Assembly: GCF_964020005.1 (NCBI RefSeq)
Contig: NZ_OZ026474.1
Location: 930,001 to 994,000, forward strand
Direction of reading: 5' to 3'
Length of the DNA stretch: 64,000 bases
Source of the DNA: Spiroplasma endosymbiont of Atherix ibis
GTDB taxonomy: Bacteria; Bacillota_I; Bacilli_A; Mycoplasmatales; Mycoplasmataceae
Position numbers and translations under genes: made by a program. The notes under the pieces are model-generated. The model did not search any database. It had not been told where the DNA came from and saw only the letters and a list, made by a program, of their open reading frames with translations. This document shows, one piece after another, positions 1-64,000 of the stretch. Numbering within the stretch: the first letter of the stretch is position 1; each line of letters begins with the position of its first letter.

Positions 1-82
1 AGTTTGTATTGTCCAGTTATATTGACAATCTCATAGTTTAAAATAGAGATTTTTTTATTAATAATTAAAAATTAATTCATTA

Positions 83-746
83 TTAGTTAGATAACTTATC
101 AATTCCTAATTCATCAATTTTTCAAGATTTTGAACCTGTAACTAATTTTGAAGTTGATTTTGCTGTAATTGTAACACTTCCTTCTTTAATATCAATAGCT
201 TCTATTTTAGAAAAATCAACATCTGAAGTTTCTATTTTTTCAAGTCCTTTAACTGTTTTTAAAGCCCTAATAACTTCATCAACTGTTGTATCATTTGTTG
301 GAGTTAAGTTAATTTTAACTGTTGATAAAATAACTTTTTCTGTTGAAGCGATTTTTTTAGCAATTGTAACTGAAACTGAAACTGAAACTGACGCAATTTT
401 TTCTGTTGAAGCAATTTTTTTATCATCCTTTGCTTTAAACATAACATCAATTTTTTCTTTAACTTCTTTATCTGTTAATTTATCTGCAGTAGTTGCAACT
501 ACAATAGTTACTTCTCCTGCTTTTTGTGTTCCAGATTTAATTTTTACTATTAAAACTGATTTATCTGCTTGTTTAAAACTAATTATTCCATCAGCTGTAA
601 TTTTATTTGATTTAACTGTATATTCTTTTGATAACTCTTTTTTCACTTAAAGTAATATCACTTGCTTTACTTCCACAAGCAATAACTGTTGTAGTTGTAG
701 TTGCAACTAAACCTGCTGCACCTAATAATCCTAATATTTTTTTCAT
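83..746 (-). pseudogene. Spiralin-like surface lipoprotein, frameshifted
   Basis: A strong Shine-Dalgarno (AGGAGG) precedes an ATG that opens a lipoprotein signal peptide ending in the lipobox VIAC followed by GSK. After about 37 residues this frame stops; the mature part continues in another frame, and removing one A from the six-A run at 638-643 rejoins them. The body continues through a UGA (Trp) codon to a TAA. The mature part alternates Lys/Thr/Val-rich beta-like segments with short helices and resembles spiralin-type lipoproteins (recognised by style, not by alignment). A short Ser-Val repeat and two copies of KKIASTEK sit in the middle. It would be a membrane-anchored surface protein. 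The frameshift may be real, phase-variable or a sequencing error. Confidence 0.75.
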
Positions 747-786
747 TCTTCCTCCTCTTTTTAAAACAATTTAAATTCATACTATG

Positions 787-817
787 ATTATACACCTACT
801 TTTTTAAAAAATGTCAA
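787..817 (-). promoter_or_regulatory. Sigma-A type promoter of the spiralin-like gene
   Basis: On the minus strand a perfect TTGACA (812-817) is followed after 19 bases (T6A6 plus GTAGGTG) by a perfect TATAAT (787-792). The start codon lies about 40 bases downstream. This is one of the best promoters in the window, as expected for an abundant surface protein. The spacer is two bases over the optimum and contains a homopolymer pair, which could tune activity. Confidence 0.75.
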
Positions 818-952
818 CACTTTTTTTGACTTTTTTGACGCCAATATTCCCTGAATGTATTCCAATTTTAGATGATATTTTTTATATACTAATAGAAAAG
901 ATAACATATATGGCAAAAAAGTACAATAATTTAGAAAATGAACTCAAGAAGA

Positions 953-1335
953 AAAAAGAAAAAAACTTATAAATCAATAATAATAGATTAATTCACAAAA
1001 AAGTTATTTCATTAGATATTTCTTATAGAATGTCTGCAAGATTTATAATTGCTATTTTAAATAGAGCAATTAATATTATTAAAAAGGTAAAAGATCAGAG
1101 TCGAATAATTATTTCCTCAGATCATGAAGTTCTATAAACAAGCAAAAACTAAAAAATGTTTATGATTCAAACAATTTAACTATATCAATGGGAAAAAAAC
1201 ATGTGCAAATAACTTTTTTATTAAAAGCTATCATTTTTTGTTTAAAAAGGAACAATTCATAATAATAAATATGAATTACTGAAAAATTATATAAATAATG
1301 CTATTGAATGAGATAAATAATATAAATAAAAAAAT
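953..1335 (+). pseudogene. Remnant of an IS3-family transposase (orfB part)
   Basis: This stretch is closely similar at the DNA level to about 51377-51765 of the IS element near 51 kb, covering the middle and C-terminal part of the DDE transposase, including the equivalents of the second Asp region. It contains in-frame stops and small indels and lacks recognisable terminal inverted repeats. Just upstream (about 909) a short ATGGCAAAA resembles the orfA start, suggesting a large internal deletion. It is a dead copy and shows that the element has moved in this chromosome before. Confidence 0.8.
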
Positions 1336-1383
1336 ATTAAATATAACTCTTAGCAGTTTTAATATGATTCATATTTAATATTT
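1332..1383. repeat. Inverted repeat, possible terminator
   Basis: A 13-base arm (aaatattaaatat, 1332-1344) is repeated in inverted form at 1371-1383, with 26 bases between. It lies just 3' of the E2-like gene and after the IS remnant, so it may act as a weak terminator for either, or be a leftover end of the IS copy. It is nearly pure AT and the stem would be weak. Confidence 0.35.
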
Positions 1384-1430
1384 TATTTAACTTATTTTCC
1401 AATTATATTAACAATATCAATTATTGTATT

Positions 1431-4258
1431 TTAAGAAACAGTAAAAACTTCTGGTTTTTCAAGAATTGATTTAACTTTTGCAAGGAATTGACCTGCTTCT
1501 GAAGCATCAATAATTCTTTGATCTACTGTTAAACTCATATTCATTATTGCTTTAATAGCTAATTTTTCATTATAAACTACAACTGGTTTTTTAACAACTT
1601 TACCTACTCCAACAACTGCAGCATTTGGATAAAAAATTGTTGGAGTTGCTTGAATTGCTCCAATATTTCCATAATTAGCAATTGTGATTGTACTTCCATC
1701 AGCTTCATAATTATAAAGTTCTCCTGATCTAAGTCTTGAAGTTACTTCTTTAATATCTATTGCAACTTCTTTTATTGATAATTTTTCAACAAATTTAAGT
1801 ACAGGAATAATTAATCCTTCAGTTGTTTCTGTTGCAAGACCAATATGATGATATTTTTTAATTAATACTTCATTTGTTTCAGCATCATAACTTGAGTTTA
1901 ACTTTGGATATTCTTCAAGAGCAATAGAGATAGCTTTTGCAATAAATGAAATTGTAGTAAATTTTATATTATTTTGAGTTTGTTTTAAGATATGTTTCAA
2001 TTTTAAAATAGCACTCATATCTATTTCAGTTGATATTGTAAGTGGGGGTATAAAATTTTGACTTAAAATCATTGATTTAACTGCTGGATTTCTATTTTTA
2101 TTTATTTTAGTTCTTTCAATAATTTTATTTTCATCATTAGATTCAAATTGTAAATAACCTACAGAATTATCTGGTTTGTCTTTTTCAAAATTTACATCTT
2201 GAATATTTTCTTTTTCTCTTTCACTTTTATCAAATTCTCATTTTTCTTTTAAGTCTCTTTCAACTCTCTCTATTATTTCTCTTTCTAATTGTGCTCTTTC
2301 TTCTTCTTGACGTTTTTTTTCTTTTAATTCATTTGCAAATAAGTTTATTTCATCTTTAATTATCATTTTTAAATCATTAGCATTAAACTCTCTATTTGGT
2401 TCTTTTTTTTGATTTTGACTCATATTTTGCATCATGTTTTGCATTAACATATATTGCATCATTTGTCCAAATGTATCAGTTCCTGCATTAAAATGTGATT
2501 GCTGATTTAATTTTGAAGTTGCAGCATTTAATTGATTTTGTTCTTTCAAAGTTTTTTGTAAATCTTTAATTTGTTCTTTTAAAAAGTCTAAAGTTTCATC
2601 TGCAACTTTCTTATCTGATGCTTTTACAAGTTCATCATCTTTTTTATTAATCTCTGTTTTAATTTCTTTTTGAATAACTTTTGGTGTTTTTTCCAATATT
2701 TTTTCTTCAAAATATTGATTTGGTTGAAATAGTTCTTCATTTTCAATTACATTTTCATGAGTTCTTTTAAAAGGTACACGAATATTGTTTAAAGTTTCTT
2801 GAGTTAATTCAACATTTTGTTTTTCTTTATATGCAGTATATAAATTTGTAGCTCTTAATCAAACTTCAAATTCTTCTATTCCTTTAGGTGTTTGATTATA
2901 AGGAATATAAACCATAGCTCCAGTATTAGGATCTTGAAAAGGAACTTCTCTTAAAAATTCTTTTGGTATATCAATTTCATTAATTATTTTAGTGAATTCT
3001 GGATTATCTGTTTGAATTCCTTTTTCTACTACTTTTCTTCTTTGATTAATAAGACTTCTTTCATCACGATTTTTTATAATTTCTCATCTCTTTGAAGTAT
3101 CATAAAGATTTGAAAGTTTTGACTCTGCATAAGTTTTAGTTGGCTTATGAGTAATTTCATCAACTAATTGCTGAGGTTTCTTTTTAGGCATAATAACTCC
3201 ACTATAAGGACTTAAATCATTAGCATCTATTATAGTATCTTCATCATTTTCTATATAAGAACCATATGACATTCCAAAAAGATTATCTTGAGAATATCCT
3301 TGTTTTATTTTCTCAGCATCTTTTATATTGTTGATATTATTAGTAGTTTTTTTAAATCTTTGATTATCAAGTACAGCATTATCTTTTGTTGCTACTATAT
3401 CTTGTTCAAGAACATTTGGATCTCCCCCAGCAGCATTTAATTTATCCATTCTTGCTTGAATAATATTTCTCATTATTAACGGTCTACCTTTTTCATCAGT
3501 TTTTGACATTGCATCAATTAGTTGATTTTCATTTTGAGATTCTCTAAAGTCATTTTCTTCTAAAAGTTTTTCTTTTCTTGCTTGAACTAATTGTCTAAAC
3601 TTACTTACTCCAGATAAATTATTTGTTGAAAACAAATTACTTCCATCTGATTCTTTTATATCTTCATTTGTCATTTTTAGTAATTCTTCTTTTGTTAAAT
3701 CACCCATAACTTTATTTTGAGGAGCATTTTTAATTGAGTCTTTTATATTAGCTCTCATTTGAGCAAACTTATCTTTTGGTTGTTCATTTTCTTGATTCAT
3801 ACTTTGATCTTTTTTCTCCATTCTTTGAACTTTTTGTAAATTATCCATAATATCATCTCTACCTGTTGAAAAAGGTGTTACTGCTTGATTATATCTATCA
3901 TATACAACAGCTCCTGTTTCAATATCTTGTACATTGGGTTCGTTTTCTTGAGTTAAAATAAATATTTCTTCTTCATTATTCTTTTTAATACTTAATTTTT
4001 TCAAACTTTTTTTTTATATTTTTCTATTTCTTTTTCCCCAATAGCAATGTTTGCTAAGATACTTCCGTTTTTTACAGAAGTTCCTAAATTAATGGTTTTT
4101 GTAATTATACCATTATAGTTGGATTTTATATTTATTTTAGAACCATCATCTAATTCTATAAGAGCAAAATCTTGTCCAAAATTAATTTGTTCATCAGAAA
4201 ATAATCATTCTTTTAAAATTCCTTTAGATGGTAAATTTCTAACCCTCAAATGAACCAT
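1431..4258 (-). CDS. Giant E2-acyltransferase-like protein with degenerate active sites (apparent frameshift)
   Basis: About 942 codons. Residues 1-85 form a lipoyl-like (biotinyl/lipoyl) domain; residues about 90-715 are a Gln/Asn/Lys/Glu-rich, probably disordered or coiled linker with two related motifs (ETGAVVYDRYNQ and NTGAMVYIPYNQ); the last about 230 residues match the 2-oxoacid dehydrogenase E2 catalytic fold. Key residues differ: the lipoyl ETDK motif is ELDD here, and the catalytic HRxxDG is QRIIDA. It is far from the pdh operon, which has its own normal pdhC. The frame shifts once at the nine-A run 4007-4015; ten A would fuse the parts. It may be a structural or regulatory pseudoenzyme. 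SD GGGGCG lies upstream of ATG. Function unknown. Confidence 0.7.
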
Positions 4259-4303
4259 AATCACATCGCCCCTTTTTTAAATATCCACTATTTATAATTA
4301 TAT

Positions 4304-4334
4304 AAAAAATAAAGGCAAAATCCTACCTTTATTA
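4304..4334 (-). terminator. Intrinsic terminator of the DUF1600-like gene
   Basis: Minus-strand hairpin AATAAAGG / CCTTTATT with a ten-base loop followed by a T-rich run. It sits between the membrane-protein gene and the E2-like gene, separating their transcripts. Confidence 0.65.
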
Positions 4335-4378
4335 GTTAACATATTAATATATAAAAAATTATTTTACATTCCTCTACT

Positions 4379-5638
4379 CTAATCAACATACTTAGTTTTA
4401 AATATAATAACTCCTTTTTTTACAAGTTTCTTGTAACGCTCAGCTTCTCTAAGATTTTCTTTAACAAATGGCCTATCTTTATAATTTAAAGTAAGAATAA
4501 ATCTTTTAATTTGTTGTTTATTTGATTTTTCAAGAACTTTTTGTTGTTTTATAGAAGCTCTCTTTATTTTTTGTTCCAAAGATCTAGTTTCAAAGATTTT
4601 TTTTATTTTGTTAATTCTTTCTTCTTTTGGATATGACTTAATACTTTTCAAGAATACTTTATAAGCTGTTTTTTTGTGTAATAAAGTCATTTTGTATTCA
4701 TTTTTTGCAGTACTTTTTTTTAATTTAGCTTTTTGTTTACGATAAGCATGCTCTTCAGCTGTAATAAGTTTTCCTTCAATATCATGCCAATTATAAAATT
4801 TCTTATTATTTCAATTTAAATATATAAATTGTAAACTAACAACTAAAAAAGTTATTGCAAAACAAGCTATTGCAAAAACAAAAAAAATAAATCACTGAGG
4901 TCACGTACTTTGGCTGAAAATTGTTCCATTTTTCTCTTCCAAAGTAAATTTATGAATATTTAAAAATCAATATGGATATCACATTTGTTGAGTAAAATGT
5001 CTACTTTTATCAATAACACCCTTATCTGCACTTCATATATTTGTTCAAAATCAACTATCTGAAGAAAGAGAATAAATTTTTTTAAAAAACTCAGGTGAAT
5101 AATAATTAAATCTTATTTCCCCTCTTATCATTGCAAAAATTAAATAGCCTACAGGATAAGTACATGTCAAAGGAAGTGCAAATTTTGAGTATCTTCTATA
5201 AGAAAAATATTGATCTCCACAAGATAATAAAAAATAGACTATCATAATACTTGGTATACACAAATGTAAAACCATTGTAGAAACTCAATTTGATGGATAA
5301 TATGAATCCATTTCATCTCTTGATGCTAAAAGACCAAATCAAAAAACTAACATTGTTACTGTGATATAAACTGTCATAGCTAACTCAATACCAAAAACCG
5401 GTTTAGAATTATAAATTCTTTTCATAAATAAAGCAGCTACTAAATAAAGAACTACTGCATAATTAGACTGTGTTGTAAAAAAAGAATAGTATATATTTAA
5501 TCTTTCCATTGTTGGCAAACCTTCAAAAGTTTTTTTTGGTGAATATATTTGAAGTACAAAATCTAATACTAAAAAAGACATTAGCAATATCAAAACCATA
5601 ACTTTCAAAGAAAATTCAAAATCTTTATTAAGTTTCAT
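4379..5638 (-). CDS. Polytopic membrane protein, DUF1600/Pr6Pr-like
   Basis: Read with UGA = Trp this is one frame of 419 residues from an ATG with SD AGGTG to TAG. Roughly six hydrophobic helices cover the first 290 residues; the motif YYSFFTTQSNY after the first helix is typical of the mollicute DUF1600 / Pr6Pr membrane family as I remember it. The last about 125 residues are cytosolic, Lys/Arg-rich and probably helical, beginning after the final helix (FIFFVFAIACFAITFLVV). No transport or enzymatic motif is visible. It is flanked by terminators on both sides and is therefore probably a single-gene transcript. Function unknown. Confidence 0.7.
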
Positions 5639-5686
5639 TATTTTTCACCTAACTTATTAACATAAAAATTATATCTAATTAAAAAT

Positions 5687-5715
5687 AAAAAACCAAACTT
5701 CAAGTTTGATTTTTT
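5687..5715 (-). terminator. Terminator of coaD-pta-ackA
   Basis: Perfect stem CAAACTT / AAGTTTG with a one-base centre (practically about five unpaired), flanked by A-run and T-run, ten bases after the ackA stop on the minus strand. Ends the three-gene operon. Confidence 0.7.
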
Positions 5716-5724
5716 AAAAATATT

Positions 5725-6915
5725 TTATAAAAACTTTAATGTTTCATTACAAATCATTAATTCTTCATTTGTTCTTAATTTAAAAACTGGTATTTTTGAG
5801 TCATTTGAAGATATTTTCAAATAATCTCCATATTTCTGATCATTTAATTTAGAATCAATTGATAATTGTAATAAAGAACATTTTTCAACAACTTTTTCTC
5901 TTACTATTGATGCATTTTCTCCAATACCTGCTGTAAATATAATTCCATCAATTTTACCATTAATTTGATTTGCAAATTTTACTACAAAGTCAGTAACTGT
6001 TTGTGTATAAATTTCTAAAGCTAGTTTAGCTTGTTTATTATTATTTGAAGCAGCATCAACAACATCTCTCATATCACTACTTATTTCACTTATACCATAC
6101 AAACCAGATTCCTTATTTAACATATCTGTAACTTCAAATACATTTTTTCCTGTTTCTTTAGAAACATATTGAAGAATTGATGGATCAATATCTCCACTTC
6201 TTGTTCCCATCATTAAACCAGCTAAAGGAGTTAATCCCATTGTTGTATTATATGATTTTCCATTTTTGATAGCACAAATACTTGCACCATTACCTAAATG
6301 ACAAACAATTAAATTTAAATCTTCTTTCTTTTTATTAAATATCTCTTGAGCTTTATATGTAATATAATCATAACTAATTCCATGAAAACCATATTTTCTA
6401 ACTTTTAAATCTGTATATCATTTGTAAGGGACTGAATACATATAACTAATTTCTGGCATTGTTTGATGATATGAAGTATCAAAACATCCAACAAGTTTAG
6501 CTTTTGGTAAACTTTTTTGAAATGCATTAATTGAAGTTAAAGCTCCTGGATTATGCAATGGAGCTAATTTAATATTGTCTTCTATTATATTTTTAATTTC
6601 TTGTGTTAATTCAACTGTATTAACAATTTTGTCTCCACCATGTACTATTCTAAATCCAATACCTTTAATATCTTCAGTTTTTTCTATAACTTTTAGTTCA
6701 GTGAATTTAGTTAAAATCAATTCAACTGCTTGTAAATGATCTTTTATTTCTTCTTCAAAAATATGCTTTTTATCATTAACTTCAATAATTAATTTACCAT
6801 CAACAGCTATTCTTTCTGCTAATCCTTCTACCAAAGATTTTGGATTTTTAGAATCTTTAATATCAAATAATTTAAATTTAATTGAGCTACTTCCTGCATT
6901 TACTACTAGTATCAT
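5725..6915 (-). CDS. ackA: Acetate kinase
   Basis: 396 residues, the usual length. Transfers phosphate from acetyl phosphate to ADP, giving acetate and ATP, the energy-yielding end of pyruvate oxidation. Visible signatures: N-terminal VVNAGSSSIKFKLF, RIVHGG, the CHLGNGAS phosphate loop, MMGTRSGDIDPS and a GENA motif near the C-terminus. The start codon shares one base with the pta stop, so it is translationally coupled to pta. Frame is intact with several UGA-Trp codons. Works directly after Pta and the PDH complex encoded at the right end of the window. Confidence 0.97.
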
Positions 6916-7898
6916 TATTTATTTCCTCCATTAAACATTGATGTAAAAATTGTAATTATAGATGTTTGTTTTATATCTTCTAATGTAGCTCCTCTTGACA
7001 AGTCATTTACAGTCTTATTTAATCCTAAAATAAAAGGACCTGCAGCTTGATAATCACCAAGTCTTTGAGCTATTTTATAACCAATATTTCCTGAACTTAA
7101 ATCTGGAAAAACATAAACATTTGCATGTTTTTTAGTAATTTTTGTTTTTGGATATTTTTTATCTCTAACATTTTTATCAAATGCTGAGTCAAATTGCATT
7201 TCTCCATCAAATATTACACCTTTAGTATTTTTACTTTTTAATATTTCAAGTGCTCCTTTTACCTTTTCAACGTTAGATCCTATTCCTGAGCCATTAGTTG
7301 AATAACTTAACATTGCTACTTGAACATTATCTTCATTTAATTGTTTTGCAAAATCTGCTGCCATTAAAGCTATGTCTGCTAATTGTTGAGAAGTTGGTTC
7401 AACATTTAAAGCACAATCTGTAAACAAAAATATTTCCTCACTTTTTGACATTAAAAACACTGAAGAAGCTATTGAGTATTCTGGAGCTGTTTTAATAATT
7501 TGTAAAGCTGGTCTTAAAGTATCAGCTGTTGTATATTCTAAGCCACAAATCATTGCATCAGCTAAATTCATTTTCATCATCATTACTCCAAAATAAGTTT
7601 TTTGTTTTAATAATTCTATAGCAGTTGGTTTATCAAGTTTTCCTTTTCTAGCTTCTAAAAAAACTTCAATCATTTCATCTTTGTTATATTCATCGACAAT
7701 AACTACTTCAATTTTTTTATTCAAACTATCTGGTACTTCTTTTCTTGAATTAAATAACAGTATAGGTTTTGCTAAATTTTGTTCAACTAAAAATTGGGCA
7801 TTTTCTTGGATTTTTAATTGATTTCCTTCTGGAAATACTATTTTTTGTTTATTTTCAATTAATTTTATTTTATTTTCAATTTCTTTTATTGTTCACAT
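6915..7898 (-). CDS. pta: Phosphate acetyltransferase
   Basis: 327 residues, short form without the N-terminal P-loop domain found in enterobacterial Pta. Converts acetyl-CoA and phosphate to acetyl phosphate and CoA. Typical segments: FPEGN near the N-terminus, FLFTDCALNVEPTSQQLADIA, SYSTNGSG and the C-terminal DLSRGAT. The start ATG is followed directly by a UGA-Trp codon, so a standard-code reading would miss the first 58 residues. The gene starts three bases after the coaD stop and overlaps ackA, forming coaD-pta-ackA. Confidence 0.95.
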
Positions 7899-7901
7899 AT
7901 T

Positions 7902-8330
7902 TTAACTCTCACTTTTGTATTTTTCTATTTCTTTTAATAAAGAAGATGAAACTTTTCTATTTTCATTATCTGATAAAAATAAAACTGTTTCTAATTCACT
8001 ATATATACTTTTGTTACCATCATGTAATTCAATTTCATAATCTAATGTTTGAGAATCCCTTATACCTCTAACTATATAATTGATTTTTCTCTCTTTTGCA
8101 AAATTTGCAGTAAGTTGATTTTGATTTATTTCAATTTTTACATTCTTTAAATGTTTTATTTTTAATTTAATTTTATCAACTCTTTGAACTAAATCTAAAC
8201 TATTATTTTTTGAAATATTTTTTGTAACTACTAAAATCACTTCATCAAATAGTTTTGTTGCTTTTAATAAAATATTTAAATGTCCTTCATGAAAGGGATC
8301 AAAACTCCCAGGATATATAGCACTTTTCAT
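7902..8330 (-). CDS. coaD: Pantetheine-phosphate adenylyltransferase
   Basis: 142 residues. Catalyses ATP + 4'-phosphopantetheine to dephospho-CoA. The nucleotidyltransferase signature YPGSFDPFHEGHL (HxGH-type nucleotide site) begins at residue 6, and NYIVRGIRDSQTLDYE is the conserved second motif. SD AAGGGG is eight bases from ATG. First gene of coaD-pta-ackA, linking CoA supply with acetyl-CoA use; divergent from coaX, another CoA gene, across a 110-base spacer that should carry both promoters. Confidence 0.95.
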   Translation of the reverse strand: MKSAIYPGSFDPFHEGHLNILLKATKLFDEVILVVTKNISKNNSLDLVQRVDKIKLKIKHLKNVKIEINQNQLTANFAKERKINYIVRGIRDSQTLDYEIELHDGNKSIYSELETVLFLSDNENRKVSSSLLKEIEKYKSES

Positions 8331-8440
8331 GTTTACCCCTTTTTTTAATATTACTATAATTTTATAACCTTTTTAATGAAATTTTTTTTCCTTTATTATA
8401 TTTTATGTAATAAAATATTCTAAAAGAGGTAAACAAGAAA

Positions 8441-9178
8441 ATGAAAATACTTTTAATAGATATTGGAAATACCACAGCTGATTTTCGCATTTGAGATAAT
8501 CAAGCAAATAAATTAACAAAAATAATAAGACCTTTAACAAAAGATGTAGAGTGAAGAAGAAGTAAAACTCTAATAAATTATTTTAAACACAACATTATTA
8601 GTTTTGAAAAAATAGTTTATGTCTCTGTAGTTCCAAAATGAAATGATATTCTAAGAGAATTTGCAAGTAGCATTGGAGTAGATATATTTAGTTTAAGAAA
8701 TGACCTAGAAATAAATAAAAATGACTTTGAAATTGATGATATAAATAAACTTGGCGCTGATTTTATTAGTAATTTTTATGGAGCAATAAAATGTTATGAC
8801 ATTAAGAATGGAGTAATTGTTTCTATGGGAACAGCTTCAACAATTGCAATTATAGAAAATAAAAAATTTAAAGGAGCAATAATTTGTCCAGGATTAAAAA
8901 ACTCTCTAAATTGCTTAATTTCAAGTGCAGTTCTTTTAAAAGATAATACTTACAATAAATCGAATAAAAAATATGGAACAAATACAGTTGATGCTATAAA
9001 TATAGGAGCTTATAATGCTCATTATACAATGTTAAGTTCAACTGTTAAAAAACTAGGTTTTAATTTTGCAATATTTACTGGTGGAAATTCAATTGATTTT
9101 AAAGATGAAATTATTAATGATAATTTCATCTTTGATGAAGAATTAATATTTAAAGGTCTAATTGAACTTAATAAATAA
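8441..9178 (+). CDS. coaX: Type III pantothenate kinase-like protein
   Basis: 245 residues on the plus strand, SD AAGAGGT. Would phosphorylate pantothenate, the first step of CoA synthesis. DIGNTTADF at the N-terminus is the ATP-site motif; LGADFISN matches the GxDRxxN motif with the Asp kept but Arg replaced by Phe; VSMGTAST matches DFGTATT with the first Asp replaced by Ser; TGGNS lies near the end. The fold assignment is firm, but the substituted positions mean activity should not be assumed. Location next to coaD supports a CoA role. The end overlaps a shared terminator hairpin. Confidence 0.8.
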
Positions 9179-9210
9179 AATAGCATTTAACAAATGCTAA
9201 ATGCTATTTA
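9176..9210. terminator. Bidirectional terminator between coaX and the hydrolase gene
   Basis: Inverted repeat aaatagcattta / taaatgctattt around a short loop. It begins at the coaX stop and contains the hydrolase TAG stop (9197-9199) in its other arm, so a single hairpin can end both convergent transcripts. Confidence 0.7.
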
Positions 9211-10114
9211 AAAAATTCAATGTATCTGCAAAAATTAATTTTTTATCAATATCAAAAAGAATTTCATGTCTTAAATTCTCATAAAGTTTTATTTTAATAT
9301 TAAGTTTAGCTTTTTTAAATTTTTTAAATGTTTTTTTGACACCTTTACTATAATTTCCAACAGGATCATTTGAACCAGAAACTAAAATTATAGGTAAATC
9401 TTTTCTTATTTTCTTAATATTTTTATTCTTTTGAATATATATTAAACCTTTAAATAAATCTTTAAAAGCTGAAGTTGTAAAAATTTGACCGCATAAAGGA
9501 TCTTCATTAAATTTCTTAACGTTATTTTCATCTATTGATAATCATTCTACTCCTGTTGAAGATTTATCATTAAATTTTTTATTAAACTTTTTATAACTTA
9601 AATTTCAAATAAATTTATCTATATTCTTTGATCCATATTTTTTTTGTCTACTAATAGCAATTTTTTTTCCAAATTTTAAAGCAAAATTACTTTGTCAAGC
9701 AGTTCCACTAAGTATTAATCCCTGAATAGTTTCAGAAAAATCAATAGCATAACTTCTTACCAAAAAACTTCCCATAGAATGTCCTAACATTACTATTTTT
9801 TGATTTTTATAAGTTTCTTTTATATAATCATTAACTTTTTTCAAGTCTTTCACTAAAATATTTCAACCATCTTCATCTGCAAAATATCCAAGTTCATTAT
9901 TATTTAAATCAGCAGTTTTACCATGACCTCTATGATCATTTGAAACAACAATTCAACCATTTTCATTTAAAAACTTTGCAAATTCATCATATCTCTTTGA
10001 ATATTCACAACTACCATGGACAAGTTGTAAAACTCCCTTTACAGTTTTAACATCTTTTCAAATATAAGTATGCAAATTTTTACCCTCATATCCTTTAATT
10101 AATAATTCCTTCAT
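9197..10114 (-). CDS. Alpha/beta hydrolase, lysophospholipase-like
   Basis: 305 residues, SD AAAGGAG. Classic alpha/beta-hydrolase triad visible: nucleophile elbow GHSMGS (Ser about 115), Asp in SGSNDPVGN (about 247) and His in LRHEIL (about 282); VHGSCEY carries the oxyanion region and NDHRGHG follows. This pattern is that of mollicute lysophospholipase/monoacylglycerol lipase proteins. No signal peptide, so cytosolic; probable role in phospholipid or fatty-ester turnover from host lipid. Convergent with coaX. Substrate cannot be told from sequence. Confidence 0.85.
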
Positions 10115-10184
10115 AAAAAACACTCCTTTAATATTTATTCTATTACTAAAATAAAAAAAAACTAATTAATTTAAGCGAGTTTTA

Positions 10185-10517
10185 TTATTTAATAGCTGCT
10201 TTAATAGCATTTAATTCTTCTATTAATTGATTACAAGTTTTTTAATAATTTTTGTTTTTCTTGTATAATATTCGATTTTATAATTTTTTCAATATTGTTT
10301 TTTTCAACAACACATCACACATTTGGAGATATATCTTTGTTTCTATATTCACCATCTAAATAAGTTCCAACCATTATCAGATTTAATTTGTTATTTAATA
10401 TTATTTTAGCATTTCTTGTTAAACAAGCATCAATTCAATAATTAGTAACTATTTTTTCAATAGTTTTATAAATTGAATTTATTGCTTCATCTAAATCTTC
10501 TTTAAGAATTGAACTTT
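10185..10517 (-). pseudogene. Degenerate gene of unknown function
   Basis: An open segment of about 95 codons beginning right after an in-frame TAA and lacking a start codon reads as a helical, charged protein (KEDLDEAINSIYKTIEKIV near its start). It stops at LLKNL, but removing one A from the six-A run at 10238-10243 continues into CNQLIEELNAIKAAIK and a TAA. The N-terminus appears lost. I do not recognise the family. Confidence 0.55.
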
Positions 10518-10570
10518 ATTTTATATATTCTTAAATACTTTTTTAAAAATATATCCTCTAATATTTGCAA

Positions 10571-10602
10571 AAAATAAAAAAATACCCTTTTTATAGGGTA
10601 TT
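10571..10602 (-). terminator. Terminator of rplM-rpsI
   Basis: Minus-strand stem ATACCCT / AGGGTAT with a short A-rich loop, followed by a run of seven T. About 20 bases after the rpsI stop. Confidence 0.85.
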
Positions 10603-10623
10603 CATATGTACATATGATATAAA

Positions 10624-11028
10624 TTAACGTTTTGAGAATTGTGGTGATCTACGTGCTCCATAAAGTCCATATTTTTTACGTTCTTTAACACGAGCGTCAC
10701 GTGTTAATAAACCATGTCCTCTTAATTCTGGTTTGTAATCTTTTGAAGCTTCTAATAATGCTCTTGCAATTCCTAAACGAGCTGCTCCAGCTTGTCCAGT
10801 AAATCCTCCACCTTTAACAACAATTTTGATTGTAAAATCTGATTTTGTTCCAGTTGCTTCCAAAGGTTGTTCCATTTCTTGCACTAAAGTATCATATGGG
10901 AAAAACTCTAAAGCTGGTTTTCCATTAACTATAATTCCACCTTGTCCAGGAGTTAATATAACTTGAGCAACTGAAGATTTTCTTCTTCCTGTTCCTCTAT
11001 ACATAACAACTTCTTTTTTTACTGCCAT
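10624..11028 (-). CDS. rpsI: 30S ribosomal protein S9
   Basis: 134 residues. RNA-binding protein of the small-subunit head, with the C-terminal tail reaching the P-site tRNA. Conserved [14 protein letters not shown] at the start, [10 protein letters not shown] in the middle and the Arg/Lys-rich end finishing SPQFSKR. Its ATG overlaps the rplM TAA by one base, the usual rplM-rpsI pair. Confidence 0.98.
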
Positions 11029-11483
11029 TACTTGCTATCTCCTTTTTTTGATTGAATTACTAATACTTCTGGATTTTGTGCTTGATGTGGATGTTCATTA
11101 CCTGCATAAACATGTAATGCACGGTATTGATTTCCTCCTTGAACATTTTTTGGTAACATTAATCTTACTGCTCTTTCAATAATTCTTTCAGGGAATAATT
11201 TACGTTGTGTTGCAACGTTTCTAGATTTTAATCCCCCAGGATGCATTGAGTGGTGGTAATAATTTTTATCATTTTCTTTTTTACCTGATAAAATTACTTT
11301 TTCTGCATTAATTACGATTACATGATCTCCATTATTAATATGAGGTGTAAAAGTTGGTTTATTTTTTCCTCTAAGTACCAGAGCAATTTGTGTAGATAAT
11401 CTACCCAAAGTTGCTCCAGTAGCGTCAACTACGTATCATTTTTTAGCAATGTCTGCTGTTTTAATAAGTGTAGTTTGTTTCAT
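11028..11483 (-). CDS. rplM: 50S ribosomal protein L13
   Basis: 151 residues after reading through UGA at the WYVVDA motif; the first 25 residues (MKQTTLIKT...) are only visible with UGA = Trp. Early assembly protein of the large subunit. Conserved [19 protein letters not shown] and HPGGLKSR segments. Preceded by a GC-rich leader and a strong promoter; translated together with rpsI. Confidence 0.98.
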
Positions 11484-11520
11484 GTGCTTTTTCTCCTTAC
11501 CTTCCGGGGCTTGTGAGTAA
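11484..11520 (-). promoter_or_regulatory. Candidate L13 leader
   Basis: The short untranslated leader is unusually GC-rich for this genome (CACAAGCCCCGGAAGG) just before SD AAGGAG. Firmicutes rplM mRNAs carry an autoregulatory L13-binding leader; position and composition fit that, but I could not verify its consensus structure. Confidence 0.4.
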
Positions 11521-11528
11521 GCATATAT

Positions 11529-11556
11529 ATTATACATTATTTCTTATTAGGGACAA
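11529..11556 (-). promoter_or_regulatory. Promoter of rplM-rpsI
   Basis: Minus-strand TTGTCC (11551-11556) and TATAAT (11529-11534) with a 16-base spacer, about 45 bases upstream of the rplM ATG. Confidence 0.75.
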
Positions 11557-11576
11557 ATAAAAAATAATAGAAAATA

Positions 11577-11630
11577 TAAAAAACCTTATATTTAAATTTT
11601 TGAAATAAAATAATAACATAAGGTTTTTTA
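11577..11630 (-). terminator. Terminator of the surface cassette A
   Basis: Stem TAAAAAACCTTAT / ATAAGGTTTTTTA with a loop of about 28 bases, 3' of the lipoprotein pseudogene. The large loop makes it weaker than the other terminators. Confidence 0.5.
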
Positions 11631-11642
11631 ATTTTAATTAAA

Positions 11643-12689
11643 CTATTGAAAATAACTAAAAGTTAATTCAATTCCATTCTCATCTTTTAAATAATGTGCT
11701 TTTTTATTATAATCTGCATTTTGTTCTTCTGGTGATTGTGGTCTATTACTCTCTTCATATGGTTTTAAAGTAAATTGCATTTTATATATATTATTTTGTC
11801 CTTCAATTTGTTAAGAATTAAAATTATCTAAATCTAAATCATTGATAAGCAATGCTCAATAAGTTGCATTTTTTAAATTTTCAATAATAAATTGCATTAA
11901 TACACTATATTGATCTTTTCCAGGTAAAGTTCCTAATTAAGTTTTTGGAGTATCTATATTATTTGAAGCTTTGACCATCTCAGTTATAGTCATTTGATAA
12001 TTATCATTTTCAGAAGGAATAAACTCTTCAACATCATAATTTAATTCTAAACTTCCATAATAACTTGTGGGTTTTTCTTTTGGAATTATATCGTTTATTT
12101 TTATAGTTGTTCCATCTAAATTTTCATTATATCTAAAATTTTTAGAATCAGTTAACTCTTGTCCAACTTTGGGAAGTTGCCTAAGCATATCCATATTATA
12201 AAACATTAATCCCATCATTATTGTTCTTGTTCTATGATCATAAATTGTACCTATATTTGTAACTTTAAAAACATCTTGTAAATGTAAAGAATTTATAATT
12301 TTAATTGAAGCTGTTATTTTATCATTACTATTTTTTTTATTTGTAATAATAAACTTATAGTTCGAATTTCTAAACATATCAGTATTTTCTAAATCTACTT
12401 CAATTCCATTTTTAAAAACTTGGATACTTAGTTCACTTTCTTGATATCCAACTAATTTTAAACTTTGCAAAATTTCTTTTAATAAATCATCTGTATAAAA
12501 TATTTTTTGAATATCTATACTATCTAAATTTACATTTTCAAATCCATATTTTTTAATAGGCATAATTGGATTTGGTCTTCAAATATTGCTTCTATCACCT
12601 ACTTTACAAGAAATTACGTTCATTGTTAAAGAAGGAACAAAAATAAATATTGAAAAACTTACAATTAATTTATTAAATACTCTCTTCAT
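11643..12689 (-). pseudogene. Lipoprotein, cassette A, with two in-frame TAA codons
   Basis: ATG with SD AAGGAGG opens a hydrophobic signal peptide ending VISC, a plausible lipobox. The frame runs about 347 codons to TAG but is interrupted by TAA at 11937-11939 and 11811-11813, with no frameshift. Sequence after each stop is still coherent protein (GTLPGKDQYSVLMQF; QIEGQNNIYKMQF). Both stops could be Gln codons changed by one C-to-T. The gene follows the giant permease directly and overlaps its stop region with its SD. Possibly the translated part up to 250 residues is still made. Function unknown, presumably a surface protein. Confidence 0.75.
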
Positions 12690-12693
12690 TTTT

Positions 12694-15600
12694 CTAACCT
12701 CCTTGTACTGCCAATAACATACTTACTCTTTTTAAAGAACTTCAACTTAAAATATTACTTATTATATAAAGCAATCATGTTCCTAAAATTCCAGGTATTA
12801 TATATCATATTTGAAAACTTAGTGGTAATACTATAAGTGGTGCTAATACATTAATACTAATAGTTATAATTCCTCAAGCCATTCCAAATCCAATAATTGA
12901 ACTGACAATAGCAACTGGAATATATATACCTATAAATAATTTACTTATATAGAATTCTTTATAACCAAGTATTTTCATAACTGCTATTATTTTTAAATTT
13001 TCAGAAATTACTAAATTAATTGTTAATAAAATAATAATGGCACTTAAAAATATTGAAACAAATACAACAAAATAAATAATCATATTAATTGTGTCATTTA
13101 TTCTAGAAATGACTTTTAAAACTTCATCAGTTTTAATAGATTTTTCAATTGAACTATTTGAATATCCTTAATATGAAGTTATATTATCTGATCCACCATT
13201 TAAACCAATCATAGAATAATCTCCATATTTTTGATTTGTTGAGGTTCCTTTTGAAATATCTGTAAAACTATTATCACATGAACTTTTATAATTAAATAAA
13301 GGATATTGTGCTTCAAATAATTTCATATACATCTCATTTCCGGATTCATTTGTTCATTTTTTAAATTCACTAAATAATTCACTATTAGAAATATTTTGGG
13401 TTGATAATTGACTTAATTTTTTTGATAGTTTTTTTATTTCTTCATTTGGATTTTTAGGATTTCTTCACTCTTCCATAAAAACTTTAAATAATAATTCTTC
13501 AGATTTTTTATATTTAGAAATTTCTTTTGCTTTATCATTATTAATTCAATCTTTATTATCTCCATATTGATCAAAAATTCCAGATATTATGTATTCAAAA
13601 TCTAATAGATAATTTTAAATTGATATATTGGCATTTGCAATATTTTTTGACATATCTGTGGCACCAACTAAACTTGGACTAGTTATATCTATTTTTGATT
13701 TGTAAACTCTATTATCTCCTGTTGGATTTATAGTTTTATGTTTTCAACCATTTACCTCATCTTTTATAATTGAGGATTTATATAAATTTGAAGCTGATGT
13801 ATATTTATCTTTACTAGTTGAAGCTTTTAACGATGAAGTATCTCAATTATTAATTTCTACTTCATTATCTTTATAATTTAAAGTATTAATTATATGAGCT
13901 ATATTTACTTTATCTCCTGCTTTTAATTTTAATCTTTTAGCAAGAGATTGATTAATTAATATAGAATTATTATTTTTAATTAATTGTTTTTTTAAGTCAT
14001 TTCCCTTAACGTATTTTAAAATTTGAGTCTTATTATCTTCTTTAATACCATAAAGTTTTAAATTAAGATTTCTAATATAACCATTTAAGTAAATTCCAAT
14101 ATCCTCTTTTTTTTCATTGTAAGGTATTAAATTAAATAAAGTATTAAAATTTCCATCTTCTTTTTTAAACTCTTGTTCAAAAGTTGTTTTAATCATAGAA
14201 GGTGATTGACTATAAATTCCTTGTAAAAAAGCTTGTTGTAAGTTATTAAAGAAACATGCAATTATTCAATTGTAAATAGGAATCATAACTGTGATTCTTG
14301 ATTGAGTTCAATTCTCATTTTCATCTTTATAATCATAAAGAGATTTTTCCATAGGTTCATCACCTTCAATTTGTCCAGTTTTTAAAACAAAATTTGAAGG
14401 CATAATATAACTATTTCCAAAGATTTTTTTAAAGTTATTATTAGATATCATTGGTTTTCCATCTTTTTCAGATCCCCCTGTTTAATTCAAAAGGTATTTT
14501 GAATTAACATTTATGAAATAATCTTTTCTAAAAACCACTTAATCTAACCCAATAGTTTTTCTATATTTTAAATAAAACTGTCTTAACTTTTCTAACTCTT
14601 CAATATTTTCATTAGATTTTGAATTACTTGAAATAATATTTAATAATGTTTGTTTATTTCAATATTTATCTAAATTAAAAGTTTTTAAATCAGATCATAA
14701 ATTAAAAATAACTGTTTTATAGTAATTATTTTTAATTGAAATATCTGTAATATCGCCAAGATCTAAAGTAAGATTCTGATTTTTTAAATAATCTATATCA
14801 ATTGATTTATATGTCATATCAGTTAATGATCCCACATCAGTTGAAGGATTATAAATTTTTTGTGAAACGTCATTATTTAAATACATATTTCATACATTTT
14901 GAGATTCAGATAAATCTAAATTATTTGTACTACTATAAGGATTGTAAGTTTTATAAAAACTTGTTAGTACATTATAAATTTGATTGTGATATTATAATTG
15001 ATTATTGTATCCCTGCTTTATATAAGTTTTAACTTTATTTTCTTTTAATACATCTGGTATAATTGATCCAATTGTAATTAGTGATGAAGAAACTAGCATA
15101 ACTATAAAAACAGATAATAATTTTAAAATTGAACCAGATAATATAGCTCCTTTAAATCGTCCATCAAATTTTCGTCCTTTAACTAATATTTTTTTAATAG
15201 AAAGTTTAAATTTATTAGTTGAGCTTCTACTTTCATAAGTAATCATTTGTAAAGGTGTAAATTTATTAAATACATAGAAATATGTTATTAATGTAATAAT
15301 TTCTAGAAAAATAAACATTCCTAAAATAGTTACAAGAAATGATTCTCAAGATATCTCAAAAGATTGCATTTTTATAGAGAAAAAATTACTTGTTATTGAT
15401 ATAACTGCTTCTTGCATAACCATTCCAAATAAATACCCAACTGTTCCACCTATTATAGATATAAATAAAGGATATAAACCATTTGATCATATTAATTGAG
15501 ATTTTTTATAACCAAGAGAAAGTAGTACTCCTGATTGTCCAAAAGATTTTTTAATTTGATTATTTAACATAACTACAAGCATAACAATACTAATAGTTAA

Positions 15601-16800
15601 AGTTGTAAATACAATAATATAACTAAATATTTTATAACTATTTATTGTTAATTTTAATAATACTGTTCTTCCATAAAATTTATATCTTGTATCTGCTTTT
15701 TGCAATACAATCGGCACTGATTTATTTAAAGTATTTTCATAACCAGCATATAAATTAAACTCTTTTGCCTTATTCAAATTTGTTAAATACTCATTTATTT
15801 TATCTGTAGAGTTTTTAATATTATCTCTATTTTTAAACTTTCCTATAAAAGCTATTTCTCTATCTATATTAGAAGATGCTGAAATAATTTCTTGATTTTT
15901 TATTTCACTATTTGTATATCAAATTTTTTGATTTTCTTGATTATTAAGTTCAAAAATATTTTCAGGATAAATACTTTTATAATAAGTATTTATAATACCT
16001 AAATTTGAAGGTTCAATATATACTAAAGCTTCTTTTTTTGTATTTGGTAATGGTTTTGTTTCATTTACTATTGGAGTTGAAAAATCAGCATTTGAACCAA
16101 AACCAACAACTTGAAATCAATTTTGATTAGCATATTTTGTATTATCAATTCAAGAATTAATATCTATATTTTTATAAAGAGATAAATCAACTGGAATAAT
16201 TTCACTATCATCTACACGCACAGTTGTTCCATATTCATCATATTTTATTCTAATAACATCATCAATTTTAATATTATTTGCATTTGCAAATTGCTCATTT
16301 AAATATACTCATTTTTTTGTACTAATATTTGTTGCTTGAGTATATTGTTTTCATAATTCAATACTCATTCCTTTAGCAACAACAAATTTATCAATTTTTT
16401 GATCTGGATTTAAAGCAAAAACTTTTAAAGTTTTATTAGAAGATAAAGTAGAAATTCTAGATTCCACTCTATCAAAATTAAAAGCAAATTCTTTATTATT
16501 TAATTTATTTTGTAAATAAGTTATTAATAAATTATCTCTAATTTCATTGTCTGAAATATTTTTACTAAATAAATCTTTTACATATGAGGCTTTTGATAAA
16601 TCTATTACAAAGTCATGGACATTACTATTGCTTTCGGAAATAAAACTATTATAAGATTTCTCAACTCTGCTCGTTGAAGAGTAAGAAATAGTAAAAACAA
16701 AGGAAGTTAAAAACACTAAAATAATAATTGTAATTAACTGTATTTTATTTCTTAATAAATTTTTAAAAGCATTTTTAAAAAAAGGTTTTTGATTTTTCAT
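12694..16800 (-). pseudogene. Giant FtsX-type ABC permease, cassette A, five in-frame stops
   Basis: One frame of 1368 codons holds an N-terminal membrane helix (residues about 17-38), a large outer-face domain, an FtsX/MacB-like core of three helices around residues 365-495, another helix near 555, a second long outer-face domain and a C-terminal FtsX core ending at the TAG. The architecture equals that of the intact paralogue at 42.9-47.9 kb. Five TAA codons interrupt it (14992, 14539, 14482, 13615, 13168, lowest base given), all in the same frame, and no frameshift is present. No ATPase gene is adjacent. The first 602 codons, including the first core, could still be translated. Confidence 0.8.
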
Positions 16801-16803
16801 TAG

Positions 16804-18794
16804 CTAGTCGATGTTACTTTAAAACTTTGTGATTTATATCCATTTACTTTAATTGTTATAGTAGCTTTTCATGTATCATATAATGAATTTAATTTGATGA
16901 GATATTTATTATTACCTTTATTAAAAATTTCTGCAGTTATACCAGATTTATCAAATTCAACTGTAACAGTTTGATCTTGTAACATATTTATCATTTCAAA
17001 ATTAACTTCCAGTTCATTATTTATTTCAAAAAACTTATCTGAGATTTCCTCTGAAGGTTTTTGATTTAAAACTATAATATCATGTCCTTGATAAAAGTTA
17101 CCTGACATAGCTCCTCCAAAAAGACTAAAATATCCCATACCTTTAGAATATTTTTCGTCAAATTTTTTGTTTTCTTCATATTTAGCAAGATCACCTGCTC
17201 CTGTAGAAATTGATATTCCTAGACTACTACAACTTATATAAGTTTTAAATGCTGCTCCATCATGTCCATACATTTTATCTGATCCTGGTAAAACATCAAA
17301 TTTAAAGTCTACAAATTCTCCATTATCATCTTTTGTATTAAAAATAATATTTGTAAATTCTATAAAATGACTTAAAGATATTTGATTTTTAAAGTCTTGA
17401 CTTAACTGATTATAAATTTCAACTTTAGCATTTTTTTGATTATTTTTTGATTTATTAACCAAGTTTTGAGCACTTACCCTAACTTTTTTATTTTCAGGTA
17501 ATGATTCATATACAGTTATTCTATCTTCTTGAATAAATTTTTGAGTAAATTCAATAACAGTATCAGCTTTAAAAATACCTTTAATATCTGGAATTCCATT
17601 TATTTTAAAAGTTGTAGCTGAGACTGTAGATTTACTCATTATTTCTTTACCAGCAGCACCTAAACTTTTAACTAAATTATTTTTTATATATTCTAATTGT
17701 TTATTTTTAGCACCAATCTGTTCAAAAATAATTGCTGCCAAAGATGTTCTATCTTTTGAACTACTTAAAACTTTATCTATTTGGTTAAAAGCTCCTTTAA
17801 ATAATCTTATTTCCCCAAGATTTGTATTTACAAAATATTTTATTGGATCAATATTTTGATTTAAAACCAATGTTGTTTCCCCTTTTACAATTTGGCTTGT
17901 TTTTTTAGCAGATAACTTATAAAAAGCTGCTATTCCATGATTTTCATCCTCAAGAACATCTATAGTTAAATCATCTAATGATAAATTAAGTCCATTTATT
18001 TCATTAAAACTTGATAATACAGATTCTTTAGTTATTTGATAACCTTCATCTCCTATTGCAACAGATGAATCAATTGTTCCATCAGTCATATTACCTGCCA
18101 TAAGATTCAATACTAAACGTTCATCTGCTAAATCGATTTTATCTAATGTAATTTTAATATTTATATCAATATTAGTATTGTTTAATGACTTAACAGTTAA
18201 TTTTAAATCATTAACTTGTTTACTATTTGCTGTAACTTTAATTCTTTTATTTGCAGAGTCCAGTTCTGCAAAAGCATAACCTTCTTTATTAAAAGTAAAT
18301 TCAGATGGTTTTTTATCCTCTGATAATGAATCTCAATTTACTATTGTTAAATATTCATATTTACTAGCTTTTAAATCCAATGAAGTCTTGTCTAATTTAA
18401 ATTGTTCTTCTTGTTTTATTTTATTTACATTAACTGTAATTATTTCTTTATGTCCTATTTCAGACTCTACAAAAACTTTTATTTCAGCTTGTTTTGCATT
18501 AGCTAATGGACTTATTGTTATTAGTCCTGTTAAACCAATAGTTGCTTGAATAATATCCTTTTCACTATAATTAAACTTTGTTGGTTTAGACTTAGTATTT
18601 AAAATTTCTCAATTAGATATTTTAATATTTCCAGGATTCCTTGTATCAATATCTATCTGGTTTTTTTCTAACTTAAAATTTGCATTGGGAAATTTTTCAT
18701 CTCCATTTACATTTTTATTTCCAAATGAAACAACTGAAAAAGCAGGTGCTGAACATAAAGTTGCACTTGCTAATAAAATTAATAATTTTTTCAT
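16804..18794 (-). CDS. Large secreted or membrane-attached surface protein, cassette A
   Basis: 663 residues, intact. SD AGGA upstream of an ATG opening a signal peptide (MKKLLILLASATLCSAPA). At the place where related lipoproteins have SVVAC the sequence is SVVSF, so the lipobox Cys seems to be Phe; an earlier Cys at residue 14 is badly placed. Residues about 30-200 look like two bacterial Ig-like/spiralin-like repeats (KNQIDIDTRNPGNIKISNWEIL and KTSLDLKASKYEYLTIVNWDSL align with each other). The rest is a mixed domain followed by another beta-rich end (WKATITIKVNGY). Stop lies three bases before the permease start, so it is co-transcribed with the permease. Confidence 0.7.
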
Positions 18795-18897
18795 TTTTCC
18801 TATTTCTCCTATTTATTTTTTTTATTTTTTAAATATAATAAAAAATACTATTTTTACTAATAGATAATTTATAAATTAATTTTTAAAAATTCTAAAA

Positions 18898-19599
18898 CTA
18901 AATTAGAGCAGGTGGAGTTGTAGCCTTTTTGTTTTCTTTTAAAAATAAAGATACTTTTTCAATAAATAACGTATCTTTTTCAATATTTGTAGATGCTAAA
19001 AATATTCTTATTTCTTCTTTTAATTCTTTTGAGTAAATTTTTTCATCATAATTTAAAATATTTAGGAAAATTGAACCAAAATAAATTTGTTCAACTAAAA
19101 AATTAAATTCTTTATCATAACTATCTACTCACTCAATTTTTATTATAAATTTATATACAAAAAATAAAATAATTAAAGTAACCATCAATAGACAATTAAA
19201 AGAAGCAAAAACTAAAACTCCAATACTATATTCTAAATAATCTGTTTGTTTTGAAAAAAATTTTATTAGATAAATAATTACAAAAGGTGTTGTTAAAATA
19301 ACTAATTTACTAACAGCCATTAAATGATCTTTTTTAATCATTCATTTTAAGTTTCTTGTGTTATTTGAGTTAATTTCTATAAAATAAAGAAATTTACTAA
19401 ACTATATGTTTATTACTAAAAGTAAAATAAACATAAATAATATATTTATAGAAACATTAAAATAACTAAAAATAAAGTTAATTTTACTATTCATAAATAT
19501 TTTTTCTTCAGAAATAGCAGATAAATAAAAATGCAAAATTAAAGAGAAAATAAAAACACTTGGCATAATTTTTTTGCTAATTGCTTTAATTCTTAACAT
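18898..19599 (-). pseudogene. Four-helix membrane protein, cassette A, one in-frame TAG
   Basis: About 233 codons with four predicted membrane helices and a cytosolic charged tail ending TTPPALI. TAG at 19402-19404 splits it between helix 2 and helix 3; reading it as Gln restores one protein. I start at the third ATG (19599) because GGAG lies eight bases upstream and the promoter leaves no room for a leader before the first ATG at 19614. A paralogue of the same layout with a VPPNFLFFKI end lies before the intact permease at 48 kb. Function unknown. Confidence 0.6.
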
Positions 19600-19622
19600 T
19601 TTTTTCATCTCCATTTTTTTAA

Positions 19623-19651
19623 ATTATACAATTTCTTAATTTTAAATACAA
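19623..19651 (-). promoter_or_regulatory. Promoter of cassette A
   Basis: Minus-strand TTGTAT (19646-19651), spacer 17, TATAAT (19623-19628). The likely start of transcription is within ten bases of the first ATG, which supports the downstream start codon. Beyond the promoter (19652-19864) I see no gene; a run of seven G at about 19684-19690 is unusual here. Confidence 0.65.
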
Positions 19652-19864
19652 ATTTTGTGATAAAACGGTTGTGGGAAATATTAAGGGGGGGTAATAGCCA
19701 CATTAACTAATTTGAATTAAACAAATTTAAATCATATTCAAGTAAATATTTAAAAACTATTCTTAACTTTTTTTATTTCACAAAAATATTAACATAGATA
19801 ATTTTAAAAAAATTAAATAAATTTGTTTTTTTATTAAAAAAAAGATTTTAGTAAAAAGATAAAA

Positions 19865-19927
19865 AATACTATCACTTTTTGATAAAAATCTCTTTATTAA
19901 AGGATTTTATAAAAAAGTGATAGTATT
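19865..19927. repeat. 63-base near-perfect palindrome
   Basis: Arms aatactatcacttttt + ataaaaatc and gattttat + aaaaagtgatagtatt pair with only one unmatched base on each side and a 12-base loop. It lies in a gene-poor stretch between the cassette A promoter and a remnant ORF. It could be a strong terminator for the remnant, or a miniature transposable element; no target duplication is obvious. The bases from it to 20006 show no gene. Confidence 0.6.
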
Positions 19928-20006
19928 CATAATTTCTGTGATAGCATAATTACTAATACAAAAAGAACTTGAAAATCAAATTTGTAATTTAATAAATTTT
20001 AAAAAA

Positions 20007-20470
20007 TTAATAGCTAGAATAAATTTGACAAAACTCTTCTGCTTTTTTATTATTTTGTTTAACAAAAATCTTATATTCTTTTTTTAAGTTAACATAACTT
20101 TTAATAAAATCTAAAGTAATACCATCTAACTTTTTTGATATAATTCACTTATAAATTTAAATCAACAAATAATTTATTAAATGAAATATTTTTAAAACTT
20201 CTAAAATTTAACTTTAATCTTTGCTTTAATTAATTAGAAAATAATTCAATTCTGTCAATTAGATTTACCTTAATTTTTATTTATATATAAATTTGTTTTG
20301 CAGCCTTTCATAATGAATTTACATTACTAGAAAATTGCTCTCATGCATCATCTATATATAATTTAAATAATTACCAGACTTATAATAATTATCTCTAGAT
20401 TTTTTACTATTATTTCTTATTTCTTTTATTATTGAATGAATTAGTTAATTAAAGTTTAAAGTCTTAAAAA
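20007..20470 (-). pseudogene. Degenerate ORF remnant
   Basis: Several minus-strand pieces remain: one reading DDAWEQFSSNVNSLWKAAKQ near 20320-20370 and one of about 49 codons ending KKAEEFCQIYSSY and TAA at 20007. Stops and frame changes separate them, and no start is evident. The pieces look like real former protein (even amino-acid use, UGA-Trp codons) but the family is not recognisable. Boundaries at the 5' side are approximate. Confidence 0.4.
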
Positions 20471-20575
20471 TAAATCTTCATATTTTTTCTTTCTATTTTC
20501 TCTGAGAAAAATTTAATAATGATAAACAAAAAACTAACAGCTAAACTGAGAAAAATAAATTATTAATTTAAACAA

Positions 20576-20608
20576 AAATAGAGTTCTAGCAGCTCTAGAG
20601 CTCTATTT
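20576..20608 (-). terminator. Terminator of the PemK-like gene
   Basis: Stem AAATAGAG / CTCTATTT with an inner TCTAG / CTAGA pairing, followed by T-run on the minus strand. A diverged copy of this sequence context is at 21776-21870. Confidence 0.75.
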
Positions 20609-20623
20609 ATTTTATAAATAAAA

Positions 20624-21076
20624 TTACTTATCGCTATTAACTCAATTAAATATCTTTTTTATAGATTCTTTTCTAATATATTCTTTTGCAGCTCCTGATA
20701 AGTTTAAAATTTTACCATTTTTTGAATATAAACATTTCACCTCTGTATTATTTATTTTTTGAACAGCATCTCACATAATATATGATTTTTTACCTAATAC
20801 ATTAAATTCAGATCTAAATGATTTTGATATGACTTTACTTTCTGTTTTAGTTGTTAAAGGCACAACCAATAATATATAACCACCATTTTTGTCTTCTAAA
20901 AGATTAGAAAGAACTATTGCGGGTCTTGATTTTAAAAAACTACAATTAAAACTGCCATTTTCATTTTTATTACTAGATATATTAACTTATAAATTTTTTT
21001 CTAATTTTTTTAAAATTTTATTTGAATTAATTTTGTGCATAATAATTACATCATATTTTTTTATTTTTATACTCAT
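20624..21076 (-). pseudogene. PemK/MazF-type toxin-like gene with an in-frame TAA
   Basis: 150 codons from an ATG with SD GAGG. The segment SRPAIVLSN ... GGYILLVVPLTTKTES has the order expected of PemK/MazF-family ribonucleases (RP-x-hydrophobic strand, then a VVPxT strand). TAA at 20987-20989, at codon 30, interrupts it before these motifs; the rest of the frame is open. A one-base C-to-T change from Gln could explain it. No antitoxin gene is recognisable next to it, although a decayed ORF follows upstream. Probably an inactive toxin relic. Confidence 0.6.
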
Positions 21077-21090
21077 TTAAAAAACCTCTA

Positions 21091-21138
21091 TTAAATAAAA
21101 TCTCCCTTTTTTCAGGGAGGGCTTGCCGTTATGGGCAT
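21091..21138 (-). promoter_or_regulatory. GC-rich structured leader, attenuator-like
   Basis: The 5' region of the PemK-like gene holds a stem CTCCCT / AGGGAG followed by ATTTTATTT, and before it a small TGCC / GGCA hairpin, in a stretch that is over half G+C while its surroundings are about a quarter. A 15-codon frame (MPITASPPWKKGDFI) spans it exactly, without a clear SD. It may be an attenuator, a small RNA or a leader peptide. I found no match to a riboswitch I know. Confidence 0.4.
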
Positions 21139-21230
21139 AAAAAATGAAGTTATTATCAAAAGATAAATACCTCTAAAAAAATAATAGCATATATTTACTT
21201 TTATTAAAAAAATTTTAGCTATTTAAATAC

Positions 21231-21730
21231 CTATTTGTCAAACTCTTTTCCTAATTTATTTAAAATTTCATTTATACTACTCATAAAATCATTTATTTGT
21301 TTATTAGATAAGTTTGTACTATTTTTTTTAATTTTTCTAAATCATCTTGATTTGCTAAATTTAATTTTTTAGTTTTTATCCGCTAAATTATTTACTATAT
21401 TATTTTTTTAATATTAAAGTGTCTATGTTTGTTATTTTTACAAAATTATTTTTCGTTTTCTGCTATTTTTTGTTCATTTAAACTTAATTTATATTTTTTT
21501 AATTGTTTTTAAAATAAAAATTTTTTACATTTTGATAAATATTTATTTGATATTTTTTAATCTTATTTATATCTTAATCATCAATAGTTTAAACTTTTTC
21601 TCTTAATATTTTTTTATGAATAATATAAATATCATAAATTAGTAAATTATGAGTATTCACTAAAACACCAGTAATAATCTTTTTAATTATCATTTATATG
21701 AAAATCACCTGAAAATATTGATTTCATGTT
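21231..21730 (-). pseudogene. Decayed ORF next to the toxin remnant
   Basis: From an ATG near 21730 (MKSIFSGDFHIND) down to a TAG at 21231, fragments of protein-like sequence persist in changing frames; the last piece is NKQINDFMSSINEILNKLGKEFDK. Many stops. Might be the former partner of the PemK-like gene, but this is only a guess from position. Confidence 0.35.
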
Positions 21731-21775
21731 ATAAATATTTATATTTTAATTCATTTCTATTTTTAAAATATAATA

Positions 21776-21870
21776 ATAAAAAACTAGCAACTGCTAGTAA
21801 AGTAAAATATTAATTTAAACAAAAAAATCCTAGCTACAGTAGTGTTCTATTTATTTTAATTAAAATACAA
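21776..21870. repeat. Diverged duplicate of the 20.5-kb terminator region
   Basis: Order and wording match 20527-20622: aaaaaactag/aac, a tattaatttaaacaaaaa core and a gttctatttatttta end. It suggests that the remnants at 20.6-21.1 and 21.2-21.7 kb arose by duplication of one gene plus terminator, or that both are former copies of a mobile unit. Confidence 0.5.
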
Positions 21871-21933
21871 CATAGATTTTAAAATTACTTGTATCATTTA
21901 TTATGATAATATTATTTATGGAGGAATTTTATA

Positions 21934-22176
21934 ATGAGAGAAACAGCATATATACTTTTTATTATCGGAACAGTCCTTTGTGGAATTTTTTTAATACCTT
22001 TAACATGAATGATACCAATGACAATTATGACTAAAAATAGTATAGATGATAATAAAGAACATATTGCTTTAGGAGTTTGCCAAATTTTATTTATGCCTTT
22101 TGGAATAGTTTCAGGAATTTTGATATTAATACCTGAAGAAAATCAAAACCAGAAAGAATTAAATGTTCAAAAATAG
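21934..22176 (+). CDS. Small membrane protein
   Basis: 80 residues on the plus strand with a perfect SD GGAGG eight bases upstream. Two membrane helices: TAYILFIIGTVLCGIFLIPLTWMIPMTI and ILFMPFGIVSGILILIP, joined by a short charged loop. The IPLTWMIPMT motif recurs in small hypothetical membrane proteins of Firmicutes. After the TAG another frame stays open for about 20 codons to TAA, so the C-terminus may have been shortened by a frameshift. Monocistronic, followed by a good terminator. Confidence 0.65.
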
Positions 22177-22228
22177 ATAAAGAAAAAACAGGTTATGAGA
22201 AATATTATAATAATATTAATAATAAATA

Positions 22229-22256
22229 AAAAAATGTGCCTAGCACATTTTTTTTA
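22229..22256 (+). terminator. Terminator after the small membrane protein
   Basis: Stem AAATGTGC / GCACATTT with a three-base loop followed by eight T. It also lies 3' of truA on the other strand and could stop both. The bases from here to 22415 show no gene. Confidence 0.8.
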
Positions 22257-22415
22257 GTCAGTTAAATGTAAACAAAATTTATTATATACCTTTTCCTTCT
22301 TGTTCTATTAAAACTTATGCAAAAAAGATAAACTAATAAAAATTATTTACTTCTTGTTTTTTGGTATATTTAAGTTCTCTTAACTGACTTAAATATATAT
22401 TACACTAAAAAATAA

Positions 22416-23152
22416 TTAATAATCTATTTTTTTTAAAATAAGTCCTTCTGGATTTGCTATAAAAGGCATTTTTTCTTCTTTCCCATTTAAAACATTGTCT
22501 ATTTTTTGTACATTAGTCTTATCTAAACTATAAGCAATACTTGCTCCAACAATCATTCTTATTTGATATCTTATAAAACCTTTGGCTTTAAAAGTTATTG
22601 TAAAAATATTTTTCTCTAAATTTGTTTCAATTGAATTAATAGTTCTTTTTGTTTCAATTAACTGCTTTTCTTCAATTTTTAGTCCAGAAAAATTATAAAA
22701 ATCATGAGTTCCTATAAATATATTTAAAGCTTCTTTTAATTTAAACAAATTTAATTTTTTATTCGGTGAAAAATAATATCTATTTTTAAAAACATTATTA
22801 ATACCTAAATTAATTTTATATTCATAAGTTTTTTCTCTACAATTTCTAACTCTAAAATATTTTGTTATTTCCTTTACATTTAAAATTTTAATTCCTAATG
22901 GAAGACTTTTATTGAGTCCTTTTAAAAAACCTACTATATTAGGTTTAAAATTTAATTCTACTCATGCTTTTTGATCTTCTGCATGAACTCCTGAATCAGT
23001 TTTTGAAGCTCCAACTATTCTAAATATAGAGTTTCTTGCAACTCTTGAAATTGAAGACTCTAATTCTCCTTGAATAGTTAGTTGGTTTTTTGTTTAGCTC
23101 ATCCACAAAAATCAGTTCCATCATATTGAATTGTAAATAAATAATAATACAT
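22416..23152 (-). pseudogene. truA: tRNA pseudouridine synthase A, one frameshift
   Basis: Isomerises U38-40 in tRNA anticodon arms. The N-terminus YDGTDFCGWAKQ and GASKTDSGVHA (catalytic Asp of the TDxGVHA motif, present) and C-terminal FIRYQIRMIVG are classic TruA. The frame breaks after codon about 24: the run of six A at 23086-23091 (T on the plus strand) needs a seventh to continue into QLTIQGEL. Total length would be about 245 residues, normal for the family. Starts six bases after the ecfT stop, the usual ecf-truA order. Because the rest is intact, a sequencing error in the homopolymer is possible. Confidence 0.85.
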
Positions 23153-23157
23153 ATTAA

Positions 23158-24063
23158 TTAATTATAAGAAAATAGAATTTTATCTATTCTAGGAATTTGC
23201 AATACATTTACAAGTGAAGGAATATTTATATAACAAATTAAAGCTGAAAATACACCCATTCCTATTAGAAAAATAAATAAATCTAAAATTCTAAATTTAA
23301 CTTGTCTATATCTTGTTCTTTTTGCATGTGGATCATATCCTCTTGAATCCATTGCATAAGCTAAGTCTTCAGCTTTTTGAAAAGCAGAAACTAGTAAAGG
23401 TATTATTAAAGAAGTCATTGATTTAGCTTTATCAACTAACTTACCATTTTTAAAGTCAATACCTCTTGAAGACTGAGCTTTCATAATTCTACCTGCCTCA
23501 TCAATTAAAGTAGGAATCATTCTTAAAGCAATTGAGATAATTGTTGAAAAAATATAAACAGGTATTCCAATTAATTTTAAAGGTCATAATAAATCTTCAA
23601 TAGCTAAAGTTAATTCTAAAGGTTGTGTTGTTCCAGTTAATATTGTAGTTAATGTGATCATTAAAAAGATTCTAATTGTCATATATAAAGCAGAATATAG
23701 TGCTTTTTCTGAAAAACAAAATGCTTTTCATTTATAAATATATCCAAAACTATTTACACCTGTATCATATCCTCCATTAGCAAGACTTGAAAAATTTTCT
23801 GGCCTTAACATAAATATATTTATAAGTATAAGAACTACAAAAATAAATGTTATAGGAAAAAATAGTTTAAACAACATTTTAAAACTTAATTTACTTACAG
23901 CATACATTAGGAAAATAAATGTTGCAACTAAAACAAATCCTGTATATCCTATAGGAAAAAATACAACAACAATTAAAGCAATGATCATAAATAATTTTAA
24001 TCTAGGGTCCATTTTATGAATCATTGAATTATAGGACATATATCTACCAAATACCATTCTCAT
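23158..24063 (-). CDS. ecfT: ECF transporter transmembrane protein EcfT
   Basis: 301 residues, five or six helices. Scaffold subunit that couples the EcfA ATPases to exchangeable vitamin-binding S components. Typical features: N-terminal GRYMSYNSMIHKMDPRLKL, and the two Ala-Arg-Gly-like coupling motifs here QSSRGID (about 215) and AMDSRGYDP (about 260). Intact with UGA-Trp codons. Follows ecfA2 by 18 bases. Confidence 0.93.
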
Positions 24064-24081
24064 TATTAATTTTCTCCTTTT

Positions 24082-25299
24082 CTATTTTCTTTTAGATTTA
24101 ATTGCTTTTGCAAGTTCTTCTACTGTTCTAAATTCAACATTTGTAACATCTAAACCTGCATTTTTTAATTTATGTGCAAGTTTATATAATTTAGGTGGTT
24201 CAATCTCAATTTTTTTCAGTAATTCTGAGTTTGAGAAAATTTCAAAAGGTGTTCCCTTAGAAATAACTTTTCCTTTATGCATTACAATAACTTCATCTGC
24301 TATTTGTAATACATGATCCATATTATGAGTTACAATAATAATTCTTTTTCCATTTTCTTTATTTAATTTATAAAATAAATTCATAAAATCTTCTTCACCT
24401 TGTGGATCTAAACCTCCAGTTGGTTCATCTAAAACTAATGTATTTCCATTCATTGCAATAATTCCTGCTATTGCAACACGACGCTTTTGTCCACCACTTA
24501 GATCAAATGGACTTCTTTTTGCATAATCTTCTGGTAAATGTACCATTCTTAATAATTCAGGAACTTTTTCAAAACTCTCTTTTTTATTTGCTCCTAAATT
24601 AATAGGACCAAATGATATATCTTTTTCAATTGTATCTTGAAACAATTGATATTCAGGAAATTGAAATACCAATCCAACTTCTCTTCTTAATTCTTTTACT
24701 TGTTTAATTTTTTTAGTTGAAGCAGGTATTTGAAAATTACCAATAATTGTTCTTCCTGTTTCTGTTACTAATAAACCATTTGTTAATTGAATTAAAGTTG
24801 ATTTACCACTACCTGTCATACCAATTACTGCTGTAATTTTTCCTTCTTTTATTGTTAAATCAGTACCATTTAATGCTCTAAATTCAAAAGGAGAATTTTT
24901 ACTATATGTATATGAAATAGAATCAAATTTAATTTCTCCATTAAAATATCATTTAGGTTCAGTTACTATATTCATTTTTCTTTTAAACTCTTTTTTTGTA
25001 GCTGAATTTTTTTGAGGAATACTTTCATACCATTTTTTAACTTCATTTACTCTTTCAGGCATTAATTCTTTATCTTTTTTTATATATTCTTTAATTTCTT
25101 TTTGATATTGTTTTTGGTTTATTTGATCATTTTTAATTAATATAGAGATTTCTTTATGTTTCTCTTTTCTTTTCTTAGCATCTTTTTTTTGTTTTATAGA
25201 AAGTTCTTTAGTATGATGTTTATACTCAGATTTAGCCTCTTTTTTATCAGCTATTATCTTTGCTTTTTTCTCTGGTGACATTTTTCTTATTTTTGACAT
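24082..25299 (-). CDS. ecfA2: ECF transporter ATPase EcfA2 with charged N-terminal extension
   Basis: 405 residues. The ATPase domain starts near residue 118 ([15 protein letters not shown]) and has Walker [11 protein letters not shown]-loop FQFPEYQ, signature [13 protein letters not shown], Walker [13 protein letters not shown] and switch His VTHNMDH. The first about 115 residues are Lys/Glu-rich, probably helical, and not part of normal EcfA proteins of about 280 residues. The extension is in the same frame through one UGA-Trp codon at its end. The start codon lies 12 bases inside the end of ecfA1. Energises uptake of vitamins or cofactors. Confidence 0.92.
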
Positions 25300-26486
25300 A
25301 TATTTTTCACCAACTCTTCTAAGTTTGCACTTCCTGAAACTTTAATTCCCTCATTTTGAAGTGCCTCTTCAATTTGAGCAACAAAAGGAATATCCAAATG
25401 AATTGATCTTAAAAAATCTTTTTCATTTAATATTTCTTTTGGTGATCCAAATTTTACTAATTCCCCTTTATTCATAACCATAACTTTATCTGCATTTAAA
25501 ATTTCATCCATATCATGAGTTATTGAAAAAATTGTTTTTTCTCTAGTATTTTTTAATTCAACCATAATTTCTTTAACTTCACTTTTTCCTTTTGGATCAA
25601 GCATACTTGTTGCTTCATCAAAAATTAATATATTTGGAGATAATGCTAAAGCAGATGCAATGGCAACTCTTTGTTTTTGTCCACCGCTTAACATTAAAGG
25701 TTCATGATCGAGAAAGTCTTGCATTCTAACTTTTTTAGCAGCACTCATTATAATATTTGACATTTTTGATGGTTCAATTCTTCTATTTTCTAAACCAAAC
25801 GCTATATCATCTCTAACTGTAGAACCAATAAATTGATTATCAGGATTTTGAAAAACTATTCCTAAAAATTTACGAATCATATTTATATTACTTCTTGTAA
25901 CTTTATTACCATAAATTTCTATTGATCCATTTGTTGGTTGTAAAACTCCAATTATTATTTTTAATAAAGTTGATTTACCACTACCATTATGACCAATAAT
26001 TGCTACATAATCACCGTGTTTAATTTCAACACTTACACCATTTACAGCAAATGGATGTCCTTCTCTATATCTAAATTTTATATTATTTAATTTAAGAGCA
26101 ATATCTGATAATTGAGCAAGTTGTCCACCATGTCCTCTATCTTTAATTGCAACTTTTGACTCTTTATATATAAAGACAGCAAGTTTATAATCTTCAAATA
26201 GTTTTCAATATTCTTTTGAATTTCTATTCACAGTTTTTAATTTTGCTTTTGATTGTTTTACATTTTCTAAAAAGAAACTATTATCAGATATTTCTTTATA
26301 CTCTTTTTTAATTGCTTTGTATTCATTTTCTGCATTTTTTACAAAATCATTATCTACTTCGCGCTTAGAAAATTTACTTCTTGCGATAATCATTTTTTGA
26401 CTTGCACGAACTAATTTATCATTATATTCATTTAATTTAAGTCTAAAATTATTTAATTTTTCTGTTGCATTTAAATTTGTTGACAT
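25287..26486 (-). CDS. ecfA1: ECF transporter ATPase EcfA1 with charged N-terminal extension
   Basis: 399 residues from the ATG (MSTNLN) behind SD GAGGT; an in-frame ATG 15 bases further up lacks an SD. ATPase domain from about residue 135 with Walker [10 protein letters not shown], signature [12 protein letters not shown], Walker [14 protein letters not shown], and ITHDMDE. Residues 1-125 form a charged helical region absent from usual EcfA1. First gene of ecfA1-ecfA2-ecfT-truA. Its heterodimer with EcfA2 would carry two such extensions on the cytosolic face. Confidence 0.92.
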
Positions 26487-26574
26487 AGTATTACCTCTCA
26501 TACATTAATCATTATATCAAATATAAATATTTAAAAATAGTTATTAATTATAAAAAATATAAATAAGTTTAATA

Positions 26575-26599
26575 AAAATAGCTATTATTTAGCTATTTT
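26575..26599 (-). terminator. Terminator of proC
   Basis: Stem AAAATAGCT / AGCTATTTT with a seven-base loop and following T-rich bases on the minus strand; lies between the proC end and the ecfA1 promoter region. Confidence 0.65.
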
Positions 26600-26689
26600 C
26601 TAAGTAAATTAGAATACAAAGCAAAAGATACTATATATATAAAGCCAATTTTTATTTATCTTTTTTGTTTTTACTATTATATACTTTTT

Positions 26690-27484
26690 TTATTTTTTTG
26701 AAGTTGCTTTTTTAGCTGCAGCATCAAGACATTTTTTTACCATATCTTCAAATCCTTCATTATCTAAAATCTTTTAACCTTAAATAGTTGAACCATTTGG
26801 TACACAGATTTGATTAATCATTGTTCTTAGATCAACTTCAGAATTACTACAATTTTTAATGCTTCCTATTATAGCGGTCTCTACAATTCTAAAAGCTTGT
26901 TCTTTTTTAAATCCCTTTTCAATGGCATAATCTGTAATTGATTTAAAAAATGAAATTACATAAGATGGTAAACACCCTGAAATTGCAATAAAAGTACCAA
27001 AGTTAATTTCAACTATTCCACAATTTTGAAACAATTTAACTACAAAATTAAGTTTCTCTTTTTTTGCGTTTTTGTGAGCAATAGCTGTAACTGATTGTCT
27101 TAATGATGCATTCATATTTAGCATCATTCTTATAATTGTTAAATCACTTTGATTTTTAAAATTAAATTCTAATTGTTCTATATTAATAGCATTTGCCATA
27201 GATACTATAGTTTTTCCTTTTAAATTTAACTTATTTAATTGCAAACATAATTCATCAATAGCATTTGGTCTTGTTCCAATTATAATAAAATCAATTTTTT
27301 CTGATTCAATTTCTTCAAGTGAATCCATTGCTGTTAAATTATCTAAAGAATTAACAATTTTATCTTGTAATTCTTTAAAAGCATCATGTCCATAAAGTTT
27401 GACTTTAAAATTTTTATTTGCAATAATTCATTTAACTAGAGAAGAACCCATATATCCTAATCCTATAAATAAAATATTTTTCAT
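26690..27484 (-). pseudogene. proC: Pyrroline-5-carboxylate reductase, two in-frame TAA
   Basis: Would make proline from P5C with NAD(P)H. Rossmann motif FIGLGYMGSSL at the start and SGCLPSYVISFF in the middle are typical. The end should carry the conserved PGGTTxxGL motif; here PNGSTI is followed by TAA, Gly, TAA, and then in the same frame KILDNEGFEDMVKKCLDAAAKKA, which matches the normal C-terminal helix of the family. So the frame is intact but two stops (26780 and 26774, lowest base) remove the last about 35 residues, part of the dimer core. Probably inactive. Confidence 0.85.
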
Positions 27485-27564
27485 AAAATACCTCTAAAAT
27501 ATTATAAACCTTATTAAATAGATTATTTTTAGCTTTTTTATTAATAAAAAATGACTTAAATAAT

Positions 27565-27600
27565 GTAATAAAAAAACACCAAAAGGTGTTTTTTTATTAC
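27565..27600 (-). terminator. Terminator of the S10-spc-alpha operon
   Basis: 36-base perfect palindrome around AACACC aaaa GGTGTT with a T7 run, 16 bases after the rplQ stop. Confidence 0.9.
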
Positions 27601-27615
27601 ATTAAGAGTTTTTAA

Positions 27616-27975
27616 TTAAACTAACTCTATGATACACATTGGTGCATTATCACCACGACGGTTATCCAATTTAAGAATTCTTGTATAACCACCTTCTCTT
27701 GTTTTAAATCTTTTTGCGATTGTTGTAAACAATTTTTGTAATGCAGTTTCTTTTTCAGAAGCATCAACATATCTTAATCAAGCTGCTGCTTGTCTACGTG
27801 CATGCAAATCGCCTCTTTTACCAAGTGTAACCATTTTGTCAAAATGTTGTCTTAATTCTTTAGCTCTTGTTTCAGTAATTTCTAATCTTTCTAAAATAAT
27901 TAGCTCAGTAGTTAAGTTTCTCATTAATGCAACTCTTCAAGCAGTATTTTTACCTCTTTTTTGAATGTATGACAT
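27616..27975 (-). CDS. rplQ: 50S ribosomal protein L17
   Basis: 119 residues, last gene of the giant operon. Sits near the peptide exit tunnel. Conserved [35 protein letters not shown] and [10 protein letters not shown] motifs; ends MCIIELV. SD AGAGGTG, 16 bases behind rpoA. Confidence 0.97.
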
Positions 27976-27991
27976 ATAACTACACCTCTTT

Positions 27992-28945
27992 CTAATCTTG
28001 TTTAAAAGTTAGTCCTAATTGAACCACTTTATCTTTTATTTCTTTTAATGATTTTCTACCCAAGTTTCTAATTTCTTGAATATCATCTTCTGTACGTGAA
28101 ACTAAATCACGTAATGAATTAATATTTGCTCTTTTTAAACAGTTTAAACTTCTTTGTGTAAAGTCTAGATCTTCAATTAAACGATCTAATTCTTTTTCAT
28201 CTTCTTCATTTGTTGCACCAATAATATTTAAATCATTAATTTCATCATTTAAGTTAACAAAGAATTGTAAATGTTCTACTAAAATTTTTGCAGCTGTTGC
28301 TACTGCATCACTTGCTGTAACTGTTCCATCAGTTTCAACTTCTAAAATTAGTTTTTCTAAATCTACTGATTTACCAATTTTTGTTGCATTCACATTATAA
28401 GAAACTCTAATAATTGGAGAATAATTTGAATCAATTGTAATTGCATCTACAACTAATTTTTCTTTTTTATTTTCTTTAAATGATCTATAACCTCTTGAGT
28501 TTTTTGCAAATAAAGTTAAATCTAAAACTCCACCATCTGCTATTGTACAAATATGCAATTTTGGATTTATAATTTCCACTCCTGTAGGAACAATAATATC
28601 TCCTGCAGTAATTTCTCCTACTCTTGTTGAATTAATTTTTAATTCAACAACTTCATTATCTTCAAATATTTTTGTATCAATTTTTAAAGCTAATTTTTTT
28701 AAATTTAATATAATTCTACTTACATTTTCAACTATTCCATTGATTGATGTAAATTCATGAGCTGCTCCTGCAATTTTAATTGCATAAACTGCTGCTCCTG
28801 GTGTTGATGATAGCAATGTTCTTCTAATTGCATTACCAATTGTAGTTCCAAATCCTCTTTCTAGAGGTTCTACTTTAAATTCCCCATAATTTCTGTTTTT
28901 TTCTTCTTTTAATAAATTAAATTCTGGTCTTGAAAACTGTTTCAT
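27992..28945 (-). CDS. rpoA: DNA-directed RNA polymerase alpha subunit
   Basis: 317 residues. N-terminal dimerisation and assembly domain (LERGFGTTIGNAIRRTLLSSTPGAAV) and C-terminal domain with helix-hairpin-helix motif (NIGRKSLKEIK-type, here NLGRKSLKEIKDK). Linker near residues 235-245. Intact, normal length. Lies between rpsK and rplQ as in most bacteria. Confidence 0.98.
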   Translation of the reverse strand: MKQFSRPEFNLLKEEKNRNYGEFKVEPLERGFGTTIGNAIRRTLLSSTPGAAVYAIKIAGAAHEFTSINGIVENVSRIILNLKKLALKIDTKIFEDNEVVELKINSTRVGEITAGDIIVPTGVEIINPKLHICTIADGGVLDLTLFAKNSRGYRSFKENKKEKLVVDAITIDSNYSPIIRVSYNVNATKIGKSVDLEKLILEVETDGTVTASDAVATAAKILVEHLQFFVNLNDEINDLNIIGATNEEDEKELDRLIEDLDFTQRSLNCLKRANINSLRDLVSRTEDDIQEIRNLGRKSLKEIKDKVVQLGLTFKQD

Positions 28946-28953
28946 TAATTTTA

Positions 28954-29346
28954 TTAACCTCTTGGGCGTTTTGGGGGACGCACTCCATTATGAGGAATTG
29001 GTGTTGTATCTTTAATTGCTGTTATTTCTAACCCGATACCTTGCAAACTTCTTACAGCAGCATCTCTTCCTGGACCTGGACCTTTTACCTCAACTGAGAT
29101 AGTTTTTACTCCATTATCCATTGCTCCTTTTCCTGCAGCTTCTGCAATCATTTGAGCAGCGTAAGGTGTTGATTTCTTACTTCCTTTAAAACCCATAGCT
29201 CCAGCACTTGATCAAGATATTACGTTACCTTTTTCATCTGAAACTGTTACGATTGTGTTATTGAATGTTGAGTGAACGTGAGCTATACCTTTAGCAATAT
29301 TCTTTTTAACTTTTTTCTTGTTATTGTTTTGTCTATTATTTGCCAT
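28954..29346 (-). CDS. rpsK: 30S ribosomal protein S11
   Basis: 130 residues; the first 50 are only seen with UGA = Trp. Platform protein contacting the Shine-Dalgarno helix. Conserved [29 protein letters not shown] and [16 protein letters not shown]. Starts [15 protein letters not shown], an Asn/Lys-rich extension common in low-GC genomes. Confidence 0.98.
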
Positions 29347-29363
29347 AGTTTATACCTCTCTAA

Positions 29364-29729
29364 CTATTTTTTCTTGTTAGCTACAGTTTTTCTTGGACCT
29401 TTTCTTGTACGTGCGTTAGTCTTTGTAGATTGTCCACGAACTGTAAGTCCTTTTCTGTGTCTCATTCCTCTGTAACATCCAATTTCCATTAAACGTTTAA
29501 TATTTAATGCTGTTTCTCTTCTTAAATCTCCTTCTGTTTTAACTTTTGAGATTTCCTGAGAGATTGATTTGATATTATCTTCTGATAAATCTTTAACTCT
29601 TGTATCTTCGCTTACTTTTGTAGCCTCAAGGATTTTTTGTGAAGTTGATAAACCAATACCATAAATATAAGTTAGAGCAATAACTACTCTTTTTTCATTA
29701 GGTATTTCTACCCCATTTATACGAGCCAT
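29364..29729 (-). CDS. rpsM: 30S ribosomal protein S13
   Basis: 121 residues. Head protein, binds 16S rRNA and contacts S19 and tRNA. Motifs: [24 protein letters not shown], the H2TH region, and [22 protein letters not shown] at the C-terminus. Confidence 0.98.
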
Positions 29730-29791
29730 TATTATTTTCCTTTCTAAAAGATTAACTATTTTTTTGTTTAATAATATTAATTATTTAATAA

Positions 29792-29905
29792 TTAACCTTG
29801 ACGTTGTTTATGTTTTGGTTGTTCACAAATAATCATTACACGGCCTTTACGTCTAATTACACGACACTTGTCGCAAATTTTTTTGACAGATGATCTTACT
29901 TTCAT
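29792..29905 (-). CDS. rpmJ: 50S ribosomal protein L36
   Basis: 37 residues, too short for many gene callers. [21 protein letters not shown] ... [11 protein letters not shown] with the zinc-binding CxxC, C and H. SD AGGAGG. The zinc form. Confidence 0.97.
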
Positions 29906-29962
29906 CTTTTCTAACCTCCTGATTTTGTGCACTTATTTTATATTTATTTTAATTGAAATTAC

Positions 29963-30190
29963 CTATTTACCATTTTTAAAACGGTATGTAATTCTTCCAC
30001 GTGTAGGGTCATATGGTGAAATTGCAACAGTTACTTTGTCACCTGGTAAGATGCGAATGTAATTCATTCGGATTTTACCAGACACGTGGGCGTCTATAAC
30101 TATTTCATTTTCTAATTTCACCTTAAAAGTAGCATTTGGTAGTACTTCTAAAACAGTACCATCCACTTCTAAATAATCTTCTTTTGCCAT
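29963..30190 (-). CDS. infA: Translation initiation factor IF-1
   Basis: 75 residues, OB fold; blocks the A site during initiation. [22 protein letters not shown] and [20 protein letters not shown] are diagnostic. Its SD (AAGGAGG) lies within the last codons of map, whose stop is only two bases before the ATG. Confidence 0.98.
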
Positions 30191-30192
30191 TA

Positions 30193-30963
30193 TTATGTTT
30201 CCTCCTTTGGTTTAAATAAAGTTAATACCTCTGGGTTTCCTTCAGTTACTAAAATAGTATGTTCAAAGTGGGTAGTCATGCTACCATCTTTTGATGATAC
30301 TGTTCAATCATCATAAGCAACAACGGTTTTATCTGTTCCTATTTGTACCATTGGTTCAATGCAGATAGTCATTCCTGGAACTAATCTCATTCCAGTATTT
30401 ACTATTCCCACATTCGGAATAAAAGGATTTTCATGCATTTCTAATCCTATACCATGTCCTGAATAATCTGTTGGCAAATGATAACCATTTTCTTCAATAA
30501 AATTTTGAACAGTTGAAGAAATGGTTCCGATGCGCACACCGGCTCTTACTTGCTCAATTGCCAAGTATAGTGACTTTTCAGTCAACTCTATTAGTTTATC
30601 ATACTTTTTATCTTTTGAGTTACCACAAGTTACTGTTATTGCTGAATCTGCATGATATTTATCATAAACACAACCAGCATCAATTGATACTATATCTCCA
30701 TCTTGTAATACTCTATTTCTCGGAATACCGTGAATTAATTGTTCATTAATTGAAATACAAATATGAGCAGGAAAGCCTCCATATCCTTTAAAATTGCTTG
30801 TACAACCTTTACTTGTAATAAAATCAATGAAAAATTTATCTAAATCTAAACAATTTATTCCTGGTTTAATAATTTTTTTTAATTCATGCAAAGCTTCTCC
30901 AAGAACTTGTCCTGCATATCTCATTTTCTCAATTTGTTGAGCATTCTTAATTGTAACTGACAT
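30193..30963 (-). CDS. map: Methionine aminopeptidase
   Basis: 256 residues once the UGA-Trp codon near the end is read. Removes N-terminal Met. Metal ligands of the family are present: Asp in [16 protein letters not shown] (two Asp), His in [11 protein letters not shown], and Glu in MTICIEPMV; a final Glu in HFEHT. Follows adk by five bases. Confidence 0.96.
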
Positions 30964-30968
30964 TTATT

Positions 30969-31604
30969 TTAATTTCCAAGTACTATTTTAACTCTATTAT
31001 ATAATTCTTCAGGAGAACAATTATCAGCGTTCACTTTAATAATTTTATTTTTATAAAATTCTATTAAAGGTGCTGTTTGATTGTGATATGCTTTTAGTCT
31101 TATTTTAATTTTATCTTCTTGATCATCTGGTCTTGTAATTAGTTGTCCACCATCAAAATCACATATTCCTTCTTTTAATGGCTTTCTGTTAATTTTATGA
31201 TAACTTCTTTTACAAATTTTACAAATCATTCTTCCAGTTAATCTTTCTAGCAAAACATCTTGATTAATTTCAAGATAAATAACTTTATCAATTTGATTAT
31301 TTAAATTTTTTAACATAATATCTAATGATTTTGCTTGATCATCTGTTCTTGGATAACCATCAAAAATTAATTCAGATGATTTAGTTTTTAAATAATTTTC
31401 AACCATTGAATTGGTAACTGAATCTTGAACTAAGTTTCCCTCATTCATATATTTTTGAGCTTCTAATCCTAAATCTGTTTTATTTGAAATATTTTCTCTA
31501 AATAAGTCTCCAGTAGATAATTGTGTAAAGTTATCTTTCTCACAAAGAAACTCTGAAAGAGTTCCTTTTCCACTACCTGGAGCTCCAAGTAATATTATAT
31601 TCAT
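30969..31604 (-). CDS. adk: Adenylate kinase
   Basis: 211 residues. P-loop GAPGSGKGT at residue 7, DGYPRTDDQAKSL, LTGRMICKIC in the lid. The lid has CxxC ... CxxD, so it is a zinc-type lid as in Gram-positive relatives. Interconverts ATP, AMP and ADP. Between secY and map, the standard position. Confidence 0.97.
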   Translation of the reverse strand: MNIILLGAPGSGKGTLSEFLCEKDNFTQLSTGDLFRENISNKTDLGLEAQKYMNEGNLVQDSVTNSMVENYLKTKSSELIFDGYPRTDDQAKSLDIMLKNLNNQIDKVIYLEINQDVLLERLTGRMICKICKRSYHKINRKPLKEGICDFDGGQLITRPDDQEDKIKIRLKAYHNQTAPLIEFYKNKIIKVNADNCSPEELYNRVKIVLGN

Positions 31605-31623
31605 AAATTATTGTTTCTCCTTA

Positions 31624-33054
31624 TTATCAAATATGTGAATCATATGAAGTTTCTTCTTCTTTAAACTTATCTTGTTTTTTATCCAAGAATGACTGTTGAA
31701 TTAATCTTCCTTTTAATTGTTGAACTGTTTGAATTGAAACAGAAATAACAATAATTAATCCTGTTCCTCCAATAGCCAAGTTTGATGGTAATAAAGTAAT
31801 TTTTGTAATTATATATGGAAGAACTGCAATACCTGCCAGGAATACAGAACCCATTATACTTAATCTGTTAATTACACCAGTTAAAAATTTCTCTGTTTCT
31901 TTTCCTGGTGTAATTCCAGGAATAAATGTTCCTGATTTTTTAAAGTTTTCTGCTATTTTTTCTGGATTAATTTGAACTTGAGAATATAAGAAAGTAAATA
32001 TAATTGTTAATACTCCATATATTGAAATTCCTCATCATGTACCAAATGATAGATAGTTCTGTGTGAATAATACAAATCCATTACTTGGATTACTAGCACC
32101 AATAATTTGAGCTACTGTCATTGGAGTAGAAATAATTGCTGATGCAAAAATAACTGGAATAACTCCCGCATTATTTAATTTAAGTGGTAAATAGGGGGTA
32201 TGATCTTTTGTATCTACTAATCCCGAACCTGTTTGTTGGATAGGAATTTTTCTTTCAGCTTCATTCATTAAAACAACAACAAATATAACTAATAAGAATG
32301 AAACAATATAAATTAAGAATTTAAGCAATCCATCAAATAGAATTGTTGGTTCTCCTTTAATTTCAACTCAGAATTTAAATGTACTTGTAAAGTTATTAGG
32401 CATTTGTGAAACAATACCTGTAAAAATAATAATTGAAACTCCATTACCTATTCCTTTTATTGTAATTTGATCTGAAATTCATAACATTAAAAATGTTCCA
32501 CCAAGCATTATTGTTGGAATTAATATGTAATAAAATCAAGCAGGACCTGTACCCTGAGCATTTGTTCCTCATTTTGCATCAATTAATCCTTGACTTGTAA
32601 GAGTAAAAATTGTTGCAACTGATTGCATTAAAGCAAAAGGAATAGCCAATAGTTTTGTTAATCTATCTAATTTTCTTCTTCCTCTTTCTCCAGACTTACT
32701 TCATCTTGTTAAAACAGGTATAACATCTGTTGAAAGCAATTGAACTATAATAGATGCTGTAATATAAGGAGAAACTCCTAATGCTAGAATTGAAAATTGA
32801 CCAATTGATCCTCCCCCTAAAGTAGAAAGTAATTGAAAGAAATCTTGATTTCCAATTTGTTGTTTAAAATTTGGTGATACTTGAATACCTGGAACTGTTA
32901 ATAGTGTTCCCATTCTAATTAAAATTAAAACTATTAAAGTAAAAACGATTCGTTTTATAAGATCTTTGTTTCTAATAAAGAAATTACCTTTAGCGAATTC
33001 GTTTTTATATTTAGTTGACTTAGCCTTTTTAGTTTTTTTAACTTTAGCAGCCAC
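31624..33054 (-). CDS. secY: Protein translocase subunit SecY
   Basis: 476 residues, ten membrane helices, core of the Sec channel. N-terminal Lys-rich extension of about 25 residues (AAKVKKTKKAKSTKYKN). Conserved LGVSPYITASIIVQLL, GIGNGVSIIIFTGI, IPIQQTG and NPEKIAENFKKSG. Ends with Trp (UGA) then TAA. Two adjacent UGA-Trp codons occur near 32030. Confidence 0.97.
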
Positions 33055-33055
33055 T

Positions 33056-33493
33056 CTAAATCACCTCTACTGTACCACCAAGTGCTTTAATTAACTCTTC
33101 AGCGCTTTTTGATACTTTATTAACTTTAACATTTATTGACTTAGTAATTTTACCATTTCCTAGTACTTTTACTAAAGTTTTTTCATTTTTTATAATTTTT
33201 TTATCCATTAATGTTTTGTGATTTACATCTTTTAAACCTAATGTTTCTAATTTATCCAAATTAATTAATACAAATTCTTTTCTATTTAAACTTGTAAAAC
33301 CAATTTTAGGTAATCTTCTGAATAAAGGAGTTTGTCCCCCTTCAAAACCAGGTCTTACCCCTCCACCAGAACGTGAATTTTGACCTTTGTGTCCTCTAGT
33401 TGATGTTTTACCTTTACCAGAAGCCATACCACGACCAACACGAGTTGCGTCTTTTTTACTTCCTGGTGTAGATTTTAATTCATGTAATTTCAT
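33056..33493 (-). CDS. rplO: 50S ribosomal protein L15
   Basis: 145 residues. [22 protein letters not shown] and [20 protein letters not shown] are the typical Gly-rich tail that penetrates 23S r[21 protein letters not shown] follows. One base separates its stop from the secY start. Confidence 0.98.
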
Positions 33494-33510
33494 AAAATAA
33501 TTACTCCTTT

Positions 33511-34155
33511 TTAAGCTGTTATAGCTTCTTTAGTTTCTTTTTTAACTTCAACTTGAGCTCCACGTAATCTTGCAATTTGTTCTGGTGTTTGCATTTGTTG
33601 TAAACCTTCTAATGTAGCTCTTATCATATTTATAGGTGTATTTGATCCTAATGATTTAGTATAGATATCTGAAATTCCAGCTAATTCCACAACAGCACGA
33701 ACTGGACCTCCAGCAATAACTCCTGTACCTTTTCTTGCAGGCTTAATCATAACTTTACCAGCTCCATAATGACCCATTACATCATGAGGAACTGTTGAAC
33801 CAGCTAAAGGAATTCTAATTAAAGATTTTCTTGCTTCTTTAATAGCTTTCTTAATAGCATCTGGTACTTCATTTGCTTTTCCTGTTCCTAATCCAACTCT
33901 ACCTTTTTTATCACCAATTACTACAACAGCTGCAAATCTGAATCTACGTCCACCTTTTGTAACTTTTGTAACACGGTTAATTGTAACAACTCTTTCTTCA
34001 TAAGGGTTGTCTTCTCTATTTCTGTTGAATTTTGGATCTCTTTTTTGTCCATTAGGTCTGTTATTGCTATTTGGTCTTGTGTCTTTTTTGTTTTGACTGT
34101 TTGAATCTGCTTTTGGAACAGTTTCAGTTTTAACAACTTTTGTTTCTTCTGCCAT
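33511..34155 (-). CDS. rpsE: 30S ribosomal protein S5
   Basis: 214 residues, with a polar N-terminal extension of about 50 residues rich in Asn, Arg, Lys and Asp before the core ([20 protein letters not shown]). Core has the double-stranded-RNA-binding fold, [19 protein letters not shown], and the [15 protein letters not shown] end. Helps translational accuracy and binds 16S helix 34 region. Confidence 0.97.
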
Positions 34156-34172
34156 TTTTCCTTAATCTCCTT

Positions 34173-34523
34173 TTAGAATTTCATACCATTTTCTTTTGCA
34201 GATTCTGCAAAAGCTTTTACTTTACCATGGAATAAATATCCACCTCTATCAAATACTACATTAGATATTTTTTTACTTTTTGCTTTTTCAGCAATATCTT
34301 TGCCTACAGCTTTTGCTGCATCGATATTACATCCACTTTTTAATCCCAGTTTAATTGAAGATGATGATACTAAAGTAACACCTTTAACATCATCAATAAT
34401 TTGAGCATAGAAGTATGTGTTTGATTTAAATACATTTAATCTTGGTTTAGCACTAGTTCCTGACACTTTATTTCTTACTCTATAGTGTCTTCTTTTTCTT
34501 GCTTCTGCTTTAGTGTATTTCAT
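34173..34523 (-). CDS. rplR: 50S ribosomal protein L18
   Basis: 116 residues. Binds 5S rRNA. RRHYRVRNKVSGTSAKPRLNVF and the final VVFDRGGYLFHGKVKAFAES motif. Confidence 0.98.
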   Translation of the reverse strand: MKYTKAEARKRRHYRVRNKVSGTSAKPRLNVFKSNTYFYAQIIDDVKGVTLVSSSSIKLGLKSGCNIDAAKAVGKDIAEKAKSKKISNVVFDRGGYLFHGKVKAFAESAKENGMKF

Positions 34524-34546
34524 AATTACTTCTCCTTAGCAACAGC

Positions 34547-35089
34547 CTATTTACCAGCTGCTTTACCTTCTTTTCTAATAATTTTTTCATTTTTGTATTT
34601 AACTCCTTTACCTTTATAAGGTTCAGGTCTTCTATATGCTCTAATATTTGCCGCTACTTCTCCAACTAATTGCTTATCAATTCCTGATATTTTTATTTCT
34701 GTTGGTTTTGGGATTTCTACTGTTATTCCTTTTGGAACTTCATATTCCACTGGGTGTGAAAAACCTAGTGATAAGTTGATTTTATTACCTGCTAATGCAG
34801 CTCTATAACCAACCCCTACAATTTCAAGTTCTTTAATAAATCCTTGACTAACTCCTGTTAACATACCTTCAATTAAAGAATTTGTTGTTCCATGCAATTG
34901 TTTTGTATGTTTATTTTCATTTGCTCTTAAAGTTTTTAGTTCTGAACCTTCAACTTTAATTTCAATTAAAGGACTAAAAGTTTGAGTTAGTTCTCCTTTT
35001 GATCCTTTTATAGTTACAACGTTATTTGTTTCAACTTTAACTTCTACTCCAGTAGGAATTGCTAATATTCTGTTTCCTATACGTGACAT
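34547..35089 (-). CDS. rplF: 50S ribosomal protein L6
   Basis: 180 residues, two similar domains. [17 protein letters not shown] start, and [20 protein letters not shown] near the end. Near the factor-binding region of the large subunit. Confidence 0.98.
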
Positions 35090-35109
35090 ATATTAATTCT
35101 CCTTTTTTA

Positions 35110-35496
35110 TCAAACAAATGCCAGAACCTCTCCACCAACATTTTGGTGACGAGCTTCTTTATCTGTAATGATTCCATTTGAAGTTGAAACGATTGCAATA
35201 CCTAACCCATTTAATACTTGAGGTAAGTCGTAAGAATTTGAATAAACTCTTAATCCTGGTTTTGAAATTCTTTTTAATCCTTTAATAACTCTAATTTTCC
35301 CTTTATATTTTAAGCTTATAGTAATGTCTTTCTTAAAGTCATCTGCAACTTTGAAGTCTTCAATAAAACCTTCTTTTTTAAGAATTTTTGCTATTTCTAA
35401 TTTTACTTTGCTTCCTGGTATTAGAACTTCTTTGTGATAACGTTGGTTAGCATTTCTAATTCTAGTAAGCATATCTGCGATTACATCTGTTGTCAT
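35110..35496 (-). CDS. rpsH: 30S ribosomal protein S8
   Basis: 128 residues. [18 protein letters not shown] start and [25 protein letters not shown] end are typical. Binds the central domain of 16S rRNA. Confidence 0.98.
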
Positions 35497-35514
35497 AATT
35501 TCCTTTTCCTTTCA

Positions 35515-35700
35515 CTATCATGAAGCTTTCTTAATACCAGGGATTTGTCCTTTGTATGCTAAATCTCTAAAGCATACACGACATAGATTAAATTTTCTTA
35601 AAACTGAATGAGGTCTACCACAATTTCCACAACGTGTGTATTCTCTAACTTTGAATTTTTGGACTTTTGCTTGTTTTACTTTTAATGATTTTTTTGCCAT
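35515..35700 (-). CDS. rpsN: 30S ribosomal protein S14, zinc type
   Basis: 61 residues. Type [22 protein letters not shown] with two CxxC pairs. Ends KKASW, where Trp is UGA followed directly by TAG; the standard code would cut the last residue. Confidence 0.98.
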
Positions 35701-35719
35701 TTTATCCTATTCTCCTCAA

Positions 35720-36277
35720 TTATTTAACGAAAGGCATTCCTATTTTTTTTAGTAATGCAAATGATTCGTCCTTGTTAGTTGCTGTTGTAACTATTGTTAT
35801 GTCCATCCCACGAACTTTTTTTACTTTATCATAATCAATTTCTGGGAAGATAATTTGTTCTTTAATACCCATTGTATAGTTTCCTTGTTTATCAAAACTA
35901 GTTTTAGGTACTCCTCTAAAGTCACGTACACGTGGTAACGCAACTGATATTAATTTATCTAAAAATTCATACATTCTTTTTCCTCTTAAAGTAACTTTTG
36001 CTCCAATTGGCATACCTTCACGCAATTTGAACACAGCTAAAGATTTTTTAGCTTTAGTTACAAGAGGTTTTTGACCTGTGATTTGTTGTAATTCAAGAAC
36101 TGCATCATCTAATTTCTTAGTATCTTGTACAGCATCTCCAATTCCTATATTTATAACTACTTTTGTGATTTTTGGAACTTGCATAATTGATTTGTATTGC
36201 TTTTCTTTAAATAATTCTGGGGTGATTTTTTCTTTATATTGTTTTTCTAATCTATTAACATTTGCTTTTGTTGCCAT
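35720..36277 (-). CDS. rplE: 50S ribosomal protein L5
   Basis: 185 residues. Binds 5S rRNA and contacts P-site t[56 protein letters not shown] and the C-terminal [10 protein letters not shown] are typical. Confidence 0.98.
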
Positions 36278-36295
36278 ATTAACTTATCCCCTTTC

Positions 36296-36613
36296 CTATT
36301 TAACTTCTATTCCAGATTTTTTAGCAATTCTAACTTTTTTTCCATCTGCAATTTTATATCCAACTTTTGTAGCACTATTTTTTACTTTTGGATCAACAAG
36401 TGAAACATTTGAAGCATCAATTGATGCAGGAATTTCTTTAATTCCACCTTCTTGATCTGTTTGTGAAGGTTTTGCATGCTTAATTTCAACTATACCTTCT
36501 ACATATACTCTTTTTTTATCTTTTGATAATTTAACTACTGGTCCAATTTTTCCTTTATGAGTTCCGGTGATTACTTTTACTACATCTCCTCTTAAGATTT
36601 TTGATTTATTCAT
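36296..36613 (-). CDS. rplX: 50S ribosomal protein L24
   Basis: 105 residues with KOW motif (RGDVVKVITGTHKGKIGPV). Initiates 50S assembly. IEVK end, normal length. Confidence 0.97.
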   Translation of the reverse strand: MNKSKILRGDVVKVITGTHKGKIGPVVKLSKDKKRVYVEGIVEIKHAKPSQTDQEGGIKEIPASIDASNVSLVDPKVKNSATKVGYKIADGKKVRIAKKSGIEVK

Positions 36614-36626
36614 AAAAGTTCTCCTT

Positions 36627-36995
36627 CTATAACACTTCTAGAGCTAGAGATGCAATTTTTGCAAAACCAGCATCCTTTACTTCACGTGCAATTGGACCAA
36701 AGATACGAGTACCTCTTGGTGATTTATCATCTTTAATAATTACTGCAGCATTTTCTGAAAATTTGATGTATGTTCCATCAGCTCTTCTTAAACCTCTAAC
36801 AGTTCTAACAATAACAGCTTTAATAACTTGACCTTTTTTAACAGCTCCACCAGGTGCTGCTGATTTAACAGTTGCAACAACAATATCTCCTATATTTGTA
36901 AATTTTCTAACACTTCCACCTAAATTACGAATAACCAATATTTCTTTAGCTCCTGAATTATCTGCAATTTTTAATCTTGATTCATTTTGTATCAT
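36627..36995 (-). CDS. rplN: 50S ribosomal protein L14
   Basis: 122 residues. [36 protein letters not shown] and [10 protein letters not shown]. Contacts the small subunit at a bridge. Confidence 0.98.
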
Positions 36996-37012
36996 TCTAC
37001 TATACCTCTAAA

Positions 37013-37270
37013 TTAAATAATTGCTTTCTCAATAACTTTAACAAGTCTAAATTTTTTAGTTTTACTCATTGGACGAGTTTCCATAATTTCAACTCTATCT
37101 CCCATTTGAGCTTGTGAATTTTCATCATGAGCTTTATATTTTTTTGAATATTTAACTCTTTTTTTGTAAATAGGATGGTTTTTATATGTTTCAACTAAAA
37201 CAGTTATGGTTTTGTCCATTTTATCTGAAACAACTTTACCTGTGTAAGTTTTTCTTAAATTTCTTTCCAT
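37013..37270 (-). CDS. rpsQ: 30S ribosomal protein S17
   Basis: 85 residues, OB fold. [22 protein letters not shown] and [21 protein letters not shown]. Two bases after the rpmC stop region. Confidence 0.97.
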
Positions 37271-37272
37271 AG

Positions 37273-38028
37273 TTATTTAGCTCCTTTTGCTGTTGCTTTT
37301 TTAAGTAATTTTTTTTCTGTTGCTTTTATGTTAGCTTCTTCAATTTGTTTTTTTGCTTCTTGAGCATTTGATCCAAAAGTATATGTTTTTGCATCTTTTG
37401 GTTTACCTGCTAATTTTAAATTAATACCTTCAATATTTTCACCTTTAGCAACACCAACTTTTATAGGTTTCATTTCAAATCCTTCAAATGATTTTTTTCC
37501 TTTTCCTGTTGGTACTGCTTCACCAGTTTTAAGTGGTTTAATAGTAGGTTCTTTTATTTCAACTTTTTTTCCTTTTGGTGCAACTTCCTTTTTAGGTTCA
37601 GCTTTTTTTACCTCAACTTTTGGTGCAGTTTCTGATTCATTTACTGCATTTTCCATTGCTGCCATAATAGCATCTTCAGAAACATTATTTTGTGAGCCAA
37701 ATTGCTCTTGTTGAAGTTTTTCAATCATTTCTTTATGTTTTTTACGAACTTCTTTACCAGCTTTTTCAGCATTTTCAACTGCTTTTGAATAATTGGCTTT
37801 AATAGTCTGATTAATATTTTCTCCCGCTCTTTTTCTTTCACCTAATAACATTTCAATTCTTGCAATGTCTTTTTTAAGAGCAACAATTCTATGAGTTTGT
37901 TCTAAACTACCTACTGCTACTTGAAATTTAAGTGCGAATAATTCAGCACGGCGATCTTCACCTAATTTTATTAAATCTTCAATTGATTTTGTTCTTAATT
38001 CCATCATGAAGTCAACTGATTTAGACAT
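37273..38028 (-). CDS. rpmC: 50S ribosomal protein L29 with very long C-terminal extension
   Basis: 251 residues, about four times the usual 65. The first about 70 residues are L29 ([41 protein letters not shown]), placed correctly between rplP and rpsQ and overlapping the rplP stop by one base. The rest is Lys/Glu/Ala-rich: a helical part to about residue 105, then a Lys-Pro-Glu linker and two similar blocks ([33 protein letters not shown]). L29 lies at the tunnel exit, so the extension would project near nascent chains or SecY. Extended L29 is known in mollicutes; its role is not known to me. Confidence 0.93.
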
Positions 38029-38441
38029 TATTCATCACCTCTCTTAACAATTTTGCAACGCACTGGTAATTTATGTATTGCTAAACGTAAGGCTTCACGA
38101 GCAACTTCTTCTGAAACTCCACCAATTTCAAACATAAATTGACCAGTTTTAACTACTGCTACTCATTCTTCAGGAGATCCTTTTCCTGAACCCATACGTA
38201 CTTCTAATGGCTTTTTAGTTTTTGCCATATGGGGAAATATTCTAATTCAAACTTTTCCAAAACGTTTCATATAACGTGTCATAGCAATACGTGCTGCTTC
38301 AATTTGTCTTGAAGTAATTCAAGCACCATCTAATGACATTAATCCATATTCACCAAATGCAATGAATTTTCCACCTTTTGCTTTTCCTTCATAACTCACT
38401 CTATGAGGACGACGGAATTTAACTCTTTTGGGCATTAACAT
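38028..38441 (-). CDS. rplP: 50S ribosomal protein L16
   Basis: 137 residues. [43 protein letters not shown] and [15 protein letters not shown]. Near the peptidyl-transferase centre and A site. UGA-Trp codons inside would hide it from standard-code calling. SD GGGAGG is inside the end of rpsC. Confidence 0.98.
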
Positions 38442-38443
38442 AA

Positions 38444-39154
38444 CTATTTAACCTCCCTTAGTGTTTTTTGTTGAATTTTTTTATCCTCAATTACTTTTGA
38501 ATTATTTTGATTGTTTTTCCCTAAAATTTCACCATGATTGATTCAAACTTTAACTCCAATTTGCCCATATGTAGTTCTTGCTTCATATAAGGCATAATCA
38601 ATATCACTTCTCAAAGTTGATAATGGTACTGAACCTTCTAAGTAACCTTCAGTACGAGCCATTTCAACTCCTCCAAGTCTTCCAGAAACTGAAGTTTTAA
38701 TTCCTTTAGCTCCTGCTTTTAATGCTTTTCTAATTGCTAATTTTTGCACAGTTCTAAATGATGCACGATTTGTAATTTGTTCTCCAATAAATGTTGCAAC
38801 TAATTTTGCATCAACATCTGGATTTTTAATTTCAATTACTTTAACTTTTACATCAGCTTTTCTGTCTTTAATTGTTTTTCTAACAGTTAAAACAATATTT
38901 TCAACATTTTTACCTTCTTGTCCAAGAACGATAGCTGGACGAGCAGAACGAATTATTAGAGTGATTTCTTTTTTAGTTCTTTCAATTTCAATTTTTGAAA
39001 CTGCTGCATTTTTTAATTGTTTTTCAACAGCTTTTCTAATTTTGATATCTTGATGTAATCACTTAACATATTCACCTTTTTCAGCATATCAACGGTTTTC
39101 TCAACCTCTAATAATACCTATACGTAAAACATTTGGAGATACTTTTTGTCCCAT
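38444..39154 (-). CDS. rpsC: 30S ribosomal protein S3
   Basis: 236 residues. N-terminal [24 protein letters not shown] domain with [10 protein letters not shown], and [21 protein letters not shown] ... GQIGVKVWINHGE. C-terminal tail is polar and Asn-rich. Part of the mRNA entry channel. Confidence 0.98.
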
Positions 39155-39171
39155 AACTCTATAATTCCCTT

Positions 39172-39507
39172 CTATCTTTCATCGCTAACCACTATTGTAA
39201 TGTGACTAGTTCTTTTTAAAATTTCATATGCTCTACCATGAGCTCTTGGTCTAAAACGTTTTAATGTCGGTCCTTCATTAACGAAGATTGTTTTAATAAA
39301 TAATTGATCAGCTTCCATACCATTGTTGTTAACAGCATTTGCTACAGCTGAGTTTAATAATTTTAATACTGGTTCTGAAGATCTTTTATCTTGATTTTGA
39401 AGAATTGCTATAGCTTCTGATATTTTTTTACTTCTGATAGAGTCAGCTACTAGTCTAACTTTTCTTGGTGATATTCTAATCATTGTTAATTTTGCTTTTG
39501 CTTCCAT
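39172..39507 (-). CDS. rplV: 50S ribosomal protein L22
   Basis: 111 residues. [20 protein letters not shown] start, and the beta-hairpin [24 protein letters not shown] that lines the exit tunnel. Confidence 0.98.
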
Positions 39508-39533
39508 ATTTTGAAACTCCTATTTCCTAATGA

Positions 39534-39803
39534 TTATTTTTTCTTTTTCTTATCATCACCATGTCCACCAAACTTACGTGTTGGTGAAAATTCTCCTAAT
39601 TTGTGACCTACCATATCTTCTGTAACATAAACTGGGATAAATTCTTTTCCGTTGTAAACTCCAAATGTGTGACCAACAAAATTTGGAAATATTGTTGAAC
39701 GACGTGATCAAGTTTTAATTGTTTCTTTTTTGTCACCTAATGCTTCTACTTTTTTAATTAAGTAATCATCAGCAAAAGGTCCTTTTTTTAATGATCTAGA
39801 CAT
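39534..39803 (-). CDS. rpsS: 30S ribosomal protein S19
   Basis: 89 residues. [40 protein letters not shown] and [14 protein letters not shown] with a Lys-rich end. Head protein partnering S13. Confidence 0.98.
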
Positions 39804-39817
39804 TTATTCATTTCCTC

Positions 39818-40660
39818 CTATTTGTTGTCATTTCTTCTTCTTACTATTAATTTAGTAGAAGCTTTCTTTTTATCACGTGTTTTAACTCCAAGAGCTTTTT
39901 TACCTCATGGTGTTAATGGCGCTTTACGCCCAATTGGAGCACGACCTTCTCCCCCTCCGTGAGGGTGATCAATTGGATTCATAACTGATCCACGAACTGT
40001 TGGTCTAATTCCTCTTCAACGGTTTCTTCCAGCTTTTCCTCAGTTTACTAAGTTATATTCTTCATTTCCTACTTCACCAATTGTTGCATAACACTCAGCA
40101 AGTACTTTTCTAACTTCTCCTGAACCTAAACGTAAAGTGATGTATTTTCCATCTTCATCTTTACCTAAAATTTGTACTGAACTTCCAGCACTACGTGCTA
40201 TTTGTCCACCTTTTCCTGGTCTTAATTCAACATTATGAATTAATGTTCCTTCAGGAATATTTTTTAATGGTGCAACATTACCTATTTTTATATCTGCATG
40301 CTCACCTGCAATAATTTCTTGACCTACATGCATTCCTTTTGCAAATAAGATGTATCTTTTTTCACCATCAATATAATTAACTAAACAAATAAATGAATTT
40401 CTGTTTGGATCATATTCAATAGTTGCAATTTTTCCAGCAATATCTAATTTATTACGTTTAAAATCAATGATACGATATTTTCTTTTATGTCCTCCACCTT
40501 TATGGCGAGTTGTTATTTGACCGTGATTATTTCTTCCAGCCTTTTCATTAAGTTTAGAAACTAATGAATTTTCAGGCTTTGAAGTTGTAAGGATACTATA
40601 ATCTAAGCTAGTCATGTTTCTGCGACCATTAGTCGTAGGCTTATATTTTTTGATTGGCAT
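39818..40660 (-). CDS. rplB: 50S ribosomal protein L2
   Basis: 280 residues, joined through UGA-Trp. [40 protein letters not shown] and the catalytic-centre region [20 protein letters not shown] with the conserved His. Essential for peptidyl transfer and subunit joining. Confidence 0.98.
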
Positions 40661-40707
40661 AATATATCCTCCTGTTTTCGCCTAATCTCTTTCCTTATAA
40701 ATTAATT

Positions 40708-40992
40708 TTATAAGTCTGATAAGATATCTAATTTTTCTCCATCTTTTAATACAATGATGGCTTTTTTAAAACTTGCTGTTTTACCAACAAATTTACCCAT
40801 TCTTTTATCTTTTCCATCATAGTTCATAGTTCTTATATCTCTAACTTTAACTTGAAAGATTTCTTCGAATGTTTTTTTAATTAATGATTTATTTGCTTTT
40901 TTATCAACAATAAATGTGTACGCACCATTTTGTTGACCTAAATAAGTCTTTTCAGTTAACAAAGGTTTTTTAATAACTTGTGTTAAATGCAT
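40708..40992 (-). CDS. rplW: 50S ribosomal protein L23
   Basis: 94 residues. [23 protein letters not shown] and the basic [19 protein letters not shown] loop. Docking site for SRP and trigger factor at the tunnel exit. Start overlaps the rplD stop. Confidence 0.97.
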
Positions 40993-41618
40993 TATGCATA
41001 CACCTCCTCAATTTTGTTTACAGTTTCTTCAGTAACAATTAATTTATTTGCATTTAATAAATCAAAAATATTCATTTTTTGAAAATCTAAAGTTTTAACT
41101 CCTGGAATATTTCCTGCTGATTTAATAACTAATTCGTCATGTTCTTTAGTTACTATTAATGTTTTTTGATCTTCAACTTTAATATTTTTCATAATACTTA
41201 ACATTTCTTTTGTTGAAGGTTTTGAGAATGAAAATTTATCTAATATTACTAAATTTGCTTCTTTAGCTTTAATACTTAAAGCACTTCTAATTGCTAATTG
41301 TCTAACTTTTTTATTAACAGCTTTTTTGTAGTTAATATTTGGTGTAGGACCAAAAGTTACTCCCCCACCTCTTCATTGTGGAGCTCTAATAGAACCTTGA
41401 CGAGCACGTCCTGTTCCTTTTTGTCTTCAAGGTTTTCTACCTCCACCACGTACTTCAGCTCTAGTTTTTGTTTTTCTTGTTCCTTGTCTTAATGCAGCTT
41501 GTTGAGAAACAACTGTATCAAATATAGCTTGTTGATGAGGTTCAATACCTCAAACTTTATCGTTTAATGTAATTTCTTTAAGAGATGTTCCCTTAACATC
41601 TAAAACTTTTGCTTTCAT
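40992..41618 (-). CDS. rplD: 50S ribosomal protein L4
   Basis: 208 residues. The arm [22 protein letters not shown] reaches the exit tunnel. In enterobacteria L4 represses this operon; no such control can be judged here. First 138 residues need UGA = Trp. Confidence 0.98.
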
Positions 41619-41638
41619 GTTAAATTGTATCCTCCTAA

Positions 41639-42364
41639 TTATTCAGCTACAGGAGCTATTTCTTCTACTATTGGAGCAGCAGTTGGTTCAACTGCAGCTT
41701 TAATAGCAGTGTTTCTTGATAACAATGAAACAGCTTCTTGCGCTTTTCTACCTTTAACGTTTTTTTTAATTACAACAAAGCCTTTTCTTGGACCAGGAAT
41801 TGATCCTTTAACTAAAACTAAATTTCTTTCAACATCTATTTTTACTACTTCTAAATTTTGAATTGTCACTTGTTCATGTCCCATGTGACCTGCCATTTTT
41901 TTAGATTTAAAAATTCTATTAATAATTGCACCCATTGATCCAATACCTCTATGGTATCCTGAACCATGACCCATTGGTCCTCTTGAGTAATTATGTCTTT
42001 TGATTGCTCCTGCAAATCCTTTACCTTTTGATATACCTGTAACGTCCACAAATTCACCAGCGTTAAATACGTCGGCTGCATTAATAATTGCACCAGTTTC
42101 GTATCCTTCCATATCTCTGATTTCTTTTACGAAGCGCTTAGGTTCTGAGTTAACTTTTTTAAATTGACCCATATCAGGTTTATTTAATAAGTTAGCTCTT
42201 TTTGTAATAGTTCCCAATTTTAGTGCTTGGTATCCATCTTTTTCAACTGATTTTACTTGTAAAACTGTATTTTGTTCTACAGAAATAACAGTAACTGGAA
42301 TTAATTTACCGTTTTCACTAAAGATTTGAGTCATCTCTAACTTACGTCCTAAGATTCCTTTCAT
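41639..42364 (-). CDS. rplC: 50S ribosomal protein L3
   Basis: 241 residues. [47 protein letters not shown] split here as [13 protein letters not shown] and [11 protein letters not shown], and [18 protein letters not shown]. Has an extra Ala/Val/Glu/Pro-rich tail of about 25 residues. Confidence 0.97.
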
Positions 42365-42419
42365 GATATTTCCTCCTGTATTTTTTTATATGACTATTCA
42401 TGTATATCTTGATTGCTTA

Positions 42420-42728
42420 CTATAATTTAATTTCGATATTAACACCTGTTGGCAATTGAACTCTTGTTAATGAATCCATTGTTTTAGGTGTTGGTTCAAC
42501 TATCTCAAGTATTCTTTTATGTGTTCTCATTTCGAACTGCTCTCTACTATCTTTGTATTTATGAGTAGCTCTTAATATTGTAATAATTTGTTTTTCTGTT
42601 GGTAATGGAATCGGTCCACGAACTTTAGCTCCAGTTGATTCAGCTGCTTGAATAATTTTAGCAATTGATTGGTCAACAATAGCATGATCGTAACCTTTTA
42701 ATTTAATTTTAATTTTTTGTTGAGCCAT
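42420..42728 (-). CDS. rpsJ: 30S ribosomal protein S10
   Basis: 102 residues. I use the ATG at 42728 ([17 protein letters not shown]) because AAGGAGG sits just before it; an in-frame upstream ATG would add eight residues and remove the [35 protein letters not shown] is reflected by [14 protein letters not shown] and [10 protein letters not shown]. First gene of the 28-gene operon. Confidence 0.98.
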
Positions 42729-42747
42729 TTGGTCCTCCTTCAACATT

Positions 42748-42771
42748 GACAACCCTTTTCAGTGTGTTGTC
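42748..42771 (-). promoter_or_regulatory. Leader hairpin of the S10 operon
   Basis: GACAAC and GTTGTC pair across a 12-base loop in the untranslated leader, ending about 19 bases before the rpsJ ATG. It could modulate translation or transcription of the operon. Function inferred only from position. Confidence 0.45.
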
Positions 42772-42801
42772 CTAATGAACACAAAATATACATGCTTTTT
42801 A

Positions 42802-42830
42802 ATTATCACATATTAATACTAGAAAAGCAA
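42802..42830 (-). promoter_or_regulatory. Promoter of the S10-spc-alpha operon
   Basis: TTGCTT (42825-42830), 17-base spacer, GATAAT (42802-42807), about 70 bases upstream of rpsJ. No other promoter as good is seen within the operon. Confidence 0.75.
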
Positions 42831-42879
42831 GAAATATTGTAAAAAAAATAAATATTAACTTTTATTAAAAAATAAAATA

Positions 42880-42909
42880 AAAAATCAACTTATTTCAGTT
42901 GATTTTTTA
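42880..42909 (-). terminator. Terminator of surface cassette B
   Basis: Stem AAAATCAAC / GTTGATTTT with an eight-base loop and a T-run, directly after the giant permease stop; isolates it from the ribosomal promoter. Confidence 0.85.
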
Positions 42910-42911
42910 TC

Positions 42912-45900
42912 CTATTTCATTAATGATACCGGTGATTCTCTTCTAATTTTTCAAGTAGTAATTAAAATCGAAGTCACAAAACTTGTTACTAAAAATATTG
43001 CTGATAATAGTAATGCTCATCAACTTAATCCTAAAGGAATTGATCCTACATTTTTCCTAATATATAATCCAGCAAATAATACAATTGTTGCACTTCCACA
43101 TATTCCTAAAATCATAGCTATTGTTGCTAATATTGTTAAATTACCAAATGAATATTTAATAACTTTTCAATTTGAATAACCAAGAGATTTCATAACCAAC
43201 ATAAACTTTTTGTACTGATTTACATATAAATCAGTAATTATTATCATTGATAAAGTTGCAGTTATAATAATAACTATAATAAAAGATATTCCTATTGTTA
43301 AAATTAAACCCGCAATTTGATTAATTAATGCTTTTTGTTCTGTTAAAAACTCTACATTTTTCATTTCTAAACCATCATAGTATTGACTTCCTCCATTTAA
43401 AGTATATTCTCCTGTTCTAATTGATTTAGAAAATGAAGCTTGACTTGTTAAAAAGTATGGTTCTTTTGATTGAGACATAATACCTGTAAATCAATTAGAA
43501 GGGTAAAAGTTTTTTTGTTCTGTTGTTCCTCAAACTTGCTCTTCAAGTTTTCTTTCAATTAGATTTTTTGGTTTGTTTCATTCATAAGTTTTTATCTCTT
43601 GACCATTTTTTAATTGATAAGAAGATTTTTGTGTTTTTTCATAAACATAATTGTATGGAGTATAACTACTTGTTGAATAACCATGAAGTAAATTTGCTAA
43701 TTTTTGATCTGCAAGTATCACATTACTTCCATAAACATCAACTGTTGCAACTTGAACTATATTTATATTACTTGCTCATTGCATATTTACATCTTTATCA
43801 ACTATTCCTGGTTTTGAGTCTAGAAAATTCTGTCTAAAGAAAGAATTATGATAATTTAAGATATTTGAAATTTCTGAACCAATTTCTCCTTGTCCTTGAT
43901 ATTTTGAATCATAAAATAATGAATAAGGTCTTATTCACATAAAATCTTTAGCAGAGTAATTTTTACCTACATTAGTTCTATTTCAATCATCTATTGTTTT
44001 TTTAGGAATTATACTAGTATCTTCTAAATAACCAAATCATTTATTATTTTGTGATCCAGAATTTAGAGCAACTATACTATCTTTATATTCTTTTGGAATA
44101 ATTAAAAATAAATTATCAAAAGTATAATATGGTCTTATTTCTGACTTTAAAACTTTGTTTTCATCATTGTATAAATTAGCAAAAGCCATTGCATTTTCTG
44201 CAATTGATTTAGTGTTTTTTGTTCTGTTAAATGTCATTAAGTCTTGATTATCTTTTTTGCCAGTTTCATTATTATATATAAATGATCTTGCAAATGTAAA
44301 TTTTGAAGTATCCAATGTCGCTGGGTCTAAAAAATTCTGTTCTGAATAAGCTTTTTTATCTTGTTCTCTTTGTGAAGCTCAATCATTGTCATCATAAATT
44401 CAAGCACTATTTGGAATATTTGTTTGATCTTTTGATAATACTAATCTTTTAGAAACAAAATCATCAATTTTTATTGAATCACTTTTTGATTTGTTTAATG
44501 AAAATTTTGCTTGCTCATTCATAGTAACTGGTATATTTAATGTTCCATTTGAATAAAGAGTAAATCCACTTACAGTTTTAATAGTTTGATTTTTATTTGT
44601 ATCTGTACCATTAATTATTTTTTCAGCTTTCATTAAAGACTCTTGATCAATATACATTTTCTTTGAATTCTCATTTAATTTATAAGCTTTTTGATTTGAT
44701 TGAACTCCTGTTAAAGACATTTTTTTGTCATTAGAAATAAACTTAGTAGTTGTATAAAAATCATCATCTCCTGGAATATAATTTGTAAATGTTCACCCAA
44801 AAGTATACTGATTATATCTATTTTCACTTTTACTTAAATAATTTTTAACATAACTTGGTGATTGACTCAAAATAGCCGATGTTATTTGATTTTTTCAAGT
44901 GCTTTTATCTTCATTATTAATTTCTGATGGAAAAATCGCTTTTAAAATTGGGGGCAATCCCTCTGAAAGAGTTGCTGTTAGATTATCAATTTTCTTTATT
45001 CTATCTTCAATACTTATATTTTTATCTATTTCACTGTGTGCCATTCATTCAATAATTCTTTGCATATCTGCTATATTTATAGCTCTTCCCAAAGTTTGAG
45101 GTAAATTATTTCCAAAAATATAACAAACTAAATTTAATAGAGACTCACTTGTAAGCACTTCATTACTTCAATTTGCAGATAAATTTCCCTTTGAATCTTT
45201 AATATATAATAATTTAGGAATTAAAGAATAGTCAGCATTTCCAGTAACTTTTGTAACTAAATCACTTAAATAATCAACTGTTCCATAATTTCCTTTTACA
45301 TTTTTTAAATATGGTTCATAGTAATCTACACCATTTCAAGCTGATAAACTTGTTTTTGATAATGGTGAATTACCAATAGGTTCTAAATTATCTATTTTGT
45401 TAGAATATTTAACATTTTTATAATATGAACTTACAGCTTTATTAACCATTCCAGGAATTGACATCGATGTTGTTATTAAAAGTGAAGAAATTAATATAGT
45501 TATTGTTGAAACTAATGTTGCTTTCATACCACTAATTGCAAGTTCTATACTAAATTTGGTTGTAAACTTACTATTTTTTGTTAATTTAAGTTTTAAGTTG
45601 TCAATTCATTGAATTCTTTTAACACTCTCTTTCTTATTTATAATTTCAAGAACAGGCTTGTTAATAAGAATTATAGAAGTTATATATGAAACTAATATAG
45701 TAAGAATTCCAAACATTAGTATTAAAACACCCAAAGATCAGCCATTAAAATAAATTCGATTGTAAGATCCACCTGTATAAGAAATAAATAATCTAGAGAA
45801 TAATTCTTGAATTAAAGTTCCAATAAATCAAGATAAAGGAACAACAAATATTAATAATACTAATCCATATGAAATATAAGAAAAAGCAATTTGTGAATTT

Positions 45901-47909
45901 TTAGTTCCCAGAGCTTTTAAAATACCAATTTCAGAAGCATTAAATTTTATAGTTTTTCTTATAGCAATTAATGTCGTTGTTAAGCAAATTAATAAAATAA
46001 TTGTACAAACTATATATGAAATTGTTGAAAAAGTTTTTAAAACTATTGGAATTAATTCTCAATTATATGAAAATACACTACTTTTGTAATCTTTAAATGA
46101 ATAATTATAATTAATATTTTCAGGATTTTCTTTTGCAATATTTTCATTATCTGTTTTTAATAAACTAACATAATTATAATTTAAAGATTTAAATAAATTA
46201 ATATTTTGAATTTTTTTAGCTTTATCTTTAAATGTTAAAAATCTATAAACATTTGATGTTGTAACTTTTAGTTCATTTGCAGGAAGAATAAGATCTATAA
46301 TATCTTTATTTATATATATTATTGCTCCTTTATTATTATTAGGAAAAGGTATTGTTAAATCTGCAATAGGAAAATTAGTATAAGGATCAGCTGCAAAACC
46401 TGAAACAATTAAATTTGCTGCCCCAATTTTAATATTTGAACCTATTTGAATTTTATTAGAATGAGAGTATTGTGAATTTATCAATATCTCATTTTTAGTT
46501 TTTGGTTTTCTTCCATCATAAACTGTTACATTTTCATCAATTAATTTATCCATTATAACCATTCTATAATGTTTTTCAGATGCATTGTCTGAATAAATTA
46601 TTTCAGTTCTTGAATAAACATTTGCATCACTTACTAAACCAATTAATTTTTGTCTTATAAAATATGACGAAGCTATATCAGCATTTTGTAAATTATAAAT
46701 ATCTTTTTTGATAAATCCTCTTTTATCTTTTAATTTATTTTCAATGAAATCTCCATTATCAATTAATTTCAATCCATTAGCTTTATCTTTTACATTACCA
46801 TTTGAATCAACATGAGTTAATTGTCCTTTAGCACCATTAATATAGATATTATCTTCTTGATATGTATTTTTTGAAGAATTTTTAAAGTTAACAGAAAATA
46901 ATCATGAATATAATATTTCTTTATCTAAATCACTATTGTTTAATTTACTTGACTCTTTAAAACTTTCCATAATTCTTTCTTTTTTTGGTAAATCAATATT
47001 TTTTTTGATAGATTCTTGCATATGATATTCAACATAATCATGAATCATTTTATTAATTTGTACTACTAAAGTTAAAAAAGCTAAATCCATATAAGTATTT
47101 ATCTCTCTAACTAATTCACTTTCTTGTGAATAATCCAAATTATCATTAATTATAATATCTTTAGCTGATAATAATTCCTTTTTAAAAAGTAAACCAAAAA
47201 GAGAATTTTGTTTTTTAATTCCTTTTTCTTCTTGAAGATCTTTTATTAACTCAGTTTTTAATATTTTTATTGTTGATTTACTAAATTCACCCAATTGTTG
47301 AGCTATAAAATTATTATTATTTGTATAAACTTCTAAAGGAGAAAAATTTCTATTAACTCCATTAGTATCATCCTTGTCAAATTGATATCAATAATTTGTT
47401 TTGCTTATATTTTTCTTATTTCAATCTAAACCATATGCATTATAGTATGGATTTTGATCTCATTCATTTCAATTATAATTAAATCAACTATCGGAATACT
47501 TAGAATTATATATTAACTTACCTAAGGTCTCTTTAAAATCTTGGCTTTCAAATACTTTTGTAATAAAAGTTTCCTTTTCTTCTTGTTTTGCAATATTTAC
47601 ATTATACCCAACTGATTCATTGTTATATGTTAAATATTCATCAGATATAAAATCCATTATTGGCACCATTATTTGACTGCCACTAGCATTTGATGTTTCT
47701 AATATTTTTTCATCATAGTAATCAAATTTATTGGTTTTTTGCATAGTTTTATCATATTCATATCTAATTCTGTCACTTATAGAATTTGTAACACTTAATA
47801 TAAGAGATGCAAAAAATCCTAATATAACTATTAATATAAATTGTGTTTTATATCTAAATACAACTTTTAATCCTTGTTTTAATAATAAGAAAAAATTAGT
47901 TTTTTTCAT
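42912..47909 (-). CDS. Giant FtsX-type ABC permease, cassette B, intact
   Basis: 1665 residues in one frame, with dozens of UGA-Trp codons. N-terminal helix (residues 20-42), long outer-face domain (about 45-610), first FtsX core with three helices (about 620-760), a further helix at 795-815, second outer-face domain (about 820-1490) and C-terminal FtsX core with three helices (about 1500-1655). The cores have the short motif LGTKNSQIA / LGYSNWKVI typical of MacB/FtsX permeases. Same plan as the broken protein at 12.7-16.8 kb. No ATPase is nearby, so an ATPase elsewhere would be needed. SD AGGAG follows a 16-A run. Probably handles lipoproteins, peptides or envelope stress, by analogy with MacB/Lol. 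Confidence 0.85.
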
Positions 47910-47935
47910 TTATTTTGCTCCTTTTTTTTTTTTTT

Positions 47936-48652
47936 TTAAATTTTAAAAAACAAAAAATTAGGAGGTACAATTCCTTTTCTATCTTTTTTAAGTCTTTTTG
48001 ACTCAATATTATTAATTAAAATTATAGTTTCTTTTCAACTTTTTTGAATAGAATAGATTTTTTTATTAATTATTTTAATTTTTTGAAAAATTAATTTTAT
48101 AATTTGATTTAGCTTTATTGATTTTTTATAAATAGCATTAATAAATTGTTTATTTGAACTTATAACAGTTTTTATTATTAAATAAAAAAACATTAATGCA
48201 AAAATATAGAAAATTAAATATACTATAAATAAATTAAATAAAACTATTAAAGAAAAAAATATAACATTAGTATTTAAATATCTAAGTATATTAGAATTTT
48301 GAAGTCAATTTTCTTTAATTGTAATAGCAATTATTTTTTCAAAAGAAATATAAGTATTTAAAAAAGATATTCAAAAAAACATAAAAATCACACTAATTAT
48401 TAAACAGAAATTAGAATTAATATTTAAAAAATTTCTTTTTGAAATTTCAAAATTACATTTCTCTATATGTTTTACAAATCTTGAAATATTTACAGTAATA
48501 AAAGAAAAAGAAAAAGAAAATAATAAAATATTTGCAACAAATCAAATAACTAATATTATAATTCTATTTTCTAAATAACTTTGTATTAAGAAAGTAAAGA
48601 AGAATAATATAAATAAGAATATTAAATTAATATATCTTTTAAAGTCTTTCAT
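47936..48652 (-). CDS. Four-helix membrane protein, cassette B
   Basis: 238 residues, SD GGTGAG. Four hydrophobic helices in two pairs, separated by a charged cytosolic loop (FVKHIEKCNFEISKRN), then a long cytosolic Lys/Ile-rich helix and a tail ending VPPNFLFFKI. Same layout as the gene at 18.9-19.6 kb, whose tail ends TTPPALI. Stop is followed by a 16-A run and the permease start, so the two are co-transcribed. No known family recognised. Confidence 0.7.
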
Positions 48653-48689
48653 AACTCACCACTTTGTAGATATTATAGATAATAAAAAA

Positions 48690-48719
48690 AAAAAGAAAAG
48701 AAATTTTAATTTCTTTTTG
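48690..48719 (-). terminator. Terminator of the cassette B lipoprotein
   Basis: Stem AAAAGAAATT / AATTTCTTTT with a two-base centre (effective loop of four or more) and T-run, twelve bases after the lipoprotein stop. Confidence 0.55.
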
Positions 48720-48731
48720 AAATTTTTAATT

Positions 48732-50513
48732 TTAAAATATTCTTTCGATTTTTACTTCACCATTCTTTATCTCTTCTAAATAAATATTTATTTTTACTAT
48801 CCCAAACAAATCAAATCTCATATAATTTAAATTCTTTCAAAAACTATTTTCACCATTTTTCATCCTATTATAAATACACAATCTTAATAAACCGTTTAAA
48901 TTAGAGTTTTTTACATCAAATGAATATAAGATATTTGAACTTTTAAAAATATTTCTTGTCATATCCAATAAATTTAAGCTTTTATCCAATTCTTTAAAAT
49001 AGTATGAACTATATTGATTTAAATATCCATTCATTATATTTATATTTCATTTATTATTTTTTCCACTCCCTGTTTTATCCAATCTATTTCAAATTTTAGA
49101 GTCTTTACTATTAAGATAATTAATTTTAAATTTATTTTGTAAATCTAAAAATTCTGCAGGATTTCAAATATTTTTATAAACACCAAATAATTTCAATGAT
49201 AAATCTATAAAACTTTTATCAGTCAAATTATCATTTAGTCCATTCATTGAATAAGAAACTGCCAATTTAAAATCAGGAAACTGATGATCATATGAAAAAT
49301 CATTATTCCCTATTTTAATAACAGGACCAACAAATTCAACATATCCCATAGCCACTGCTAAGTCATAATACTTTGTTTTTTGATATTCAGATACTTCAGT
49401 TTCACTTAAAAACCCTTTTAAAAACTTATCCTGAGCAACTCTATATTTTTTCTTATTTTTTTCTAAAGTCTCTAAATTAAATACATCATCTCTTAAAATT
49501 CTTTTTATTTCTTTTTCATTTCCTAAAAGGATTTTTGATATAGTTTCTCTACTATCAATTTCTTTTAATTTTATAGCATTTTGATCATCTAAGTTATTTA
49601 TAAATAAATAATCCTTATTTTTTTCTAAAAAATTATCTGTTTTATAAATACTTGGTTTAGAATAACCAATTTGTAGTGAAGGAAACTTTGGTTTAAAATA
49701 CTTATCATTAATAATTTTTAACAAACCTTTTTGAAAATCTTTATTTTCATTATAATATTTCTTCAATTGAGAATTTGAACTTACAAAAGCTTCATAATCT
49801 TGTTTTTCTTCTTTAATATCATTTCACTTCAAATTCACATACTTTTGTTCTTCTGAAGAAGTAAACATATCCTTTACTATATTTTTATACATTACATCTC
49901 CAAAATATTTAAATGCCTTACTTTCAGTTGAAGTATACTTCAAAATTCCTGATTGTTTAAACTTCTCAACATCATTAACTCCTTTATAGTGAGTTACAAT
50001 ATTATAATCCACTATCACATTACCTATATAAACTCCAGCAGACAATTCTTCTGAATTAATTTCAAAATTATCATTAAAAATCAACTCAATATGTTCAAAA
50101 ACCGAATCCACCTCATCCAAAATAATTTTATATTCATTAACTTTTTTCAACTCATTTAACTTCTGTTTTAACAACTTAACTTGAAATAATTTCTCAACAT
50201 CACTAGTCAACTGTTTTTTGTGTTCAACTGTCAATTTATTCTCTGATTTTGAGAATTTCTGAATATTTTCTTTATTCAAAAATTTATAATCATTTTTTGC
50301 ATCTTCTAGCGTAATCAAATTACTTGCAACCTCTTTTTCATAATGCTCTGATCATATTTTTGCAACATCCTGTTCAAAATTTCGAACAACCTAAGTAATA
50401 TCTTTTTTAGACTCTTCTGGTTTCTTATCAGATTTTGAACCACACGCAACAACACTTGTAGCTGATGATGCAACAATCCCTACTGCTGCCAATACAGTTA
50501 ATAACTTTTTCAT
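48732..50513 (-). pseudogene. Large lipoprotein, cassette B, one early in-frame TAG
   Basis: SD AGGAGG, then a perfect lipoprotein signal ending SVVAC GSK. TAG at 50391-50393, codon 41, interrupts the frame shortly after the lipobox; Gln (CAG) would restore it. The remaining about 550 codons are open to TAA. The body is Lys/Asp/Asn-rich and mainly helical, with a conserved-looking WNPAEFLDL segment. A lipoprotein with this stop would be cut to about 17 mature residues. Expression may vary because of the T15 promoter spacer. Family not identified; reminiscent of large Spiroplasma lipoproteins. Confidence 0.7.
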
Positions 50514-50566
50514 ATTTCCTCCTTTTTTAAAGACCCTTAAAAAACAAATAAATAATTCAAATTGAT

Positions 50567-50597
50567 ATTAATGATTAAAAAAAAAAAAAAATGTCAA
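50567..50597 (-). promoter_or_regulatory. Lipoprotein promoter with a 15-base homopolymer spacer
   Basis: Perfect TTGACA (50592-50597), then 15 T (A on the plus strand, 50577-50591), then AATC and ATTAAT (50567-50572) or TAATAT (50565-50570). Spacer is 19 or 21 bases, longer than the optimum 17. Loss of two to four T would make it optimal, the arrangement known from phase-variable vlp promoters of Mycoplasma hyorhinis. Confidence 0.55.
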
Positions 50598-50679
50598 GTT
50601 TTTTTTAAACTTAACTAGACTGAGTTGAAAAAAGTAGGCATTAAAATTTATGTAAAATATTTAAAAGGAAGAAAAAAAT

Positions 50680-50964
50680 ATGGCAAAACTTGGTCAAAAA
50701 TTTAGTAAATATAGTGAAGAATTTAAAGTAGATGTAATACTTTATGCAAATGAAAACGGTGTAACAAAAGCTTATAAAAAATATAAAGTACCAATGGGAA
50801 CAATTGGAACCTGACAATCAATCTATAGAACAGATAATAATTTATGCATTAATACAAAATCTAAAGAAGATAAATCAGAATTAGAAAATTTGAAGGAGAA
50901 ATATGAATCCTTAAAAAAGTCTTTAACCTCATGAGAAACTACATGTCTAAAGAGGAAAAAATAA
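50680..50964 (+). CDS. IS3 OrfA, transposase DNA-binding subunit
   Basis: 94 residues, SD AAGGAAG. N-terminal helix-turn-helix (KYSEEFKVDVILYANENG ... YKVPMGTIGTWQ) and a leucine-rich coiled end. The A AAA AAG heptamer at 50913-50919, in the correct phase, allows -1 slippage into orfB and production of an OrfAB fusion, the active transposase in this family. Confidence 0.88.
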
Positions 50965-51833
50965 ATTTTATTAAATCAAGAGATTATAAAACAACAATTA
51001 AGGAACTACTCGAGTTACTAAATTTAAAAAAATCCTATTGAGATAAATATAAAAATCATTTTTTCATAGATAAAAAAAATAAATTTGATTATATAAAATA
51101 CGATATTTTAAAAGTATTTAATGATAATAGAAAGCAATTTGGATATAGGCAAGTTTCAAAAGAACTATCTCATAAATATTCAACATATATAATTCGAAAA
51201 GTAATGCGATAAAATAAAATTATAGCTAGATTTGCTAAAAATCAATTAAAAAAAGCAAATAAAAGAAAACTACAAAATTCAAATGTAGAATATCCAGATC
51301 TTGTTCAAAGAAAATATAGTGCTGTCAAAGAAAAATACAAAATTTTATATACAGATATTACTTATTTAATTTGAAAAGGAAAGAAAGCTTATAAATCAAC
51401 AATAATCGATGGATTCACAAAAGAAGTTATTTCATCAGATATTTCTTATAAAATGTCTGCAAAATTTGTAATTGCTACTTTAAAAAGAGAAATTAATGTT
51501 ATTAAAAAAATAAAAGATCCGAGTGGAATAATTATTCACTCAGATCACGGAGTTCAATACACAAGCAAAACGTGAAAAAATGTTTGTGATTCGAACAATT
51601 TAATTATATCAATGGGAGCGAAAAAAACATGTGCAGATAACATTGTTATTGAAAGTTATCACTCTTTACTTAAAAAAGGAACAATTCATAATAACAAATA
51701 TGAATCACTTGAACATTATATAACTGATGTTATTGAATGAGATAAATGATATAACTCAAAAAAATCTCAAAATAGTTTTTTAAATATAGAATGAAAAAAT
51801 AAAGATGTCTTTTATGGCACAATAACTATATAA
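50931..51833 (+). pseudogene. IS3 OrfB, DDE transposase, one in-frame TAA
   Basis: About 300 codons in the -1 frame relative to orfA. Catalytic D-D-E visible: YTDITYL, IHSDHGVQY and NIVIESYHS (Asp and Glu separated by 35 residues or close to it). One TAA at 51210-51212, after VMR in the helical N-terminal part, breaks the frame; the rest is open. So this copy is probably inactive unless the stop is an error. Confidence 0.85.
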
Positions 51834-51876
51834 ATAAAAAAAATAGGCATAAATATGCCTACTCACTTCAACTCAC

Positions 51877-52349
51877 TTTAAACAGAATTTAATAAATTTA
51901 AATATTTATATACTAATATAACTGAATTTAAATTATTCGAAGCTAAATTATATATTAATTGATACATATACAAAAGAAATAATTTTTTATTATATAAGTT
52001 ATTGACAAACTCAATATTTTACTTTATTTGCATTTAAAAAAGCAAAATAAAAGTTTAAGTAAAATAATAATCTTTTCAATACATATAAGTTAATTTATAA
52101 ATAAAATGAGTATATTGTTACACAAATAATATAATTATTAAACAATATTATTCTAGATTAAAAAATATACATTTTATAATAATATTTATACATCTCTAGA
52201 ATATTTCTTAAATGATTTAACTTATTTTGTATCTTGATATAATCAAAAAAGAGCTCAGAAATTTTATCTAAGCTCTATTATAAATAATTATAACAACTTT
52301 TTAATTTTTATTTATTAAACTTAACAATTATTAAAATAAGTGATTTTAA
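51877..52349. other. Non-coding stretch
   Basis: About 470 very AT-rich bases between the IS right end and alaS. No frame longer than a few dozen codons looks protein-like on either strand. It contains the alaS terminator (52244-52277). Probably decayed sequence. Confidence 0.6.
52244..52277 (-). terminator. Terminator of alaS
   Basis: Stem AGAGCTTAGA / TCTGAGCTCT (one mismatch) followed by six T on the minus strand, about 70 bases after alaS. Confidence 0.8.
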
Positions 52350-55025
52350 TTAAATTATTTTTCCTTGAGCAAAGGTGTTATTTCCTCCACCTTTAACTTC
52401 ATATTTACCATTATTTTTAAATAAATCTATTGCTTTATTATCACTTGAAATATTTTCACTTACAGATACTATAAATACTTTGTTTTTTGTATTTGCCAAT
52501 TTAATAATTAAATTATCAAATTTATTTTGCATTTTATCTGAAAAAGCCTTTAATTCTTTCATTTCAAGATCATTTATTTGAATATCAATTAAATTAATAT
52601 TTCCCATTTTAATAGGTTTAATATTTAAATATTTTTTTAAACTTTCTTCAATTAATAAATCTTCTACTTCTTTTTGATAAAGCTTAAATGCATTTTTTAA
52701 ATCATTTACTTTCTGTTTTATTAGAATTAAATTAGATTTAGTTACTTGCATAGATGTAATCAAATTGATTTCTTGTTCCATTAATTGATTTTCAACTTTT
52801 AATTTAAAGTTATTGAACTTATCAACTAATGGAGATATTTCAGATTTTTGTTTTCTAAATTGCTCGTTTAAATAATTTGCAACTTCTTTATGACTTGTTA
52901 CTGCATGATATCTAAATACTCCACTACCTTTTGATTCAACACTAGTAATTAATAAATCTTCAATATCTTTTGTATTTTCAACATGAGTTCCTCCACAAAG
53001 TTCAAATGAAAATTTACCAAATTTAATTATTCTAACTGTTCCACCATATTTTTCTGTAAATAATGCTAAAGCATTGTGTTTTTCAATTGCCTCTTGTAAA
53101 GAACAATAAATAATTTCTCTTGCAATACAATTCTTTATTTCCCTGCTTATTGCTAAATGAATTCTATCTATTTCATCTTGAGTTGGTAATCTATTATAAG
53201 AAATATCAATTCTTAAACCATTTTCATCATTATAACTACCACTTTGCAATGCTTCTTTTCCTAAAACTTCTTGAATCGCTGCTTGTAATATATGAGTTCC
53301 TGAATGATTTTTCATAGTATAAAATCGTTTTTCACTATTAATTTCAGCTTTAATTGTATCTCCAATTTTTAAAGTTCCATTAATTTGAACTTTATGAATA
53401 TGTTGACCATTTGGTGCTAATTGTACATCAAGTACTAAATGTCGATTTTCTTGTTTATCAATTAAATAACCATTATCTGCTGCTTGTCCACCTTTTTCTG
53501 CATAAAAAGGTGTTTTTGTTAAAGTAACAAAAACTACTTTATCTTTTGCAATATCAAGAGATTTTTCATCTTCAAAAATAAAATTAACAATAGCTTCACA
53601 CTCTTCTACTTCATAGCCCACAAATTCACTTTCCACTTTTAATCCAGTTAAAATAGCAGATTGCTTATTTCAAGCTTTATCATTTTTTCTAGAATTTCTA
53701 GCTAACTCTTTTGCTTGTTCTAACAAAACTTCATATCCTTTTAAATCAACTTCTACATTTAATTCATTTGCTATTTCTGAAGTTAATTCAATAGGAAAAC
53801 CAAAAGATTCAAATAAAAGTAAAGCATTTTTAGCATTTACTTTTTTTTCTATTTTAACTATATTTTCTAAATGTTCAAATCCTTTTGAAAGTGTTTTTAA
53901 AAATCTAAGTTCTTCTTGTTTAATAATTTCTTTAACAGATTCTGCTTTTTCAATTAAATAAGGATAAAATTCTTTCATTGCTTCAACAACTTGATTAACT
54001 AATTTATATAAAAAAGCATCTTGAATTCCAAGCTTTCTTCCATACACTGAACTTCTTCTAATAAGTCTTCTAATGATATAACCTCTATCTTTATTTCCAG
54101 GAAATACACCGTCACTTATTGCAAAAACTACAGCTCTTACATGATCTGCAATAACTTTAAAAGCTGTATTAATTTTAGTTTGTTCTTTATTTTCATTATA
54201 ATAATTTTCAACAGAATATTTAAATTTTGAATTACATATCTTTTCTACTTCTTTTATTGTAGGAAGAAATATATCTGTTTCAAAGTTTGTAGAAGCTTCT
54301 TGAAATATTGATACTAATCTCTCAAAACCAGCACCAGTATCAATATTTTTTCTTGGTAATTCAGCATAATTGTTATTTCCATCATTATTAAATTGTGAAA
54401 AAACTATATTTCAAATTTCAATATAACGATCATTTTCAATATCATCTTTTAAAAGTTTAGAACCTATTTTTTCTGGATCTCATTTTTCACCACGATCAAA
54501 AAAAATCTCTGTATTTGGACCACAAGGACCTTGACCTACATCTCAAAAATTAGTATCTCTAGTTCCTTTAAAAATATGATCTTTTTTAATACCAATAGTT
54601 TTTGTTCAAACATTGTAAGCTTCCTCGTCCTCATTAAAAACAGTTATATATAAAAGATTTGGATCAATAGCAAATCACTTTGGAGATGTTAAAAGCTCTC
54701 AAGCAAATTCAATTGCCTCTTTTTTAAAGTAATCTCCAATTGAAAAATTTCCTAACATTTCAAACATAGTTTGATGACGAGCAGTAACTCCAACATTTTC
54801 TATATCATTTGTTCTAATAGATTTTTGTGAATTAGTTAATCTTGGTGATGGAGGATTCATTCTACCATCAAAATATGGTTTTAATGTTGCCACTCCTGAA
54901 TTAATTCACAATAAACTTGGATCTTCAACAGGAACTAAACTTACAGGTTCTAGAAAATAATGATTTTTAGATTTAAAAAAATCTAATCACATTTGTCTAA
55001 TTTCATTTGCAGAAAGTTTTTTCAT
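52350..55025 (-). CDS. alaS: Alanine-tRNA ligase
   Basis: 891 residues, full length, many UGA-Trp codons. Class II catalytic core with [22 protein letters not shown] (motif region) and [15 protein letters not shown]; editing domain with [10 protein letters not shown] and CGGTH (the four zinc/editing ligands HxxxH and CxxxH all present); C-terminal oligomerisation/C-Ala domain ending [13 protein letters not shown]. Charges tRNA-Ala and clears mischarged Ser/Gly. Start chosen at the ATG with SD AAGGAG. Flanked by terminators. Confidence 0.97.
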
Positions 55026-55077
55026 TATATTTTCTCCTTATAAATAACAAAATAATTTTAGCATATAAGAACTTTAT

Positions 55078-55341
55078 TTATTTTATAAAGCAATTTTTAT
55101 GCACAGCCATTATTATTCCACTAAATTCAACTTCATTATAATTTTCATTATTATAAAATTTAATATTTCATGAAGTAGAATCACTAGATTTTGAATAATG
55201 ATTATTATAATCCATATATTTTAAACAAACTATACAAAGTCTGTGAATATCTAATTTATCTTTTTAATTACCACACTGACAAAGTAATGCATTACTTCAA
55301 GCATTAGTTGCTATATTATCTAATTTAATTTTTTCCATCAT
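55078..55341 (-). pseudogene. Small Cys-rich protein, in-frame TAA
   Basis: About 87 codons from a double ATG to TAA, split by TAA at 55264-55266 (codon 26). It has CQCGN before and HRLCIVCLKYMDY after the stop, which together look like a zinc-ribbon. The C-terminal part ends MAVHKNCFIK. Reading the stop as Gln joins the halves. SD is weak (AGAGAG). Family not recognised; could be a small nucleic-acid-binding protein. Confidence 0.5.
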
Positions 55342-55367
55342 TAAACTCTCTTTTCCATTTTTATTTA

Positions 55368-55397
55368 GAAAATAAAAGGTTCATATTGAACCTCTTA
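55368..55397 (-). terminator. Terminator of guaA-guaB
   Basis: Stem AGGTTCA / TGAACCT with a three-base loop immediately after the guaB stop, followed by TTTTATTTT on the minus strand. Confidence 0.8.
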
Positions 55398-56866
<1,469 letters not shown>

Positions 56867-56877
56867 TTTTTAAACTC

Positions 56878-58423
56878 CTATTCTCATTCAATTGTTCCAG
56901 GAGGTTTTGAAGTAATATCATAAACCACTCTGTTAACACCATCTACTTTATTTATAATCTCATTTACAACTTTATCTAAAAATTCTCAAGGTAAATGACT
57001 ACTTGAAGCTGTCATAAAATCAATTGTATTAACAGATCTTAAAGCAACTACATAATCATAAGTTCTATTATCTCCCATTACTCCAACAGTTTTTACAGGA
57101 AGTAAAGTAACAAATGCTTGTGAAACTTTATTATATAAATTAGCTTCAATTAAATTATTTATAAAAATATCATCAGCTTCTCTTAAAATATCACATTTTT
57201 CTTTTGTAACTTCTCCAATTACTCTTACTCCAAGACCTGGACCAGGAAATGGATGACGATTAATCATTAAATCAGGAATACCCAATTCTTTTCCAACAGT
57301 TCTAACTTCATCTTTAAATAATGTTCTTAATGGTTCTAACAACTCAAATTTTAAATCTTCTGGTAAACCTCCAACATTATGATGTGATTTAATTGTTTTT
57401 GAAACATGACCGTGACTTGAAGATTCTATAACATCAGGATAGATAGTACCTTGAGCTAAAAATTTGGCTCCTTGCATTTCTCTTGCTTGTTCATTAAATA
57501 CTTCAATAAATTTACGCCCTATTATTTTTCTTTTCTTTTCAGGATCTATTTCTCCTTTTAAATCCTTATAAAAAATTTCTTTTGCATCAATTAATTTAAT
57601 ATTCATATCAAAGTCTTTATTATATAAATCCATTACTTTTTGCGCTTCATTTTTTCTTAACAATCCAGTATCAACTAAAATACATGTTAATTGTTTACCT
57701 ATTGCTTTTGAGATTAAAACAGCTGCTACAGAAGAGTCAACTCCTCCAGATAAATCCTAGAATAACTTTTTCTTCACCAACTATAGTTTTAATTTCCTTA
57801 ATTTTTTCTTTAATAAACTCTTTCATTTCTCAATCTTTTTGACATTTTGAAATATCAAATAAGAAATTTTCTAATATTTGAGTTCCTTGCTCTGAGTGAG
57901 TTACTTCTGCATTAAATTGAATACCATAAATTTTTCTCTCTTCATTTGCAATTCCTACAATAGATGAATCTGAATGAGCAATTTGCTTAAAACCTTTTGG
58001 CATTTGTGTCAAATGATCTTCATGACTCATTCAAACTTGTGAATTATTTTTTACTTTTTTAAATAGAGGAGTTTTTAAATCATCTATAAATAATTGTGCC
58101 TTACCAAATTCTTGCGAAGATGCAAGTTCTACTTTACCTTCAAATATTTCAGTTATAAGTTGCATACCATAGCAAACTCCAAGTATTGGAATATTTAAAT
58201 CAAATAAAGCTCTATCAACAGTGTATGCTTCTTTTAAATATACACTGTTTGGCCCCCCTGAAAATATAATTCCTTTTAAATTAATATATTTTTTTTGCAA
58301 TTCTTCTTTTGTTTTATCAAAAGGAATTACTTCTGCATATACATTTAAATTTCTAACTCTTCTTGCAAGCAATTGAGTATATTGACTTCCAAAGTCTAAA
58401 ATCAGTATTTGTGTTTTTGACAT
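56878..58423 (-). pseudogene. guaA: GMP synthase, frameshift and altered glutaminase His
   Basis: Would aminate XMP to GMP using Gln and ATP. Glutaminase part has the nucleophile motif GVCYGMQLI, but the His-Pro-Glu motif (usually FHPEV) reads FNAEV, so the catalytic His is Asn. The ATP-pyrophosphatase P-loop should read GLSGGVDSS; one extra base in the T3 at 57752-57754 shifts the frame right there. The C-terminal part ([22 protein letters not shown]) is intact. Promoter side carries the pdhD terminator. Inactive as read; three independent defects with guaB indicate loss of the pathway. Confidence 0.88.
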
Positions 58424-58479
58424 ATTTTTTACCTTTCACTAATTTAACTAAAAATAACTATTTTATTAATTATACATTA

Positions 58480-58518
58480 AAAAAACATCAGTATATTTTT
58501 AGTATACTGATGTTTTTA
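58480..58518 (-). terminator. Terminator of the pdh operon
   Basis: 15-bp perfect stem AAAAACATCAGTATA / TATACTGATGTTTTT with a seven-base loop, four bases after the pdhD stop. Confidence 0.9.
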
Positions 58519-58521
58519 AAA

Positions 58522-60399
58522 TTAAAAGTTAATTGGTTTTCCTGATTCTAATGCTTCAGCTGCTTCTCCAATTGCCTCACTTAATGAAGGGTGAGGATGA
58601 ATTGATCTTGCAATTTCAGTTATTGTAGCTTCTGATTCCATAGCAGTTGTTATTTCAGAAATCATATCTGTTGCAGTATTAGAAATAATATGACAACCTA
58701 AAACTTGTTTAAATTTAGGTTCACAAATTAATTTAACAAAACCTCATGTATTTCCATCTGCAAGTGCCTTACCAATTGCAGCAAATGGAAATTTATATAC
58801 TTGATATTCAGTTCCTGTTTTTTTAAGCTCATCTTCTGTTTTACCAACAGAAGCAACTTCTGGATAAGTATAAATACAGCTTGGTACTCTATCAAAATTC
58901 ATATGTATATCTTCAGCATGTTCATTGCCAAGTCTTCTTGCTATTCTATTTGCAGCAATAATACCTTGATGTGAAGCAACGTGTGCTAACATCATTTTTC
59001 CTGTAACATCACCAATTGAATATACTCCATCAATATTTGTTTCACAATATTCATTTACATTAATATGTCCACGTTCATTCATTTCCAAATTAATTTCTGT
59101 AAATCCTTCTGTTACAACTTTACGACCAACTGATTGTAAACAATAATCTGCTTTAATTTTATATTCTTTACCATCTTTTTCATAAACTACTTCTTTTTTA
59201 CCAAATGACTTTGTATTTACTCCATAAATAATTTCTAAATTCCCTCTAGAAATTAACTCTTTTGTCATTTCTTTTGAAACATCACTGTCTAGCATCTCTA
59301 AGATAGTTGGTAAAAATTGTAAAACAGTAACTTTTGTTCCTAATCTTTTATAAACACAAGCAAATTCAATACCTATAACTCCCCCACCAATAATTACTAA
59401 CTCTTTTGGAATTTTTGGAAGAGATAAAGCTCCTGTTGAATCAATTAAAAATCCTGATTCCATTGCTTCTTTTGTTCCTGGTAAATTGAAATGATTTGGC
59501 ACACTTCCTGTTGCAATAATCATATTATCACATGTATATTTTTTCTTATTTACTTCAACTGTATTTTTATCTAATGCTTTTGCCATACCTTCTACTGAAG
59601 TAACTTTATTTTTTTTCAATAAACCTTTTACACCTGTTGTTAATTTTCCAACAACATCATCTTTTCTTGCTTGAATTGCTTTTCAATCTGCTTTAACTCC
59701 ACTAATATCAACTTTAATACCATATTTATCTGCTCTTTTTGTAATTTGTTCATATAAATATGCTGATTTTAATAAAGTTTTAGTTGGAATACATCCAATA
59801 TTTAGACAAACTCCCCCATAATTTGCTTTTTCTACAATCATAGTTTTTAAACCTAATTGTGCACATTTAATAGCTGATACATAACCTCCAACTCCAGCTC
59901 CCACAACAATAACATCAAAATGATTTTCTTGTTTTTCTGGTGTGAATTTTTGTGCTGGTTTTAAAGGTCCACCTTTACCTTGTACAAATCCTGGCATATT
60001 TACACTATTTACAGCATTAACAATTGTTTCTACTGATGATTTTTTAGCAGGAACTGTTCTTGTTCTTCCTCTTGAAAGTAAATCATTTGAAACTGGTGTT
60101 GCACCAACAACTGATGCATTTTCTTCAACTGGTTCAGATTTTGCTTCTTTTGGAGCATCACCTTTACCATCATCTATTTCTACAACTACATCTCCTACTT
60201 TAATTTCTTGATTTGATGAAATTAAAATTTTTGAAATAACACCATCTGTTGGTGCATAAATATCTGAAGTAACTTTATCAGTTTCAACGTTAAATAGAGA
60301 GTCTCCCATTTTAACTTTGTCTCCAACTTTGACTAAAACTTCAGTAACTGTTCCTTCTGTTAAACCTTCTCCAATGTCTGCGAATTTTACTTTAAACAT
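58522..60399 (-). CDS. pdhD: Dihydrolipoamide dehydrogenase with N-terminal lipoyl domain
   Basis: 625 residues. E3 component: reoxidises dihydrolipoyl groups with FAD and NAD+. Residues 1-80 are a lipoyl domain with the ETDKV lysine; a Pro/Lys linker follows to about 155; then FAD motif [14 protein letters not shown], redox disulphide [16 protein letters not shown] motif [13 protein letters not shown], and the C-terminal His-Glu pair in [11 protein letters not shown]. Fusion of a lipoyl domain to E3 is known in mollicutes. Last gene of the operon. The first 113 residues are identical to those of pdhC, also in DNA. Confidence 0.97.
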
Positions 60400-60415
60400 A
60401 TTTTCAATTCTCCTA
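60083..60415 (-). repeat. 333-base identical repeat, copy in pdhD
   Basis: From the SD region to codon about 106 of pdhD the DNA is base-for-base the same as 61419-61751 in pdhC, including synonymous sites and the leader. Points to recent duplication or gene conversion. Confidence 0.95.
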
Positions 60416-61735
60416 AACTAATAAAGTTGCAGGATTTTGTAAATAATATGCGACTCTTGTTAAGAATCTTCCTGCATCAGCCCCATCAATTACTTTATGA
60501 TCTGCAGTAATTGAGAATGGCATATAGTCTCTAATTTCAATTTCATCTTTAACAACTCCAGGAGCTTTTGTTATTGTTCCAACTCCTAAAATTGCTGATT
60601 CGGGGAAATTAACAATAGGTGTTGCATAATCTAAGCCTACAGCTCCAAAATTTGTAACAGTAAATGTAGCTCCACTCATTTCACTTGGTATTAATTTTTT
60701 AGCTCTTGCTTTTGTTGCAAGATCATTAATTTTTACAGCAATTTGTAAAACACTTAATTTATCTGCTCCTCTAATTACTGGAACCATTAAACCATCTGGT
60801 GTATCACATGCCATACCAATATTAATTTGTTGTGCAAATTTTGTTGCCTTATTTTCTTCATCAATTCTTACATTTAAATTTGGCATATCTTTTAAAGCAT
60901 TTGCACTTGCTTTAATAATAAATGCTAAATAAGTTAATTTAACTCTTAATGAATCTGCATGACCTTTTAATTGATTTCTAATATTTACTAATTCAGTAAT
61001 ATCTAGATTTCTTAATCCTGTAAATCCTGCAACTTTTTCATGAGCTGTTGTCATTGCTTTTACAGTTGCTTTTCTGATAGGATTTCAAGGTTTTGATTCA
61101 AATGTTAATGGTTCATTAATTTCAGGAACTGAAATCAATGGATTTGAATAATCTATTGCAGCTGATTTTGATCCACTTCCAACTGGTGCTGAAACTAAAA
61201 CTGGTTGCGGATTAGTTGAAAATGATTGAACATCTGCAACTAATATTCTTCCATTTGGTCCAGATGAACTAACCTTTGATAAGTCTACTCCCATAACTGC
61301 TGCCATTTTTCTTGCTAATGGTGATGCTTTAACATCAACATTACTATTATCAATAATACTTGGTTGAGATGATAACTCCTGTTTTGGAGCAACTTCTCTA
61401 GCTACTCTTGAAATAACTTCATTTGAAACTGGTGTTGCACCAACAACTGATGCATTTTCTTCAACTGGTTCAGATTTTGCTTCTTTTGGAGCATCACCTT
61501 TACCATCATCTATTTCTACAACTACATCTCCTACTTTAATTTCTTGATTTGATGAAATTAAAATTTTTGAAATAACACCATCTGTTGGTGCATAAATATC
61601 TGAAGTAACTTTATCAGTTTCAACGTTAAATAGAGAGTCTCCCATTTTAACTTTGTCTCCAACTTTGACTAAAACTTCAGTAACTGTTCCTTCTGTTAAA
61701 CCTTCTCCAATGTCTGCGAATTTTACTTTAAACAT
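60413..61735 (-). CDS. pdhC: Pyruvate dehydrogenase E2, dihydrolipoamide acetyltransferase
   Basis: 440 residues. One lipoyl domain (1-80, ETDKV), peripheral-subunit-binding domain near 140-175 ([20 protein letters not shown]), and the acetyltransferase domain ending with the catalytic [15 protein letters not shown] (His and Asp-Gly present). Moves acetyl from lipoamide to CoA. Starts 20 bases after pdhB and its stop overlaps the pdhD SD. Contrast with the degenerate E2-like protein at the left end. Confidence 0.97.
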
Positions 61736-61751
61736 ATTTTCAATTCTCCTA
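61419..61751 (-). repeat. 333-base identical repeat, copy in pdhC
   Basis: Partner of 60083-60415. Beyond the 3' end the two genes diverge at once (EVISRVARE against DLLSRGRTR). Spacing is 1336 bases, so recombination between copies would delete pdhC in frame. Confidence 0.95.
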
Positions 61752-61755
61752 CTAT

Positions 61756-62745
61756 TTAAAATTTATAATTTAAAATTTCTTCCATTTTAACTAATATTTT
61801 TTTTGGATGAGGTTGGTGATAAGCTTCACCTGAATCAAAAGGAATAACAATATCATAACCTGTACATCTCATTGAAGGAGCTTTTAAATATTCAAAACAC
61901 TCTTCATTTACTGATGCAATAATTTCTGCTGAAACTGAAAATGATCTAATTGCTTCATGAACAACTAATAATCTTCCAGTTTTTTTAACTGATTCAAAAA
62001 CCATTTCTTTATCTCATGGTTGAATTGAACGTAAATCAATTAATTCAATTGTAATATCTGGATTTTTAGATTCCAATTCATCAATTGCTTTTTGACAATC
62101 AACAGTTTGTGCTCCATAAGTTACAACTGTTAAATCATTTCCTTCTTGGATTTTAAAAGCTTTTCCTATTTCAACTGTATAGAATCCTTCAGGAACTTCT
62201 TGTTTAAAAGCTCTATATAATTTTGTTGGTTCAAATACAATAACTGGATCTGTTGATTCAATTGCTGCAAGTAATAAACCTTTTGTATCATATGGTGTTG
62301 AAGGACAAACAACTTTAATCCCTGGTGTATGTGCATACATTGCTTCCATAGCTTCAGAGTGCAATTCAAGAGCTCTAATTCCTCCACCCATTGGCATTCT
62401 AATAACAACTGGTGTTGGGTATTTTCCTCTTGTTCTGTTTCTCATTCTACCCATATGCCCTAAAATATTTTGCAATGATGGTCATCCTAAACCTTCAAAT
62501 TGTAATTCAACAACTGGTTTCATTTTATTAATAGCCATACCTAATGCAACTCCAGCAAAAACAGATTCAGAAATTGGAGCATCAAAACATCTTTTTTCTC
62601 CAAATTTAGCCTGTAATCCTTCAGTAGCTCTAAAAACTCCACCTTCATAACCTGCATCTTCTCCATAAACTACTACATCATCTCATTTTTCCATGGCAAC
62701 TTCAAGTGCTTCTGAAACTGCTTTAACATTATTTAAAACTTTCAT
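61756..62745 (-). CDS. pdhB: Pyruvate dehydrogenase E1 beta subunit
   Basis: 329 residues. Forms the E1 tetramer with PdhA and helps bind thiamine diphosphate. VVYGEDAGYEGGVFRAT, FDAPISESVFAGVALGMA, MPMGGGIRALELHSEAMEA and VVHEAIRSFSVSAEI are typical. Its ATG overlaps the pdhA TAA by one base. Confidence 0.97.
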
Positions 62746-63857
62746 TAATGGTGCCCTCCTTTTGCAACTTCTGGATATTTAGCAAAAAATTCTTTTGCTT
62801 CATTATATTGTTTTTCAAGATCTGGAGTTTTTTGAGCATATTGAAAATTAAAAATATCTTCTAAATCATATGATTTATTTGCTTCAGCTCAATCAAATTC
62901 TGCTCTAATAAATTCATCTTGTTCTATATCTAATTTCTGTTGTTTTTTGTCATCTCATATGCCTTTTGAAATTAAGAATTTTTTCATTCTAATTAATGGT
63001 TCTTTAGTAAGAGCTTCTTCAAACTCTGATTTTGGTCTGTATATATCTGGATTATCTGAAGAAGAGTGAGCTCCCAATCTATAAGTATCACATTCAATAA
63101 ATACAGGTCCTTTTCCACTTCTTGCATATTCTACTGCCTCTGAAGCAACAGCATATACTGCCAATAAATCATTTCCATCAACTTTAACTGAAGGAATTCC
63201 TGATGCAATACCTTTTACAGCAATATTTATTGATTTTGTAGATTTTTTATAAGGTGTTGATATCGCTCATTTATTGTTTTCACAAATAAATACAACTGGT
63301 AATTCATGAATTTTAGCAAAGTTCATTGCTTCATAAGTTTCTCCTTCACTCATTCCCCCATCACCAGTAGTAGTTAAAGCAACTCCTCCAGTACCTTTAT
63401 ATTTTTCAGCAAAAGCAATACCTGTTGCTTGTGAAAATTGAGAACCAATAATAATATTTGGTGGTAGTGAATTTACACCTTCAGGTGACTGACCTCCATA
63501 TTCATTTCCCATTCAATAAAGCATAATATTTCTCATTGGCATTCCAACACTTAATCATGCTGCATTATTTCTATATCCTGAAGCAAATCAGTCTTTTCCT
63601 TTAATAATTGGTAAAGTATATCCTATTTCTGATGCTTCTTGCCCTGTTGATGAAAGAAATGATAGTAATCTTCCTTGTCTTTGCGCTTTATTTTGAAAAT
63701 CATCTTGTCTTCTTGAAATATTCATTAATTTGTAAGCTTCTATCATTTGTTTATCTGTCATTTCTGGCATTAATTTTTCATTTAGTATTTTTCCATCTTT
63801 ATCCACAATTTGAACTATTTCGTCTTTTAATGGATCAAATTTTCCTATAAATTTCAT
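62745..63857 (-). CDS. pdhA: Pyruvate dehydrogenase E1 alpha subunit
   Basis: 370 residues, SD AGGAGG. Decarboxylates pyruvate with thiamine diphosphate. ThDP-binding motif GDGGMSEGETYEAMNFA ... NNKWAIS (GDG ... NN) is complete, and the phosphorylation-loop-like YRLGAHSSSD follows. First complete gene of the operon; ten bases behind the partial upstream gene. Confidence 0.97.
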
Positions 63858-63866
63858 TTTTACCTC

Positions 63867-64000
63867 CTATTGAATTAATAAGTTAAGAATGTCTTGAGTT
63901 GTAAACCCTTCACCAAACATTCCCTTAATATCTGAATTATCTAAAATTTTTTGTAATTCAAATGTCTCATACTTTGTATTGATTAAACTTTTTTCAAGTG
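63867..64000 (-). CDS. lplA: C-terminal end of a probable lipoate-protein ligase (cut by window edge)
   Basis: The last about 44 codons are open to the window edge and end LNLLIQ and TAG, 10 bases before pdhA. The segment LQKILDNSDIKGMFGEGFTTQDILNLL resembles the C-terminal helical domain of LplA, and lplA often heads the pdh operon in this group. This would lipoylate PdhC and PdhD. Only the tail is visible, so the call rests partly on position. Confidence 0.55.
   Translation of the reverse strand, partial: LEKSLINTKYETFELQKILDNSDIKGMFGEGFTTQDILNLLIQ

Follow-up and report, generated by a model that had tools for sequence, protein, structure and literature searches.

Paralogous giant FtsX permease cassettes without an adjacent ATPase in a Spiroplasma endosymbiont, and a candidate shared type VII ATPase

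We analyzed a 64,000-nucleotide stretch (hereafter, the window) of the genome of the Spiroplasma endosymbiont of Atherix ibis, which contains two paralogous gene cassettes, A (11.6–19.6 kb) and B (42.9–48.7 kb), each encoding a giant duplicated FtsX permease and a four-helix (4TM) membrane protein (Table 1). Cassette A is decaying. Based on domain matches and a structural model, the permeases are best classified as type VII ABC permeases of the MacB/LolE/YbbP fold. We consider it fairly probable that a single orphan type VII ATPase, encoded elsewhere in the genome, serves all of the giant permeases in trans, with the four-helix proteins providing docking and the machines working on lipoproteins or lipids.

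Table 1. Features of the two cassettes and their surroundings in the window
Feature	Coordinates	Strand	Remarks
Cassette A lipoprotein 2	11646..12689	-	348 codons
Cassette A duplicated FtsX permease	12697..16800	-	1368 codons; PF02687; decaying
Cassette A lipoprotein 1	16803..18794	-	664 aa, frame open
Cassette A four-helix (4TM) protein	18901..19599	-	233 codons; tblastn with G019 orthologue, codon table, family alignment
Place of second cassette A' in relatives	19650..22415		Here non-coding debris only
Cassette B duplicated FtsX permease	42912..47909	-	1665 aa, intact; PF02687 in two stretches
Cassette B four-helix protein	47936..48652	-	238 aa, intact; family alignment, AF2 model
Lipoprotein beside cassette B	48732..50513	-	594-codon frame
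IS3-like transposase remnant, adjoining the cassette B lipoprotein	50680..51833	+	orfA and broken orfB; rve integrase core E 1.5e-6

The paralogy proposed in the initial annotation is borne out, with all elements present: the two permeases share 21.6% identity over 1306 alignment columns (E = 3e-20), the four-helix proteins are related at E = 5e-5, and both cassettes encode a giant FtsX permease with two large outer domains and a four-helix protein with a PP motif in its tail (KKATTPPALI in A). As also described there, the cassettes differ in gene order and in the extracellular partner. Cassette A reads, 5' to 3' on the minus strand, 4TM, lipoprotein 1, permease, lipoprotein 2. Permease B comprises TM1 (residues 22–40), a first outer domain (about 41–629), TM2–4 (630–747), TM5 (800–818), a second outer domain (819–1531) and TM6–8 (1532–1650), that is, 8 predicted TM helices, and its orthologues are 50–84% identical. 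The cassette B four-helix protein ends in a long C-terminal helix and the tail RKGIVPPNFLFFKI, in which the PP pair (residues 230–231) is invariant across the family.

Aligned with the intact orthologues in genome G019, all four genes of cassette A are full-length, in a single frame and free of frameshifts, and contain eight in-frame stop codons, both TAG and TAA, distributed as 1, 0, 5 and 2 among the 4TM, lipoprotein 1, permease and lipoprotein 2 genes. The 4TM gene (83% to its orthologue by tblastn) has one TAG at codon 66 (19404) and still encodes the C-terminal tail, with PP at about 18915–18910; the permease gene has five TAA codons (14994, 14541, 14484, 13617 and 13170), and lipoprotein 2 (79%) has two (11939 and 11813). 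In lipoprotein 1, the lipobox reads VVSFG instead of the VVACG of relatives, so that its Cys is gone. The orthologues of cassette A are intact in six relatives. It is very improbable that the cassette is not dying and that the stops reflect readthrough or base-calling errors, even though all eight lesions are nonsense mutations and the amino acid identity of permease A to its intact G019 orthologue (85.5% over 1372 aa) matches the value for intact permease B (84.3%). Such an account fits poorly with the occurrence of TAG as well as TAA, with the loss of the lipobox Cys, and with the complete lack of in-frame stops in rplM, rpsI and alaS beside the cassette. It is also at odds with the branch-specific rates: permease A has changed faster along the window lineage than along that of G019, at both the amino acid level (0.087 vs 0.056) and the second codon position (0.035 vs 0.021), as expected once constraint is lost, whereas permease B shows no acceleration (0.075 vs 0.074). 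Relatives carry a second cassette, A', consisting of a 4TM protein and a 1455–1491 aa permease, of which no recognizable remains were found at 19.65–22.4 kb in the window.

Because the lipoprotein gene beside cassette B, with its leader in frame, has a TAG at codon 41, the original description of one cassette as intact and the other as dying applies to the decay of A and, for B, to the permease and four-helix protein only. About 20 matches across the genome place this lipoprotein in a multi-copy family, and its inclusion as a third member of a conserved trio did not hold, as it is not a conserved neighbor. We accordingly rejected the 528-aa protein as a dedicated cassette B partner, given its 21 genomic matches, its absence from the B loci of relatives and its broken state.

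What is conserved is the module of permease and four-helix protein. The cassette neighborhoods are retained in related genomes, and of 42 full-length four-helix genes, 40 have an FtsX permease domain no more than 5 kb away (3–10% expected), an association far beyond chance. The suggestion of an envelope machine is supported. It had been proposed as possibly mollicute-specific; as a trio it does not extend across the mollicutes, since the permease class and the ATPase are mollicute-wide, whereas the four-helix family is detected by profile only in the window's genus, in 14 of 20 genomes and in 0 of 20 outside it; at least one look-alike, recognized by tail and position, is present in a neighboring genus (L249). 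The further suggestion of adhesion or protease-like processing found no footing, with no adhesin or protease domain in any partner by Pfam or NCBIfam.

The subfamilies of the four-helix protein share only about 20% identity, with PP as the sole invariant feature of a C-terminal tail of the form KKxxTPP. This motif occurs in 34 of 77 small ORFs with 3–6 TM helices compared with 3 of 1005 other ORFs at the loci retrieved, figures that are to be read with the motif's derivation from the same loci in mind. The tail is probably cytoplasmic; as the AF2 model of the cassette B protein is of modest confidence (pTM 0.48) and Foldseek found no significant PDB match for the fold, this placement relies on helix count and charge. 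We regard the tail as a candidate docking signal. It cannot be a universal requirement, since a tail-bearing four-helix neighbor was not recognized at the D family, nor at E in two genomes (G005 and G018), and at the E locus of the window's genome the four-helix gene is a shortened one (L086); conversely, two tail-bearing genes (L240 and L241) lie away from any FtsX gene. An alternative we judge unlikely, albeit worth keeping in view, is that PP is a polyproline, EF-P-dependent ribosome-pausing signal coordinating membrane assembly with the genes downstream, rather than a docking peptide. In favor of pausing, the protein is hypervariable except toward its end, where conservation is highest and where PP falls among the final 20 residues, and the gene is usually upstream of a permease or lipoprotein gene. 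Against it, conservation also takes in the KK and T positions, a pattern closer to that of a linear motif, anywhere from 1 to about 14 residues separate PP from the stop codon, and some four-helix genes have no permease downstream.

The assignment of the permeases to type VII draws on a PF02687 match (70.6 bits against a cut-off of 25.5) and an AF2 model of residues 1–790, the N-terminal half of permease B (pLDDT 81, pTM 0.76), together displaying the order TM1, extracytoplasmic porter domain, TM2–4. The best PDB matches of the half-model are all type VII permeases, namely, S. pneumoniae 5xu1 (Z 16.3) and LolE (Z 16), followed by MacB (Z 15) and YbbP (Z 11), with FtsX within Z 11–16. Each half also contains a coupling helix: LG[YATV] follows TM2 and TM6 in permease B (EIGILKALGT and FMLVMKSLGY) and in the other families, and LGY coupling motifs are present in both repeats of nearly all of the orphan and ATPase-linked permeases listed.

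No ABC ATPase of the appropriate class adjoins cassette A or B, as originally reported; the nearest are EcfA1/A2 (24.1–26.5 kb), an ECF system conserved as a neighbor of ecfT/truA. Nor was an adjacent type VII ATPase found at any permease locus examined in this genome, or an ATPase domain, including a MacB-type fusion to the permease N terminus, in any partner. The orphan ATPase whose search had been suggested does exist: the genome encodes a single type VII ATPase (G000:C1:17469-18431, 321 aa, at about 18 kb), an isolated gene flanked by hslO and dusB, with none of the permeases in its vicinity. It carries Walker A, signature and Walker B motifs, matches DevA (207 bits), MacB (201) and LolD (196) best, all under the curated cut-offs, falls below these on the FtsE equivalog TIGR02673 (180 bits, cut-off 265), and has MJ0796, MacB and BceA as its best PDB matches. 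No second match in this genome reaches E ≤ 1e-38; the remaining PF00005 matches either have dedicated membrane partners in other systems or score best against non-type-VII models. An orthologue is present in 39 of 40 mollicute genomes, including 36 of 36 near-complete ones, and its immediate neighbor is a giant FtsX permease in G022, G025, G027, G028, G032, G033, G034, G035, G036 and G039. Where a genome has one permease only (2 FtsX domains), the ATPase gene adjoins it (e.g., G033, G034, G036, G039), whereas genomes of the window's genus have 6–18 FtsX domains and a lone ATPase. G028 additionally carries a truncated second ATPase copy (74%) about 0.6 kb from a 1331-aa permease, the nearest Spiroplasma relative of which is the A' family. 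An ATPase of the cognate LolD/MacB class is present in the genome, and its binding to the permeases as a dimer is predicted. The idea of a machine devoid of an ATPase survives insofar as the ATPase is missing from both cassettes, but the cassettes are best read as a type VII system with its ATPase in trans.

Could the giant permeases instead do without a motor, as passive scaffolds, adhesins or lipoprotein-docking platforms, with the orphan ATPase otherwise employed? The absence of a type VII ATPase gene from all cassettes examined in this genome and the size of the outer domains, which are far bigger than those of MacB or LolC and account for the greater part of the chain, lend this some appeal, and yet we assign it a low probability: the LGY signature persists in both coupling helices of orphan and ATPase-linked permeases alike, the transmembrane part seems, judging from the model, to retain the type VII fold, and the ATPase is conserved everywhere and adjoins such permeases in many other genera. 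Still less likely, in our estimate, is that individual permeases are driven by inconspicuous ATPases of other kinds (ABC-2 type, ABC exporters or ECF). ABC exporter genes do occur near two cassettes (L013/L015 for C and L083 for D), but these are half-transporters with their own membrane domains, for which reason we rejected them as the ATPases of C and D, or belong to conserved housekeeping neighborhoods; this genome's copy of the C-locus exporter is broken. For the free-standing ATPases besides the orphan, the highest scores came from ABC-2, phosphate or ECF models rather than type VII ones.

Among known systems, LolCDE shares with the cassettes the order TM1, porter-type outer domain, TM2–4, the co-encoded lipoproteins, and the LolD match of the orphan ATPase. 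Here, in contrast, the permease halves are fused, the outer domains reach about 590 and 715 aa, the operon has no ATPase, there is a single membrane and an additional four-helix protein, and the permeases remain far under the LolC/LolE equivalog cut-off (TIGR02212; 17 bits for the A fragment and 31 for an A' orthologue, against 362). The ADOP model TIGR03434, describing acidobacterial duplicated orphan permeases, represents duplicated FtsX permeases encoded away from their ATPase. The permeases here are likewise duplicated, but match it at only 12.1 bits (cut-off 622), and those permeases come from an unrelated phylum and are not known to have a four-helix partner. In G035, the ATPase orthologue (54%) and a giant duplicated permease are immediate neighbors, which we take to be the MG064/MG065-type pair of mycoplasmas; in the window's genome, by comparison, the permeases have multiplied and the ATPase has no such neighbor. 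MOLPALP (TIGR04547, cut-off 65 bits) matched neither the window lipoproteins nor the cassette A orthologues, and the D-cassette lipoproteins scored 42–49 bits, below the cut-off.

Another parallel is YbbAP-TesA of E. coli, with a single-chain pseudosymmetric type VII permease that has two outer domains and two coupling helices (PMC12646458). YbbP, however, has 10 TM helices, a linker pair TM5–6 and its own ATPase, YbbA (PMC12646458), whereas the permeases here have 8–9 predicted TM helices (8 in B), outer domains that are much larger, and no ATPase next to them, and score 9.2 bits on the YbbP model NF041854 (cut-off 999 bits). An extra small membrane protein, comparable by description to the four-helix protein, accompanies the type VII systems YknWXYZ (YknW) and AS-48 EFGH (AS-48E, with four predicted TMHs) (PMC5985334), although these systems encode their ATPase and no KKxxTPP tail is reported for them. 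The free-standing multitask ATPase MsmX serves several sets of membrane domains (PMC7658222), resembling the sharing proposed here, but in type I importers rather than type VII machines. Our literature search on giant FtsX permeases of Spiroplasma, MG064/065 and FtsX in the minimal cell found nothing direct; one review lists the minimal-cell FtsX as an "ambiguous identification" (PMC6389857).

Under the proposed scheme, each cassette would supply the membrane component of a type VII (MacB/LolCDE/YbbAP-class) ABC machine, with the permease corresponding to a fused LolC-LolE-like pair (TM1, outer domain, TM2–4, repeated) with unusually large outer domains, usually accompanied by one or two lipoproteins and the four-helix membrane partner. 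The cassettes would lack an ATPase because one orphan type VII ATPase is common to all permeases. We infer, on comparative grounds, that this ATPase acts in trans: its dimer would bind the two coupling helices of the permease through the LGY motifs, and closure upon ATP binding would move the outer domains (mechanotransmission), working on co-encoded lipoproteins or on lipids on the outer side of the single membrane and carrying nothing across it. The four-helix protein would most likely dock or select the shared ATPase via its KKxxTPP tail. As the lipoprotein partners differ and match no domain of known function, the task is not readable from sequence, and lipoprotein or lipid handling is put forward as a plausible one. 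More tentatively, and with somewhat less than even confidence, we envisage that an ancestral ATPase, having lost its neighboring permease, plugs into paralogous giant permeases via fast-evolving four-helix adaptors with a constant tail, such that permease and lipoprotein modules are gained, lost and decay independently of the motor in Spiroplasma-like mollicutes.

These findings provide a conserved mollicute ATPase with a likely job and client permeases. If the proposal is correct, the multitask-ATPase principle of type I importers would extend to the mechanotransmission (type VII) class, offering a genetically simple means of studying the action of such machines on surface lipoproteins in wall-less cells with one membrane. 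It would also account for the ability of large surface modules to decay singly, as cassette A does, with the rest unharmed.

The window spans G000:C1:930001-994000 in a 1.07-Mb mollicute genome of one contig, in which TGA encodes tryptophan; genomes G001-G019 are relatives within the same genus. Cassette A, comprising a giant duplicated FtsX permease, a four-helix (4TM) membrane protein and two lipoproteins, is flanked by rplM-rpsI on one side and truA/ecfT on the other, and the equivalent four genes are intact and co-located at the same position in six relatives (L087, L089, L090, L093, L095, L096). The initial annotation had described one of two paralogous cassettes as dying, and decay of cassette A is evident in the window. 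Full-length alignment to the proteins of the same-genus relative G019 revealed eight nonsense codons and zero frameshifts (4TM gene 1, lipoprotein 1 0, permease 5, lipoprotein 2 2), and the lipobox cysteine of lipoprotein 1 is gone. In a three-way comparison of the window with G019 and G017, branch-specific change in permease A was greater on the window branch than on the G019 branch, both for amino acid changes per site (0.087 versus 0.056) and at second codon positions (0.035 versus 0.021), whereas permease B showed no window-branch excess (0.075 versus 0.074), the pattern that would be expected after recent loss of constraint. Four of the eight stops replace GAA/GAG (Glu) codons of the nearest relative, and it is unusual for so large a pseudogene to lack indels. 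Nearby, truA (tRNA pseudouridine synthase), intact in the relatives examined, carries a frameshift after codon 22, and an 81-aa ORF resembles, by eye, a truncated MazF/PemK-like protein, with no Pfam match.

Coordinates and contexts of the features discussed
Feature	Location	Strand	Content or context
Cassette A	window 11646-19599	minus	order: 4TM protein, lipoprotein 1, permease, lipoprotein 2
81-aa ORF	window 20624-20869	minus	
truA	window 22419-23152		
Lipoprotein beside cassette B	window 48732-50513		
C cassette	L013 (G000, the window's genome)		4TM, 747-aa lipoprotein, 1431-aa permease
Second A-type cassette	L084 (G000)		
D permease	L083 (G000)		decayed
F permease	L085 (G000)		
E permease	L086 (G000)		between fakA and plsX
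Orphan ATPase	G000 17469-18431; L069:1183-2148		321 aa; between hslO and dusB; no permease nearby
Four-helix genes near valS	L240:6154-6930; L241:6518-7339		KKSTTPP tail; no FtsX permease nearby

Cassette B, located between the ribosomal-protein operon and alaS, is intact in its permease (1665 aa) and 4TM protein (238 aa), both with open frames, but not in the neighboring lipoprotein, broken at codon 41. Nor can this lipoprotein be retained as a third member of the cassette, given that it belongs to a multi-copy family (21 matches in G000, e.g. L111-L116, L120 and L121, and 22 in G019) absent from the other B loci. The expanded family consists of ~600-aa lipoproteins with the leader MKKLLSVLA..ACG, and many G000 copies are truncated or contain stops. 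Permease B has orthologues in six relatives (50-84% identity), five of which also encode the 4TM protein, missing from G005. Cassettes B and C swap at one spot among relatives: C in G001, G004 and G010, both in G019, and B in the others. No type VII ATPase gene was found next to the C, second A-type, D, E or F cassettes of G000.

The permease contains two PF02687 domains, and permease B has the topology TM1, outer domain, TM2-4, TM5, outer domain, TM6-8. The top structural matches of the AF2 model of permease B residues 1-790 (pLDDT 81, pTM 0.76) were type VII ABC permeases only, including S. pneumoniae MacB-like 5xu1, LolE, MacB, YtrF, FtsX, HrtB, BceB and YbbP; ~350 of the 790 residues align, and the remainder enlarges the outer domain. 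LG motifs are retained in both coupling helices. The permease is a member of the type VII ABC superfamily, but its scores lie far below the LolC/E, YbbP and ADOP cut-offs. In E. coli YbbP, one chain is able to act as both halves above an ATPase dimer (PMC12646458).

The initial annotation had proposed looking for a co-occurring orphan ATPase, and among ~30 ABC ATPase domains in G000, only one, encoded by a lone gene, is of the MacB/LolD/DevA class. Searching 40 mollicute genomes (E<=1e-38) yielded a single match in G000 and an orthologue in 39 of the 40. In ten examined genomes outside the window's genus, the orthologue lies directly beside a giant FtsX permease, mostly nearest to the A and A' permease families, and G028, another mollicute, has a second, truncated copy near another giant permease. 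Where a genome has just two FtsX domains, permease and ATPase are adjacent in several cases; members of the window's genus that have 6-18 such domains carry the ATPase alone. Most simply read, a single ATPase now works for many permeases, an interpretation that we consider somewhat more likely than not. Some Spiroplasma encode additional type VII ATPases (e.g. G007, at 497 kb) that adjoin single-FtsX permeases; conventional pairs thus occur as well and have stayed together. The orphan ATPase is extended by ~85 residues at its N terminus and finishes in a [DE]xxW-like motif that seems to be preserved in orthologues from distant mollicutes.

Alignment of 23 four-helix family members showed ~20% identity between subfamilies, the sole invariant residues being two prolines near the C terminus, in the context KK(A/G)xTPP. 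The modeled protein has four long helices, the last extending ~100 residues, plus a loose tail, which, given the N-terminal positive charge and the four helices, is probably cytoplasmic. Forty of 42 full-length four-helix genes adjoin an FtsX permease, and across the fetched loci 34 of 77 small 3-6 TM ORFs carry the tail motif, among them diverged proteins missed by the four-helix profile, versus 3 of 1005 other ORFs. That the tail stays constant while carrier protein and permeases change suggests that all of them share a partner, most obviously the orphan ATPase; polyproline-dependent ribosome pausing, which would explain the same invariant prolines instead, is a serious rival. F-type cassettes (L236, L237, L238) encode a protein of 227-229 aa with four to five helices and a KKxxxIPL-like ending rather than TPP, apparently a variant tail. 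Near valS, the two four-helix genes are joined by a further pair of conserved genes for small membrane proteins, and another system may rely on the same tail there.

The analysis establishes the anatomy, conservation and decay of the cassettes, the fold class of the permease, and that the ATPase is both unique and conserved. In the inferred mechanism, the ATPase would act on the cassette permeases in trans, the four-helix tail would dock, and mechanotransmission would do work on the lipoproteins encoded alongside or on lipids of the outer leaflet. No recognizable domains were found in the cassette lipoproteins, so the task is not readable from sequence; lipoprotein or lipid handling is a tentative assignment. 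The individual parts belong to known kinds. Their arrangement, in which duplicated type VII permeases would serve as interchangeable modules of the surface, one core ATPase would act in trans and the four-helix partner keeps its tail invariant, is reported nowhere in the literature searched, outside which most subscription journals fell.
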